Below, in pieces: positions 1 to 53,073 of a DNA stretch of 53,073 bases. The DNA is from an uncultured Lachnospiraceae bacterium (GTDB lineage: Bacteria > Bacillota > Clostridia > Lachnospirales > Lachnospiraceae), in NCBI GenBank assembly GCA_900316625.1, contig ONDO01000010.1:1-53073 (forward strand), given 5' to 3'. Both the position numbers and the translations under genes were made by a program. The notes beneath the pieces are model-generated. The model was given only the letters and a program-made list of their open reading frames with translations, did not search any database and was not told the origin of the DNA. Numbering within the stretch: the stretch's first letter is position 1; the number at the start of each line of letters is the position of its first letter.

Positions 1-431
1 AAATCACGGCACTTTTTAAAATGCAGTTCCTTGCCATCACCATATAAAATATCCTCTACACCGCGCCATACACGGGTGGACTCTTTCTGTACTTGTTGTG
101 ATGATAAGCATTTACGGAACTGTTTGGCACAGACCTTTATGTATGCCTGAAAGGAATATTCCGATAAACCATAAGACCTTATGATATCAGTCATCTTTTG
201 AGAAAGCTGCTTCTTACAGACTTTATCTTCTTTAGAGGATTTACTTTTCTTAAGAATTCTGGAATATTCTGTTTTTAGGGACTGATATTCTTTATCGCAG
301 GATAGTCTTTTGAGACATTTCCTTGCATGTTTAACAAGTACATTATGGATATGGCTTACTGCACGGAAACGCTTTTCCAAAACCTGTTTATCGTATTCAG
401 TTGTAGACAGCAGTAGTCTTACAGTATGCAT
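1..431 (-). CDS. tnpB: TnpB-family RNA-guided endonuclease of an IS200/IS605 element, N-terminal part only
   Basis: The minus strand is open from an ATG at 431-429 to the window edge (about 143 residues), beginning MHTVRLLLSTTEYDKQ and reaching VEDILYGDGKELHFKK near the edge. A basic helical N-terminus followed by a D-I-L-x-G-x-G-K-x-L-H-F-K-K stretch is typical of the N-terminal half of IS605 OrfB/TnpB proteins. The RuvC-like catalytic residues and zinc finger would lie outside the window, so activity cannot be judged. The start codon follows the tnpA stop directly (TAA then ATG, same frame), so the two are probably translated in tandem. TnpB is an RNA-guided nuclease that helps retain the transposon; the guide RNA would come from the far end of the element. 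Confidence 0.8.
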   Translation of the reverse strand, partial: MHTVRLLLSTTEYDKQVLEKRFRAVSHIHNVLVKHARKCLKRLSCDKEYQSLKTEYSRILKKSKSSKEDKVCKKQLSQKMTDIIRSYGLSEYSFQAYIKVCAKQFRKCLSSQQVQKESTRVWRGVEDILYGDGKELHFKKCRD

Positions 432-833
432 TTAATCCCTCGTTTTTTGTGTATTGACATACCATTCTATGGTTTCAGAACTGACATTACCTGCCGTGCT
501 TACAAAATAAGACCGTGTCCACAAAGACGGCATATTTTTAAGCTGCGAAAACTCTTCACGTAGTTTATGGGATGTAGCACCCTTTATTTGTTTTACAACA
601 TCAGGGATACTTTGCTGTGGATATACACTCACAAACATATGGACATGATCTATATGACATTCCATAGCAAGTATATCTATATTGTGTTTTTGACATTCCA
701 CGGCAGTCAATTCTTTAAATCGGTTTTCGACACCCGGAATATTAAAAATCTTCCTACGATATCTTGGACAAAACACAAGATGATAGTTTATTAATGATAC
801 AGTTGTTTTTGTACGTTTATATTCATTCTTCAT
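432..833 (-). CDS. tnpA: IS200-family Y1 transposase TnpA
   Basis: The start MKNEYKRTKTTVSLINYH is chosen at 833; a longer frame reaches 914 but would translate the upstream hairpin. About 133 residues, normal for Y1 transposases. Visible motifs are the N-terminal strand LINYHLVFCPRYRRKIF, the HUH metal-binding motif in ECHIDHVHMFVSV, and the C-terminal helix with the catalytic tyrosine in ETIEWYVNTQ. The family cuts and joins single-stranded DNA at subterminal hairpins without target duplication. All catalytic residues are present, so the protein looks intact. It is followed at once by tnpB. AT-rich sequence with TATAAT-like words lies between the start and the hairpin at 877-918 and is the likely promoter. 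Confidence 0.9.
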   Translation of the reverse strand: MKNEYKRTKTTVSLINYHLVFCPRYRRKIFNIPGVENRFKELTAVECQKHNIDILAMECHIDHVHMFVSVYPQQSIPDVVKQIKGATSHKLREEFSQLKNMPSLWTRSYFVSTAGNVSSETIEWYVNTQKTRD

Positions 834-876
834 GTGTATATTATAATATATATTATACACAAATGCAAACAAATAA

Positions 877-918
877 AAAGATGATATATTCAGGGTTTTG
901 GCTGAAAATATCATCTTT
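877..918 (-). terminator. Long hairpin upstream of tnpA, terminator-like on the minus strand
   Basis: Two 17-base arms (877-893 and 902-918) pair with a single mismatch around an 8-base loop. Read on the minus strand, the second arm ends in CTTT and runs into a T-rich tract, as in an intrinsic terminator. IS200-type elements are known to carry a terminator ahead of tnpA that blocks read-in from flanking genes; that role is inferred here from position. Confidence 0.6.
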
Positions 919-939
919 GGCTTAACACGCTTTCATCCC

Positions 940-953
940 ACGGTTAAAACCGT
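940..953. repeat. Subterminal palindrome of the IS200/IS605 left end
   Basis: ACGGTTAAAACCGT is a perfect inverted repeat inside a CCCACGG...CCGTTGG context, followed by CTTTCTCGCTCAC. Small imperfect hairpins close to the tip are what Y1 transposases recognise at element ends. The element boundary is probably within about 960-975; the exact cleavage site cannot be fixed without an empty-site comparison. Confidence 0.55.
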
Positions 954-1006
954 TGGCTTTCTCGCTCACAGAGTATTGTAAACAATTAATAAATGCATGT
1001 CGAGCG

Positions 1007-1036
1007 GGCACCGATCCAGTAGGTTCGGTGCCTTTT
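1007..1036 (+). terminator. Intrinsic terminator between the IS end and leuB
   Basis: GGCACCGA (1007-1014) pairs perfectly with TCGGTGCC (1025-1032), followed by TTTT. It could end the transcript of a gene now separated by the IS element, or act within a leuB leader. The downstream AAAAAGGC near 1068-1075 could pair with the 3' arm and T-tract (GCCTTTT), so an antitermination arrangement is conceivable but weak. Confidence 0.6.
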
Positions 1037-1244
1037 GCCTGCTGTGTGACCGTGCAAAGAAGTGAGAAAAAGGCGACTATCATAATTCACTGAAAATGGA
1101 GTTTGTATCAATAACTATACAGTTAACTTTTACTATTGAAATAGGCGAAGAATAATCATAGAATGGGAGTTGAACAAAATTCACATTAAAGGTGAATAAA
1201 TATAAATACAGGAAAGAAGAAAACGAAAAGAGAAAGGACTCATC
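1037..1244 (+). other. leuB upstream region
   Basis: AT-rich noncoding sequence. An inverted repeat, ATTCAC (1179-1184) with GTGAAT (1192-1197), lies about 50 bases before the leuB start and could be an operator or small hairpin. I see no T-box consensus and no clear -35/-10 pair. A ribosome-binding site (AGAAAGGA) precedes the leuB ATG. Confidence 0.35.
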
Positions 1245-2345
1245 ATGGAAGCTAAGATTGGATCCATCTCTGGGGACGGAATCGGCCCCGAGGTTGTTAG
1301 AGAAGCCCGTAGAGTTCTCGATGCAGTAGCAGAGAAGTTCGGACATACATTTACTTATGAAGATATTCTGATGGGTGGTTGTTCCATCGATGCAACCGGC
1401 CTACCCCTTACCGATGAAGCGATTGCACAGGCAAAATCCTGTGATGCAGTTCTGATGGGTTCGATCGGCGGCAACACCAAGACATCCCCCTGGTACCAGC
1501 TCCCGCCCGACAGACGTCCGGAAGCAGGACTGCTTAAGATCCGTAAGGCGCTTAATCTCTTCGCAAATCTAAGACCCGCCTATCTCTATCCGGAACTCCG
1601 CGATGCATGCCCGCTTCGTGAAGATATCATCGGAGACGGTTTCGACCTCGTGATGGTTCGTGAACTGACCGGTGGCCTCTATTTCGGTCATCGTGAGACC
1701 AAGGAAGTCGATGGCGTAATGACTGCCATTGACACCCTGAAATATGATGAGAATGAGATTCGTCGCGCAGCGGAGAAGGCTTTCCAGATTGCGATGAAGA
1801 GAAATAAGAAGGTTACTTCTGTTGATAAAGCCAATGTCCTCGATTCCTCCAGACTCTGGAGAAAGGTCGTTTCAGAAGTGGCTGAGAAGTATCCGGAAGT
1901 CTCTTTAGAGCATATGCTGGTTGATAACTGTGCGATGCAGCTGGTCCGTAATCCGGCCCAGTTTGACGTTCTTCTGACCGAGAACATGTTCGGTGACATC
2001 CTCTCTGATGAAGCAGCCATGATCATGGGGTCCCTCGGAACCATGCCAAGTGCATCGCTGAACGAGACATCTTTTGGTCTCTATGAACCCTCCGGTGGAT
2101 CTGCACCCGATATTGCAGGCCAGGGTATCGCAGACCCGATAGCAACCATTGTCTCCGCTGCCATGCTTCTCCGCTACAGCCTGAACCTCGATGCTGAAGC
2201 AGATGCCATTGAGAATGCTGTAAAGAAGGCACTCGCAGACGGATACAGAACGATTGATCTCATGCCTTCTTCTGAAGAAGATAAGGCAAATGTAAAGCAG
2301 GTCGGAACCAGTGGCATGGGTGATGCAATTATCGCCCGTCTCTAG
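1245..2345 (+). CDS. leuB: 3-isopropylmalate dehydrogenase
   Basis: Catalyses NAD-dependent oxidative decarboxylation of 3-isopropylmalate to 2-oxoisocaproate in cytoplasmic leucine synthesis. The 366-residue length is normal. The N-terminus KIGSISGDGIGPEVV is the family opening, VRELTGGLYFG (about 133-143) is the substrate-loop signature, and NMFGDILSDEAAMIMGSLG (about 247-265) is the classical isocitrate/isopropylmalate dehydrogenase signature with the metal-binding aspartates. The ATG is preceded by AGAAAGGA. leuA, leuC and leuD are not in the window; the genes downstream are ilvD and ilvB, so this is a branched-chain amino-acid cluster with missing steps encoded elsewhere. Homoisocitrate or tartrate dehydrogenases are relatives, but the context favours LeuB. 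Confidence 0.96.
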   Translation: MEAKIGSISGDGIGPEVVREARRVLDAVAEKFGHTFTYEDILMGGCSIDATGLPLTDEAIAQAKSCDAVLMGSIGGNTKTSPWYQLPPDRRPEAGLLKIRKALNLFANLRPAYLYPELRDACPLREDIIGDGFDLVMVRELTGGLYFGHRETKEVDGVMTAIDTLKYDENEIRRAAEKAFQIAMKRNKKVTSVDKANVLDSSRLWRKVVSEVAEKYPEVSLEHMLVDNCAMQLVRNPAQFDVLLTENMFGDILSDEAAMIMGSLGTMPSASLNETSFGLYEPSGGSAPDIAGQGIADPIATIVSAAMLLRYSLNLDAEADAIENAVKKALADGYRTIDLMPSSEEDKANVKQVGTSGMGDAIIARL

Positions 2346-2466
2346 TCTGTCCGGATGGATTGATATCCATATACAGATGGAACGCTGGAATTCGTAAGAA
2401 AAATAGTAAGTATTATGATTAGAGCAAGCTTAGACAGGCTCTACATTTAGAAAAAAGGAGCACCGT

Positions 2467-4137
2467 ATGAAGTCAGATAACATGAAATCAGGAATGCAGC
2501 AGGCTCCTGCACGAAGCCTCTTAAATGCACTTGGCTGGACCGCAGAAGAGATGAGAAAACCGGTAGTCGGCATCGTTTCTTCCTTTAATGAAATTGTACC
2601 GGGGCATATGAACCTGGATAAGATTACGGAAGCTGTAAAACTCGGTGTTGCGGAAGCCGGCGGTATGCCCGTTGTTGTTCCTGCAATTGCTGTATGTGAT
2701 GGTATTGCCATGGGACACATCGGAATGAAGTATTCCCTGGTGACCCGTGATCTCATCGCTGATTCTACTGAGGCCCTGGCTATAGCTCATCAGTTTGATG
2801 CCCTGGTTATGATCCCCAACTGTGACAAGAATGTTCCGGGGCTCTTAATGGCCGCGGCCAGACTGGATCTGCCTACCGTATTCGTATCCGGCGGTCCGAT
2901 GCTGGCAGGTCACATCCATGGGCAGAAGCGTTCCCTCTCCTCCATGTTCGAGGCTGTTGGAGCCAATGCAGCGGGTACCATGAGTGAGGAAGAAGTAAGA
3001 GAGTACGAAGAGAAGGTTTGTCCTTCCTGTGGATCCTGTTCCGGTATGTATACCGCAAACTCCATGAACTGCCTTACTGAGGCACTTGGTATGGGGCTTC
3101 GTGGTAACGGAACCATCCCTGCTGTATATTCTGCAAGACTTCGTCTGGCAAAGCAGGCAGGTTACGCTGTAATGAACCTGCTGGAGAAAGGCATCACTGC
3201 CCGTAAGATCATGACCAAGGATGCAATACTTAATGCCCTGACGGTTGATATGGCACTGGGATGTTCTACCAACTCCATGCTGCATCTGCCCGCGATTGCT
3301 CATGAGATCGGTTTTGATTTCGATATCTCCTTCGCAAATCCCATCTCTGAGAAGACCCCTAACCTCTGCCATCTGGCACCTGCAGGTCCTACTTACATGG
3401 AAGACCTGAACGAGGCAGGTGGTGTCTATGCCGTTATGAAGGAACTCTCTGATATCGGTCTGATCAATACCGAGTGCATGACCGTTAATGGCGTGACCAT
3501 CGGCGAGTCCATCAAGAATGCAGTCAATCTGAATCCTGAGGTGATCAGACCTGTGGATAATCCTTATATGAAGACCGGCGGACTGGCTGTCCTTAAGGGT
3601 AACCTGGCTCCGGACGGATCTGTTGTTAAGCGTTCCGCAGTCGTTCCTGAGATGATGCAGCACTCCGGCCCTGCAAGAGTCTTCGATTGTGAAGAAGATG
3701 CCATCAAGGCAATCAAGGGCGGTAAGATTGTTGCCGGTGATGTTGTTGTCATCCGCTACGAAGGTCCTAAGGGCGGCCCTGGTATGAGAGAGATGCTGAA
3801 TCCTACCTCTGCCATCGCAGGTATGGGACTTGGATCTTCTGTAGCACTGATCACCGATGGCCGTTTCTCCGGAGCTTCCCGTGGCGCTTCCATCGGACAT
3901 GTTTCTCCGGAAGCTGCTGTAGGTGGCCCCATCGCTCTGGTGGAAGAGGGCGATATCATCGAGATCGATATCCCGGGCCTCTCCATAAATCTCAAGGTAA
4001 GTGATGAGGAACTTGCGGCCCGCAAGGCAAAGTGGCAGCCTCGCGAACCTCGCGTCACCACCGGTTATCTCGCACGCTACGCATCCATGGTTACTTCCGG
4101 TAACCGCGGCGCCATCCTCGAGATTCCCAGGAACTAA
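2467..4137 (+). CDS. ilvD: Dihydroxy-acid dehydratase
   Basis: Fe-S dehydratase converting 2,3-dihydroxy-isovalerate or 2,3-dihydroxy-3-methylvalerate to the 2-oxo acids that precede valine/leucine and isoleucine. 556 residues, full length. Cluster cysteines are visible at C119 in NCDKNVPG and in [18 protein letters not shown] (C184, C187, C190, C201). The early segment [11 protein letters not shown] lacks the extra cysteine found in the 2Fe-2S plant-type enzymes, so it resembles the oxygen-sensitive 4Fe-4S type; that inference suits an anaerobe. The C-terminal [12 protein letters not shown] and [10 protein letters not shown] motifs are present. RBS AAAAAAGGAG precedes the ATG. The gene follows leuB after about 120 bases and is followed by a repeat-rich gap before ilvB. 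Confidence 0.96.
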
Positions 4138-4140
4138 ATC

Positions 4141-4325
4141 GGACGCTGTGGCTCAACAATCGCATTGCCTTGTCTTCTTCGAGCATCGTAAGATGCCGCA
4201 CGGACGCTGTGGCCTCACAGGTGAAAATGCCTTGTCGTTTTCGCCCCCTTGGGGAGTGCCGCACGGACGCTGTGGCTCAACAATCGCATTGCCTTGTCTT
4301 CTTCGAGCATCGTAAGATGTCGCAC
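4141..4325. repeat. Three tandem 61-63 bp direct repeats downstream of ilvD
   Basis: Units start at 4141, 4202 and 4265 with GGACGCTGTGGC and end GCCGCAC or GTCGCAC. Units 1 and 3 (61 bp each) differ at one base; unit 2 (63 bp) shares the ends but has a different centre. Each holds a small hairpin, for example GCATC-GTAA-GATGC in unit 1 and CCCC-TT-GGGG in unit 2. No coding frame with a ribosome-binding site is credible. The next GGACGCT at 4326 opens the larger inverted-repeat element. Confidence 0.85.
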
Positions 4326-4647
4326 GGACGCTCTCGCTTCGTTGCAAAACGTAACGGCAAGTCCTCACTCCGTTCGGACGCTAAGCTCACTTCGTTCGCT
4401 AAGCGCCAACGTTTTGCTACGACCGTGCCGACATTCTTACTGATGCTCTCGCGACAAGGCAGCTCTACAGTAGTGAGCCACAGCTGTTTCCGATTAGGTG
4501 TTGCAATACAGGTTACGGCGCGAGATGGGTGTGGGCATGCTTAGCGGGCGTAAAAAAACGCCGGTGCTTGACGAGACGGAGTCGAGTCTAGCATCTGAGC
4601 GCAGCGAAGACTTGCCGCTGCGTTTTTTACCGCAGCGAGAGCGTCCG
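4325..4647. repeat. Large structured repeat element with 14-bp terminal inverted repeats
   Basis: CGGACGCTCTCGCT (4325-4338) is matched in perfect inverted orientation at 4634-4647. Inside, the first ~100 bases fold as a hairpin (GCAAAACGT with ACGTTTTGC, then outer GCACGG with CCGTGC) around a loop containing CTAAGCTCACTTCGTTCGCTAAGC. A second hairpin near 4547-4633 pairs a GCG-A-tract segment with GCGTTTTTTACCGC. The first hairpin recurs at about 13930-14020. It could be a non-autonomous mobile element or a REP-like sequence. Nothing protein-coding is evident from 4138 to 4709. Confidence 0.7.
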
Positions 4648-4709
4648 AGAAGCAGCTCACAGCCATCGAATTAGCCGTAACCGTATGGAAAATGGAAAAG
4701 GAAAAAGAT

Positions 4710-6389
4710 ATGGAAATGACAGGAGCACAGATCGTTATTGAATGCTTGAAGGAGCAGGGAGTGGATACCGTGTTTGGGTATCCGGGTGGTGCGATTCTGA
4801 ATGTATATGATGAGTTGTATAAGCATAAGGACGAGATCAGGCACGTCCTGACGAGTCACGAGCAGGGCGCAAGCCACGCAGCAGATGGATATGCAAGATC
4901 TACCGGCAAGGTGGGCGTATGCCTTGCAACAAGTGGACCGGGAGCAACCAACCTGGTAACGGGTATTGCTACAGCATATATGGATTCCGTGCCCATGGTA
5001 GCCATCACCTGTAATGTAACCCTGCCGCTTCTGGGAAAGGATTCCTTCCAGGAGGTGGATATCGCAGGTATTACAACTCCGATCACCAAGCACAACTTCA
5101 TCGTGAAGGATGCAGATAAGCTGGCGGATACCATTCGTCGTGCCTTCCGCATTGCCAGGACCGGCCGTCCCGGTCCTGTTCTCGTAGATATTACTAAGGA
5201 TGTGACGGGAGCAAAGGTGGAGTATGAGCCGGTTGTTGTGGAACCGGTGGCTCGCAAGACGGACTCTATCTTACCTTCTGATCTTAAGAATGCTGTGGAA
5301 TTGATCCAGGCTTCCGAGAAGCCCTATATTTTCGTAGGAGGCGGAGCCGTCATCTCTGAGGCGTCAGAAGAGATCAAGGCATTCGCAGATCTCATCGATG
5401 CACCGGTGTGCGATTCCCTGATGGGCAAGGGTGCCTTCGATGGCACAGATCCGAGATATACGGGCATGCTGGGAATGCATGGAACGAAGGCTTCGAATCT
5501 GGGCGTATCTGGATGTGATCTCCTGATTGCGCTCGGTACACGTTTCTCTGATCGTGTCTTAGGTAATCCCAAGAGGTTCTGCCAGGATGCGAAGATTCTG
5601 CAGTTCGATGTGGATGTGGCAGAGATCAATAAGAATGTTGTTGTCGATGGTCAGGTCATCGGTGATCTGAAGGAAAGCTTGAAAGCAATTCTTCCTAAGA
5701 TTTCACAGATGAAACATGATTCATGGATGCAACACGTTAATGAACTAAAGAAAATACATCCGCAGGAGGCTCCCAAGCATGGACTTAACGGTCCTCTTGC
5801 TGTAGAATACGTCTACAAGAAGACCGAAGGTGACGCGATTATCGTTACAGAAGTAGGGCAGCATCAGATGTGGGCGGCTCAGTACTACAAGTACAAGAGA
5901 CCTCATCAGCTTCTGACCTCCGGTGGACTTGGTACGATGGGATATGGCCTTGGAGCTGCTATCGGAGCACAGATCGCCAATCCGGACAAAGTAGTAGTGA
6001 ACTTTGCTGGTGATGGATGTTTCCGCATGAATATGAACGAGCTCGCAACCGCATCCCGCAACAAACTTCCCCTGATTGAAATCATCATGAACAATCACGT
6101 CCTGGGTATGGTTCGTCAGTGGCAGGCGCTTTTCTATGGTGAGCGTTATTCTGCAACCGTCCTTGATGATGGTGTGGACTTCGTAAAGCTCGCTGAAGCG
6201 ATGGGCTGTAAGGGCTTCCGTGCGACAAGCTACGAGGAGTTTACTAAGGCCTTTGATCAAGCCTTAACCGAAGATGTTCCAGTTGTCATCGATGTCATCA
6301 TCGATTCTGATGACAAGGTATGGCCCATGGTAGCACCCGGAAAGCCTATCGAGGAATGCTTCGATGATGAGGATCTCCGTAAGGACTGA
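4710..6389 (+). CDS. ilvB: Acetolactate synthase, large catalytic subunit
   Basis: Thiamine-diphosphate enzyme joining pyruvate to pyruvate or 2-oxobutyrate, the first common step of branched-chain amino-acid synthesis. The start MEMTGAQIVIECLKEQG at 4710 is preferred because AAGGAAAAAGAT precedes it; an in-frame ATG at 4692 lacks a ribosome-binding site. About 559 residues, normal. The catalytic glutamate lies in LTSHEQGASHAADGYAR; the cofactor motif is GDGCFRMNMNELATA...NNH; LGMVRQWQ follows. No regulatory subunit (ilvN) is adjacent, which is unusual because the pair is commonly linked. serC and serA follow on the same strand. A catabolic acetolactate synthase is less likely given the N-terminus and neighbours. 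Confidence 0.93.
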   Translation: MEMTGAQIVIECLKEQGVDTVFGYPGGAILNVYDELYKHKDEIRHVLTSHEQGASHAADGYARSTGKVGVCLATSGPGATNLVTGIATAYMDSVPMVAITCNVTLPLLGKDSFQEVDIAGITTPITKHNFIVKDADKLADTIRRAFRIARTGRPGPVLVDITKDVTGAKVEYEPVVVEPVARKTDSILPSDLKNAVELIQASEKPYIFVGGGAVISEASEEIKAFADLIDAPVCDSLMGKGAFDGTDPRYTGMLGMHGTKASNLGVSGCDLLIALGTRFSDRVLGNPKRFCQDAKILQFDVDVAEINKNVVVDGQVIGDLKESLKAILPKISQMKHDSWMQHVNELKKIHPQEAPKHGLNGPLAVEYVYKKTEGDAIIVTEVGQHQMWAAQYYKYKRPHQLLTSGGLGTMGYGLGAAIGAQIANPDKVVVNFAGDGCFRMNMNELATASRNKLPLIEIIMNNHVLGMVRQWQALFYGERYSATVLDDGVDFVKLAEAMGCKGFRATSYEEFTKAFDQALTEDVPVVIDVIIDSDDKVWPMVAPGKPIEECFDDEDLRKD

Positions 6390-6455
6390 GTCCTTCGGAC
6401 CTTATGAATCCATATCTGGACATAAGAAGAAATAGTAAGAGGAAAGGATTAGAAA

Positions 6456-7544
6456 ATGGGTAGAGTGTACAATTTCTCCGCAGGCCCGGCAGTTCTGCCG
6501 GAAGAAGTGCTTCTTGAAGCACAGAAGGACATGTTGGATTACAAAGGAACCGGCATGTCAGTAATGGAGATGTCACATCGATCTAAAATGTTCGATGATA
6601 TCATCAAGACTGCGGAACAGGATATCCGTGATCTGATGAACATTCCTGATAATTATAAAGTACTGTTCTTACAGGGTGGCGCATTCCAGCAGTTTGCAGC
6701 AATCCCTATGAATATGATGAATAAGCATCACAAGGCTGGTTATATCATTACCGGTCAGTGGGCTAAGAAGGCTTTTGGTGAGGCTAAGATCTATGGTGAA
6801 GCTGTAGAACTTGCATCTTCTGCTGATAAGACCTTCTCCTATATCCCTGATTGCTCGGATCTTCCGATCACAGATGATATGGACTATGTCTACATCTGCC
6901 AGAACAATACCATCTATGGAACCAAGTTCCCCACCCTTCCGAACACCAAGGGTGTAGATCTGGTAGCTGATGTATCATCCATGTTCTTATCCGAACCCAT
7001 CAATGTATCTGACTATGCAGTCGTATATGGTGGTGTTCAGAAGAATGTCGGACCTGCAGGTCTCGTCATCGCAATTATTCGTGAAGATCTGATCACTGAG
7101 GAGACCTATCCCGGAACTCCCACCATGCTCAAGTGGAAAACCCAGGCAGATAACGATTCCCTCTTCAATACTCCGAACTGCTGGGCAATCTACATCTGCG
7201 GTCTTGTATTCAAGTGGCTGAAGAAGAATGGCGGTCTGGAAGCAATGAAGGTAAGGAATGAAGAGAAAGCCAAGATTCTCTATGATTTCCTCGACCAGTC
7301 CAAGCTCTTCAAGGGTACTGTTGAACCCGGCAGCCGTTCCCTTATGAATGTTCCTTTCGTAACCGGCGATGAAGAACTCGACGCTAAGTTCGTTAAGGAA
7401 GCCAAGGCAGCAGGCCTCGAGAACCTCAAGGGCCACAGAACCGTTGGCGGCATGAGAGCTTCTATCTACAACGCTATGCCTAAGGAAGGTGTAGAAGCTC
7501 TTGTAGAATTTATGAAGAAATTCGAAGCAGAAAATTTGAAATAA
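6456..7544 (+). CDS. serC: Phosphoserine aminotransferase
   Basis: PLP-dependent conversion of 3-phosphohydroxypyruvate and glutamate to phosphoserine and 2-oxoglutarate. 362 residues, typical. The start VYNFSAGPAVLPEEVL is the family hallmark; the PLP lysine lies in YGGVQKNVGPAGL; HRTVGGMRASIYNAM near the C-terminus carries the substrate-binding arginine and histidine. GAGGAAAGG precedes the ATG. It ends 38 bases before serA, which supplies its substrate, so the two form a serine biosynthesis pair. Confidence 0.96.
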   Translation: MGRVYNFSAGPAVLPEEVLLEAQKDMLDYKGTGMSVMEMSHRSKMFDDIIKTAEQDIRDLMNIPDNYKVLFLQGGAFQQFAAIPMNMMNKHHKAGYIITGQWAKKAFGEAKIYGEAVELASSADKTFSYIPDCSDLPITDDMDYVYICQNNTIYGTKFPTLPNTKGVDLVADVSSMFLSEPINVSDYAVVYGGVQKNVGPAGLVIAIIREDLITEETYPGTPTMLKWKTQADNDSLFNTPNCWAIYICGLVFKWLKKNGGLEAMKVRNEEKAKILYDFLDQSKLFKGTVEPGSRSLMNVPFVTGDEELDAKFVKEAKAAGLENLKGHRTVGGMRASIYNAMPKEGVEALVEFMKKFEAENLK

Positions 7545-7582
7545 GAAGATTGCTTTGAGCATGAAAAAGGGAGAAAAAGAGA

Positions 7583-8746
7583 ATGTTCAAATATCATTGC
7601 CTGAACCCGCTTAGCCAAACGGGTCTGGATAGCTTTACAACGAATTACAGCAAGACGGAAGACATAAACGATGCAGATGCAATCATTGTTCGTTCTGCGA
7701 AGATGCATGAGATCGAGCTGAATCCGAAGACTGTATGTGTTGCACGTGCAGGTGCGGGTGTTAACAATATTCCCCTCGACAAGTATGCTGACCAGGGTGT
7801 TGTTGTATTCAACACTCCCGGAGCTAATGCGAATGGTGTAAAAGAAATGGTCTTCGCAGGAATGCTCATTGCCAGCCGTGATATCGTAGGTGGTGTGGAA
7901 TGGTCCAGGAATAACGCAGCAGATCCTGATATCGCCAAGAACATGGAGAAGGCGAAGAAGCAGTTTGGTGGTACCGAACTCTCTGGTAAGAAGCTTGGTG
8001 TTATCGGTCTCGGAGCTATCGGACAGCTGGTTGCTAACGCAGCAGTTCATCTCGGTATGGAAGTATATGGTACGGATCCTTACCTGAGCCTTAGTGCAGC
8101 ATGGAATCTGTCCAGAAATGTTCATTACGTAAAGGATGTAGCAGAGATCTATCAGAACTGTGATTTCATCACGGTTCATGTTCCTCTTCTGGATTCCACG
8201 AAGAATATGGTGGATCGTGCAGCCATTGAATCCATGAAGAAGGGAGTGATCTTACTTAACTTCTCCCGCGACGTCATCTATGATGAGCAGGCTGTTCTGG
8301 ATGGAATCGAGGCTGGTAAGATTCGTCACTATGTCACTGACTTCCCTAACCCGCTTACCGCAGGTAAGCCTGGTGTTATTGCAACTCCTCATCTTGGTGC
8401 CTCTACCGAAGAATCTGAAGAGAACTGTGCAGTCATGGCAGTGAAGGAAGTTATGGATTATCTGGAGAATGGTAACATCACTCATGCTGTTAACTATCCT
8501 GACTGCAACCTGGGTGTATGCCAGACCGAAGGCCGTGTAGCTCTTATGCATGCAAACTCCAAGGGTGTGATTGCGAAGTACACTTCCGTATTCGGTGATG
8601 CCGGTGTGAACATTCAGAACATGACCAATGTGGCTCGCGGAAATTATGCATATTCTCTGATCGATATTGATGGTCAGGTATCTGACTCCATGTTAGAGCG
8701 CCTGTCCACGATCGACGAGATGTATAAGGTGAGAATCGTAAAGTAA
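7583..8746 (+). CDS. serA: D-3-phosphoglycerate dehydrogenase
   Basis: NAD-dependent oxidation of 3-phosphoglycerate, the first step of serine synthesis. 387 residues: catalytic halves flank a Rossmann domain with GVIGLGAIGQLVAN (about 139-152), the catalytic arginine lies in LLNFSRDVIYDEQAV and the catalytic histidine in TPHLGASTEESEEN. A C-terminal ACT domain (about 318-387, starting GRVALMHANSKGV) would allow serine feedback. It is the short form without the intervening domain of longer SerA proteins. RBS GGGAGAAAAAGAG precedes the ATG. A strong terminator follows the stop, ending the biosynthetic block. Confidence 0.95.
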   Translation: MFKYHCLNPLSQTGLDSFTTNYSKTEDINDADAIIVRSAKMHEIELNPKTVCVARAGAGVNNIPLDKYADQGVVVFNTPGANANGVKEMVFAGMLIASRDIVGGVEWSRNNAADPDIAKNMEKAKKQFGGTELSGKKLGVIGLGAIGQLVANAAVHLGMEVYGTDPYLSLSAAWNLSRNVHYVKDVAEIYQNCDFITVHVPLLDSTKNMVDRAAIESMKKGVILLNFSRDVIYDEQAVLDGIEAGKIRHYVTDFPNPLTAGKPGVIATPHLGASTEESEENCAVMAVKEVMDYLENGNITHAVNYPDCNLGVCQTEGRVALMHANSKGVIAKYTSVFGDAGVNIQNMTNVARGNYAYSLIDIDGQVSDSMLERLSTIDEMYKVRIVK

Positions 8747-8779
8747 GGTTCGTTTTACATTTATGAAGTAGAAATGGGA

Positions 8780-8811
8780 GGCACTGACAGTATGCTGTCA
8801 GTGCCTTTTTT
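8780..8811 (+). terminator. Intrinsic terminator after serA
   Basis: GGCACTGACAG (8780-8790) and CTGTCAGTGCC (8795-8805) form a perfect 11-bp stem with a TATG loop, followed by six T. Confidence 0.93.
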
Positions 8812-8851
8812 GGAAGAAATAACTTTATTGAAATAAAATCCTAATTCCCTA

Positions 8852-8880
8852 TTGACATAGTAGGAATAGTGGGATATATT
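8852..8880 (+). promoter_or_regulatory. Sigma-A promoter of the cysteine-transporter leader
   Basis: TTGACA (8852-8857), a 17-base spacer and TATATT (8875-8880) match the vegetative consensus closely. Transcription would start near 8887, giving a leader of about 185 nt up to the terminator at 9035-9073. It lies just after the serA terminator, so the transporter is a separate transcription unit. Confidence 0.85.
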
Positions 8881-8912
8881 ATGTTCATCGTAAGAGAAGA
8901 AAGGAGAAAGCG

Positions 8913-9002
8913 ATGCAGAACTTATTCAACATCAAAATGCATATGTCATGTTGTTGTTCCGATTCAAAACAGAATTCTGGGATTCCTTCATGTATGCCTT
9001 GA
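8913..9002 (+). CDS. Cysteine-tract leader peptide (29 aa) of a predicted attenuator
   Basis: A short frame begins at ATG 8913 after GAAAGGAGAAAGCG, a good ribosome-binding site, and ends at TGA 9000-9002. It encodes MQNLFNIKMHMSCCC followed by SDSKQNSGIPSCMP. Three successive TGT cysteine codons occupy 8949-8957 and a fourth lies at 8991. It sits between a strong promoter and an intrinsic terminator and precedes genes for a transporter whose binding protein resembles a cysteine-binding protein. The peptide itself probably has no function; its translation rate would report charged Cys-tRNA levels. Codon choice, RBS and RNA folding all support the call; expression is untested. Confidence 0.8.
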   Translation: MQNLFNIKMHMSCCCSDSKQNSGIPSCMP

Positions 9003-9052
9003 TGTGAGAATAAGACAGCGTTGGCGCTCTTAAGTTCCGGAATCCGAATTCT
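8971..9052 (+). promoter_or_regulatory. Antiterminator pairing in the cysteine leader
   Basis: AGAATTC (8971-8977) and GGATTCC (8980-8986), separated by a 2-base bulge, can pair with GAATTCT (9046-9052) and GGAATCC (9039-9045): 14 base pairs. This uses most of the 5' arm and loop of the terminator at 9035-9073, so the two folds exclude each other. The upstream arm lies inside the leader-peptide frame, 14 bases past the last codon of the Cys triplet. A ribosome stalled on those codons would leave it free; a ribosome moving to the stop would cover it and let the terminator form. Confidence 0.78.
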
Positions 9053-9073
9053 TGCGGATTCCGGAATTTTTTT
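9035..9073 (+). terminator. Regulated intrinsic terminator of the cysteine-transporter leader
   Basis: TTCCGGAATCCG (9035-9046) and CGGATTCCGGAA (9055-9066) form a perfect 12-bp stem with an 8-base loop, followed by seven T. It lies about 85 bases before the start of the binding-protein gene and would abort transcription when the antiterminator is not formed. Confidence 0.9.
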
Positions 9074-9155
9074 GTATTACGACAGGAAAACCGGAATAGA
9101 ACCGGCGGAAGAAAGAAAAAGGTTTTATAGAAAAAGAAAAAAGAGGAGAAACATT

Positions 9156-10043
9156 ATGAAAAAGAAGAATCTGGTAAAGAGAATCGCAACTCTTGGACTT
9201 ACTTTAAGCCTTTCTGCAGGCTTACTTGCCGGATGCGGCAACAGCACCGGAGCAGCTGACAAGTCTTCCGATGCAACAGCTTCGAATGCAGGCTTCAGAA
9301 CTCTTGATGAGATCAAGGAATCCGGTGAGATCAACATCGGTGTATTTTCCGATAAGGCTCCTTTCGGATATGTTGATGAGAATGGTGAGTACCAGGGCTA
9401 TGACGTATACTTCGGTAACAAGCTCGGCGAAGACCTCGGTGTTAAGGTCAACTACGTATCTACCGAAGCAGCTTCCCGTGTTGAGTACCTTCAGACCGGT
9501 AAGGTTGACCTGATCCTTGCAAACTTCACGGTAACTGATGAGAGAGCAGAGCAGGTTGATTTCGCCCTTCCTTACATGAATGTAGCACTTGGCGTCGTAT
9601 CTCATGAAGATAACGTGATTACCTCCCTGGACCAGATCGGTGAAGATGATCAGGTTATCGTAATCTCCGGTACCACTGCTGAGACCTATCTCACCGAGAA
9701 CAAGCCTGAGATCAAGCTGCAGAAGTTCGACACCTATGCAGCAGCGAAGTCCGCCTTCGAAAATGGCACCGGCGTGGCTTGGGCTAACGACAACACCGAA
9801 GTTATCGCATTTGCAAAAGAGAATCCCGGATACACGGTTGGTATCGAAGAACTCGGCGAGAAGGATACCATCGCTCCTGCAGTTACCAAGGGGAATGACA
9901 CTCTGAAGAACTGGATTAACGAAGAGATTGAGACCCTCGGCCAGGACAAGTTCTTCCACAAGGATTACGAAGCTACCCTGACCGACACCTACGGTGCAGA
10001 TTATGAAGATACCCTCGTTGTTGAAGGTGGTAAAACGGAGTAA
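9156..10043 (+). CDS. Cysteine/cystine-type ABC transporter substrate-binding lipoprotein
   Basis: Surface lipoprotein that captures an amino acid for the permeases encoded downstream. The start MKKKNLVKRIATLG at 9156 is preceded by AAGAGGAGAA. Residues 1-25 form a lipoprotein signal with lipobox LLAGC. The mature part is a family 3 binding protein of normal size (about 295 residues). Stretches such as IGVFSDKAPFGYVDENG, VDLILANFTVTDERAEQVDF and LGQDKFFHKDYEATL closely resemble, from memory, the Campylobacter cysteine-binding protein CjaA. That similarity and the Cys-codon leader agree on cysteine or cystine as substrate. A hairpin after the stop probably lowers expression of the permeases relative to this protein. 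Confidence 0.87.
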   Translation: MKKKNLVKRIATLGLTLSLSAGLLAGCGNSTGAADKSSDATASNAGFRTLDEIKESGEINIGVFSDKAPFGYVDENGEYQGYDVYFGNKLGEDLGVKVNYVSTEAASRVEYLQTGKVDLILANFTVTDERAEQVDFALPYMNVALGVVSHEDNVITSLDQIGEDDQVIVISGTTAETYLTENKPEIKLQKFDTYAAAKSAFENGTGVAWANDNTEVIAFAKENPGYTVGIEELGEKDTIAPAVTKGNDTLKNWINEEIETLGQDKFFHKDYEATLTDTYGADYEDTLVVEGGKTE

Positions 10044-10110
10044 GAGATATAAATTTGAGCAACTTCACAGCTTTAATGTGGTAAACTGAATGACGCCGGC
10101 AATATCATGG

Positions 10111-10137
10111 CAGGACCGGTAATTCCGGTCCTGTTTT
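10111..10137 (+). terminator. Partial terminator between the binding protein and permease genes
   Basis: CAGGACCGG (10111-10119) pairs with CCGGTCCTG (10125-10133) around a 5-base loop, followed by only four T. No new promoter is obvious before the permease, so it is probably a leaky terminator or 3' stabiliser that yields more binding protein than permease. Confidence 0.65.
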
Positions 10138-10186
10138 ACATGACTCAGGCACTAAGTTGTTGCGTCAGAACTAGAAAAAGGTACGT

Positions 10187-10846
10187 ATGGATCTATTGGC
10201 TATGCAGGAATACCTGCCCTTATTTACAAAGGCGATGTGGCTGACTCTTAGAATCGGATGGATGGGCATTCTGCTCTCTATCGTGATTGGTCTTGTGACA
10301 GCGCTGATTCGACACTTCAATGTTCCGGTATTGAAACAGATTACCGGAATCTATATCGAACTCTTCCGTAATACACCGCTCCTTGTGCAGCTTTTCTTCA
10401 TGTACTATGGGCTTCCCAGACTGGGAGTTTCCATCAGTGCAGAGGCATGTGGTGTGCTGGGCCTCGCTCTCTTAGGCGGAGCCTATATGGCAGAAGTCTT
10501 CCGAAGTGGACTGGAGTCCATTGAACCGATCCAGTCAGAGAGTGCGCTCTCTCTTGGGATGAATCATGCACAGGTCATGCGTCATATTATCCTGCCCCAG
10601 GCAGTTTCGACCAGTGTTCCAGCCTTTATTGCGAATATCATCTTCCTTCTGAAGGAGACATCGGTATTCTCAGCAATCAGTCTGATGGATCTCATGTTCA
10701 CTGCAAAGGACCTGATCGGTCTCTACTATAAGACCATTGAGAGCCTGACACTGCTTGTCATCTTCTATCTTATTATTCTTCTTCCGGTGTCCATCATCGG
10801 AAGCATCATAGAGAGGAGGATGCGCTATGCCGGATTTGGGGCTTGA
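10187..10846 (+). CDS. Polar amino-acid ABC transporter permease (first subunit)
   Basis: Integral membrane subunit of the cysteine/cystine-type importer. 219 residues with about five membrane segments. The cytoplasmic coupling loop GLESIEPIQSESALSLGMN...ILPQAV is the EAA motif that contacts the ATPase. ELFRNTPLLVQLFFMYYGLP is the conserved opening of HisM/GlnP-type permeases. It overlaps the next permease gene by 20 bases, so the pair is translationally coupled. Specificity comes from the neighbouring binding protein. Confidence 0.9.
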   Translation: MDLLAMQEYLPLFTKAMWLTLRIGWMGILLSIVIGLVTALIRHFNVPVLKQITGIYIELFRNTPLLVQLFFMYYGLPRLGVSISAEACGVLGLALLGGAYMAEVFRSGLESIEPIQSESALSLGMNHAQVMRHIILPQAVSTSVPAFIANIIFLLKETSVFSAISLMDLMFTAKDLIGLYYKTIESLTLLVIFYLIILLPVSIIGSIIERRMRYAGFGA

Positions 10847-11501
10847 AGTACTGTTTAAAGGAATTAACATGCAGCGCCTCTTAGAGGGACTATGGGTATC
10901 CATGCGTATCAGCCTGATCTCAGTCGCCATCTCTATGGTACTCGGACTTCTTCTGGGTGCTCTGATGACCAGGAAGAATCCCGTCATTAAGGTGCTGACC
11001 CGTATCTATCTCGAGATCGTGCGTGTCATGCCACAGATGGTCCTGCTCTTCATCGCATTCTTCGGCGCGACGAGAGTTCTCGGCATCGATATAGATGCAG
11101 AAGCAGCATCCATCTTCGTCTTCAGTTTCTGGGGAACTGCTGAGATGGGCGATCTGGTAAGATCTGCTCTGATCTCCATTCCCAAGCATCAGTACGAAAG
11201 TGGTGCAGCACTCGGACTTACGGAACGACAGGTCTATTACCACATTGTCATTCCACAGACCGTCCGTCGTCTGATCCCGAACTCCATCAACCTGATCACC
11301 CGTATGATCAAGACGACATCTCTTGTTATGATGATTGGTGTTGTGGAAGTCCTGAAAGTAGGTCAGCAGATTATCGAAGCAAACCGTTCGAGTTCGCCGA
11401 ATGCAGCATTTGGCATCTATCTTACGGTGTTCGTTCTATATTTCATCGCATGCTGGCCCATCAGTATGCTGGCGAAATTCTTGGAAAGGAAGTGGAACTA
11501 A
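10827..11501 (+). CDS. Polar amino-acid ABC transporter permease (second subunit)
   Basis: Second membrane subunit, 224 residues, likely forming a heterodimer with the product of 10187-10846. The coupling loop [22 protein letters not shown] followed by [12 protein letters not shown] is the EAA motif; [20 protein letters not shown] matches the conserved N-terminal membrane region. The stop codon overlaps the ATPase start by one base (TAATG). RBS AGAGAGGAGG lies in the end of the preceding gene. Confidence 0.9.
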
Positions 11502-12265
11502 TGTCAGAGGTTCTTATAAATGTAGATCATATCGTAAAGCGGTATGACAATAACACGGTTCTGAATGACCTCTCTCTTCAGGTTCATAAGGGAGAGGTAC
11601 TGGTGGTTGTCGGCCCCTCCGGATGCGGTAAGAGCACACTTCTTCGCACCATGAATGGCCTGGAGCCGATTCAGGACGGACAGATCACTTATCGTGACAA
11701 GAAGGTAGATGCGAAGAATAAGGATATTACCGAGATTCGCCAGAAGGTTGGAATGGTATTCCAGTCCTATGAGCTCTTCCCTCATATGTCCATTCTTGAT
11801 AATATCACCCTGTCTCCGATTCTGGTACAGAAGAAGGAAAGGAAGGAAGCCGAGAAGGAAGCAGAAGACCTGCTGAGACGAGTTGGTCTTATAGACAAGA
11901 AGGATGCTTATCCTCGTCAGCTCTCCGGTGGACAGAAGCAACGTGTAGCAATCGTACGTGCGCTTGCGATGCATCCGGAAGTCCTTCTCTTCGATGAGGT
12001 GACTGCAGCTCTTGATCCTGAGATGGTTCGTGAGGTTCTCGATGTTATCCTCGAACTTGCAAAGCAGGGATCAACCATGGTGATCGTTACCCACGAGATG
12101 AACTTTGCGAAGGCAGTAGCCGACCGCGTCATCTTCCTCGATAAGGGCAATATCGTCGAAGAGGGAAGCCCCTTCGACTTTTTCGAGGATCCTAAGACGG
12201 AGAGAGCGAAGAAGTTCCTGCAGACCTTCACCTTCGATAAGGTAGATAAGGGAGCCGGAATCTAG
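11501..12265 (+). CDS. Amino-acid ABC transporter ATP-binding protein
   Basis: Cytoplasmic ATPase of the importer, about 254 residues. The start [15 protein letters not shown] at 11501 fits the GGAAAGGA site; a longer frame from 11450 would lie inside the permease gene. Walker [11 protein letters not shown]-loop in [12 protein letters not shown], signature [11 protein letters not shown], Walker [12 protein letters not shown] (the usual Pro of DEPT/S is Val here) and the switch histidine in IVTHE are present. It closes the transporter operon; its stop overlaps the convergent gene by a few bases, with no terminator between them. Confidence 0.93.
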
Positions 12266-13842
12266 TAGCCAGCCTCGGATTTCAGCTGTTCGAATCTGGC
12301 TCTGGAGAAGTTGTAGGTTCTCCATGTCATGGCCTTCTTGTAATCATACTCAGCATTCATTACAAAGCGTTCAATCAGCTCCTGATTCCCTGTGCGGAAG
12401 ATGGGCTCGGCAGCGTCCATAGACAGCTCAGACAGATAGATGATGTCGCTGGAATCATTCATGATCTTCTTTTGGTCATTCGCATGAATGGAATCATAGG
12501 AACCATCAGATTCATCCTCATATACATCCATTTCCTTGTTGTAGGTGACATAGGGATTCGTGGCATCATAAGGAATCCTGGCCGCATAAGGCACATTTCT
12601 CAGGTTGTAACTGGCAACGACATAATCCACACGGCCAAAGGACAGAACCAGATAAGCCAGAGAGAAGGCCAGGATGACATAACCTGCCAAGTGGAATCTC
12701 TCGTCGAAAATGTAGACCAATACGCCAAGCATGATCATAGCAATCGTTGCCAGCAGCCATAAGACTTCACAGCGAAGTACGGAAAGGTCGTAAGCACCAA
12801 TGTACATGAGCATTCTCATGACGGCAGAGGCAATCATAATGTAGGTACACGCTGAAAATGTGAATAAAAGTGCTTTCAGTGTAGAAGAACGCTTAAAGAA
12901 GTAGAGAATGGCAACAACGACGATGAAGTTGATGATGACAACCGCCAGTAGCTGATTAAAGCCCTCGTGCGCATATTCGGAATAGGTGAGGTTGTCCGGC
13001 AACTTCATATTTCCGATGAAGAGATAGAGAATCTGGATCATGGAGAAGACCAGATAGAGCAGTGTTATCGGAAGAAGGATCGTGTAGGCGATAATGCGGG
13101 ATGAATGAGCGGGACTTCCTAGCTTAAACATAATGCTGCGTTTTGCAACCCTTCGCATACCACAGTAGGATGCAAAGAGAGCGAAGATGAAGCAGAAGAT
13201 GTATCCGAAGACATCCTTTATGCTGAAGTTCTCTGGAATCACATGCAGAAGAACCGAATGGAAGACTGCGTCCGCCTTGGACAGGAGAAGAAGGACGATG
13301 AAAAAGAGTGGAATGCCAATTGCAAAGCCGATCAGGAAGGCAAGCCCTCTGGAATTCTTCTCCTGATCTGAATTACGGGACAGATCCTTGGCATCCGCAA
13401 CAAAATCACCCAGACAATCAATGGAGCCAAAGATATTGCCAAGAAGCTGGACAAACCACTGACCAAAACCCCAGTTTGTGTCCGGGTAGTAAGTATAGAG
13501 CAGAAGAACAAGGGTTAAGAGAAAGATTCCCAGGTTGTTCGACACAAGGATGGCAGTATTCGCTGTGAAGGCATTCGAGATACCAAGAGCGATGATACAG
13601 GCACCCGGCAGAATGGCCTTATGATTCAGTTTCGTATTCAAACGACTCGAAACGACGGCGATATAGAGGATCAGTCCCAGGGTCAGAGGGATAGACAGCA
13701 CAGAACCCAGGTTCTGATGCATGCACAGAGAAAAAAGAAGCGCGAATAGAAAGCTCGGAAGGAAGATCTTCCGGAAGATCAAAGCAGAACCAAAACGAGG
13801 CTGCGGCTGGTATGCAGGCTGCGTATTATTATTATTATCCAT
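12262..13842 (-). CDS. Polytopic membrane protein of the DUF4153/DUF4173 type
   Basis: A 526-residue protein with a short Asn/Gln/Pro-rich cytoplasmic N-terminus and roughly 12 hydrophobic segments spread over residues 25-430, then a soluble C-terminal tail of about 100 residues. The segment [19 protein letters not shown] resembles the conserved Y-A-x-x-G-F-x-x-L-x-A-V motif of DUF4153/DUF4173 proteins, whose function is not established. The gene is convergent with the cysteine transporter operon and overlaps its last codon. GAGAACAG-type purines precede the ATG. The upstream region holds a structured repeat rather than a clear promoter. Confidence 0.7.
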
Positions 13843-13875
13843 AACTGTTCTCCTTAATATTTAATGTATTTCCGT

Positions 13876-14074
13876 GTGCTTCCCCTTCCATCCTGGATTA
13901 GTAACGCGCTTCCCCTTCCATCTGCATGTGCGCGGACGCTCTCGCTACGTTGAAAAACGTAGCGGATGCTAAGCTCACTTCGTTCGCTAAGCACCGACGT
14001 TTTTCTACGTCCGCGCCACATTGCAGATGAAAGTGTCAGCACGGGGATAAATTGAGATATGGAAGGGGAAGCAC
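13876..14074. repeat. Nested inverted-repeat element, second copy of the dispersed hairpin
   Basis: Outer arms GTGCTTCCCCTTCCAT (13876-13891) and ATGGAAGGGGAAGCAC (14059-14074) are a perfect 16-bp inverted repeat; a further direct copy of the left arm lies at 13907-13921. Inside, CATCTGCA...GCGCGGAC pairs with GTCCGCGC...TGCAGATG and encloses CGGACGCTCTCGCT, GAAAAACGT/ACGTTTTTC and the loop GCTAAGCTCACTTCGTTCGC. The core matches the hairpin at 4325-4430. A degenerate arm (ATGGAAGGAAAAAGCC) follows at about 14093. It lies between two minus-strand genes. Confidence 0.8.
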
Positions 14075-14119
14075 GTAACAATTACCTACAGATGGAAGGA
14101 AAAAGCCTGTAACAAGAAT

Positions 14120-14326
14120 TTATTCGTCGGGCTCGAAGGAGAGAATGTCTCCCGGCTGGCAATCAAGCGCCTTGCAGATCGCATTCAAGGTCTCCATGCG
14201 CACCGCCTTCGCCTTGCCATTCTTGAGAATGGAGAGATTGGCATTGGTAATACCGATTAAGGAAGCCAGCTCGCCCACTTTCATTTTGCGTTTCGCAAGC
14301 ATGACATCAATATTCACGATGATCAA
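14120..14326 (-). CDS. Small XRE/Cro-family transcriptional regulator
   Basis: A 68-residue protein that is almost entirely one helix-turn-helix domain: VMLAKRKMKVGELASLIGIT then NANLSILKNGKAKAVRMETL and a C-terminal ICKALDCQPGDILSFEPDE, as in YozG-like stand-alone regulators. It lies 15 bases after the DUF2975 gene on the same strand, a pairing common in Firmicutes. It probably autoregulates the pair, with the palindrome at 15019-15033 as candidate operator. Target genes beyond the pair are unknown. Confidence 0.88.
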   Translation of the reverse strand: MIIVNIDVMLAKRKMKVGELASLIGITNANLSILKNGKAKAVRMETLNAICKALDCQPGDILSFEPDE

Positions 14327-14341
14327 GATGAGCCTCCCTTC

Positions 14342-14842
14342 TTATATTGTCAGGTCATTTTCCTGCTGCATCTCATAAGCATTCTGAATCAGGCTTGAGA
14401 GAATGAAGCAGACGGCCATGAACAGGATTCCGGCAATCATGAGTGCAATACAGTAACCGATTCGCATTGCAGTTGCAGTAGCGGTGGACAAAAGATAGAT
14501 TGCCCGGAAGACGTATTCCAGGGATAGCAGGATACCGATGATGCCCATCTTACGGAAGTGCTTTACATTTTCGAGGGAGAAGGAATTGCCACGTCCGATC
14601 TCGGTAGCGACCTGCCAGAAGAAGATCAGAATGATGAGTGACAGGATGGCTGTGATATAGATGAAGGGACCGTAGCTCTTACAGTTCTGTGCGAAGAGGG
14701 AAGCGGTCAAGATGACATCGTTGTGGGTGTAATAAGTAATCACCCCGAAGAATGCAATGAGAAGTCCGATCATTGCGATGATAACTGCTTTCAGGCAGAG
14801 GGAGAGTCGATACTGCTTCTTCTGCATCCGTGTATTGTTCAT
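14342..14842 (-). CDS. DUF2975-type membrane protein
   Basis: About 166 residues with four hydrophobic segments. The start MNNTRMQKKQYRLSLC at 14842 is chosen because AGGAAAGGA precedes it; a longer frame to 15010 is the untranslated leader. The pattern of a basic N-terminus, a first helix near residues 18-38, a central GNSFSLENVKHFRKMGIIG segment and paired C-terminal helices matches DUF2975 proteins, which are usually encoded with a small XRE regulator as here. Function is unknown; the linkage suggests membrane-linked control of the regulator or co-regulation with it. Confidence 0.75.
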   Translation of the reverse strand: MNNTRMQKKQYRLSLCLKAVIIAMIGLLIAFFGVITYYTHNDVILTASLFAQNCKSYGPFIYITAILSLIILIFFWQVATEIGRGNSFSLENVKHFRKMGIIGILLSLEYVFRAIYLLSTATATAMRIGYCIALMIAGILFMAVCFILSSLIQNAYEMQQENDLTI

Positions 14843-14922
14843 TCCATGTCCTTTCCTGGCTTTACATGTATTGCGCCTTAATTTTAGAGTCTTACTTTTT
14901 CTCTTTCTATTGAATGCCTTTA

Positions 14923-14944
14923 TGGAATCCACTTCTGGATTCCA
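14923..14944. promoter_or_regulatory. Perfect hairpin in the DUF2975 leader
   Basis: TGGAATCCA (14923-14931) and TGGATTCCA (14936-14944) are 9-bp arms around a 4-base loop, with a further partial copy (TGGATTCC) at about 14949. It lies in the predicted 5' UTR of the minus-strand transcript and lacks a T-tract, so it is more likely an RNA stabiliser or protein-binding hairpin than a terminator. Confidence 0.5.
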
Positions 14945-14981
14945 TTGCTGGATTCCCTTGCTATTCAGCCGCTTCGATTTA

Positions 14982-15010
14982 TTAATACAACAGGATTGTC
15001 GGTATGTCAA
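14982..15010 (-). promoter_or_regulatory. Promoter of the DUF2975-XRE pair
   Basis: On the minus strand TTGACA (15010-15005), a 17-base spacer and TATTAA (14987-14982) fit the vegetative consensus. The transcript would have a leader of about 130 nt. Confidence 0.75.
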
Positions 15011-15018
15011 TAAAAATA

Positions 15019-15033
15019 TATCGAATTTCGATA
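15019..15033. promoter_or_regulatory. Candidate operator TATCGAATTTCGATA
   Basis: A perfect 15-bp palindrome (odd centre) immediately upstream of the minus-strand -35 box, flanked on both sides by copies of an A-rich/ATAT word. Its size and position fit a binding site for one of the two neighbouring small XRE proteins. No binding data; inferred from symmetry and place. Confidence 0.5.
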
Positions 15034-15113
15034 AAAATATATTGAAGCGCAGTTTATCTGATCATCTGGAATTGACAAAAAGAAAAATATTATAGATTTT
15101 ATGTAAAATATAG

Positions 15114-15142
15114 TTGACAAAAAGTAATGAACAAGATATTAT
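15114..15142 (+). promoter_or_regulatory. Promoter of the 174-aa membrane protein and XRE regulator
   Basis: TTGACA (15114-15119), a 17-base spacer and TATTAT (15137-15142). It is divergent from the DUF2975 promoter, and the stretch between them is AT-rich. Confidence 0.78.
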
Positions 15143-15158
15143 GATGATGTCAAATAAA

Positions 15159-15172
15159 TACGACATGTTGTA
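15159..15172. promoter_or_regulatory. Candidate operator TACGACATGTTGTA near the start of transcription
   Basis: A 14-bp inverted repeat with one mismatched pair, just downstream of the predicted start of transcription; a further half-site CGACAT follows at about 15182. A repressor bound here would block the plus-strand unit, and the small XRE protein encoded at 15808 is the natural candidate. Confidence 0.4.
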
Positions 15173-15258
15173 AATGACAAACGACATAAAGTAACGAGAA
15201 AAGCAGTAAACAATATTAAGTGAAAGTTTTATAGAAAGAAAAGGCGGAGGTAATCGTT

Positions 15259-15783
15259 ATGGATGCATACAGAATTGGATTGATGAGTGGTTTCCTGGGA
15301 ACACTTGTATTACTGGTAGTTGTGATGTCACTGAAGAGAAAGAGACAGGGCGGGGCAGCTTATGATGAGCGCCAGGCAGCCATCAGAGGACGTGGTTACA
15401 AATACGCATATGTTACGGCAGGCTTACTTACATCAGTATATGCAATCTGCTTTGAAGGTATTGCAGAACGCTTTATCGAGCCGGGGCTGGTTCTGGTAGC
15501 GATTCTCTTCCTGTCCGGACTTGTACTTTCAGGCTACTGCATCTTCAAGGATGCATACTGGGGATACAACCAGCATAGGCATAAGGGCATGATCGTCTGC
15601 TGGGGAGCCTTGGTTATTCTCTTCCTTGCCCAGGCAATCAGTAAGATCATGGATGGAAAAGTGATCGAGAATGGCAGAATTAGTTTCGATGGTGGACTTC
15701 CTTTTGTCATGGTAGCCTTCTTTCTCGTTTTCCTCTGCATGCAGGGCCTTAAGCTTATCATCGATAAGAGAGACGCAGAATAA
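15259..15783 (+). CDS. Uncharacterised five-helix membrane protein, partner of an XRE regulator
   Basis: A 174-residue protein with hydrophobic segments near 6-25, 49-66, 75-95, 111-129 and 147-166. A cytoplasmic loop carries AAYDERQAAIRGRGYKYAY; a D-E-R-Q word in such a loop recurs in several small Firmicutes membrane families linked to XRE genes, but I cannot name the family with certainty. RBS GGCGGAGG precedes the ATG. It ends 24 bases before a 63-residue XRE regulator. The arrangement mirrors, head to head, the DUF2975-XRE pair. Confidence 0.65.
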   Translation: MDAYRIGLMSGFLGTLVLLVVVMSLKRKRQGGAAYDERQAAIRGRGYKYAYVTAGLLTSVYAICFEGIAERFIEPGLVLVAILFLSGLVLSGYCIFKDAYWGYNQHRHKGMIVCWGALVILFLAQAISKIMDGKVIENGRISFDGGLPFVMVAFFLVFLCMQGLKLIIDKRDAE

Positions 15784-15807
15784 GCTGCGAGAGAAAGGAA
15801 GGTCAGT

Positions 15808-15999
15808 ATGAAGAATCTAAATCTAAAATCAGCTCGAGCAGCCAAGGACCTGTCCCAGCAGCAGCTCGCAGATCTGGTTGGGGTTAGCCGCCAGACCATC
15901 AATGCGATTGAAAAGGGAGATTACAATCCTACCATTCAACTCTGCATCAGTATCTGCAAGGCGCTGGATAAGACGTTGAATGATCTCTTCTGGGAATAA
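15808..15999 (+). CDS. Small XRE-family transcriptional regulator
   Basis: A 63-residue stand-alone helix-turn-helix protein: LKSARAAKDLSQQQLADLVG then VSRQTINAIEKGDYNPTIQL and ICKALDKTLNDLFWE. This is the common short YozG-like form with the recognition helix in VSRQTINAIE. RBS GAAAGGAAGG. Co-transcribed with the upstream membrane protein; likely regulates the unit and perhaps the divergent one. A terminator lies at 16089-16132. Confidence 0.92.
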   Translation: MKNLNLKSARAAKDLSQQQLADLVGVSRQTINAIEKGDYNPTIQLCISICKALDKTLNDLFWE

Positions 16000-16088
16000 A
16001 GAAACCATATATATGGGAATAGTTTCTACAAAATGTATTGAATTAGGAATTTTGTACAATGCGTTGTGAAAATGAAATATAAGAGCAG

Positions 16089-16132
16089 AAAAACAGCACT
16101 TCATCGAATTCGCACGATGTGGCGCTGTTTTT
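16089..16132. terminator. Terminator after the XRE regulator, possibly bidirectional
   Basis: AAAAACAGC (16089-16097) pairs with GCTGTTTTT (16124-16132); an inner CATCG/CGATG stem strengthens the hairpin. A-rich and T-rich ends allow function in either direction. Confidence 0.72.
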
Positions 16133-16419
16133 GCGTAAACACTGTATTTATAGGGCCTTGAGGCACTTTTCCTTTGTCTGATTCCAGGAATGAACCGGGG
16201 GAAAAAATCTTAAAAAATCTTAGATATTTTACATTTTAACGCGTCAAATCAACGAAATTATTGGACGAAACTGTACGATATGCACAAAAACTGACATATA
16301 TATGTGCACATATTGAACAGTATCACGGAAAATGCCATGATATTTTTAATACTGATAGAAAAATATTCTATATTTTTGCGTTTGGAAATCATTTATATTT
16401 AACAGCGTCAACAGTAACT
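16133..16419 (+). promoter_or_regulatory. Upstream control region of the mgl cluster, with a 14-bp palindrome
   Basis: AT-rich noncoding sequence. ATATGTGCACATAT at 16300-16313 is a perfect 14-bp palindrome, with a related half-site (ATATGCACA) at about 16279. A second AT palindrome (AAAATAT-TCT-ATATTTT) lies near 16359-16375. A TATATT at 16394-16399 could be a -10 box but has no good -35 at 17 bases, which would suit a promoter needing an activator such as the AraC-type regulator encoded at 21208. This is inference from sequence only. Confidence 0.45.
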
Positions 16420-16436
16420 GACACCAAGGGGGTGTC
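16420..16436 (+). promoter_or_regulatory. Small hairpin just upstream of the mgl ribosome-binding site
   Basis: GACACC (16420-16425) pairs with GGTGTC (16431-16436), followed by AAAAAACATTTTGAGGAGGG and the start codon. If transcription starts near 16405 this would be close to the 5' end, typical of mRNA-stabilising hairpins of highly expressed genes. Confidence 0.4.
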
Positions 16437-16460
16437 AAAAAACATTTTGAGGAGGGTAAT

Positions 16461-17753
16461 ATGAACAAGAAAAGAATTCTTGCCATGACCACAGCAGCTC
16501 TTATGGGTGTATCCATGATGGCATGCGGATCTCAGGCAGGCAGCACGGGCGCTGCCACTGATGCAGGAAGTACTGATACCGCAACTGCTTCTACCAGCAG
16601 CGTTGCTAACAAGGATAAGCCCCTTGTATGGTACAACCGTCAGCCGTCCAACAGCTCCACCGGTGAACTCGACAGCGCAGCACTTAGCTTCAACAAGGAT
16701 ACCTACTATGTAGGTTTCGATGCTGTACAGGGTGCAGAACTTCAGGGACAGATGATCGCTGATTACATCGAGGCTCATAAGGATACTCTTGATCGTAACG
16801 GTGATGGCATTGTTGGTTATGTTCTTGCAATCGGTGATATCGGACATAACGATTCTATCGCTCGTACCCGCGGTGTTCGTAAGGCACTCGGAACCGGCGT
16901 TGAGAAGGACGGAGCTATCGTTTCCGATCCTGCTGGTACCAACACGGATGGATCTTCCACAGTAGTTCAGGACGGAACCGTTGCAGGTCTTACCGTTCGT
17001 GAGCTTGCTTCTCAGGAGATGAAGAACTCCGCAGGTGCTACATGGGATGCAGCTACCGCTGGTAACGCAATCGGCACCTGGACTTCTTCCTTCGGCGATC
17101 AGATCGATATCGTTGTTTCTAACAATGATGGTATGGGAATGTCCATGTTCAACGCATGGTCCAAGGCTGAAGGCGTTCCTACCTTCGGTTACGATGCTAA
17201 CTCCGATGCAGTAGCAGCTATCGCTGATGGTTACTCCGGAACCATTTCTCAGCACGCTGACGTACAGGCTTACCTCACCCTTCGTGTTCTTCGTAACGCA
17301 CTTGATGGTGTTGATGTAATGACCGGTATCGCTACCGCTGATGATGCAGGTAACGTTCTTGAAGAAGGTAAGGATTATCGTTATGACGAAGCTAACCGTT
17401 CCTTCTACGCATTGAACCTTGCTGTTACCGCTGATAACTACCAAGAGTTCACTGATGCAACCAAGCCTTATGGTCCGGTTGCTAACCAGCTCGATGCAGC
17501 GAAGAGCCCTTCCAAGAAGGTATGGCTTGATATCTACAATGCAGCAGATAACTTCCTTTCCGCTACATATCAGCCTCTGCTTCAGAACTACGACGATCTG
17601 ATGAACCTCGATGTTGAGTACATCGGTGGTGACGGACAGACTGAGTCCAACATCACGAACCGTCTTGGTAACCCTGGTGAGTACGATGCATTCGCGATCA
17701 ACATGGTTAAGACCGACAATGCAGCTTCCTACACTGCAATTCTGAACCAGTAA
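16461..17753 (+). CDS. Galactose-type (MglB-like) sugar-binding lipoprotein, apparently circularly permuted
   Basis: Lipoprotein signal at 1-22 (lipobox SMMAC), a Ser/Thr/Ala linker to about 50, then binding domains. Residues 52-335 (PLVWYNRQPS onward) match MglB from its second third to its end: calcium loop DRNGDGIVG, HND...R (129-135), W195, N221/N222/D223, D245. Residues 351-430 (VWLDIYNAADNFLSA ... DAFAINMVKTDNAASYTAIL) match the N-terminal third of ordinary MglB, with contacts D363 and F365. The order is thus swapped. Of the galactose contacts known for E. coli MglB, all appear kept except the last Asn (Q264 here). 430 residues against about 310 mature in E. coli. RBS GAGGAGGG; mglA and mglC follow. 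Confidence 0.88.
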   Translation: MNKKRILAMTTAALMGVSMMACGSQAGSTGAATDAGSTDTATASTSSVANKDKPLVWYNRQPSNSSTGELDSAALSFNKDTYYVGFDAVQGAELQGQMIADYIEAHKDTLDRNGDGIVGYVLAIGDIGHNDSIARTRGVRKALGTGVEKDGAIVSDPAGTNTDGSSTVVQDGTVAGLTVRELASQEMKNSAGATWDAATAGNAIGTWTSSFGDQIDIVVSNNDGMGMSMFNAWSKAEGVPTFGYDANSDAVAAIADGYSGTISQHADVQAYLTLRVLRNALDGVDVMTGIATADDAGNVLEEGKDYRYDEANRSFYALNLAVTADNYQEFTDATKPYGPVANQLDAAKSPSKKVWLDIYNAADNFLSATYQPLLQNYDDLMNLDVEYIGGDGQTESNITNRLGNPGEYDAFAINMVKTDNAASYTAILNQ

Positions 17754-17776
17754 TTCATTGTCGTAAGGCAGATCAC

Positions 17777-17814
17777 GGGGAGGCACAGGAGTTCGTCTCC
17801 TGAGTCTCCCCCTT
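17777..17814 (+). terminator. Partial terminator between the binding protein and mglA
   Basis: CAGGAG/CTCCTG and GGGGAG/CTCCCC stems stack with a small internal loop, followed by CTTTATTAT. The T-tract is interrupted, so read-through is likely and would set a high ratio of binding protein to transporter. Confidence 0.55.
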
Positions 17815-17894
17815 TATTATGGAAACGAGGACCGAGCAGGTCTGAGTCTCCACCCTTTTAAAAGTATTAATGAAGTTATACAGGAGTAAGGATT

Positions 17895-19406
17895 ATGGCA
17901 GAAGAAACAAGAGAAGACTACATCCTGTCGATCAACGGAATGTGCAAGTCCTTCGGCCGTAACAGGGTTCTGGACCACATCAATCTGAATGTGAAGAGAG
18001 GATCGATCATGGGTCTGATGGGCGAGAATGGCGCCGGTAAGTCGACCATGATGAAGTGCCTCTTCGGTACTTATCAGAAGGATGAGGGCGAGATCTTCCT
18101 CGAAGGTAAGGAAGTGAATTTCTCCGGCCCCAAGGAAGCCCTTGAGAACGGAATTGCAATGGTGCATCAGGAACTGAACCAGTGCCTGGAGCGCAGCGTT
18201 GTCGACAACCTCTTCCTCGGCAGATACCCGAAGAATGCAGCGGGCGTTGTCGATGAAGCACGTATGAAGAAAGAGGCATCTGACCTCTTCAGAAAACTGA
18301 ATATGACAGTCAACCTGACACAGCCTATGCGTAAGATGTCAGTTTCCCAGCGTCAGATGTGTGAGATCGCAAAGGCAATCTCTTATGATTCTAAGATCAT
18401 CGTATTAGATGAACCGTCTTCATCTCTTACCGTTCCTGAAGTCAACAAACTGTTCGATATGATGAGAAAGCTGAGAGATCAGGGAATCAGTATGATTTAC
18501 ATCTCTCACAAGATGGATGAGGTCTTCGAAATCTGTGATCAGATCTCTGTTCTTCGAGATGGTAACCTGGTAATGACTAAGGACACCAAGGATACCAACA
18601 TGAATGAGCTGATCGCAGCCATGGTTGGTCGTTCTCTTGACAATCGTTTCCCTCCTGTAGATAACACTCCGGGAGATACGATTCTGGAAGTGAAGGGACT
18701 GTCCACCAAGTTCGCTCCTCATATCAAGGATGTTTCCTTCGAAGTTAAGCAGGGTGAGATCTTCGGTCTCTATGGACTCGTTGGTGCAGGACGTTCTGAA
18801 CTCCTTGAGACAATCTTCGGAATTCGAACCAGAGCATCCGGCCGAGTATATTATGACGGTAAGCTGATGAACTTTAATTCCTCCAAGGAAGCAATGGGGA
18901 ACGGCTTTGCACTGATTACCGAAGAGCGTAAAGCAGATGGTCTCTTCATGAAGGGAGATCTTACCTTCAATACCACCATTGCAAATATGAATCATTACAA
19001 GTCAGGTATCGCACTTTCCGATTCGAAGATGGTCAAGGCAACCTCGAATGAGATTAGCGTTATGCACACCAAGTGCATGGGACCGGAAGATAATATCGGA
19101 GCACTCTCCGGTGGTAACCAGCAGAAGGTTATCTTCGGTAAGTGGCTTGAGAGAGACCCGAAGGTCTTCATGATGGATGAACCTACCAGAGGTATTGATG
19201 TAGGTGCTAAGTATGAGATCTACGAGCTCATCATCATGATGGCAAAACAGGGCAAGACAATCATTGTTGTATCCTCTGAGATGCCCGAAATTCTTGGTAT
19301 CACGAACCGTATCGGTGTCATGTCCAACGGACATCTTGCCGGTATTGTAAATACCAATGAAACGAACCAGGAAGAACTGCTTCGCCTGAGTGCGAAATAT
19401 CTGTAA
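17895..19406 (+). CDS. mglA: Galactose/methyl-galactoside ABC transporter ATP-binding protein
   Basis: 503 residues with two fused ABC domains, as in MglA, RbsA and XylG. First domain: Walker A GENGAGKST (43-51), degenerate signature VSQRQMCEIAKA, Walker B IIVLDEPSSSL. Second domain: degenerate Walker A GLVGAGRSELL, full signature LSGGNQQKVIFGKWL, Walker B FMMDEPTRGIDVGAK. It powers sugar import together with the permease downstream. Start at 17895 after AGGAGTAAGG. Ribose or xylose systems have the same architecture; the flanking MglB-like and MglC-like proteins favour galactose or glucose. Confidence 0.93.
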   Translation: MAEETREDYILSINGMCKSFGRNRVLDHINLNVKRGSIMGLMGENGAGKSTMMKCLFGTYQKDEGEIFLEGKEVNFSGPKEALENGIAMVHQELNQCLERSVVDNLFLGRYPKNAAGVVDEARMKKEASDLFRKLNMTVNLTQPMRKMSVSQRQMCEIAKAISYDSKIIVLDEPSSSLTVPEVNKLFDMMRKLRDQGISMIYISHKMDEVFEICDQISVLRDGNLVMTKDTKDTNMNELIAAMVGRSLDNRFPPVDNTPGDTILEVKGLSTKFAPHIKDVSFEVKQGEIFGLYGLVGAGRSELLETIFGIRTRASGRVYYDGKLMNFNSSKEAMGNGFALITEERKADGLFMKGDLTFNTTIANMNHYKSGIALSDSKMVKATSNEISVMHTKCMGPEDNIGALSGGNQQKVIFGKWLERDPKVFMMDEPTRGIDVGAKYEIYELIIMMAKQGKTIIVVSSEMPEILGITNRIGVMSNGHLAGIVNTNETNQEELLRLSAKYL

Positions 19407-19422
19407 TTAAAGGAGAAAAACT

Positions 19423-21072
19423 ATGGCTCAGAATAAGATTCTCACTGAGGAGGAAATCGTAGAGCTCAGAAAGCCAATAGATGAGTACGTTGGCAAGATT
19501 CAGACTGAGATTGATGAACTTCGTGCTGATGGTGCGAAGAAGGTTCAGGACCTGGAAAACCACATCATCCTTCTGAAGGAAGATAAGAGCTTTACCAAGG
19601 ACGAACGTGCAAGCCGCATTGCAAAAGATAAGGCTGAACTCGAGAAGGCTAAGGCTGTTGAAGCAAAGAACAAGGACAAGGTTAATGCCCTGATCGCTGA
19701 TGCAGAGTCCTATCTGAAAGAAAACTTCAATGCAGACTTCTACAACAAGGTAGATGCTTCCTGCGTTGAAGAGAAGAAAGAAATTCTCGCAGCATATGAC
19801 AGAGAAGTTGCAAAGCTTAAGACGGAGCATGAGACTGAACTTGCAAAGATCTCTGATGCAGCTGAGAAGAAGGATGAGAACTTCACCTACAAGAACCGCC
19901 TCTACGAAGCAAAGATGAAGAGAGATGAAGCTCTTAACAGGGTGAAGGATACCAGACATGAAGCCTTCGTATATCAGTATCATCTGATCGATAACCTTCG
20001 TATGTCCCGTTTCACCTTCTCCCAGAAGTTCATCCAGAACAGAGAGAACAAGAGATATACCTTCAACCGTACGCAGTTCCTCTATCAGAACGGTCTGTAT
20101 ATCGTTATCGCAATGGTCTTCATTATGCTTTGTATCATCACCCCTATGGTAAAGGGTACACAGCTTCTGACCTTCAACAACGTTGTTAATATTCTTCAGC
20201 AGGCATCTCCCCGTATGTTCCTTGCTCTTGGTGTTGCAGGCCTGATCCTTCTTACCGGTACCGACCTTTCCGTTGGTCGTATGGTAGGTATGGGCATGGT
20301 TACTTCTACCATCATCATGCATCAGGGACCCAATACCGGTGCTGTATTCGGAAAAGTCTTCGACTTCACCGGAATGCCTCTTCTAGGAAGAGCAATCCTG
20401 GCTCTGGTGCTGTGTATCATCTTCTGCACGATCTTCACATCCATTGCCGGTTTCTTTACTGCAAAGTTCAAGATGCATCCCTTTATCTCTACCATGGCGA
20501 ACATGCTGATCATCTTCGGCCTTGTTACCTATGCTACCAAGGGTGTATCCTTCGGTGCTATCGATCCCGCAATTCCTGCAATCTTCATTCCTAAGATAAA
20601 TGGTTTCCCGACCATCATCCTCTGGGCTGTAGCAGCAATCGCAATCGTATGGTTCATCTGGAACAAGACTACCTTCGGTAAGAACCTCTACGCCGTAGGT
20701 GGTAACCCTGAAGCAGCCGCTGTTTCCGGTATCTCTGTATTCTATGTAACGCTTGGTGCATTCGTTCTTGCAGGTACTCTGTATGGCTTCGGTGCATGGC
20801 TTGAGTGTAACCGAATGGTTGGTTCCGGTTCTGCAGCTTATGGACAGGGCTGGGATATGGATGCAATTGCAGCCTGCGTAGTTGGTGGTGTTTCCTTTAC
20901 CGGTGGTATCGGTAAGATCTCCGGTGTTGTAGTCGGTGTTCTGATCTTCACAGCACTTACTTATTCCCTTACCATTCTTGGTATTGATACCAACCTTCAG
21001 TTCGTATTCGAAGGTATCATCATTCTTGCAGCCGTAACTCTCGACTGCCTGAAGTATATCCGCAAGAAGTAA
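19423..21072 (+). CDS. mglC: MglC-type sugar permease with a ~215-residue N-terminal coiled coil
   Basis: Residues about 215-549 are a full-length MglC: first helix near 225-245, ASPRMFLALGVAGLILLTGTDLSVGR, WNKTTFGKNLYAVGGNPEAA, and DAIAACVVGGVSFTGGIGKISG. Residues 1-215 are an extra, charged, heptad-rich region (for example DERASRIAKDKAELEKAKAV and ILAAYDREVAKLKTEHETEL) with no signal peptide, expected in the cytoplasm. Canonical MglC is about 336 residues, so this is a large fusion. RBS AAAGGAGAAA is well placed before the ATG at 19423 and base composition does not change across the junction, so it looks like one genuine frame. A terminator follows at 21105. Confidence 0.9.
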   Translation: MAQNKILTEEEIVELRKPIDEYVGKIQTEIDELRADGAKKVQDLENHIILLKEDKSFTKDERASRIAKDKAELEKAKAVEAKNKDKVNALIADAESYLKENFNADFYNKVDASCVEEKKEILAAYDREVAKLKTEHETELAKISDAAEKKDENFTYKNRLYEAKMKRDEALNRVKDTRHEAFVYQYHLIDNLRMSRFTFSQKFIQNRENKRYTFNRTQFLYQNGLYIVIAMVFIMLCIITPMVKGTQLLTFNNVVNILQQASPRMFLALGVAGLILLTGTDLSVGRMVGMGMVTSTIIMHQGPNTGAVFGKVFDFTGMPLLGRAILALVLCIIFCTIFTSIAGFFTAKFKMHPFISTMANMLIIFGLVTYATKGVSFGAIDPAIPAIFIPKINGFPTIILWAVAAIAIVWFIWNKTTFGKNLYAVGGNPEAAAVSGISVFYVTLGAFVLAGTLYGFGAWLECNRMVGSGSAAYGQGWDMDAIAACVVGGVSFTGGIGKISGVVVGVLIFTALTYSLTILGIDTNLQFVFEGIIILAAVTLDCLKYIRKK

Positions 21073-21104
21073 TCTAACGATTCTTTTCATAACCCTTATA
21101 ATGG

Positions 21105-21135
21105 AGCCGGGTCTTTAGTATGACCCGGTTCTTTT
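21105..21135 (+). terminator. Terminator after mglC
   Basis: AGCCGGGTC (21105-21113) pairs with GACCCGGTT (21122-21130, one wobble), followed by CTTTTG. A TGGTAAAAT extended -10-like word at about 21138-21146 could start the regulator transcript. Confidence 0.78.
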
Positions 21136-21207
21136 GTGGTAAAATAATAGGGCTTATATTCGTAGGAGAATGGTTGGCATCACTAAGGTGCGATTGGGGA
21201 AAGTATT

Positions 21208-22815
21208 ATGGACAAGAAGTACACCGTCCTGCTCGTGGACGATGAAGAAGACGTCATCCGCGTCATGCAGAAGAAAATCGACTGGGAGGCTCTTGGTTTC
21301 TCAGTTATTGGCTATGCTCATGATGGCATGAAGGCCCTTGAGATCGCAGAAGAGACCTTCCCGGATGTTGTTATGACGGACATCAAGATGCCTTATATGG
21401 ATGGAATGGAACTCTGCCGCAGACTGAAGAAGGAATTCCCGGATCAGAAGATCATCCTCTTTACCGGCTTCGATGAGTTCGAATATGCCAAGGAAGCAAT
21501 CCATCTCGAAATCGAAGAATATATTCTGAAGCCAATCAATTCGATTGAACTTACTGATACCCTGAAGAAACTGAAAGAGACGCTGGACAAGGAACGTCTG
21601 GAGAAGCAGAACGTAGAGAAACTCCAGGCTTATTATTCCTCCTCTCTGCCTCTCCTGCAGCAGAACTTCTATACCATGCTGATCGAAGACCGCATTCCTG
21701 AGGGAGAACTGCCGCGCTATCTGCAGGAATATCAGATTCCGGATCTTGGCCCCCTGACGGTCTGTGTCATCTTCCATGCATCGAAGAATCATGTGCCGGA
21801 GGGAATCAGCCCAGCCATGCTCACGGTCTCTGTCCAGCAGTATGCAGATGAGCGCCTTCGGGAGAAATATAGAGCTTCCTTCTTAAGTTATCTGGGAGAC
21901 ACAGTGATGATCGCCTGCCTCGAGAATGAGGAGGCCGTATCCGACCTTACGGATGACTGTAACCGTATCTCCAGAAGCGCCGGCCGTCTTCTGGGAGCAG
22001 TTCTTACAGCAGGCATCGGTACTGCAGTGAAGTCTGTGGAAGATTTCCGCCAGTCCTACAATGGTGCAAGGGAGGCGGTATCTTACCGTGTCCTCTATGG
22101 TACCGGCCGTGCGATTAATATCCATGAAGTCGCCCCTACGGAACGGGTGTATGCAGATACCACCAATGAAGGTGCTCTGCATCCCCTTCTGAAACAGATT
22201 CGTATGGGTACGGAAGAGGATGTAAGAGAAGAAGTTCACTCCTTCGTCTTGAGTCTGAAGAATCATTCCAGCTCCCTTCGAGAGTACAAGATTACACTTA
22301 TGGAAGCGGTTTCCGGTATCTATCGTTTTGCATCCAGCAATGGACTGAGTCCGGATGAGGATGATGAGAGTGAGGAATTCTATCGTATGGCAAGTGACTG
22401 GGATCTGCAGACCTTAGAGACCCGCCTTACGGAGCTTGGCCTTACATTTCAGCGCAAGATATCTCAGGTAAGATCTTCGAGTTTCAGGTCTTATGTTGAG
22501 AATGCCATGGAGTATGTGAAGGAGCACTTCTCGGAACCGGATCTGTCCTTAGATACGGTCTGCACGGCATTAGGTGTGTCCGAGTCCTACTTCTCAAGTA
22601 TCTTCAAGAAGGAGACAGGCAAGTCCTTCATTAGTTACCTGACAGAGTATCGTATGGAGCAGGCTGCACGCCTTATGCTCCTTACAGATGATAAGAATTA
22701 TGTGATTGGTGAGAGGGTTGGCTACAGTGATGCCAATTACTTCAGTTATGTCTTCAAGAAGCACTTCGGTATGTCGCCGTCGGGATATCGCAAGGCGCAT
22801 GGAGGAGAAGCATGA
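21208..22815 (+). CDS. YesN-like response regulator with AraC-type DNA-binding domain
   Basis: 535 residues. N-terminal receiver domain: LLVDDEEDVIR acidic pocket, phospho-acceptor D58 in VVMTDIKMPYMDG, conserved Lys in YILKPI. A helical linker and a central region of about 250 residues follow, then a C-terminal AraC domain (about 428-530) with two helix-turn-helix units: LSLDTVCTALGVSESYFSSI and VIGERVGYSDANYFSYVFKK. It overlaps the histidine kinase gene by four bases (ATGA). Such pairs usually activate the adjacent sugar transporter; the mgl upstream palindrome at 16300 is a candidate site. Start at 21208 after TTGGGGAAAG. Confidence 0.92.
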   Translation: MDKKYTVLLVDDEEDVIRVMQKKIDWEALGFSVIGYAHDGMKALEIAEETFPDVVMTDIKMPYMDGMELCRRLKKEFPDQKIILFTGFDEFEYAKEAIHLEIEEYILKPINSIELTDTLKKLKETLDKERLEKQNVEKLQAYYSSSLPLLQQNFYTMLIEDRIPEGELPRYLQEYQIPDLGPLTVCVIFHASKNHVPEGISPAMLTVSVQQYADERLREKYRASFLSYLGDTVMIACLENEEAVSDLTDDCNRISRSAGRLLGAVLTAGIGTAVKSVEDFRQSYNGAREAVSYRVLYGTGRAINIHEVAPTERVYADTTNEGALHPLLKQIRMGTEEDVREEVHSFVLSLKNHSSSLREYKITLMEAVSGIYRFASSNGLSPDEDDESEEFYRMASDWDLQTLETRLTELGLTFQRKISQVRSSSFRSYVENAMEYVKEHFSEPDLSLDTVCTALGVSESYFSSIFKKETGKSFISYLTEYRMEQAARLMLLTDDKNYVIGERVGYSDANYFSYVFKKHFGMSPSGYRKAHGGEA

Positions 22816-24596
22816 AGAGGGGAATTCAATCGCTCATGATGCTGGTATTCACGGTCTTGTCCGTGTCTATCGTGCTTATACTGGGCATCCTCTTCTTCTG
22901 GCGCTATGTCCTCTCGACGAAGAATGCAATGGTCCAGAACGCTAAGACGGTCATGGAACAGGCAGGAGAGAATCTGGAGGACTATCTGATCTCCATGCGC
23001 CATATCTCCGATACGGCTACCTATGACATCATCTCTGAGAATGAGCTTACGGATCCGGAAGTAGAACGTGAACTCTACCTGCTCTATGAGGCGAATTCCG
23101 AGAATATTCGTTCCATTGCACTCTATGATCGCCATGGCTCTCTCCTGGTTGCAGAGCCGGTTGCAAGGCAGAAGGAAGATCCGGATGTCACCAAACAGCA
23201 GTGGTTTATCGATGCTTTGAATGAGATGGAGAACTATCATTTCTCGGTTCCCCATATTCAGAACTTATTTATCGATGATACCAAGGGCTATCACTGGGTT
23301 ATGTCGCTTTCCCGTACGGTGGATATTACAGAAGGAGAGACCCCTCAGATGGGTGTGCTCCTGGTTGATATGAACTATTCCGGGATTGAGCGCATGCTGG
23401 AGCAGATCAATACGGCACGGAATGGTCAGTATTACTTCCTCTGCGATCAGCAGGGACAGATTATCTATCATCCTGCCCAGATGCAGATCATGGGCAAGGT
23501 CCGCACTGAGGATACAGAAGAGGTCGCAGGTTATAAGGATGGCATCTATGACATGAAGTATGATGGCAAGCGTTCGAGCGTTGTTGTTCGTACCATCTCT
23601 TATACCGGCTGGAAACTGATAGGAATCATTCCCAATAAGAGCCTCTATCAGGGTACGGTTGGTAATATCTGGATGATCCTGCTCTTCCTTACACTTACGA
23701 TCATGACAGCGCTTCTGATCAATCGTTTCGCTTCGATCTACATTTCCACTCCGATCCTGAAACTGAATGAGTCGGTAAAACGATATGAAACAGGCTCGAA
23801 GACAGAAGTCTATATCGGAGGCCCGCCGGAGATCCGGCATCTGGGCGCATCGATTGAGAAATCCTATGAAGAGATTGACCGACTGATGAACCGGATTGTC
23901 GAGGAGGAGAAGGAACGGCGAAAGAGTGAGATGGATGCATTGCAGAGCCAGATTAATCCGCACTTCCTCTACAACACTCTGGATTCCATCACCTGGATGA
24001 TCGAGGGAGAGAAGAATGAAGAAGCAAGCTATATGGTTACCCAGCTTGCAAGACTGCTGCGCATCAGTCTCTCCAAGGGAAGAACTGTAATCCCCCTGGG
24101 TGATGAGATTCTCCATGCGATAAGTTATATGAATATACAGAAGGTTCGCTATAAGGAGTCCTTCTCAGTGTCCTTCGATGTTCCGAAGGAACTCGAGAAT
24201 TACTGCATCGTGAAACTGGTCATTCAGCCCCTCTTAGAGAATGCAATCTATTATGGGGTTGAAGGACTTGACGGGGATGGAGAGATCACAGTCAGCGTCC
24301 GTCAGGACGGGGACAAGATAGAGATCGAAGTAGCGGACAATGGAATCGGTATGCCGGAGGAGCTCGCAGCGAATGTTCTGACAGACAGCGAGCGTGTCCA
24401 CAAGAAGGGCTCGGGTGTAGGTCTACGTAATGTCGATACCCGTATTCGCCTCATGTTTGGTGAGCCCTATGGGCTTCGTGTCTGGAGTGAACCGGATGAG
24501 GGAAGCAGGATTACAATCGTGATCCCGATGATTCCTTATTCGGAAGCGAACCGGAAGATGCTCGAGGAAGGAGATAGTCATGCCAACAGAACGTAG
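22812..24596 (+). CDS. YesM-like sensor histidine kinase
   Basis: 594 residues. First membrane helix at about 8-32, a Cache-like extracellular domain of about 240 residues, a second helix near 285-305, a HAMP-like region, then the kinase core. The phospho-histidine lies in QSQINPHFLYNTLDSI, the signature of the LytS/YesM family; ATP-binding boxes are QPLLENAIYYGVEG (N box), VADNGIGMP (G1) and GSGVGLRNVDTRIRL (G2). It overlaps the regulator gene by 4 bases and the membrane-anchored binding-protein gene by 17 bases, so the three are translationally coupled and probably form one sugar-sensing unit. Confidence 0.93.
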   Translation: MKRGIQSLMMLVFTVLSVSIVLILGILFFWRYVLSTKNAMVQNAKTVMEQAGENLEDYLISMRHISDTATYDIISENELTDPEVERELYLLYEANSENIRSIALYDRHGSLLVAEPVARQKEDPDVTKQQWFIDALNEMENYHFSVPHIQNLFIDDTKGYHWVMSLSRTVDITEGETPQMGVLLVDMNYSGIERMLEQINTARNGQYYFLCDQQGQIIYHPAQMQIMGKVRTEDTEEVAGYKDGIYDMKYDGKRSSVVVRTISYTGWKLIGIIPNKSLYQGTVGNIWMILLFLTLTIMTALLINRFASIYISTPILKLNESVKRYETGSKTEVYIGGPPEIRHLGASIEKSYEEIDRLMNRIVEEEKERRKSEMDALQSQINPHFLYNTLDSITWMIEGEKNEEASYMVTQLARLLRISLSKGRTVIPLGDEILHAISYMNIQKVRYKESFSVSFDVPKELENYCIVKLVIQPLLENAIYYGVEGLDGDGEITVSVRQDGDKIEIEVADNGIGMPEELAANVLTDSERVHKKGSGVGLRNVDTRIRLMFGEPYGLRVWSEPDEGSRITIVIPMIPYSEANRKMLEEGDSHANRT

Positions 24597-25533
24597 GAAC
24601 TTCATAGTGATTGAAGTCCTGCTGGGAATTCTTGCTATCTTCTGCGCTGTTATGCTGGTTCGTGGGAATGTCACACCGAAGATGAAGAAGATTGCCGTGA
24701 TCCTCGATGACTCTGAAGGCGAGGAATGGAATGCCTTAAAGCACGGTATGAGAGAAGCTGCGCTGGAAGAAGGGATTACCCTGGATTTCGTTGGAACGGA
24801 TCATTTTGAAACGGTTGCGGAAGAAGAGGAAGTATGTAAAGCAGCGATCGAAGATGGGGCAGAAGGTCTGGTGGTATATCCCTTCATCGGGAATGATGGG
24901 GAGGAACTGACAGCGGGCAGCGTTCCCTATGTGGCAGTGAAATCCAGGAATGCTTCCTTCCCGGTGGTCGAAGCGGACAATTACGCGATGGGAGAGAGCC
25001 TGGCACAGGCAATCCTCGAGGATTACAGTGGGAACTTAGAGGCGAAGAAGGTTGGCTTTATCCTGAATAATAAGAATGATGAGGCCGAGTCAGAGAGACT
25101 TCGTGGGATTCAGGATACACTGGAGAACAGCGGCTATAAGACCCTCTGGTTCTTCGGCAGTGAGCCCACAAAGACTGCCAATCAGATTTCTGACTTCACT
25201 GAGGAAGTAGACATTATCATCGCTCTGGATGACGGGTCGCTTTCGCTGGCGGGAGAGCTGTCTTCTAACCGCAAACTCCATGGCGCGGTCGTCTATGGAA
25301 TCGGAAATTCTGCATCGAATTTCTATTATCTGGACACAGAGGCCATCCGGGCCATTACGGTTCCGGATATGTTTCAGATGGGCTATCACAGTATCATGTC
25401 CATTTCGAAACTAACCAGCTTCCCGAGCCGAAAGCCGGGGGATACTGTGGTTAAATATAATACGCTTCGCCAGAAGGATCTCTTCCTTCCGAAGAATCAG
25501 GAAGTGTTATACGGACTGGGACTGAATTCCTAG
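24580..25533 (+). CDS. Membrane-anchored periplasmic-binding-like sugar sensor
   Basis: 317 residues. A hydrophobic helix at about 8-28 without lipobox or clear cleavage site serves as an uncleaved anchor; residues 35-317 form a type I periplasmic-binding fold (KKIAVILDDSEGEEWNALKHGMREAA; EGLVVYPFIGNDGEE; VPYVAVKSRN; KKVGFILNNKNDEAESERL). It overlaps the kinase gene by 17 bases. In clostridial xylose sensing a membrane-bound binding protein (XylFII) works with a LytS-type kinase; I infer the same role here, handing a sugar signal to the YesM-like kinase. It is unlikely to feed the transporter, for which a lipoprotein follows immediately. Confidence 0.8.
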   Translation: MPTERRNFIVIEVLLGILAIFCAVMLVRGNVTPKMKKIAVILDDSEGEEWNALKHGMREAALEEGITLDFVGTDHFETVAEEEEVCKAAIEDGAEGLVVYPFIGNDGEELTAGSVPYVAVKSRNASFPVVEADNYAMGESLAQAILEDYSGNLEAKKVGFILNNKNDEAESERLRGIQDTLENSGYKTLWFFGSEPTKTANQISDFTEEVDIIIALDDGSLSLAGELSSNRKLHGAVVYGIGNSASNFYYLDTEAIRAITVPDMFQMGYHSIMSISKLTSFPSRKPGDTVVKYNTLRQKDLFLPKNQEVLYGLGLNS

Positions 25534-25543
25534 AAGGGGATTT

Positions 25544-26695
25544 ATGAAGAAATTAAGGGCATCTTCGAAGGTGGGACACAATTCAAAGATAGGACACAAT
25601 TCTCAGATGGGACAGAATTCTAAGATGGGACACAATTCTAAGATGGGTCATGGCCTTTGGATGGGACATGATCTTAATATAGGGGGACGGAGTGCAGGAA
25701 AGTGCCTGCTGGCACTGGGCCTTACTTGCGCATTGTCCTTAGGACTTGTCTCCTGTGGACAAAAGGATGCTGCAAAAACCGATACGCTGAAGATCGGTCT
25801 TACGGTCTATGATGACTCGGATACCTTCTTGTCACAGATCACGGAAGAGATCAGAAGCCGTGCCAAGGAAGATTCGGGTCCAATGAAGATTACCGTGAGC
25901 GCCAAGGGGGCTGATGGAAGTCAGAGAACTCAGGATGAACAGGTGGAAGAACTGATTGCCAGTGGCTGTAACATCCTGTTTGTAAATCTCGTCGATCGGA
26001 CGGATCCATCGAATATCATAGATCTTGCAAGAGATAATAATGTTCCCATCATCTTCTATAACAGAGAACTTGTTAAGGAAGACCTGATGCAGTGGGACAA
26101 ACTCTATTATGTCGGAGCGAAGGCGGGTCAGTCTGCAGAACTGCAGGGCCAGGAGATTGCAGCATATATTGCTGCACATCCGGAAGTGGATTCCAATGGC
26201 GATGGCAAGATTCAGTATGTCATGCTGAAGGGAGAACCTGGTCACCAGGATGCAATCATTCGTTCAGAGAAGGTGGTAGAAACCCTGCTTGCAGAGGGGG
26301 TGGAACTTGACAAGCTCTCCTACGAAGTAGCCAACTGGAGCCGTGCTCAGGCAGAGAACAGAACCAGCCAGCTGATTAGTGAGTATCATGGACAGATCGA
26401 ACTTCTCATCAGTAATAATGACGATATGGCCTTAGGTGCAATGGATGCCTATGATCAGTCCAACATGACCCAGAATGGTCGCCCGGCCATCTTCGGAATC
26501 GACGGAACCAAGGAAACTCTCGAGGCAATTCGTGCCGGTAAGGTGCAGGGAACCGTCATGAATGATGCAACCGGTCAGGCAGATGCCATGATGGACCTGG
26601 CAGAGCGGATCTTTCAAGGGAAAGACCTGTCTAAGCTTCCCCTGCTGAATGGAAAATATATCTATATCGATTACACAATTCCCCAGGAAAACTAA
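25544..26695 (+). CDS. mglB: Galactose/glucose-binding lipoprotein, canonical MglB order, with N-terminal hexapeptide repeats
   Basis: 383 residues. Residues 10-46 are six hexapeptide repeats (consensus M-G-H-N-S-K), then a lipoprotein signal CLLALGLTCALSLGLVSC with the lipid Cys at 71. The mature part is an ordinary MglB: TVYDDSDTFLSQ (D93, F95), FYNRE (N173), calcium loop DSNGDGKIQ, GHQDAIIR (H234, D236, R240), W265, NND 291-293, D320, N340. The first ATG is preceded by GAAGGGGAT, while later ATGs in the repeats have no ribosome-binding site, so the long N-terminus is probably translated. It closes the sensing operon and is the best in-window comparison for the permuted protein at 16461. 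Confidence 0.9.
   Translation: MKKLRASSKVGHNSKIGHNSQMGQNSKMGHNSKMGHGLWMGHDLNIGGRSAGKCLLALGLTCALSLGLVSCGQKDAAKTDTLKIGLTVYDDSDTFLSQITEEIRSRAKEDSGPMKITVSAKGADGSQRTQDEQVEELIASGCNILFVNLVDRTDPSNIIDLARDNNVPIIFYNRELVKEDLMQWDKLYYVGAKAGQSAELQGQEIAAYIAAHPEVDSNGDGKIQYVMLKGEPGHQDAIIRSEKVVETLLAEGVELDKLSYEVANWSRAQAENRTSQLISEYHGQIELLISNNDDMALGAMDAYDQSNMTQNGRPAIFGIDGTKETLEAIRAGKVQGTVMNDATGQADAMMDLAERIFQGKDLSKLPLLNGKYIYIDYTIPQEN
25573..25680 (+). repeat. Six-unit 18-bp minisatellite inside the 5' end of mglB
   Basis: Units begin at 25573, 25591, 25609, 25627, 25645 and 25663. Consensus GGGACACAATTCTAAGAT; the first four are near identical and the last two have diverged. The period of 18 keeps the frame, encoding the hexapeptide repeat ahead of the signal peptide, so copy-number change would not disrupt the gene. 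Confidence 0.93.
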
Positions 26696-26710
26696 ATTTT
26701 AAAAACTTTG

Positions 26711-26739
26711 TTGACAAGATAGGATCTTCTTGCTATATT
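26711..26739 (+). promoter_or_regulatory. Promoter of the padR module
   Basis: TTGACA (26711-26716), a 17-base spacer and TATATT (26734-26739), right after the mglB stop codon. Near-consensus. Confidence 0.87.
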
Positions 26740-26758
26740 TACTACGGCAGACGTAGTA
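26740..26758. promoter_or_regulatory. Candidate PadR operator at the transcription start
   Basis: TACTACG (26740-26746) and CGTAGTA (26752-26758) are perfect 7-bp inverted arms with a 5-base spacer, abutting the -10 box. A repressor bound here would block initiation. PadR proteins commonly autorepress through such dyads; binding is inferred. Confidence 0.6.
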
Positions 26759-26763
26759 CGACA

Positions 26764-26838
26764 GTCGATACAACGCGTGACAATGCAACGATAGATAATA
26801 CAACGAGAGACAATGTAACGCGTGACAATGCAACGACT
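26764..26838 (+). repeat. Five-unit 15-bp minisatellite in the padR leader
   Basis: Units begin at 26764, 26779, 26794, 26809 and 26824; consensus GACAATGCAACGCGT, with GACAAAG as a partial sixth. It lies between the operator-like dyad and the padR ribosome-binding site. Repeat number would change leader length and spacing. Confidence 0.87.
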
Positions 26839-26857
26839 GACAAAGAGGAGGAGATCT

Positions 26858-27190
26858 ATGGTTGAGATCAGTAGTGATGTCATCCGCGGATATAACGATA
26901 CGATGATCCTCTATCTCCTGTTGGAACAACCATCTTATGGTTATGAGATCTCTAAGAGAATCTCAGAGATGACCGGAGGGCTCTATAAGATCAAGGAGAC
27001 AACCCTTTATTCGGCCTTCAATCGAATGGAGAAGAATGGACTCGTGACTTCGTTTTATCAGGCAGCGGAGAACGGGAAACGCAGAACCTACTACAGCATC
27101 ACAGAGAAGGGCAGAGCCTTCTATCAGAGTAAGACAGAAGAGTGGGAGCTTACCAAGAACGTAGTAGAACATTTCATCCGTAAGGGATAA
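26858..27190 (+). CDS. PadR-family transcriptional regulator
   Basis: 110 residues. The winged-helix pattern is clear: YNDTMILYLLLEQPSYGYEISKRI, then IKETTLYSAFNRMEKNGLVTSFYQ (recognition helix) and GKRRTYYSITEKGRAFY (wing). The start at 26858 follows GAGGAGGAG; the longer frame from 26822 would translate the leader repeats. PadR genes of this kind stand before HAAS-domain and DUF4097 genes, as here, and repress that envelope module. Ligand unknown. Confidence 0.92.
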   Translation: MVEISSDVIRGYNDTMILYLLLEQPSYGYEISKRISEMTGGLYKIKETTLYSAFNRMEKNGLVTSFYQAAENGKRRTYYSITEKGRAFYQSKTEEWELTKNVVEHFIRKG

Positions 27191-27241
27191 TGAGTGTAAA
27201 CAGTGGAATAATAGACAGTGATTCTCTATGGAGGAGAAGTT

Positions 27242-28231
27242 ATGAATACAATAAAAAATTATCTGGAATCCATGTTTGCCCAGCTTCCGAATACACCGGA
27301 AGTATGGAAAGCCAAGGATGAACTATGGCAGATGATGGAAGACAGATATACAGATCTTATTGCAGATGGTAAGACAGAGAATGAGGCGGTTGGGGCAGTT
27401 ATCGCTGAATTCGGTAATCTGGATGAACTTGCGGAGACACTTGGTATCCGTGGTGCCATGAATCAGGCACCTCAGTATCAGGCAAGTATCCTCTCTGCAA
27501 GCGATGCCTTCCAGCTGATTAAGGATAAATCAAGAGCAAGCCTGATCAATGGCATCGCAGTTTTACTCTTTATCTGTTCCGTTATGTCACCGGTGGTATT
27601 TTCGTCACTTTCTATTGGAGAGAATTCCGGAACCCTTGGCGTTGTAGGAATGTTCGTTATGATTGCAGTCGGTGTAGGCCTTGAAATCTATCAGAATACG
27701 ATGATTGGAAAGTGGAAGTATATCCATAATCAGCCCTGCCAGATCGATGCAGATACTGCAAGTCAGGTCTATAACGAGATGGAGAGCTTCCGAGGAACCG
27801 CAGCAATCATGAAGATGCTTGCAGTTGCTCTGCTTGTGCTCTGTGTGACTCCTACGATCCTTAGTTCAACCCTCCAGGATGCAGGCTATAGATCCAGTAT
27901 TGGCGTAGTTTTCATGTTCCTTTTTATTGGTCTGGGAGTCATGATCCTTGTAGCAGTGGACGGAAGAGAGAAGGCTTATAAGGAACTTGTGAACCTGAAT
28001 CCACAGTCAACGATTGCTGGAAGTTATGTACCGAATTATGGGGAAGACGTTATCTATCACAGTACAGCAATGACAGCATTTATGCAGGTCTTCTGGCCGA
28101 CAGTTACCTGTATCTATCTGAGCTGGAGCTTTCTTACCTTTGATTGGCATATCAGCTGGGTGATCTGGCCCATTGCCGGCCTTATCTTTGCTTTGCTTAA
28201 GAATCTCTTTGGTACGGAGGTAAGACGATGA
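27242..28231 (+). CDS. HAAS-domain (permease-prefix) membrane protein
   Basis: 329 residues. Residues 1-75 form a HAAS/permease-prefix helical domain (NYLESMFAQLPNTPEVWKAK and ENEAVGAVIAEFGNLDELAE), followed by about six hydrophobic segments in three pairs. The start at 27242 follows GGAGGAGAAG. Encoded directly after padR and overlapping the DUF4097 gene by four bases (ATGA). Proteins of this layout are regularly co-encoded with PadR regulators and are thought to act in envelope-stress control; the exact role is unknown. Confidence 0.8.
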   Translation: MNTIKNYLESMFAQLPNTPEVWKAKDELWQMMEDRYTDLIADGKTENEAVGAVIAEFGNLDELAETLGIRGAMNQAPQYQASILSASDAFQLIKDKSRASLINGIAVLLFICSVMSPVVFSSLSIGENSGTLGVVGMFVMIAVGVGLEIYQNTMIGKWKYIHNQPCQIDADTASQVYNEMESFRGTAAIMKMLAVALLVLCVTPTILSSTLQDAGYRSSIGVVFMFLFIGLGVMILVAVDGREKAYKELVNLNPQSTIAGSYVPNYGEDVIYHSTAMTAFMQVFWPTVTCIYLSWSFLTFDWHISWVIWPIAGLIFALLKNLFGTEVRR

Positions 28232-29097
28232 ATAATTACAAGATTGACTACAAGAAAGTTACTTTATTTAAGGCGATTTATCTTCCCATCATAACCGTCA
28301 TTACGAGTATCTGTATTTTGATCGGGACCGGTGCCTTTGTATCGAACGGTGCAGTCCGGTTCTTTGGAATTCATTTATCTCCTTTTGGAGACAGTCAGAT
28401 TGGTGGCGGTAAAGTAGTATTAACGGAAGAGGAACTTAACGATTCTTTTGATCGTATTCATGTAGATATTAGTGCAGGAAATCTGATGATTAAGGAAGGG
28501 GACTTATCCGTAAGATACGAAGGAGTTAAGACGTTTTCTCCTAAGATCAAGGTAGAGGATGGCGTTCTGAAGATTGTCCAGGATCCGGAGACGAAAAACC
28601 CCTTTGGCAAGAATGGCAATATCGGAAATGTAACAATCTGCATACCTGCCGGAAAAGAACTGAAGAGCATTGATGGTAAGCTGGGTTTTGGTGATCTTAA
28701 CGTAGAGCATGTTACTGCAGAGAAGATCAGCGTAAACATGAGCGCAGGAGATCTTGTGGTGAAGGATGCAGGTATGGATGAACTGCATGCAGATCTCTCC
28801 ATGGGAGACATGACCCTGAAGGATCTAACTCTCGGTTCGGCTACAGTATCGATGAGCATGGGAGATCTGGAAGCGAAGGGAATTACCTTTCAGACCTTCA
28901 ATGCGTCCATGAGCATGGGAGACATCGATCTGGACAGTGCCGTCTCTCTTCTGGATGCAAGCATGGACATTAGCACATCCATGGGCGAAGTAGAGGTGAA
29001 TCACAATGACACGGGAAACCATTATAGCAGGAAAGGAAGCAGTGATCTTAACCTGACCCTGGATAATAGCATGGGTGACATCGAAGTCCGTTGGTAA
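28228..29097 (+). CDS. DUF4097-type beta-repeat protein with N-terminal membrane anchor
   Basis: 289 residues. A hydrophobic helix near 18-40 is followed by an extracytoplasmic region built from strands repeating about every 20 residues with a D/S-M-G-D/E word (LSMGDMTLKD, MSMGDLEAKG, MSMGDIDLDS, TSMGEVEVNH, NSMGDIEVRW), the beta-helix-like pattern of DUF4097 proteins. The family includes LiaX-like and putative adhesin-like proteins, with roles proposed in envelope-stress sensing. Third gene of the padR module. Confidence 0.82.
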   Translation: MNNYKIDYKKVTLFKAIYLPIITVITSICILIGTGAFVSNGAVRFFGIHLSPFGDSQIGGGKVVLTEEELNDSFDRIHVDISAGNLMIKEGDLSVRYEGVKTFSPKIKVEDGVLKIVQDPETKNPFGKNGNIGNVTICIPAGKELKSIDGKLGFGDLNVEHVTAEKISVNMSAGDLVVKDAGMDELHADLSMGDMTLKDLTLGSATVSMSMGDLEAKGITFQTFNASMSMGDIDLDSAVSLLDASMDISTSMGEVEVNHNDTGNHYSRKGSSDLNLTLDNSMGDIEVRW

Positions 29098-29127
29098 GTG
29101 TATATTTCTAAAAGCTCGTTTGTCTGC

Positions 29128-29133
29128 TATAAT
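29128..29133 (+). promoter_or_regulatory. Extended -10 promoter before the HD-GYP gene
   Basis: TGCTATAAT with TATAAT at 29128-29133; no good -35, but the TGn extension can compensate. The start of transcription would be about 30 bases before the gene. Confidence 0.55.
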
Positions 29134-29166
29134 CAGACCTGACTATAGGTATTTTGCGTAAGACGA

Positions 29167-30270
29167 ATGCGGGCTTTCATGAGTAAATCTTTTGTTCGTC
29201 TGGATCCGACCATTCTTCAGAAAGGAATGTACCCGGATTCAGACCTTTTTTATCTGAATCAGGACAAGCCGCTGTTGTTATGCAGGGGTGGTTCGCTCAT
29301 TGATAACATGGCGATGAACCGGTTGCGCTATATCGCGTCCATCGGCCAGCAAATCTATGTCAGTGAAGAGACCGCTCGTAATCTCGAACACCAGGCGCAG
29401 TTTTTTCTCAAAGAAGACAAGGAAGCTGCGGCCAGGTATGAAGAGACTGCAAAAGCATGCAGTGGCTTTCTTCATGAGGTAAAGGAGAGCGGTCAGGTCA
29501 ATATGCAGGCGGTAGTGAAGCTTGTGTCCATGACCGGGAGCATCCTTGAGAATGCAGATGTATCCTTCCTCCTGCAGTACACCCATTTTTTGGATGAGAT
29601 GGATAATGCCCTGCAGGGACATTCGACGGATGTTGCAGTTCTGAACGGAATGATGGGCAAGTGGCTCGGTCTTCCGGAAGAGGATATTAAGCGACTGGTG
29701 ATGGTGGGTTTCCTGCATGATATCGGTAAGCTTAAGGTGCCGGATAAGATCCTTAACAAACCAGGCAAGTTCACTGCAGAGGAATTCGAGGTCGTTAAAA
29801 AGCATCCGATCTATTCCTATGAGATCTGTAAGCAGTCGGGCATCGATGATGAAGAGATTCTTATGGGTGTTCGTCAGCATCATGAGAGACTAAATGGCAC
29901 CGGTTATCCTGACAAGCTTGTGGGAGACGATATCGGGGCTTATGCAAGAGTTACCGCAATCTCTGACATCTATGATGCTATGGTTTCGGAACGGGTCTAT
30001 AAGAAGGCCTCCACGCCGTTCGAAGTCTTAGAGGATTTCTACCTGGAACAGTTTGCCAACTTAGATATTAGATATGTCAACCTTTTCATGGACCATATGG
30101 TCAATGAACTGAATGGCAAGTATGTCATCCTGTCGGATGGCAGCATGGGGCAGATTACCTATATTGATAAGCAGAATGTAAGGTCACCCATTATCAGCGG
30201 TGCCAATGGCGTTATACAGACATCGCCGGATACCGTACAGGTTGTGGCCGTGTGTGGTGCGATTATTTAA
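29167..30270 (+). CDS. HD-GYP domain phosphodiesterase, probably cyclic-di-GMP specific
   Basis: 367 residues. A DUF3391-like N-terminal part (RLDPTILQKGMYPDSDLF, about 1-110) precedes an HD-GYP domain: MVGFLHDIGKLKVPDKILNK with the HD pair, KKHPIYSYEIC, VRQHHERLNGTGYP and the AISDIYDAMVSERVYKK helix. HD-GYP proteins hydrolyse cyclic di-GMP; the GTGYP loop is a common variant of GYP and metal ligands look intact. A second ATG at 29179 is possible; neither start has a good ribosome-binding site. No partner diguanylate cyclase is in the window. It ends 16 bases before the DUF1015 gene. Confidence 0.9.
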   Translation: MRAFMSKSFVRLDPTILQKGMYPDSDLFYLNQDKPLLLCRGGSLIDNMAMNRLRYIASIGQQIYVSEETARNLEHQAQFFLKEDKEAAARYEETAKACSGFLHEVKESGQVNMQAVVKLVSMTGSILENADVSFLLQYTHFLDEMDNALQGHSTDVAVLNGMMGKWLGLPEEDIKRLVMVGFLHDIGKLKVPDKILNKPGKFTAEEFEVVKKHPIYSYEICKQSGIDDEEILMGVRQHHERLNGTGYPDKLVGDDIGAYARVTAISDIYDAMVSERVYKKASTPFEVLEDFYLEQFANLDIRYVNLFMDHMVNELNGKYVILSDGSMGQITYIDKQNVRSPIISGANGVIQTSPDTVQVVAVCGAII

Positions 30271-30286
30271 AAGAAAGAGGATTACG

Positions 30287-31609
30287 ATGGCAAAGATCAG
30301 ACCATTTCGGGCGATTCGCCCGGCGGAGGGCTATGCAGACAGGATTGCGGCCCTCCCTTATGATGTTTACAACACAGAAGAAGCAAGAGCAGCAGTAAAG
30401 GGCTGTCCGGATTCCTTCCTTCGCATCGATCGTGCAGAAGTGAACTTCGAACGTGGAACAGATCCCTATTCTGATGAGGTCTACAAGAAGGCACATGACC
30501 TGCTCTGGAAGATGGTGGATGATGGCAAGTTCGTTCGTGAAGAAGCAGATGCTTACTATCTCTATGAACTGACCATGGATGGTCGTGTGCAGACCGGTAT
30601 TGTCTCTCTGGCATCCATTGATGATTATCTGAATGGTGTGATCAAGAAGCACGAGAACACTCTTGAAGCCAAGGAAGAAGATCGTATTCGCCATGTGGAT
30701 ACCGTGAATGCCCAGACGGGCCCCATCTTCCTCGCATATCGTGCCAACAGCGTTCTTCGCCATATCGTTTCGAAAACGAAGACCGAAGAGGGAAGTCTGC
30801 TCTATGACTTCAAGTCTTTGGATGGCATAAGACACAGAGTCTTTAAGATCTCTTCCAAGGAAGATCTCCTGACCATCGAGAAGACCTTCTCTGAGGTAAA
30901 TGAGATCTATATCGCTGATGGTCATCATCGCGCAGCATCTGCAGTGAAGGTTGGCCTCAAGAGAAGAGAAGCACATCCCGGCTATACCGGTGAGGAAGAG
31001 TTCAATTACTTTTTATCTGTTCTCTTCCCGGATGAAGAACTGAAGATCTTAGATTATAACCGTGTTGTGAAGGACCTGAATGGGCTCGATTACGATGAGT
31101 TCCTTGCCAGCCTCATGTTCAACTGTAAGGTAGATCCCATTCTTGAACTGGGTGGCTTTGCCCAGAGAGATGCCTCCGATCCAAGAGAGGCGCAGGCCTT
31201 TAAGCATCACCAGTTCCTGGAATCCACCGTTCGTCCTACGAAGAAGGGACAGTTCTCTGTCTATGTGAATGAGCGCTGGTATCTATGCGAATTCCTTCCA
31301 GAGTGCAATTCGACGGATCCCGTGGAAGGACTCGATGTACAGAAATTACAGAAGTATGTCTTAGAGCCGGTTCTTGGGATCTCTGATCCCAAACGTGACC
31401 CGAGAATCGACTTTATCGGTGGTATCCGTGGTCTCGAAGCTGTCGAAGATCGCTGTGAAGTAGACTGCGAGGCAGGTTTTGCCATGTATCCGACTTCCAT
31501 TGATGAACTTTTCGCTGTGGCAGATGCAGGACGTCTGATGCCTCCCAAGTCCACCTGGTTTGAACCCAAACTTCGCAGTGGACTCTTCATCCACGAACTG
31601 GATTATTAA
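30287..31609 (+). CDS. DUF1015 family protein
   Basis: 440 residues, normal for the family. The opening KIRPFRAIRPAEGYADRIAALPYDV and the internal YIADGHHRAASA and EEEFNYFLSVLFPDEEL motifs are hallmarks of DUF1015. The start at 30287 follows AAGAAAGAGG; an upstream frame from 30200 overlaps the HD-GYP gene and is not used. Family members are cytoplasmic, and in many anaerobes the gene lies beside serA/serC; here those are about 22 kb away. Biochemical function not established. Confidence 0.9.
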   Translation: MAKIRPFRAIRPAEGYADRIAALPYDVYNTEEARAAVKGCPDSFLRIDRAEVNFERGTDPYSDEVYKKAHDLLWKMVDDGKFVREEADAYYLYELTMDGRVQTGIVSLASIDDYLNGVIKKHENTLEAKEEDRIRHVDTVNAQTGPIFLAYRANSVLRHIVSKTKTEEGSLLYDFKSLDGIRHRVFKISSKEDLLTIEKTFSEVNEIYIADGHHRAASAVKVGLKRREAHPGYTGEEEFNYFLSVLFPDEELKILDYNRVVKDLNGLDYDEFLASLMFNCKVDPILELGGFAQRDASDPREAQAFKHHQFLESTVRPTKKGQFSVYVNERWYLCEFLPECNSTDPVEGLDVQKLQKYVLEPVLGISDPKRDPRIDFIGGIRGLEAVEDRCEVDCEAGFAMYPTSIDELFAVADAGRLMPPKSTWFEPKLRSGLFIHELDY

Positions 31610-31637
31610 GAAATGAGAGGTTATTGAACAATTCATT

Positions 31638-32585
31638 ATGGTAAGTTCTATGACATTCCTGACAGCAGATGTGCCGGCAACGATTGAGAACATGAAGGAT
31701 ATATCCTCCACGGAAGATCTGAAGGATATTGCAGAGACTGCAACAACGGACATTAAGACCGGAGCTTTTCAGAAGTGGATCGAAGGGATGATGCCCTCCG
31801 CTCTGTCCTTCTTCTGGTCTGTAGTGATCGCGCTGATCGCGTGGTTTATCGGCGTCAGGATTATCCATCTTGTACGTGGAATCGTCCGTAGAAGTTTTAT
31901 TCGTCATGAGGTGGAAGAGGGCGTTCGTACTTTCGTAGACAGTCTTCTTCGCATTGTGCTCTACCTTTCCCTGATCATCGTTATTCTCAACATCTTTGGA
32001 TTCGAGACGACTTCCGTATCGGCAGCGGTTGCATCCTTAGGCGTGACCATCGGTCTTGCGATGCAGGGTTCCCTGTCCAACTTCGCAGGTGGTGTGCTGA
32101 TTCTGGTTCTGCATCCCTTCCGTGTCGGTGATTACATCGTGGAAGACAGTCATGGGAATGAGGGTACTGTTCAGTCAATCAGTATCTTCTATACGAAGCT
32201 GGTTACCCTGGATAACAGGGTTGTTGTTATTCCCAATGGTACACTTGCGAATTCTTCCCTTACGAATGTAACGGAATGCGATTTCCGCATGATCGACCTT
32301 ACGGTTGGTATCGCTTACAGCGCTGACCTTCGAAAGGCCAAGGAGATTCTCTCGAAGCTTGTGGAAGAGGAAGAAGGAAGAATTGCAGATAAGCCGTCTT
32401 CTGTCTTCGTAAGAGAACTGAACTCTTCTTCTGTAGATCTGGGATACCGTTTCTATGTCAGGATGAGTGATTACTGGAAGATTCGCTGGGACATGAATGA
32501 GAAGATCAAGCTGGCATTTGATGAAGCCGGGATCGAGATTCCCTTCCCTCAGCTTACCATTCACAATGGAGATTCTGCAGAGTAG
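31638..32585 (+). CDS. MscS-family mechanosensitive channel
   Basis: 315 residues. An acidic N-terminal segment, then three membrane helices (about 55-80, 92-118, 122-150) with the pore-lining helix in VSAAVASLGVTIGLAMQGSLSNFAGGVLIL, and the beta domain VGDYIVEDSHGNEGTVQSISIFYTKL with RVVVIPNGTLANSSLTN, followed by an alpha/beta C-terminal domain. Releases osmolytes on hypo-osmotic shock. The ribosome-binding site (GAGAGG) is rather far from the first ATG; a second ATG at 31650 is possible. Confidence 0.92.
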   Translation: MVSSMTFLTADVPATIENMKDISSTEDLKDIAETATTDIKTGAFQKWIEGMMPSALSFFWSVVIALIAWFIGVRIIHLVRGIVRRSFIRHEVEEGVRTFVDSLLRIVLYLSLIIVILNIFGFETTSVSAAVASLGVTIGLAMQGSLSNFAGGVLILVLHPFRVGDYIVEDSHGNEGTVQSISIFYTKLVTLDNRVVVIPNGTLANSSLTNVTECDFRMIDLTVGIAYSADLRKAKEILSKLVEEEEGRIADKPSSVFVRELNSSSVDLGYRFYVRMSDYWKIRWDMNEKIKLAFDEAGIEIPFPQLTIHNGDSAE

Positions 32586-32652
32586 GACTTCGCGTAAGAA
32601 GCTTCCCATGCACGCGATTTTATAGAATACGAATTAAGGAGTATATGTTTAC

Positions 32653-35600
32653 ATGAGAATTCCTGAGAGCTATGAACTGATCCGTAGAGAGGACCTGACC
32701 GGAATCCATTCCACAGGTTATCTCGTACGTCATAAGAAGACCGGCGCCCGTCTCGCCCTCATTGAGAATGGGGATGATAATAAGGTCTTCTATATCGGAT
32801 TTCGTACACCACCCACCGATTCTACCGGTGTGGCACATATCATTGAACATACAGTGCTTTGCGGTTCAGAGAAGTATCCGCTTAAGGATCCCTTTGTCGA
32901 ATTGGTGAAGGGCTCTCTCAATACCTTCCTCAATGCGATGACCTATCCGGATAAGACGGTCTATCCTGTGGCAAGTACCAATGATAAGGACTTCCACAAC
33001 CTGATGGATGTCTATATGGACGCGGTACTTCATCCCAATATCTATGATATTCCGGAGATCTTCCTGCAGGAAGGCTGGCATTATGAGATGGAGAAGGAAG
33101 ATGGAGAACTTACCCTGAATGGTGTCGTCTATAACGAGATGAAGGGGGCTTTCTCCAATCCGGATGATGTGCTCTCCAGACAGGTCCTGAATTCCCTCTT
33201 CCCGGATACGACGTATGGGTTTGAATCCGGTGGTGATCCCAAGGTAATACCGGAACTTACCAGAGAGGCTTATCTGGACTTCCACAGAAGATACTATCAT
33301 CCTTCGAATTCCTACATCTATCTCTATGGAGACATGGATTTCGAGGAGAGACTCGATTATCTCGATAAGGAATACCTGTCCAAATATGATGCCTTAGAGG
33401 TGGATTCTGCCATCCGCCGTCAGGAAGCTTTCAAGGAACCTGCGATCATTCATGCCAGGTATTCGGTATCGGAAGACATGGATCCCAAGGGTGAGTCTTA
33501 TCTCTCTCTTAATTTTGCAGTGGGCGATACTCTGGATGAAGAATTGGTTGCCGCTTTTGATGTATTAGATTATGCCCTGATCTCCAAACCGGGCGCGCCT
33601 CTTCAGAGAGCCCTTTTGCAGAAGGGAATCTGCAAGGATGTCTTCGGCGGTAATGACAGCGGAACCCTGCAACCTGTATTTTCCATTACGGCCAAGGGAA
33701 CGGATCTTGATAAGAAGGATGAATTCCTTTCAACGGTTCGTGGAGTATTAGAAGAGCAGGTGAAGAATGGCATTGATACCAAGGCGATTGATGCATCTCT
33801 TAACAGCTCTGAATTCCGTTTCCGTGAAGCAGACTTTGGTGGCTATCCCAAGGGGCTGATCTATGGCCTGGACCTTCTGGATACCTGGCTCTATGACGAT
33901 GATAAGCCCTTTGACACCCTCTATACCATTGATGTATTAAACAAACTTCGCAAGAAGAATGGTACAGGCTGGTTCGAAGAGCTGGTAGAGAGATATCTGA
34001 TCCACAACACGCATTCTTCTCTTGTTATGGTAGAAGCCGTCCCCGGTCTTACTGTGCAGGAAGACGAAGAACTGAAGAAGAGCCTTGCAGAGAAGAAGGC
34101 CGGCTTCAGTGCTGAAGAGAAGAGAGAGATCGTGAAGCGTACAGAAGAACTCAAGGAATTCCAGTCGAAACCCACACCGGAAGAAGACTTAGCGAAGATT
34201 CCTCTTCTCTCCAGAGAAGATCTGAAGAGAGAGATTCGCCCCCTGACAGGCAAGCTGAAGCAGGTGCATGGGGTAGAGGTACTTCACAGTGATGTGGAGA
34301 CCAATGGAATCATCTATCTGAATGAGGTCTTCCGTAATGTGCGTCTGTCGGTGCATGATCTGCCCAAGCTCGGATTCATGCTTCGAGTTCTGGGACTGGT
34401 AGATACCGAGCGCTATAACTATGAGGAACTCTCTGACGAGATCAATTCCCGTCTGGGTGGACTTACCATCGTGGCACAGCCCATGACCAATCAGGATGGT
34501 AAGGTGGAACTGACGGTACAGGCCAGAGCCAAGATGCTCCCTGGTAAGGAGAAGGATGCGGTTGATCTCTTCAACCAGATTCTCTTCCATTCCAACTTCT
34601 CTGATGCACAGCGTGTGAAGGAAATCTTACTGCAGGAGATTAGTGGACAGCAGGCTTCCTTCCAGTCTTCCGGTCATATGACAGCTGCAACCCGTGCCAT
34701 GTCTTACTTTTCGGACCGTGCAGCCATGAGTGATGCCCTCTTCGGTATTACCTATTATGAATATCTGAAGGCATTCGAGGCCGACTTCGATGCGATGCTT
34801 ATGGATTTCCATAAGAAGAGCCTCGAGATGCTCCTCCTGATCTTCCGTCCGGAGAATCTCTTTGTCTCTGTAACAGGAAGAGATGCTGCCTTCCTTGAGA
34901 CGGCCGAGGAGATTCCTGTTATTATGGCCTGCCTGGCTGCCGGAGATCAGAAGCTTGCCCAGGATTCCCTGGATCTTCTGGACATCAAGGATCCTGCCGA
35001 AGAGAATCCCATCGAGCTCTTACAGAAGCTTCATACCCTTGCTGCTCCTCAGGAAGGACCTTCCAAGGATCTCTATCGTGGTAAGCAGATGAATGAAGGT
35101 TTGAAGACACCGGCTCAGATTCAGTATGTCTGCCGCGCAGGTGATCTCAATATGGTAGGGCAGAAGTACACTGGCGCCATGCGCATTCTAAAGGTTATTC
35201 TCGGTTATGATTACTTCTGGGTGAATATCCGTGTCAAGGGCGGTGCTTATGGCTGCATGTCCCAGTTCAAGGATGATGGAGAGATGTACTTTGTCACCTA
35301 TCGTGATCCTAATCTCGAAGCCTCCCTTGATGTCTTCTCGAAGACTCCGGAATATCTGGAAAGCTTCAATCCGGATGAGAGAACCATGACCAAATATATC
35401 ATTGGAACCGTTAGCACATTAGATACTCCGCTTACTCCTTCCCTTGCAGGCTTAAGGGATCTGACCGCTTTCATGAGAGGCAGGAGTGAGGCTGAGTTAC
35501 AGGCACGTCGTAATGAAGTCCTCGATGCGACGGCAGCGGACATTCGGGCCCTGGCAGACACCATTCGTCAGGTATTGAAGGAAGGTTACATCACTGTAAT

Positions 35601-35664
35601 CGGTAATGAAGGCAAGATCGAAGAAGCGAAAGATCTCTTCTCTGAAGTAAGAAACCTTCTTTAA
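32653..35664 (+). CDS. M16C-family zinc metallopeptidase (presequence-protease type)
   Basis: 1003 residues, two inverzincin halves joined by a helical linker (about 480-540). The zinc motif is HIIEH (62-66), followed by the third ligand region NGVVYNEMKGAF. SEKYPLKDPFVELVKGSLNTFLNAMTYP is the M16C signature. No signal peptide, so the enzyme should be cytoplasmic and degrade unstructured peptides. The start follows AAGGAG at 32636-32641; a three-codon frame beginning at 32645 ends on a TGA that overlaps the start codon, which may be fortuitous. The second half lacks the zinc motif, as is normal. Confidence 0.94.
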   Translation: MRIPESYELIRREDLTGIHSTGYLVRHKKTGARLALIENGDDNKVFYIGFRTPPTDSTGVAHIIEHTVLCGSEKYPLKDPFVELVKGSLNTFLNAMTYPDKTVYPVASTNDKDFHNLMDVYMDAVLHPNIYDIPEIFLQEGWHYEMEKEDGELTLNGVVYNEMKGAFSNPDDVLSRQVLNSLFPDTTYGFESGGDPKVIPELTREAYLDFHRRYYHPSNSYIYLYGDMDFEERLDYLDKEYLSKYDALEVDSAIRRQEAFKEPAIIHARYSVSEDMDPKGESYLSLNFAVGDTLDEELVAAFDVLDYALISKPGAPLQRALLQKGICKDVFGGNDSGTLQPVFSITAKGTDLDKKDEFLSTVRGVLEEQVKNGIDTKAIDASLNSSEFRFREADFGGYPKGLIYGLDLLDTWLYDDDKPFDTLYTIDVLNKLRKKNGTGWFEELVERYLIHNTHSSLVMVEAVPGLTVQEDEELKKSLAEKKAGFSAEEKREIVKRTEELKEFQSKPTPEEDLAKIPLLSREDLKREIRPLTGKLKQVHGVEVLHSDVETNGIIYLNEVFRNVRLSVHDLPKLGFMLRVLGLVDTERYNYEELSDEINSRLGGLTIVAQPMTNQDGKVELTVQARAKMLPGKEKDAVDLFNQILFHSNFSDAQRVKEILLQEISGQQASFQSSGHMTAATRAMSYFSDRAAMSDALFGITYYEYLKAFEADFDAMLMDFHKKSLEMLLLIFRPENLFVSVTGRDAAFLETAEEIPVIMACLAAGDQKLAQDSLDLLDIKDPAEENPIELLQKLHTLAAPQEGPSKDLYRGKQMNEGLKTPAQIQYVCRAGDLNMVGQKYTGAMRILKVILGYDYFWVNIRVKGGAYGCMSQFKDDGEMYFVTYRDPNLEASLDVFSKTPEYLESFNPDERTMTKYIIGTVSTLDTPLTPSLAGLRDLTAFMRGRSEAELQARRNEVLDATAADIRALADTIRQVLKEGYITVIGNEGKIEEAKDLFSEVRNLL

Positions 35665-35689
35665 TCAATCCTCTAGGAAAAGGAGATCC

Positions 35690-36613
35690 ATGGATCAGTT
35701 ATCAAACAGTAACTTCAAATCCGGCTATGTCACCATGATCGGCCGCCCCAATGTAGGTAAGTCAACCCTCATGAACAAGCTGATCGGACAGAAGATCGCC
35801 ATCACATCCAATAAGCCACAGACGACCAGGAATCGCATCAAGACGGTCTATACGGATGAGGAAAGGGGACAGATTGTTTTCCTTGATACACCAGGTATTC
35901 ATAAGGCAAAGAACCGTCTGGGTGAATATATGATGGATATCGTTCGTCGTACCTTAGGGGATGTCGATCTTGTCCTCTGGCTGGTAGAACCCAAGCCTAA
36001 TGTAGGGGCAGAGGAGAGGAAGATTGCAGAGACCCTTTCCCATATTGATCAGCCGGTGATCTTAGTGATCAACAAGGCAGATACCGTCAGTCGCGATGCC
36101 CTTCTTCCGGTCATCATGGCATGGAAGGATGCAGGAGATTTCGCAGAGATCGTACCCGTCTCTGCATGGAAGGGTACGGGTTGTGATGATCTTGTGGATA
36201 CCATCTTCAAGTATCTTCCCTACGGCCCCATGTTCTATGATGAAGATACCGTTACAGATGAGACAGAGCGAGAGATCGCAGCAGAAGTGATCCGTGAGAA
36301 ATCTCTCTATGTTCTTCAGGATGAGATTCCGCATGGTATTGCAGTAACCATTGAGAAGATGCATGAAAGACCCGGCAAGAAGCTGGTGGACATCGAAGCT
36401 ACAATCTACTGTGAACGAGAGTCCCATAAGGGAATCATCATCGGTAAACAGGGGAGTATGCTGAAGAGAATCGGAAGCGATTCCCGTTATGAACTCGAGA
36501 AGATGCTCGATATGAAGGTGAATCTCAAGCTCTGGGTCAAGGTTCAGAAGGGCTGGAGAGATCAGGAATCTTCACTGAAGAAATTCGGATACCGAAAGAC
36601 GGAAGATGAATAA
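35690..36613 (+). CDS. era: GTPase Era
   Basis: 307 residues. GTPase domain: G1 GRPNVGKST, G2 within NKPQTTRNRI, G3 DTPGIH, G4 NKAD. C-terminal KH domain with GIIIGKQGSMLKRIG, which binds the 3' end of 16S rRNA during 30S maturation. RBS AAAAGGAG. The stop overlaps the recO start by 8 bases, a conserved arrangement in Firmicutes. Confidence 0.97.
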   Translation: MDQLSNSNFKSGYVTMIGRPNVGKSTLMNKLIGQKIAITSNKPQTTRNRIKTVYTDEERGQIVFLDTPGIHKAKNRLGEYMMDIVRRTLGDVDLVLWLVEPKPNVGAEERKIAETLSHIDQPVILVINKADTVSRDALLPVIMAWKDAGDFAEIVPVSAWKGTGCDDLVDTIFKYLPYGPMFYDEDTVTDETEREIAAEVIREKSLYVLQDEIPHGIAVTIEKMHERPGKKLVDIEATIYCERESHKGIIIGKQGSMLKRIGSDSRYELEKMLDMKVNLKLWVKVQKGWRDQESSLKKFGYRKTEDE

Positions 36614-37349
36614 TAATCTCTTATTACATGGATGTGTGATCTCGTCCATGGCGATGGGTGAAAATGATAGAAGAATCCTTCTTTTGACCCGGGAGAGGGG
36701 GCTGATCTCAGCCTTCGCCCGTGGAGCAAGGAGACAAAGCAATGCGCTTGGGGCAGCAACGAATCCCTTTACCTTCGGTGCTTTTGAAGCCTTTGAAGGC
36801 AGGAATTCCGTAACGGTCGTGCGCGCTGAGGTTCAGGAATATTTCCGCAGTCTGATGACGGATCTCGATAATGTCTACTATGCTTCTTATTTCTTAGAAG
36901 TGTGTGAATACTATGGAGAACCCGGAGTAGACGAGACAGATCGACTGAATCTGCTCTATGTTACCTTGAGGGCTCTGGAGAAGGGAGTGATACCGAGACA
37001 GCTGATCCGCAGAATCTTCGAACTTAGAACTCTCTATATTAATGGTGAGTACCCGGATGTCTTCTCCTGTACGGAGTGTGGCTCCAGAGAGAATCTAACC
37101 ATGTTCTCTCTACGGAATCGCGGTATGATCTGCAAGGAATGCCAGTCGAAAGAAGATGGCGGTCTGTTTCCGGTGTCAGAGTCTCTGCTCTATGCTCTGC
37201 AGTTGATTCTGAGCGCTCCCCTGGAGAAGTTGTATTCCTTCACATTAGGGAAAGAATCCATGGAAGAATTCGAGCGCCTCATGAGAGCCTATCAGCGTAG
37301 ATACGGTGAACATAAGTATAAGTCACTGGACTTCCTTACGAATTCTTGA
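36606..37349 (+). CDS. recO: DNA repair protein RecO
   Basis: 247 residues. N-terminal OB fold (GCVISSMAMGENDRRILLLT...GLISAFARGARR), central helical domain and a C-terminal zinc site with CTEC (about 154-157) and CKEC. It helps RecR load RecA on SSB-coated single-stranded DNA. Starts inside the end of era (translational coupling). The promoter of the next gene overlaps its stop codon. Confidence 0.95.
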   Translation: MNNNLLLHGCVISSMAMGENDRRILLLTRERGLISAFARGARRQSNALGAATNPFTFGAFEAFEGRNSVTVVRAEVQEYFRSLMTDLDNVYYASYFLEVCEYYGEPGVDETDRLNLLYVTLRALEKGVIPRQLIRRIFELRTLYINGEYPDVFSCTECGSRENLTMFSLRNRGMICKECQSKEDGGLFPVSESLLYALQLILSAPLEKLYSFTLGKESMEEFERLMRAYQRRYGEHKYKSLDFLTNS

Positions 37350-37374
37350 ACTGCCTTCTGCTTCAGTGTATAAT
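37346..37374 (+). promoter_or_regulatory. Promoter overlapping the recO stop codon
   Basis: TTGAAC (37346-37351), a 17-base spacer and TATAAT (37369-37374). The -35 box contains the recO stop codon. It would drive the 243-residue protein and possibly glyQS. Confidence 0.75.
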
Positions 37375-37418
37375 GTCCGATAGTTTGTAAGAAGCCCTAT
37401 CGTTTAGAAAGATCGTTA

Positions 37419-38150
37419 ATGAGTACAGATAAGAAAAGAAAAAAGAGAACGGCAACACCGGCTCTGAATCATCGACAGAAGAAGAGACTTCAGGAGCTGA
37501 AGAGAAGAAGGAATCGCGTTCTTGTTCTTCTGCTTGTCGTGATCCTTATCCTTGTCATCGCAGGATACCTTCTGGTAAGTAAGTTAGGTTCTATAATGCG
37601 CCCTAAGGCAGATCAGACGACCTTAAGCGTTGATTCGAAGGGTAAGATCCGCCTGGAAGAAGTCATCGATCTGTCCGAAACGGATGGAAATAAGGGCGAC
37701 CTGAAGGACTTCGTGAAGTCCGCTATAGACAAGTACAATGCCAAGTCGAAGAAGGATGTACGCCTTCTCCGTTTCGGCAATGTAGACGGCAAGGCATATG
37801 TGGAAACAGAATATCCGGATGATGAAACCTATCAGAAGTTCACCGGTTACCAGATCTTCAGTGGAAGCATTAAGGAAGCCAGGAAAGAGGGATATACCTT
37901 CTCAGACGCCCTTCTGAACGTGAAGGACGGTATTGCAAAAGACGGCGATTACGCTGATAATGCCAGCGTACAGGCAGAGGATGATCTGAAGGTACTTATC
38001 CTTCGTGAAAATATACGTGTTAAGGTTGATGGAGAGATTGTCTATGTCTCCAGCGCCAGCACCCGGTTAGAGAGTGAGAATATCGTGAAGATCAGCCCTG
38101 CTGATGGAAATGTTGATGCATCAGAACTGGTATATATCATCTATAAGTAA
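37419..38150 (+). CDS. Unknown single-pass membrane protein between recO and glyQS
   Basis: 243 residues. A strongly basic N-terminus (DKKRKKRTATPALNHRQKKRL) leads into one hydrophobic helix at about 33-53 (VLVLLLVVILILVIAGYLLV), then an extracytoplasmic domain of about 190 residues, mainly charged with predicted beta strands. No motif I recognise. The N-in topology and position suggest a conserved envelope protein; I believe a protein of this kind often occupies this site in Lachnospiraceae but cannot verify it here. Confidence 0.7.
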   Translation: MSTDKKRKKRTATPALNHRQKKRLQELKRRRNRVLVLLLVVILILVIAGYLLVSKLGSIMRPKADQTTLSVDSKGKIRLEEVIDLSETDGNKGDLKDFVKSAIDKYNAKSKKDVRLLRFGNVDGKAYVETEYPDDETYQKFTGYQIFSGSIKEARKEGYTFSDALLNVKDGIAKDGDYADNASVQAEDDLKVLILRENIRVKVDGEIVYVSSASTRLESENIVKISPADGNVDASELVYIIYK

Positions 38151-38182
38151 TTTTTACATGAGTTAGGAGAGAGGATACTACA

Positions 38183-39580
38183 ATGGAAAAGACGATGGAG
38201 AAAATCGTTGCTGTAGCAAAGTCCCGTGGATTCGTATTCCCGGGTTCTGAAATCTATGGCGGACTGGCCAATACCTGGGATTACGGCCCCCTTGGCGTCG
38301 AACTGAAGAACAATGTCAAGAAGGCATGGTGGCAGAAGTTTGTACAGGAAAGCCCTTACAATGTAGGTGTTGATTGTGCAATCCTCATGAATACCCAGAC
38401 CTGGGTTGCTTCCGGACATATCGGTGGTTTCTCTGATCCTCTGATGGATTGTAAGGAATGCCATGAGCGTTTCAGAGCAGATCAGCTGATCGAGAACTTC
38501 GCTAAGGAGAAGGGCATTGAGCTCGAGTCTTCCGTAGACGGCTGGTCTAATGAAGAGATGCAGAACTGGATCAACGATCACAATGTACCCTGCCCTAGCT
38601 GTGGAGCGCATAACTTCACTGATATCCGTCAGTTCAACCTCATGTTCAAGACCTTCCAGGGTGTTACCGAGGACGCTAAGAACACGGTTTACCTTCGTCC
38701 TGAGACCGCTCAGGGTATCTTCGTTAACTTCAAGAATGTACAGCGTACCTCCCGTAAGAAGGTTCCCTTCGGAATCGGTCAGATAGGTAAGTCCTTCCGT
38801 AACGAGATTACCCCTGGTAACTTCACCTTCCGTACCAGAGAGTTCGAGCAGATGGAACTCGAGTTCTTCTGCAAGCCTGGTACCGACCTTGAGTGGTTCG
38901 GGTACTGGAGAGGTTTCTGCCGTGACTGGCTGCTCTCCCTCGGCATACCGGAAGACCATATCCGTCTTCGTGACCATGATCCCGCTGAACTTGCATTCTA
39001 TTCCAAGGGTACTACCGATATCGAGTACACCTTCCCCTTTGGCTGGGGTGAACTCTGGGGTATCGCAGATCGTACGGACTACGATCTCGGCCGTCATGCA
39101 GAAGTTTCCGGACAGGATCTTACTTACTTCGATGACGAGACCAATGAGAAGTATCTTCCTTACGTAATCGAGCCTTCACTGGGTGCTGACCGTGTCGTTC
39201 TGGCTTTCCTCTGCGAAGCCTATGACGAAGAGAACATCGGAACCGAGGAGAAGCCTGACATCCGTACCGTTATGCACTTCCATCCCGCACTGGCACCCAT
39301 TAAGATTGCGGTTCTGCCTCTTTCCAAGAAGCTAAGTGAACCTGCAAGCGAGATCTACCAGCAGCTTGCCAAGAAGTACGCATGTGACTTCGATGATCGT
39401 GGCAATATCGGTAAGCGTTATCGTCGTGAAGACGAGATCGGTACTCCTTTCTGCGTAACCTATGACTTCGATTCTGAAGAAGACCATATGGTAACCGTAC
39501 GTGACCGTGATACCATGGATCAGGTACGTATTCCCATCGCAGAACTGGATGCATATTTCGCTGATAAGTTCACATTCTAA
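38183..39580 (+). CDS. glyQS: Glycyl-tRNA synthetase, alpha2 type
   Basis: 465 residues, the class II single-chain form. The opening [20 protein letters not shown] and [20 protein letters not shown] are diagnostic; zinc-type cysteines lie at CKECHERF and CPSCGAHNF; class II motif 2 is at [23 protein letters not shown]-type sequence and motif 3 at [12 protein letters not shown]. Charges tRNA-Gly. RBS GGAGAGAGGA. I see no T-box ahead of it. A terminator follows. Confidence 0.96.
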
Positions 39581-39627
39581 TGGCAGAATCCGTCTTTTCT
39601 TCGGAAATATAAGGCAGACTTAAGAGG

Positions 39628-39655
39628 GGCGTCTCCGTGATGGAGGCGCCTTTTT
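39628..39655 (+). terminator. Terminator after glyQS
   Basis: GGCGTCTCC (39628-39636) pairs with GGAGGCGCC (39642-39650) with one G-T pair, followed by five T. Confidence 0.88.
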
Positions 39656-39769
39656 AGAAGAAAGAAGGCAAATAGGAATAAGATATGAATCTGGAAGAAA
39701 AGTAAGGAAGCAGCATGTAGTGCGTATTCACCTTAGATTTGGGAATGCTCCCAATAGAAATGAGTTTGT

Positions 39770-41086
39770 ATGTCCATGTATGACCTGAGTGGAAGTATCA
39801 CACTGAAGAAGGGAGAAGGTAGAACCCTTAAGTCCGGCGGTGCCTGGATCTATGATAATGAGATTGATTCCTGCCAAGTAAAGGAGAATGGTGGCATTGT
39901 AGAAGTGCACGATTTCGATGATTACTTCCTGGGATATGGTTTCATCAACATGAATTCCAAGATTCGTGTACGCATGCTGTCCCGTTTCCGCACAGAAGCA
40001 ATCGATGCTGCCTTCATGAGAGACAGGGCAAGAGAAGCCTGGGAGTATCGAAAGGCAGTGGTAGATACCTCTTCCGCCTGCCGTCTTATCTTCGGTGAAG
40101 CGGACTTCCTGCCTGGTCTTGTCGTGGATCGTTACGAAGATCTGCTGGTATTCCAGTCTCTTGCTCTTGGCATTGACCGCCTGAAGAGAGACATCTTAGA
40201 AGGTCTTGTTCTTGCCATGAGAGAAGATGGAATCAGGATCCGTGGTATCTTCGAGAGATCGGATGCGCCGGTTCGCAAGAAGGAAGGTATGTATCCTCAC
40301 AAGGGCTGGTACTATCTCCTGTCTGATGGAGAGGAGAAAGTAGAGGACCCGGAGGATTTTGCAGCAGGCCTTATCTTTGCCGAAGGGCATCCGGATGCAG
40401 ATTGTCATGTGATCATCAATGAGAATGGCATCAAGTATGACGTGGATGTAAGAGATGGACAGAAGACGGGCTTCTTCCTGGATCAGAAGCAGAATCGATT
40501 AGCCCTGCAGGAACTGATTCGTAATATCAAGTCGCAGGACAGTAGAGAACTCGAGGTGCTCGACTGCTTTACCCATATGGGAACCTTCGCACTGAATGCA
40601 GGGCTTGCCGGGGCTGATCATGTGACGGGGCTTGATATCTCGGAATATGCGGTAGGTCAGGCGAGAGAGAATGCCATAAGGAATGGCCTGGAGGAGAGAG
40701 TAAGCTTCCGTGCGGCGGATGTCTTCGATGAACTTCCAAGACTTCTGGATGCAGGAGAGTCCTACGATATCGTAGTCTTAGATCCACCAGCCTTCACCAA
40801 GTCCAGAGAGGCGACTAAGCATGCAATCAATGGCTATCGTGAGATTAATATCCGTGGCCTTAAGTTAGTGAAGAATGGGGGCTATCTCTGCACCTGTTCC
40901 TGCTCTCATTTCATGACTCAGGAACTCTTCGAGAAGATGGTAAGAGAAGCGGCAAGATCCGCTCATAAGAGACTGCGTCAGGTAGCTTTCCGCCAGCAGG
41001 CATCGGATCATCCGATTCTTCTGAATGGTGATGAGAACTCGAATTATCTCAAGTTCTTCATCTTCCAGGTAGTGGATGAGAAGTAG
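39770..41086 (+). CDS. RlmI-like class I rRNA methyltransferase
   Basis: 438 residues. An N-terminal PUA-like domain (GEGRTLKSGGAWIYDNEI; LGYGFINMNSKIRVRML) is followed by the central EEHUD-type segment and a Rossmann methyltransferase: DGQKTGFFLDQKQNR, VLDCFTHMGTFALNAGLAGA (SAM loop), LDPPAFTKSR and CTCSCSHFM. Relatives methylate a 23S rRNA cytosine (RlmI), but this subgroup's target is not certain. Residues about 175-210 (GWYYLLSDGEEKVEDPEDF and what follows) look like an insertion before the catalytic domain. No clear ribosome-binding site; an ATG two codons on is also possible. Confidence 0.87.
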   Translation: MSMYDLSGSITLKKGEGRTLKSGGAWIYDNEIDSCQVKENGGIVEVHDFDDYFLGYGFINMNSKIRVRMLSRFRTEAIDAAFMRDRAREAWEYRKAVVDTSSACRLIFGEADFLPGLVVDRYEDLLVFQSLALGIDRLKRDILEGLVLAMREDGIRIRGIFERSDAPVRKKEGMYPHKGWYYLLSDGEEKVEDPEDFAAGLIFAEGHPDADCHVIINENGIKYDVDVRDGQKTGFFLDQKQNRLALQELIRNIKSQDSRELEVLDCFTHMGTFALNAGLAGADHVTGLDISEYAVGQARENAIRNGLEERVSFRAADVFDELPRLLDAGESYDIVVLDPPAFTKSREATKHAINGYREINIRGLKLVKNGGYLCTCSCSHFMTQELFEKMVREAARSAHKRLRQVAFRQQASDHPILLNGDENSNYLKFFIFQVVDEK

Positions 41087-41116
41087 GCACCCCTATCTGA
41101 AAAGCAAGATCCGTGC

Positions 41117-41122
41117 TATAAT
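41117..41122 (+). promoter_or_regulatory. Extended -10 promoter before the C39-type peptidase gene
   Basis: TGCTATAAT with TATAAT at 41117-41122; the -35 position (TATCTG) is poor. The start of transcription would be about 50 bases before the gene. Confidence 0.55.
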
Positions 41123-41181
41123 AGATAAGATTTTGTGAAAAGACCGAATGTAAGGACTTGTAAGAGTCATAAGGATGCGTT

Positions 41182-42144
41182 ATGTCAGAGAATAGAAAAA
41201 AGAGCCCCGTACGGGTGAAGAGAAATAAAATAGTCGTTCTGAGATCCCTGCTCGCAGTGGATCTTATGAGCGTCGTACTTCTCACCGGAGTGGTGGTTCA
41301 TCATGCAATATCCAATGGAACCTTCTATGAGAAGCCCTCCATGGCGTCTTCTGAAGGCCAGCAGGCAAGCGAAGCAGAGGAAGGACAGGTCCCTGTTGCC
41401 TCTTCCGAACAGCAGGTGATCGTTCCGGAGGAAGCCAGGGTGAAGAGTGCGGTAGATCTCGCATCCGAAGAGGATACCTTCGATTATGATGCCGCGAGAG
41501 CCTGGCTGAAGGAGAACAGCAATCTCTTCGATGAGAATCAGATTCACAAGGCCAATGATGACAATCATTATGCCCAGTTGTTATATCGCTGGATGCATGA
41601 TGATTATACCGTCATGAATGCATCAGAGATCAAACTTACGGAAGCTGAGCAGGAGGCGAAGATCCCCCTCTTCGAACAGTGGGATGATCGTTGGGGCTAT
41701 GCTCCCTATGGTGAGCAGATCATCGGAACCTCTGGTTGTGGACCGACCTGTATGGCTATGATTGCCTGTGGTCTCTTAAGAGATCCCTCCATCAATCCTC
41801 AGGTTGTCGCTGAATATGCGCAGAACAATAACCTCTACATGTGGGGTACCGGTACCAAGTGGGATATCTATGAGGACTATAGTGCCAGCAAGGGCATCAT
41901 CTGTACCGATCTTAAGACGGATCAGAATCTGATCCTGTCAGAGCTTCGTAAGGGATATCCTGTCGTTGTCTCTGTAAGAAGAGGAATCTTCACCTATGGT
42001 GGTCACTTTATTGTCCTGACCGGAATCGATGATGAGGATTATATCACCATGAACGATCCTATGAGCATCGAGCACAGTTCCCGTACCTGGAAGTTATCCG
42101 AATTCTCGGACCAGATCAAGAACACCTGGAGTTTCCACATCTGA
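41182..42144 (+). CDS. Membrane-anchored C39-like cysteine peptidase
   Basis: 320 residues. A basic N-terminus and one helix (about 16-36) anchor the protein; a Ser/Glu/Gln-rich linker spans about 45-95. The C-terminal domain (about 165-320) is a papain-like C39 domain: WDDRWGYAPYGEQIIGTSGCGPTCMAM with catalytic Cys, GHFIVLTGID with catalytic His and MNDPMS with the Asp. Unlike bacteriocin-export C39 domains there is no ABC transporter, so a cell-surface hydrolase or wall-remodelling role is more likely. It ends 4 bases before the esterase gene. Confidence 0.85.
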   Translation: MSENRKKSPVRVKRNKIVVLRSLLAVDLMSVVLLTGVVVHHAISNGTFYEKPSMASSEGQQASEAEEGQVPVASSEQQVIVPEEARVKSAVDLASEEDTFDYDAARAWLKENSNLFDENQIHKANDDNHYAQLLYRWMHDDYTVMNASEIKLTEAEQEAKIPLFEQWDDRWGYAPYGEQIIGTSGCGPTCMAMIACGLLRDPSINPQVVAEYAQNNNLYMWGTGTKWDIYEDYSASKGIICTDLKTDQNLILSELRKGYPVVVSVRRGIFTYGGHFIVLTGIDDEDYITMNDPMSIEHSSRTWKLSEFSDQIKNTWSFHI

Positions 42145-42148
42145 TTCT

Positions 42149-43165
42149 ATGAAGAGACTGAAGCCAGTTACCATATTCATCATCATCTGTGCCTGTCTGG
42201 CGGGAGGACTCTTACTCTCTGCCTTCCCGGATGTATCTAAGAAGGATGTCAGATACTACAAGGAGGAAGAGGGCAGTCTGCTCTTAGATAGGGTTCCCAA
42301 CTCTTATACCAGGCCCGCATTCAAGAGAGGAAGCATCGAACAGATCTGGTATGACACCAAGGATTATGACGATGATCTTGAACCCATGCACAAGTATGCC
42401 TATGTTTATGTGCCATATGATTATCAGGTAACGAAGAAGTATCCCATCCTCTACCTCATGCATGGCCATAACGGCAGAGCCGAGACCTGGCTGGGGTCTC
42501 CCGACAAGCCGAGCCAGACGAAGAACTGCCTGGACCATATGATCCAGGATGGCGTTATGAAACCCATGCTGGTGGTCTGCATGACCTACTATGATAATAA
42601 CTTGAATGAGCACACGAGAAATGTAGACCAGGACTTAGTTGAGCCCTTTGGCTACGAACTTATTGACCTCATGAAGGTGGTGGAGAGTGAGTATTCTACT
42701 TACGCATCCGGAACTGACAAGGAGGGCCTGATGGAAGGGCGTGACCATCGTATCTTCGGTGGTTTCAGCATGGGTGGTGTAACGACGAATTTCAGGATCT
42801 GTGATTCCATGGATTATTTTCGTTACTTCATGCCCTTGTCCGGAACGCTCTATTGGAGCAAGATCTCTGTACCGGATGTGGAATTCGCAGGTGACTATCT
42901 GGCAAAGTGCATCGAACAAGAAGGCTATGGGCCGGATGATTTCAGAATCTACATGGCAACAGGAAGCAAGGATTATGCCCTGGTAACCATGGAACGACAG
43001 GTGGAATCCATGAAGATGCATGATGAACTCTTCCGCTTTGGAGATCCAGGAGATCGTCAGGTTAATTGCACATATGCCATAGCAGATGGAGAACTGCATG
43101 ATGCACATGCCAGAATGACCTTCTTTTATAATATTGTTCCGGTACTTGCAAATGAGATGGAGTAG
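42149..43165 (+). CDS. Secreted or anchored esterase of the feruloyl/acetyl-xylan esterase type
   Basis: 338 residues. An N-terminal hydrophobic segment (about 6-27) acts as signal or anchor. The alpha/beta-hydrolase core shows YVYVPYDYQVTKKYPILYLMHGHNG, the nucleophile elbow GGFSMGGV, and likely Asp and His in TGSKDYAL and HDAHARMTFF. The layout matches family CE1-like esterases that often act on plant polysaccharide side chains; substrate cannot be fixed. It directly follows the C39-like peptidase gene and precedes a convergent lysozyme gene. Confidence 0.8.
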   Translation: MKRLKPVTIFIIICACLAGGLLLSAFPDVSKKDVRYYKEEEGSLLLDRVPNSYTRPAFKRGSIEQIWYDTKDYDDDLEPMHKYAYVYVPYDYQVTKKYPILYLMHGHNGRAETWLGSPDKPSQTKNCLDHMIQDGVMKPMLVVCMTYYDNNLNEHTRNVDQDLVEPFGYELIDLMKVVESEYSTYASGTDKEGLMEGRDHRIFGGFSMGGVTTNFRICDSMDYFRYFMPLSGTLYWSKISVPDVEFAGDYLAKCIEQEGYGPDDFRIYMATGSKDYALVTMERQVESMKMHDELFRFGDPGDRQVNCTYAIADGELHDAHARMTFFYNIVPVLANEME

Positions 43166-43188
43166 CCCCGAGGGACTGCTCCATTTTT
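43157..43188. terminator. Terminator between the esterase and the convergent GH25 gene
   Basis: ATGGAG (43157-43162) with CTCCAT (43179-43184) enclose a further partly paired stem and include the esterase stop codon; five T follow on the plus strand. It may also serve the minus-strand gene. Confidence 0.65.
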
Positions 43189-43214
43189 GTAATAGCGTTT
43201 AAGTAAACGTATCT

Positions 43215-44309
43215 CTATTTATTTTCTTTTCTGATCATAAGATCCAGGTCTACATTGCCTGCGATTCCGGGAACCTGTCCGCTCTCGGAATATTGTAGAT
43301 ATTCGTAATGATAGGGAGTCTGGGGGAGCGGCTCGTAATCTGCGCACCACATGGGAATCCCCTTTAGCGCTGCCATATCGAGAAGTCCGGTCTGCCACTT
43401 CATATTGGCATAGATCCCAGGCTGATACCCCGCAGCGCGGATGCGGTCTGTGAAGGCGATACTGTTCTTTGTCAGCTGCTCACCACTGATACCGTCGGTT
43501 CTGGCGGAATCATCTTCGATGCTCTCCGGATCATAGATCACCTGGAGGTCGATGGGACGCTGGTTCAGGAGCTCTAGAACGTAGTCAGCTTCTTCCACTG
43601 CTTCGGTCTCATTTACAGCCTGGGCGAAGAAGTAGACACCTACATCGAGACCCGCTGCCTTGGCACCCTGGTAATAGCTTTCGAAATTCCGGTCTGCATT
43701 GAGCCGGCCCTCCATGGCATAGCCACGGTAGGCGATGCGAAGAATGACGAAGTCAATGCCGGAAGCACGAACGGAAGCCCAGTCGATGTCCCCCTGGTGG
43801 TGGGAGACGTCGATGCCACGGCGACTCGTGTATCCATCCAGGTCATAAGAGAGGACACCATCATCGAAGTAGCCGTTATGGGTACCTTCCTTTCCCTTGG
43901 TGTTCGGGAGAGATTCATCGCTGTAAGGCTGACCGGAGAGATCTGCATCATAGATGGCCTTGCAGCTGTCGTAAACCGACTGGCCATTGTAGAGATAGCC
44001 TTTCAGATTCAGCTCATTTTTCGCTGCGGCATCATCTACCACGTAGGAGTGGAATTCGCCCCTGGCATCTAAGAAGCTTAGATTACCGGTGGTTTTCGGG
44101 ACACCTTCGGATGAGCTTGTGCCTGCGTCAGAACTGTCATTACTTACGGACGGCTCTACATCTTCCTCTTTACCATCATGTCTTACGGCTTGGTCTACAT
44201 TTCCCTCAGGCTTCTTGTCCTGCCCGGCCCCGAGCGGGTGGCGGATCAATACTATTGCTAGAAGAAGGAAGAATAGCAGCGTAAGAATCAGTAATAATTG
44301 TTTCTTCAT
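43215..44309 (-). CDS. GH25-family lysozyme, membrane-anchored or secreted
   Basis: 364 residues. The start MKKQLLLILTLLFFLLL at 44309 follows GGAGGAGAG; a longer frame runs into the divergent gene. Signal/anchor helix at about 3-24, an acidic Ser-rich linker to about 75, a middle region, and a GH25 domain from about 170: GIDVSHHQGDIDWASV, FVILRIAYRG, VYFFAQAVNETEAVEEADY, and VIYDPESIE with the D-x-E catalytic pair. It cleaves the MurNAc-GlcNAc bond of peptidoglycan. Divergent from the panE-like gene. Confidence 0.9.
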   Translation of the reverse strand: MKKQLLLILTLLFFLLLAIVLIRHPLGAGQDKKPEGNVDQAVRHDGKEEDVEPSVSNDSSDAGTSSSEGVPKTTGNLSFLDARGEFHSYVVDDAAAKNELNLKGYLYNGQSVYDSCKAIYDADLSGQPYSDESLPNTKGKEGTHNGYFDDGVLSYDLDGYTSRRGIDVSHHQGDIDWASVRASGIDFVILRIAYRGYAMEGRLNADRNFESYYQGAKAAGLDVGVYFFAQAVNETEAVEEADYVLELLNQRPIDLQVIYDPESIEDDSARTDGISGEQLTKNSIAFTDRIRAAGYQPGIYANMKWQTGLLDMAALKGIPMWCADYEPLPQTPYHYEYLQYSESGQVPGIAGNVDLDLMIRKENK

Positions 44310-44354
44310 CTCTCCTCCGAAAGGAATGAGGTGTGTTATCATAGTGACTTGAAA

Positions 44355-44360
44355 ATTATA
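44355..44360 (-). promoter_or_regulatory. Extended -10 promoter of the GH25 gene
   Basis: On the minus strand TGCTATAAT with TATAAT at 44360-44355; a TTGCAA lies 19 bases upstream. It would start transcription about 40 bases before the lysozyme gene. Confidence 0.5.
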
Positions 44361-44411
44361 GCACGGGCATGCAAGTCCCTTGCAACAGGAGAGAAGAAGG
44401 AAGAGAAAACG

Positions 44412-45359
44412 ATGAAGATTAAGACAGTGGCAGTCCTGGGAAGTGGCGCGGTTGGCTCCTATTTCGTCTGGGGACTTATGGACAAATGTAAAGCAGACCT
44501 CTACGTTCCTGCCAAGGGCGAGAGAAAGGCGCGTCTCGAGACTGAGGGAATCCGGATCAATGGAGAGACCTATCGACCGAGCATCGTAGAACCCAAGGAT
44601 ATCTATGGCGTGGATCTGATCCTGCTGGCGGTAAAGTATAATGCGATAGAGGAAGCAATCGATATGATTGCAGAGATGGCAGATCCCAGACACACGATCA
44701 TTCTGTCACTGATGAATGGCGTGGATTCCGAGGAGAAGATTGAGAAAGCAATCCATCCGGAGCATCTTCTCTATTCCTTTATGAAGATTCAGTCCACCAG
44801 AGTAGGAAGAGAGATCTCTTTCGATCCGGACAGAACGCTTGGACTCTTCTATGGTTATCCGGGAGTGGACAAGGAAGATGGAAGAGAAGATCTTCTGGCC
44901 CTGAAGGAACTCCTGTCCGACAGCCCGATTCATTACAACTTCTGTCCGGAGATTATGAAGGATCTCTGGGGCAAATACGCGATGAATATCGCCAATAATC
45001 TGGTACAGGCGGTTCTTGATGTCGGCATAGGGGCTTATGAAGATAGTCCTTATGTGAAGGAACTTGGTCAGAAACTTCGAGATGAAGTGGTGGCTGTAGC
45101 ACATGCCAAGGGAATCGAAATCTCTTCCCTGATGGAAAACCCCATCATGAAGCGCTATGCCAAAAAGAATTCTGCTTACTCTACCCTGCAGGATATCCGT
45201 GCCGGCAGAGAGACCGAGATTGAGATGTTTTCAGGTGCTCTCATGCGTATGGGAGCAGAACTTGGGGTTCCTACACCAGTCAACGAGACGGTTTATCTCT
45301 TCATTAAAGCGATAGAAGAGAAGAACAAGGGAAAATTCGATTACAGTGATGAGGAATAA
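44412..45359 (+). CDS. panE: Ketopantoate reductase family protein (2-dehydropantoate 2-reductase)
   Basis: About 315 residues. The start MKIKTVAVLGSGAVGSYF at 44412 follows purine-rich GGAAGAG; the longer frame overlaps the divergent gene. NADPH motif GSGAVGS at the N-terminus, LLAVKYNAIEEAI with the conserved Lys, LMNGVDSEEKI and the C-terminal domain KDLWGKYAMNIANNLVQAV with catalytic Lys and Asn, and SAYSTLQDIRAGRETEIE. Family members reduce ketopantoate in pantothenate synthesis; several paralogues act on other oxo acids, and no pan genes are adjacent, so the symbol is provisional. Confidence 0.85.
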   Translation: MKIKTVAVLGSGAVGSYFVWGLMDKCKADLYVPAKGERKARLETEGIRINGETYRPSIVEPKDIYGVDLILLAVKYNAIEEAIDMIAEMADPRHTIILSLMNGVDSEEKIEKAIHPEHLLYSFMKIQSTRVGREISFDPDRTLGLFYGYPGVDKEDGREDLLALKELLSDSPIHYNFCPEIMKDLWGKYAMNIANNLVQAVLDVGIGAYEDSPYVKELGQKLRDEVVAVAHAKGIEISSLMENPIMKRYAKKNSAYSTLQDIRAGRETEIEMFSGALMRMGAELGVPTPVNETVYLFIKAIEEKNKGKFDYSDEE

Positions 45360-45417
45360 GAGCATCAGGGAATAGCAGGTAAGAAACCGGGAAGGATTCT
45401 TAGAAGTGAGGCAAGAG

Positions 45418-46137
45418 ATGAAGGATATAACAGAGAAGGTATTCTTAGAATGCGAGAAGAAGAGGACCTTCTGGCTTATGATCATGGTGGCTGGCTGGTA
45501 TGGCTCTTACACCTTTGTAGAGAGGGGCGGAGTCTTCTGTAATGCGCAGACGGCCAATGTTGTCCTCTTCGGTATGGCAATCGGACAGAGAGACTGGCCC
45601 AAGGCACTCTATCTTATGGTTCCGATCGGCGCCTATTTCCTGGGAGCTATGTTCTCAGAAGTTCTGGGAAAATCCATCAAACGATTGGGAATCCTGAGAT
45701 GGGATACCGTGCTGGTTGGAATTGAAATCGTGGCCTGTATCCTGCTGGGACTCCTGCCTGCGAAGGCACCGGACCAGATCTGCCAGGTGGCGCTGAACTT
45801 CCTCTGCTCCATGCAGTTCAATACCTTCCGCCAGGCGGAGGGAACCCCTGCGGCGACGACTTTCGTAACCAATCACATCCGACAGGTGGGTTCGAATCTT
45901 GTAAAACTTATCCGGCACCATGAGAATGAAGCGGCGAAGAACAGAGTGATCCTTCATGGTTCCCTACTTCTCTGCTTCCTGGCTGGAGCAATCCTCTGTG
46001 CTTTCCTCTGCGAATACTTCGGATATTACACAATCTGGGGCGCCGGCATTATTCTACTGATTGTCTTTGTGCGCCTTGCCTGGGTGGATACGCATACAGA
46101 AAAGGGTATGTTAGATCAGGTGCCGAGAGGTCACTGA
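45418..46137 (+). CDS. DUF1275 (YoaK-type) membrane protein
   Basis: About 239 residues from ATG 45418 (GAGGCAAG site); a GTG at 45406 adds four residues. About six membrane helices. WYGSYTFVERGGVFCNAQTANVV, GAYFLGAMFSEVLGKSI and FLCSMQFNTFRQAEGTPAATTFVTNHIRQ are family hallmarks. Members are integral membrane proteins of unknown function, suspected transporters. Confidence 0.88.
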   Translation: MKDITEKVFLECEKKRTFWLMIMVAGWYGSYTFVERGGVFCNAQTANVVLFGMAIGQRDWPKALYLMVPIGAYFLGAMFSEVLGKSIKRLGILRWDTVLVGIEIVACILLGLLPAKAPDQICQVALNFLCSMQFNTFRQAEGTPAATTFVTNHIRQVGSNLVKLIRHHENEAAKNRVILHGSLLLCFLAGAILCAFLCEYFGYYTIWGAGIILLIVFVRLAWVDTHTEKGMLDQVPRGH

Positions 46138-46187
46138 TTGATAAATAGGTCTGACAGTGATAACATCTGAAGTTGAAAGAGGTTATT

Positions 46188-48113
46188 ATGGCCATTCTTA
46201 ATTATTACCCGAATATATTCTGGCAGGCGTCCGCAGCAATGTTTGATGTCCTTCTGTGCATCTTTCTTGCCCTGCAATACAGGGATGCGTCCCGACAGAA
46301 TCACCGGTTTCGCATACTGATGTATTGCGTAACAATCTCTTCATGTCTGGATATTCTAAGGGTAGTTCTGGAAGTCAATGCATTCGGTTTTCAGATTCCT
46401 TATCTTGTGCTGAGAGTAGCGGCAACTGTAACCCATACGAGTTATGGCCTGATTACTTTCTATTTTGTGCGCTATATCGAGTCTTACGCTTATAAGGATG
46501 GATGGAGGACGCTGAACCATGCGATCGAGGGCATATTGCTTTATGTCTATCTCTTCCTCATGGTTATCAATCTCTTCGTTCCGGTTCTTGTCGATGTTGA
46601 TTACTATACGCATACCCAGTACAGCAAGTTTCTTATGCTGCCGGTCGGTTATGGAATTCCGTTTTATTTCATTATCAGTTCCGGCTTTGTACTGATTCAT
46701 CACAGAAAAGCACTGAGGGTCAGAGAACGATATACCCTCTACTTCATCTATGCTGTTATGATCTTCAGTGCAACTCTGCAGGCGGTCTTCCCCAACCGAA
46801 TCCAAATCGTATATTTCCTGGCATCCTTGGGACTCTTCCTCTGCTTCCTCTCTATTGAGACTCCCAACTATAGGAAGCTTCTCTCCATACGGGCCCAGCT
46901 TGAGAAGGCGGAGAAGGCTGCAGTTGAAGCGAATCGTCAGAAGACGGACTTCCTTGCCGCCATGTCTCACGAGATTCGTACACCTATGGCTGGTGTTCTT
47001 GGAACGGACGACCTGATCCTTCGTGCAACAAGAGATAGCAAGATCAGGGAATATGCAGAGAATATTCATTCTGCAGCTGAGACTCTGCTCTACATCATCA
47101 ATGATATTTTGGACCTTTCGAACATTGAGAATGGTAGTTTTACCCTGCATGAAGAGACCTATGATCTAGGGAAGATGCTTCATGATCTGGATATTATCGT
47201 TCGTCCCAGAGCAGAAGAGAAGGGACTTGATTTTAGAATTGATGTTCCGGAGGATCTGCTGGAGAGACTCTATGGCGATGGTGTTCGCGTAAGACAGGTC
47301 ATTCTGAATGTCCTGAATAATGCGGTGAAGTATACGCACTCAGGCTCTGTCTCCATGTCCGTTCGACAGCAGTCCCTGAGGAATGGAATCATGCGTCTTC
47401 GTTTCACCATTCGTGATACGGGTATCGGTATTAAGGAGGAGGATCTTCCCTATCTCTTCGCTTCTTTCCATCGATTCGACGAAAAGAAGAACCGCCATAT
47501 TGAAGGTTCCGGTCTGGGACTGTCCATCGTTAAGAATCTGACGGATCAGATGCATGGTGAGGTTCATGTGGATTCTGTATATGGGGTGGGTTCTGTCTTT
47601 ACGATTGAGCTTCCTCAGAAACTATCCGGTTCCCTAACCATCCGCGAATATCGTGATATGCAGAGAAGAGAACTTGAGATGGAAGGTCCGGAAGAACTCA
47701 TCCGCGAAGCTGTTGGTAATGTTCTTGTTGTTGATGATAACGCGATGAATCGAAAGGTTATCCGTTCGCTTCTTCTTCGTACAGGTCTCTCAGTAGAAAC
47801 TGCTGAATCCGGACAGGAATGTCTGAACATTCTTAAAGTACATCATTTTGATATCGTGCTTATGGATATCATGATGCCCGAGATGGATGGTGTGGAGACC
47901 CTGCACGAACTTCGAAAACTCCCGGATTGCGGCAGCGGCGATCTGCCGGTCGTGGCACTGACAGCGAATGCAATTGCAGGTGCGAAGGAATCCTACCTGA
48001 AGGAAGGATTCGATGGTTATCTGTCCAAACCTGTGAATGTGGAAGCACTTGAGAAGATGCTGTTAGAGAAACTACCAGGTATGATGTGTGAGGAAGGAGG
48101 AAGTCATGCATAG
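46188..48113 (+). CDS. Hybrid sensor histidine kinase with receiver domain (first of a tandem pair)
   Basis: 641 residues from ATG 46188, which has AAAGAGG before it; the TTG at 46173 is less likely. Seven hydrophobic segments cover about 12-222, then a short coiled coil, the HisKA helix with H261 in AAMSHEIRTPMAGVLG, an ATPase domain (NVLNNAVKYTHSG, RDTGIGIKEEDLP, GSGLGLSIVKNL) and a receiver (VLVVDDNAMNRKVI; phospho-acceptor in VLMDIMMPEMDG; LTANA; LSKPV). No separate output domain and no cognate regulator next to it. The next gene is a paralogue starting within its last 8 bases. Confidence 0.92.
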   Translation: MAILNYYPNIFWQASAAMFDVLLCIFLALQYRDASRQNHRFRILMYCVTISSCLDILRVVLEVNAFGFQIPYLVLRVAATVTHTSYGLITFYFVRYIESYAYKDGWRTLNHAIEGILLYVYLFLMVINLFVPVLVDVDYYTHTQYSKFLMLPVGYGIPFYFIISSGFVLIHHRKALRVRERYTLYFIYAVMIFSATLQAVFPNRIQIVYFLASLGLFLCFLSIETPNYRKLLSIRAQLEKAEKAAVEANRQKTDFLAAMSHEIRTPMAGVLGTDDLILRATRDSKIREYAENIHSAAETLLYIINDILDLSNIENGSFTLHEETYDLGKMLHDLDIIVRPRAEEKGLDFRIDVPEDLLERLYGDGVRVRQVILNVLNNAVKYTHSGSVSMSVRQQSLRNGIMRLRFTIRDTGIGIKEEDLPYLFASFHRFDEKKNRHIEGSGLGLSIVKNLTDQMHGEVHVDSVYGVGSVFTIELPQKLSGSLTIREYRDMQRRELEMEGPEELIREAVGNVLVVDDNAMNRKVIRSLLLRTGLSVETAESGQECLNILKVHHFDIVLMDIMMPEMDGVETLHELRKLPDCGSGDLPVVALTANAIAGAKESYLKEGFDGYLSKPVNVEALEKMLLEKLPGMMCEEGGSHA

Positions 48114-50316
48114 AATCTATCCCCATCCAAACATATATTTTGAGCTGGGTGCGGCTTTCTTCGACCTGATCCTGCTGGTTTACCTCTGTATTATAAAGGG
48201 CGAGGAGGTAAGACATAAGCGTTTCCGTTATTTTGTTTTGTCGGTTCTGGTGGCGGATGTTCTGGATGTGCTATCCGTCTATTCTCTGGTTTTGAAAGAT
48301 AAGATACCAGTCTTTCTGATCCTTCTCGTGAATGAGATCGGCTATCTCTTTGCGGCTGCCATGGAGATGTGTTTTGCCTATTATATTGATTCCTATACCA
48401 AACCGGAGAACTTACGGAAGGGCTTACGGCAGCGAATCAATGCAGGCATCATGCTGGTGATGACGGCTCTACTCATTGTAAATACCTTCACCCAGGCCAT
48501 AATCTATATCCCTGCCGACCGGGAAGGAATCATACGAAAACCGCTCTTCTATGGAACCATCGCAGTCATCATTGTCTATTACTTCCTGTATGCGACGATC
48601 ACGATCCTGATGCATTTCCACAAGTTGTCCCGAAAGCAGAGGGCGGTATTCGGAGTCCTTCTCTTCATGGCTTTCATAGGAATGTTCTCCCAGCTGTATG
48701 TTGGTAACCGTTCTCCGATCGCTATGCTCTTAGTATCCTTCGGTATGTATGGTATCTTCTTTTCCTTCGAATCGCCGGACTATCGTGCGCTCATGACGGT
48801 ACTTGAGGAATTAGATTCTGCAGAGAATAATGCAGAAGAAGCGAGCCGTACCAAGAGTATGTTCCTGGCCAACATGTCCCATGAGATCCGAACTCCTCTG
48901 AATGCCATTCTGGGAATGAATGAGCTGATCATCGGATCTGCAAGAGAACCGGATGTCCTCGCCTATGCACAGGGCATGCAGAATTCCGGTCAGGACCTGA
49001 TGAGGGTCGTAAATGAGATTCTCGATTATTCCAGATTAGATGCAGGAGATGTCAGTCCCATCTATGGCCCATTCTCCCTGTCCTCCATGACCGGTCGTCT
49101 CTTCCGCGAGTTCCATCATCATACAGAGCAGAAGCATCTCGCTTTCTATGGAAATGTAGACCAGAATCTACCGGACCGTATCTACGGAGATCAGGAGAAT
49201 ATCACAAGAATTCTGACGAATATTTTAGATAATGCAGTGACCTATACGACATCCGGTTCCATTACCTTTGGCGTCAGAGGATCTACGGAGGCTGAGATTG
49301 ATGATCTGAAGCGGAAGAAACATGCGAATATGATCCGCCTTGTCTACGAAGATGGAAGCACGGAACTTCATCAGCTAGGTCCTGAAATCGAAGAGCATAT
49401 TGAGTTCGAACCGCAGACGGAAGTGGACGAGGCCATTGGCGGTGGACTACGCTTCTTTCAGAAGAAAGCGAAGAGAGAACGGCTGAATACCGACCACGCA
49501 GAGAATGCCAAGGCAGCATTAGATGTCGCAAGACGTGCGAATATGACCCATATGTATCTGACCTTCGAAGTGTCAGATACAGGTCCTGGTATGGAGATGA
49601 AGGACATTCCCATGATGTTCGATTCCTTCCGCAGAATCGCAGTTCGTGGTATCGGAGCTGTCTCTGGTACCGGTCTGGGTCTTACGATCGCGAACAGCCT
49701 TGCGAACCTTCTGGGCGGACTGATTAGCGTTCAGAGCAAAGATGGGCGTGGCTCTACATTTCTCCTGGTCTTACCCATTGAAGTGGTAGGTAAGACCAGT
49801 GTCGGTGAAGTGAATGCATATCGTAGAACGCACACAGAAGCGGTTGCTGCCAGTGCAGAACAGGGACAGAAGTCTGAAGCTGCTACACAGACAGCGGGCG
49901 GCAGCAACCGGGTAACGGGGCAAAAGGGTATGGAGATGGTGGATTGTCGTGTTCTGGTTCTGGATGATAATCCCATGAATCTCAAGGTTGCAGCCGGTCT
50001 CCTGAAGGGAATAGTCTCGCAGTATAACACGGTTTCGAATGGAGAGGATGCGCTTCGCATGCTGGAGCAGGGTTCCTATGATCTCGTCATCACGGATCAT
50101 AAGATGCCGGGAATGTCGGGAGAAGAGTTCTTAAGAGAAGCAAGAAAGCTCTTCCTGAACCCGAATCCCCGTATTGTCCTGATGACAGCGTCTACCCCGG
50201 AAGAGGCAAGAAAAGTGGCAGAAAGGGAAGGATTCGATGGCTATCTTCCGAAACCGGTAAGGAAAGAGGAACTCTATCGGGAAGCCGTGAGATCGTATGA
50301 GAGAAATCACACCTGA
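48106..50316 (+). CDS. Hybrid sensor histidine kinase with receiver domain (second of a tandem pair)
   Basis: 736 residues from ATG 48106 (GGAGGAAGTC). The N-terminal seven-helix region resembles that of the previous protein (YPHPNIYFELGAAFFDLILL against YYPNIFWQASAAMFDVLLC). H259 lies in ANMSHEIRTPLNAILG; ATPase boxes are NILDNAVTYTTSG, VSDTGPGMEMKD and GTGLGLTIANSL. Between the first two boxes about 90 extra residues (about 391-481, charged) are inserted. The receiver (RVLVLDDNPMNLKVAAG; VITDHKMPGMSG; LPKPV) is complete. The two genes probably form one operon and may heterodimerise or phosphorylate a common partner; inference only. Confidence 0.91.
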   Translation: MHRIYPHPNIYFELGAAFFDLILLVYLCIIKGEEVRHKRFRYFVLSVLVADVLDVLSVYSLVLKDKIPVFLILLVNEIGYLFAAAMEMCFAYYIDSYTKPENLRKGLRQRINAGIMLVMTALLIVNTFTQAIIYIPADREGIIRKPLFYGTIAVIIVYYFLYATITILMHFHKLSRKQRAVFGVLLFMAFIGMFSQLYVGNRSPIAMLLVSFGMYGIFFSFESPDYRALMTVLEELDSAENNAEEASRTKSMFLANMSHEIRTPLNAILGMNELIIGSAREPDVLAYAQGMQNSGQDLMRVVNEILDYSRLDAGDVSPIYGPFSLSSMTGRLFREFHHHTEQKHLAFYGNVDQNLPDRIYGDQENITRILTNILDNAVTYTTSGSITFGVRGSTEAEIDDLKRKKHANMIRLVYEDGSTELHQLGPEIEEHIEFEPQTEVDEAIGGGLRFFQKKAKRERLNTDHAENAKAALDVARRANMTHMYLTFEVSDTGPGMEMKDIPMMFDSFRRIAVRGIGAVSGTGLGLTIANSLANLLGGLISVQSKDGRGSTFLLVLPIEVVGKTSVGEVNAYRRTHTEAVAASAEQGQKSEAATQTAGGSNRVTGQKGMEMVDCRVLVLDDNPMNLKVAAGLLKGIVSQYNTVSNGEDALRMLEQGSYDLVITDHKMPGMSGEEFLREARKLFLNPNPRIVLMTASTPEEARKVAEREGFDGYLPKPVRKEELYREAVRSYERNHT

Positions 50317-50341
50317 TTTCGATATGGTTTCGATATGTTTT

Positions 50342-50381
50342 CACAATCTCATGTTGAAAGCGGACGAGATTGTGCTAAAAT
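50342..50381 (+). promoter_or_regulatory. ppdK promoter inside a 9-bp inverted repeat
   Basis: TTGAAA (50354-50359), a 16-base spacer and TAAAAT (50376-50381) with an upstream TG (extended -10). CACAATCTC (50342-50350) and GAGATTGTG (50366-50374) are perfect inverted arms that bracket the -35 box and abut the -10 box, as expected of a repressor operator. The regulator is unknown. Confidence 0.65.
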
Positions 50382-50392
50382 AATATAGCCTA

Positions 50393-50410
50393 CGTGGGCA
50401 CCTACCCACG
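50393..50410 (+). promoter_or_regulatory. Hairpin near the 5' end of the ppdK transcript
   Basis: CGTGGG (50393-50398) pairs with CCCACG (50405-50410), about 5 bases after the predicted transcription start. No T-tract follows, so it is more likely an mRNA-protecting 5' hairpin than a terminator. Confidence 0.5.
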
Positions 50411-50449
50411 CACAAAGGAAACTAATCATTATTTAGGAGGAAAGTACAA

Positions 50450-53073
50450 ATGGCAAAATGGGTCTATACCTTCGCTGAAGGAAACATGTCCATGAGAAAC
50501 CTTCTCGGTGGTAAAGGTGCAAACCTTGCTGAGATGACTGAAATCGGTCTTCCGGTTCCCCAGGGTTTCACAATCACTACGGAAGCATGTACACAGTACT
50601 ATGAGGATGGCCGTAAGATCAATGATGAGATTATGGCTCAGACCATGGAAGGTGTTAAGTGGATGGAAGAGAAGAACGGTAAGAAGTTCGGTGATCTTAA
50701 GAATCCCCTTCTTGTTTCTGTTCGTTCCGGTGCTCGTGCATCCATGCCCGGTATGATGGATACCATCCTGAACCTTGGTCTTAACGATGATGTAGTTGCA
50801 GCTATGATCGCCGGCAACCCTGATCCTAAGTTCGAGCGTTTCGTATACGACTCTTACAGAAGATTCATCCAGATGTTCTCTGATGTCGTTATGGAAGTTG
50901 GTAAGAAGTACTTTGAGCAGCTGATCGACAAGATGAAGGAAGAGCGTGGTGTTAAGTACGACATCGATCTTACCGCAGCTGACCTTAAGGAACTTGCTCA
51001 GCAGTTCAAGGCTGAATACAAGAACCAGCTTGGTACTGATTTCCCTTCTGATCCCGTAGAGCAGCTCAAGCTCGCTATCGAGGCTGTATTCCGTTCCTGG
51101 GATAACCCTCGTGCAAACGTATATCGTCGTGACAACGACATCCCTTATTCCTGGGGTACCGCTGTTAACGTAATGCCTATGGTATTCGGTAACCTGAATG
51201 AACAGTCCGGTACCGGTGTTGCATTTACCCGTGATCCGGCAACCGGTGAGAACAAGCTTATGGGTGAGTTCCTCATCAATGCACAGGGTGAAGACGTAGT
51301 TGCAGGTGTTCGTACTCCTATGCCCATCGCTCAGATGAAGGAGGAATTCCCTGAAGCTTACGCTGAATTCCTGAAGGTTTGTGAGACTCTTGAGAATCAC
51401 TACCATGACATGCAGGATATGGAGTTCACTGTTGAGAACAAGAAGCTCTACATGCTTCAGTGCCGTAACGGTAAGAGAACTGCTCAGGCAGCTCTGAAGA
51501 TCGCTTGCGACCTTGTTGATGAAGGACACAAGACCGAGGAAGAAGCAGTTGCTATGATCGATCCTCGTAACCTTGACACCCTTCTTCATCCTCAGTTCGA
51601 TGCTGCAGCTCTTAAGGCAGCTACCCCGATCGGAAAGGGCCTTGGCGCTTCCCCTGGAGCAGCTTGCGGTAAGATCGTATTCACTGCTGATGATGCAGTT
51701 GCATGGGCAGCTAAGGGCGAGAAGGTTATCCTCGTTCGTCTTGAGACCTCCCCTGAAGATATCACCGGTATGAAGTCCGCTGAAGGTATTCTTACCGTTC
51801 GTGGTGGTATGACCAGCCATGCAGCAGTAGTTGCACGTGGTATGGGTGAGTGCTGTGTATCCGGTTGTGGCGACATCAACATGGATGAGGAGAACAAGAA
51901 GTTCACCCTTGCCGGTAAGGAATTCCATGAAGGAGACTTCATCTCCATCGATGGTACTACCGGTAACATCTATGATGGCGTTATCAAGACTGTAGATGCT
52001 CAGATCGCCGGTGAGTTCGGCCGTATCATGGCTTGGGCTGACAAGTTCAGAACCATGAAGGTTCGTACCAATGCGGATACTCCTACAGACGCTAAGAAGG
52101 CTCGTGAGCTTGGTGCTGAAGGTATCGGTCTCTGCCGTACCGAGCATATGTTCTTCGATGCAGAGCGTATTGCAGCATTCCGTGAGATGATCTGCTCTGA
52201 TACTGTAGAAGAGAGAGAAGCAGCACTTGCTAAGATCCTTCCTTATCAGCAGAACGACTTCGAACAGCTCTTCGAGACCATGGAAGGTGACCCGGTTACC
52301 ATTCGTTTCCTGGATCCTCCTCTTCATGAGTTCGTTCCTAACACCGAAGATGAGATCAAGGCTCTTGCAGAAGCTCAGGGTAAGTCCGTTGAGCAGATCA
52401 AGGCTATCATCGCTGGTCTTCACGAGTTCAACCCTATGATGGGTCATCGTGGATGCCGTCTTACCGTAACCTATCCGGAAATCGCTAAGATGCAGACCGC
52501 AGCGGTTATCCGTGCAGCAATCGCTGTTAACAAGAAGCATCCTGAGTTCAACGTAGCTCCTGAGATCATGATTCCTCTCGTTGGTGAGGCTAAGGAATTC
52601 AAGTTCGTTAAGGACATCGTTGTAGCTACCGCTGACAAGGAAATCGCTGATGCAGGCGCTACCCTCAAGTATGAGGTTGGTACCATGATCGAGATCCCCA
52701 GAGCAGCAATTACTGCTGATGAGATTGCTAAGGAAGCTGACTTCTTCTGCTTCGGTACCAACGATCTTACTCAGATGACCTTCGGCTTCTCTCGTGATGA
52801 TGCTGGTAAGTTCCTCGGCGCATACTACGATAAGAAGATCTACGAGTATGATCCGTTCGCTAAGCTTGATCAGGTTGGTGTTGGTAAGCTCATGGATACC
52901 GCTCTTAAGCTTGGTCGTCCTGTTAACCCTGCACTCCACGCTGGTATCTGTGGTGAGCACGGTGGAGATCCTTCCTCTGTTGAATTCTGCAACAAGATCG
53001 GTCTTGACTATGTATCCTGCTCTCCTTACCGCGTACCTGTTGCACGTCTTGCAGCAGCACAGGCAGCTATCGC
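50450..53073 (+). CDS. ppdK: Pyruvate, phosphate dikinase (last few codons outside the window)
   Basis: Interconverts pyruvate, ATP and phosphate with PEP, AMP and pyrophosphate. 874 residues are visible, ending RVPVARLAAAQAAI, so only the final few residues are missing. Nucleotide-binding part: LGGKGANLAEMTEIGLPVPQG and SVRSGARASMPGMMDT; the phospho-histidine domain carries GGMTSHAAVVARGMG with the catalytic His; the C-terminal barrel has GLCRTEHMFF, GTMIEIPRAA and GEHGGDP with the catalytic Cys in AGICGEHGG. The start at 50450 follows TTAGGAGGAAAG, a strong site. Codon use is strongly biased, as in highly expressed genes; this creates a very long antisense open frame. Confidence 0.97.
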   Translation, partial: MAKWVYTFAEGNMSMRNLLGGKGANLAEMTEIGLPVPQGFTITTEACTQYYEDGRKINDEIMAQTMEGVKWMEEKNGKKFGDLKNPLLVSVRSGARASMPGMMDTILNLGLNDDVVAAMIAGNPDPKFERFVYDSYRRFIQMFSDVVMEVGKKYFEQLIDKMKEERGVKYDIDLTAADLKELAQQFKAEYKNQLGTDFPSDPVEQLKLAIEAVFRSWDNPRANVYRRDNDIPYSWGTAVNVMPMVFGNLNEQSGTGVAFTRDPATGENKLMGEFLINAQGEDVVAGVRTPMPIAQMKEEFPEAYAEFLKVCETLENHYHDMQDMEFTVENKKLYMLQCRNGKRTAQAALKIACDLVDEGHKTEEEAVAMIDPRNLDTLLHPQFDAAALKAATPIGKGLGASPGAACGKIVFTADDAVAWAAKGEKVILVRLETSPEDITGMKSAEGILTVRGGMTSHAAVVARGMGECCVSGCGDINMDEENKKFTLAGKEFHEGDFISIDGTTGNIYDGVIKTVDAQIAGEFGRIMAWADKFRTMKVRTNADTPTDAKKARELGAEGIGLCRTEHMFFDAERIAAFREMICSDTVEEREAALAKILPYQQNDFEQLFETMEGDPVTIRFLDPPLHEFVPNTEDEIKALAEAQGKSVEQIKAIIAGLHEFNPMMGHRGCRLTVTYPEIAKMQTAAVIRAAIAVNKKHPEFNVAPEIMIPLVGEAKEFKFVKDIVVATADKEIADAGATLKYEVGTMIEIPRAAITADEIAKEADFFCFGTNDLTQMTFGFSRDDAGKFLGAYYDKKIYEYDPFAKLDQVGVGKLMDTALKLGRPVNPALHAGICGEHGGDPSSVEFCNKIGLDYVSCSPYRVPVARLAAAQAAI

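Follow-up and report, generated by a model that had tools for sequence, protein, structure and literature searches.

Membership of a Lachnospiraceae MglB-Type Receptor in the Circularly Permuted Group of Treponema pallidum MglB-2, and Its Association with an Extended MglC Permease

Introduction

The closest described system is MglB-2 of Treponema pallidum (TpMglB-2 or Tp0684; PDB 5JX2, 6BGC and 6BGD; Brautigam 2016, PMC4990184). In that report, its crystal structure is described as having a circularly permuted topology with a fourth hinge crossing, and the protein as binding D-glucose in vitro at 1.1 µM with a conformational change. Type Ic and Cluster Bc were proposed there as names for this topology, many homologues sharing it were noted in spirochaetes and Gram-positive bacteria, many of the latter from the gut, and an origin of the moved segment in another gene was kept as a possibility. 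Binding proteins that have been circularly permuted in nature reveal which joins and cuts are tolerated by a fold, and this is useful in sensor design.

The window studied here is a 53,073-nucleotide stretch from an uncultured Lachnospiraceae bacterium of the gut. A first-pass annotation of it had proposed that the gene at 16461..17753 encodes a circular permutation of MglB, and had stated that it knew of no described case in this family. The second statement was overtaken by TpMglB-2, which has an equal permutation and binds D-glucose; its structure, published in 2016, had already revealed the rearrangement (PMC4990184), which is thus of a known type and not a discovery. Among the listed literature matches on the topology and its names (titles and abstract starts), we found no natural case besides TpMglB-2, and those listed held nothing specific on permuted receptors in Lachnospiraceae beyond PMC4990184. 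With a probability of around 0.95, we assign the 16461 protein to the TpMglB-2 ("Type Ic / Cluster Bc") group, as a lipid-anchored, permuted glucose/galactose-binding protein that would close on its ligand and deliver it to MglA-MglC.

Results and Discussion

Permuted Order of the Receptor

The ORF lies where it was first annotated (16461..17753, + strand) and encodes a permuted MglB-type glucose/galactose-binding lipoprotein of 430 residues, assigned by ORF, PDB match and Pfam. A good ribosome-binding site, GAGGAGGG, was read from the sequence at 16449..16456 (+). Residues 1-52 (16461..16616, +) contain a signal peptide, a probable lipid-anchored Cys22 (lipobox assigned by eye) and a low-complexity linker, and the protein is probably secreted and lipid-anchored. 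Segment A, residues 53-335 (16617..17465, +), aligns with canonical MglB from the Asn91 strand to the C-terminus. It is followed by a joint from the old C-terminus to the old N-terminus (residues 336-352; 17466..17516, +), placed by multiple alignment and expected, by analogy, to be the fourth hinge crossing. Segment B, residues 353-430 (17517..17750, +), corresponds to the first part of the canonical N lobe according to alignments, profiles, a doubled-sequence test and the predicted model.

A phmmer search against the PDB aligned residues 50-427 collinearly with residues 19-384 of the TpMglB-2 chain (E 1.7e-89), nearly end to end, and the canonical MglBs scored far lower, with their best displayed stretches in segment A. 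Pfam detected PF13407 at residues 42-283, with the profile entered at position 70, and PF18610 (Peripla_BP_7) after the Peripla_BP_4 part, at residues 352-421, scoring 138.1 bits where the cut-off is 36.8; we take PF18610 as a probable mark of the TpMglB-2 group. By contrast with the canonical form, for which the NCBIfam model NF011924 has a curated cut-off of 420, the protein scores 88.3 bits, and its N-lobe strands do not come first in the chain, as seen in Pfam, the predicted model and the alignment. The structure prediction suggested in the first-pass annotation places the canonical first three N-lobe strands at the C-terminus, in agreement with sequence and profiles, so that the permutation is supported by the three approaches.

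The permutation had been proposed on the basis of a comparison with P0002, the canonical-order paralogue at 25544..26695. Residues 54-286 aligned with P0002 from PIIFYNRE onwards with a local score of 223 (500 shuffles: mean 38, maximum 61), confirming that the PLVWYNRQPS start corresponds to this mid-chain segment, and the alignments also bear out that the break lies just before the strand carrying the Asn contact. The segment from PLVWYN on reached 220 against the later part of E. coli MglB (maximum of 500 shuffles, 67). The last 90 residues scored 63 against the N-terminal part of P0002 (shuffles up to 53) and 57 against that of E. coli MglB (up to 52). Thus, the match of segment A is overwhelming and that of the C-terminal block, although genuine, is modest in single pairwise comparisons. 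The proposed pairing of this block with the N-terminal part of the paralogue held for residues 343-392, to which the local match is confined; the later stretch, in which AFAINMVKTDN pairs with ILFVNLVDRTD, falls outside it and was found in the E. coli alignment (residues 346-427) and in the multiple alignment.

The protein resembles TpMglB-2 in its permuted order, in break points within a few residues, in being a lipoprotein, in its ligand contacts and in an altered calcium loop, with 38-42% identity in structural alignments. It differs in having Asp363 in place of Asn311 of TpMglB-2 (D14 in E. coli), in a distance from the anchor Cys to the contact Asn that is around 19 residues longer, and in a few short insertions. 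With E. coli MglB (GGBP) it shares a predicted Type I fold, nine of the ten glucose contacts and, in part, the calcium loop, whereas the chain order differs and, judging from TpMglB-2, so would the fourth hinge crossing and the location of both termini in one lobe.

Ligand Contacts

In a rotated-order multiple alignment with 12 other rows, among which the query appeared a second time, residues D363, F365, N59, H129 and D131 corresponded to D14, F16, N91, H152 and D154 of E. coli MglB, and R135, W195, N222 and D245 to R158, W183, N211 and D236, taking the contact list from Table 2 of PMC4990184. The contacts first annotated were therefore correct, with nine identical and Gln264 as the counterpart of N256, and all ten positions are invariant across 51 permuted proteins. 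Sequence, profiles and predicted model support a retained hexose site and, with these contacts conserved, the protein would bind D-glucose and close on it. That the ligand is neither glucose nor galactose could be argued from the Gln in place of Asn256, and also because binding of these two sugars is itself predicted from the contacts; we consider this unlikely, as the remaining contacts are all identical to those of E. coli MglB and TpMglB-2 also has Gln at this position, while showing significant thermal shifts only with glucose and galactose among 190 carbon sources (PMC4990184).

Origin of the C-Terminal Segment

We propose that in an ancestral MglB the old C-terminus would have been reconnected to the old N-terminus through a short joint, and the rejoined chain opened in the loop preceding the Asn91 strand, in such a way that both termini would lie in the N lobe with four hinge crossings; the chain order is that of the 16461 protein, and the fold and crossings are those of the T. 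pallidum crystal structure. From the conserved contacts and the operon, the receptor would then close like a Venus flytrap on its hexose ligand (probably glucose or galactose) and pass this to the co-encoded MglA-MglC importer.

When E. coli MglB was doubled, a single end-to-end collinear alignment covered residues 54-427 with a gain of 28 (300 shuffled-segment controls gave at most 20), and doubled P0002 gave zero gain. Four of five transport-type MglBs surpassed all shuffles, and because these five had been hand-picked the test was rerun on the complete set of 56 fetched canonical MglBs. Here 12 of 24 transport-type and 13 of 32 sensor-type proteins gave a gain above every one of 60 shuffles, compared with none of 20 SBP3 controls drawn from a set of 80.

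The remaining 31 of the 56 would also be expected if segment B had been taken from another gene and had converged on the equal position of the fold, with no true permutation. Along the same lines, identity to canonical N-termini is low in the multiple alignment (13% was reported for the T. pallidum protein in PMC4990184), segment B and its profile matched only TpMglB-2 sequences and zero canonical chains in the PDB, and the reverse profile matches were weak (best E 0.0079). Against such a foreign origin, profile-profile comparison aligned the segment B profile at the N-terminus of 57 canonical MglBs with E 2.3e-5 and a score of 37.5, above 19 column-shuffled controls (at most 26.3), the reversed profile (12.6) and the SBP3 family (13.6); against the transport or sensor subset alone the match was weaker, with probabilities of 23% and 33%. 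Moreover, when the 2310 ORFs in the fetched loci were searched with this profile, its matches outside the permuted proteins at E<0.01 were seven rows from five distinct canonical MglBs, all N-terminal. Of 108 domains matched in turn by the canonical N-terminal profile, 105 lay at permuted C-termini and three had E 35-54, and the counterparts of contacts D14 and F16 are in place. No intermediate with old and new copies of the N-terminal segment was found among the permuted ORFs within these 2310. A foreign segment B is given a low probability, and the whole evidence is read, with moderate strength, as a true permutation of an MglB.

Relatives and Distribution

In a scan of species-representative genomes, 356 relatives were detected and the best 80 kept. 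In an alignment of 95 proteins including the query (at least 400 residues and more than 500 bits), the 94 further proteins are 70-82% identical to the query and have the equal segment order, with none extending beyond its last residue. As the window comes from a draft genome of 52 contigs, an assembly artefact or chimera could be suspected, but this is refuted by these 94 relatives sharing the order, and we give it practically no weight. The stretch preceding PLVWYN ranges from 31 to 176 residues in the 95 aligned proteins, and the six longest ORFs (>480 residues) extend upstream of a signal-like start. Sampling of 200 genomes from the family of the window, its own included, gave 21 with PF18610, and sampling of 398 from the phylum gave two, one being its own.

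Neighboring Genes

Seven genes on the + strand form a run that starts with the receptor. It is followed by an MglA-type ATPase of 503 residues (17895..19406, +; best NCBIfam match PRK10982 MglA, 672.6 bits, below the cut-off of 828), an MglC-type permease, a response regulator with an AraC-type DNA-binding domain (21208..22815, +; Pfam), a sensor histidine kinase with a dCache domain (22812..24596, +; Pfam), a divergent type I binding protein (SBP3; 24580..25533, +; Pfam) with a hydrophobic N-terminus by eye, and finally P0002, on the + strand too, a canonical MglB by Pfam and NCBIfam and a probable sensor partner. Because the permuted and canonical MglBs occur in one cluster, they lend themselves to a comparison of what the permutation alters.

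XylFII-LytS are pairs of a sugar-binding receptor and a kinase with adjoining genes, and here SBP3 and canonical MglB are likewise encoded beside a kinase, a likeness in gene arrangement that concerns the downstream genes and not the permuted protein. Gene order suggests a sensing role for P0002, SBP3 and the regulator-kinase pair, and by it a role of P0002 as receptor of the adjacent two-component system is more likely than one in transport. The genes for the response regulator, the dCache kinase, SBP3 and canonical MglB (21208-26695) form a block that recurs beside permuted and canonical mgl operons. This block either follows the transporter genes or precedes them, in the latter case with the canonical MglB adjoining the transport receptor gene (L072, L148 and L149). 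The N-terminus of P0002 (25544-25700) shows a repeated G-H-N-S-K-[IM]-like motif preceding the signal sequence, and because of this its true start may be further in.

Between the receptor and ATPase genes, folding predicted a strong hairpin at 17777..17811 (+). Folding of the region 17752-17894 gave -48.9, compared with a shuffle mean of -35.2 (z -3.3). In the 120 bases downstream of the receptor stop, the most stable 45-base window reached -15 kcal/mol or better in 72 of 78 relatives; the corresponding figure for windows inside mglA was 19 of 78, in a comparison that is not composition-matched. The hairpin possibly keeps the receptor transcript more abundant. An Rfam search over 15000-27500 gave nothing at gathering level.

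The Extended Permease

The MglC-type permease (19423..21072, +; Pfam and NCBIfam) has 549 residues, compared with 336 in E. coli. By membrane-segment reading and the predicted model, its residues 1-217 (19423-20073, +), upstream of the first membrane-like segment, form a soluble helical extension of long helices (pLDDT 88.7, with an alignment of 32 of 67 relatives plus the query). No Pfam family was above cut-off for this extension, and Foldseek gave zero matches against the PDB at E <= 0.001; the best rows, designed bundles and F-BAR proteins (E > 0.001), were taken as generic helices. In a narrow literature search on MglC extensions the listed matches look unrelated, two of them dealing with same-named Myxococcus proteins.

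Among the fetched permuted-receptor loci with full MglA, MglC has 508-568 residues in 83 of 84, the gene being split in the exception, L030. The count leaves aside 17 of 105 permuted loci with MglA cut short or missing and four that end before MglC; as loci partly repeat genomes, it comprises 81 distinct permuted-side proteins, 80 of them long. In canonical operons, chosen from P0002 matches plus E. coli, MglC has 327-429 residues in 26 of 26. The extension occurs in exactly the 21 of 200 family genomes that have PF18610 and, in the sampled genomes, only with the permuted receptor; a permuted operon from another family (L164) has an MglC of 553 residues. In a tree of 27 of the 88 permuted-side MglAs and all 26 canonical ones, those beside permuted receptors fell on one side of a branch with a support of 100/100. 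Several canonical operons have the equal wider order, receptor-MglA-MglC-RR-HK-SBP3-MglB, with distant MglA and MglC.

This pattern fits receptor, MglA and extended MglC being one module inherited as a unit, although relatedness alone can produce it. We tentatively suggest, with somewhat less than even confidence, that the permuted receptor is inherited only with the extended permease, whose helical N-terminal arm is probably cytoplasmic, as a distinct transporter subclass that replaces the ordinary MglBAC within otherwise identical operons. Such a link would offer a testable reason for the persistence of the permuted form.

A contig labelled Bacteroidales (L036) carries a permuted operon whose MglA is at zero tree distance from that of a genome of the family of the window (G188), and it is probably a mislabelled bin.
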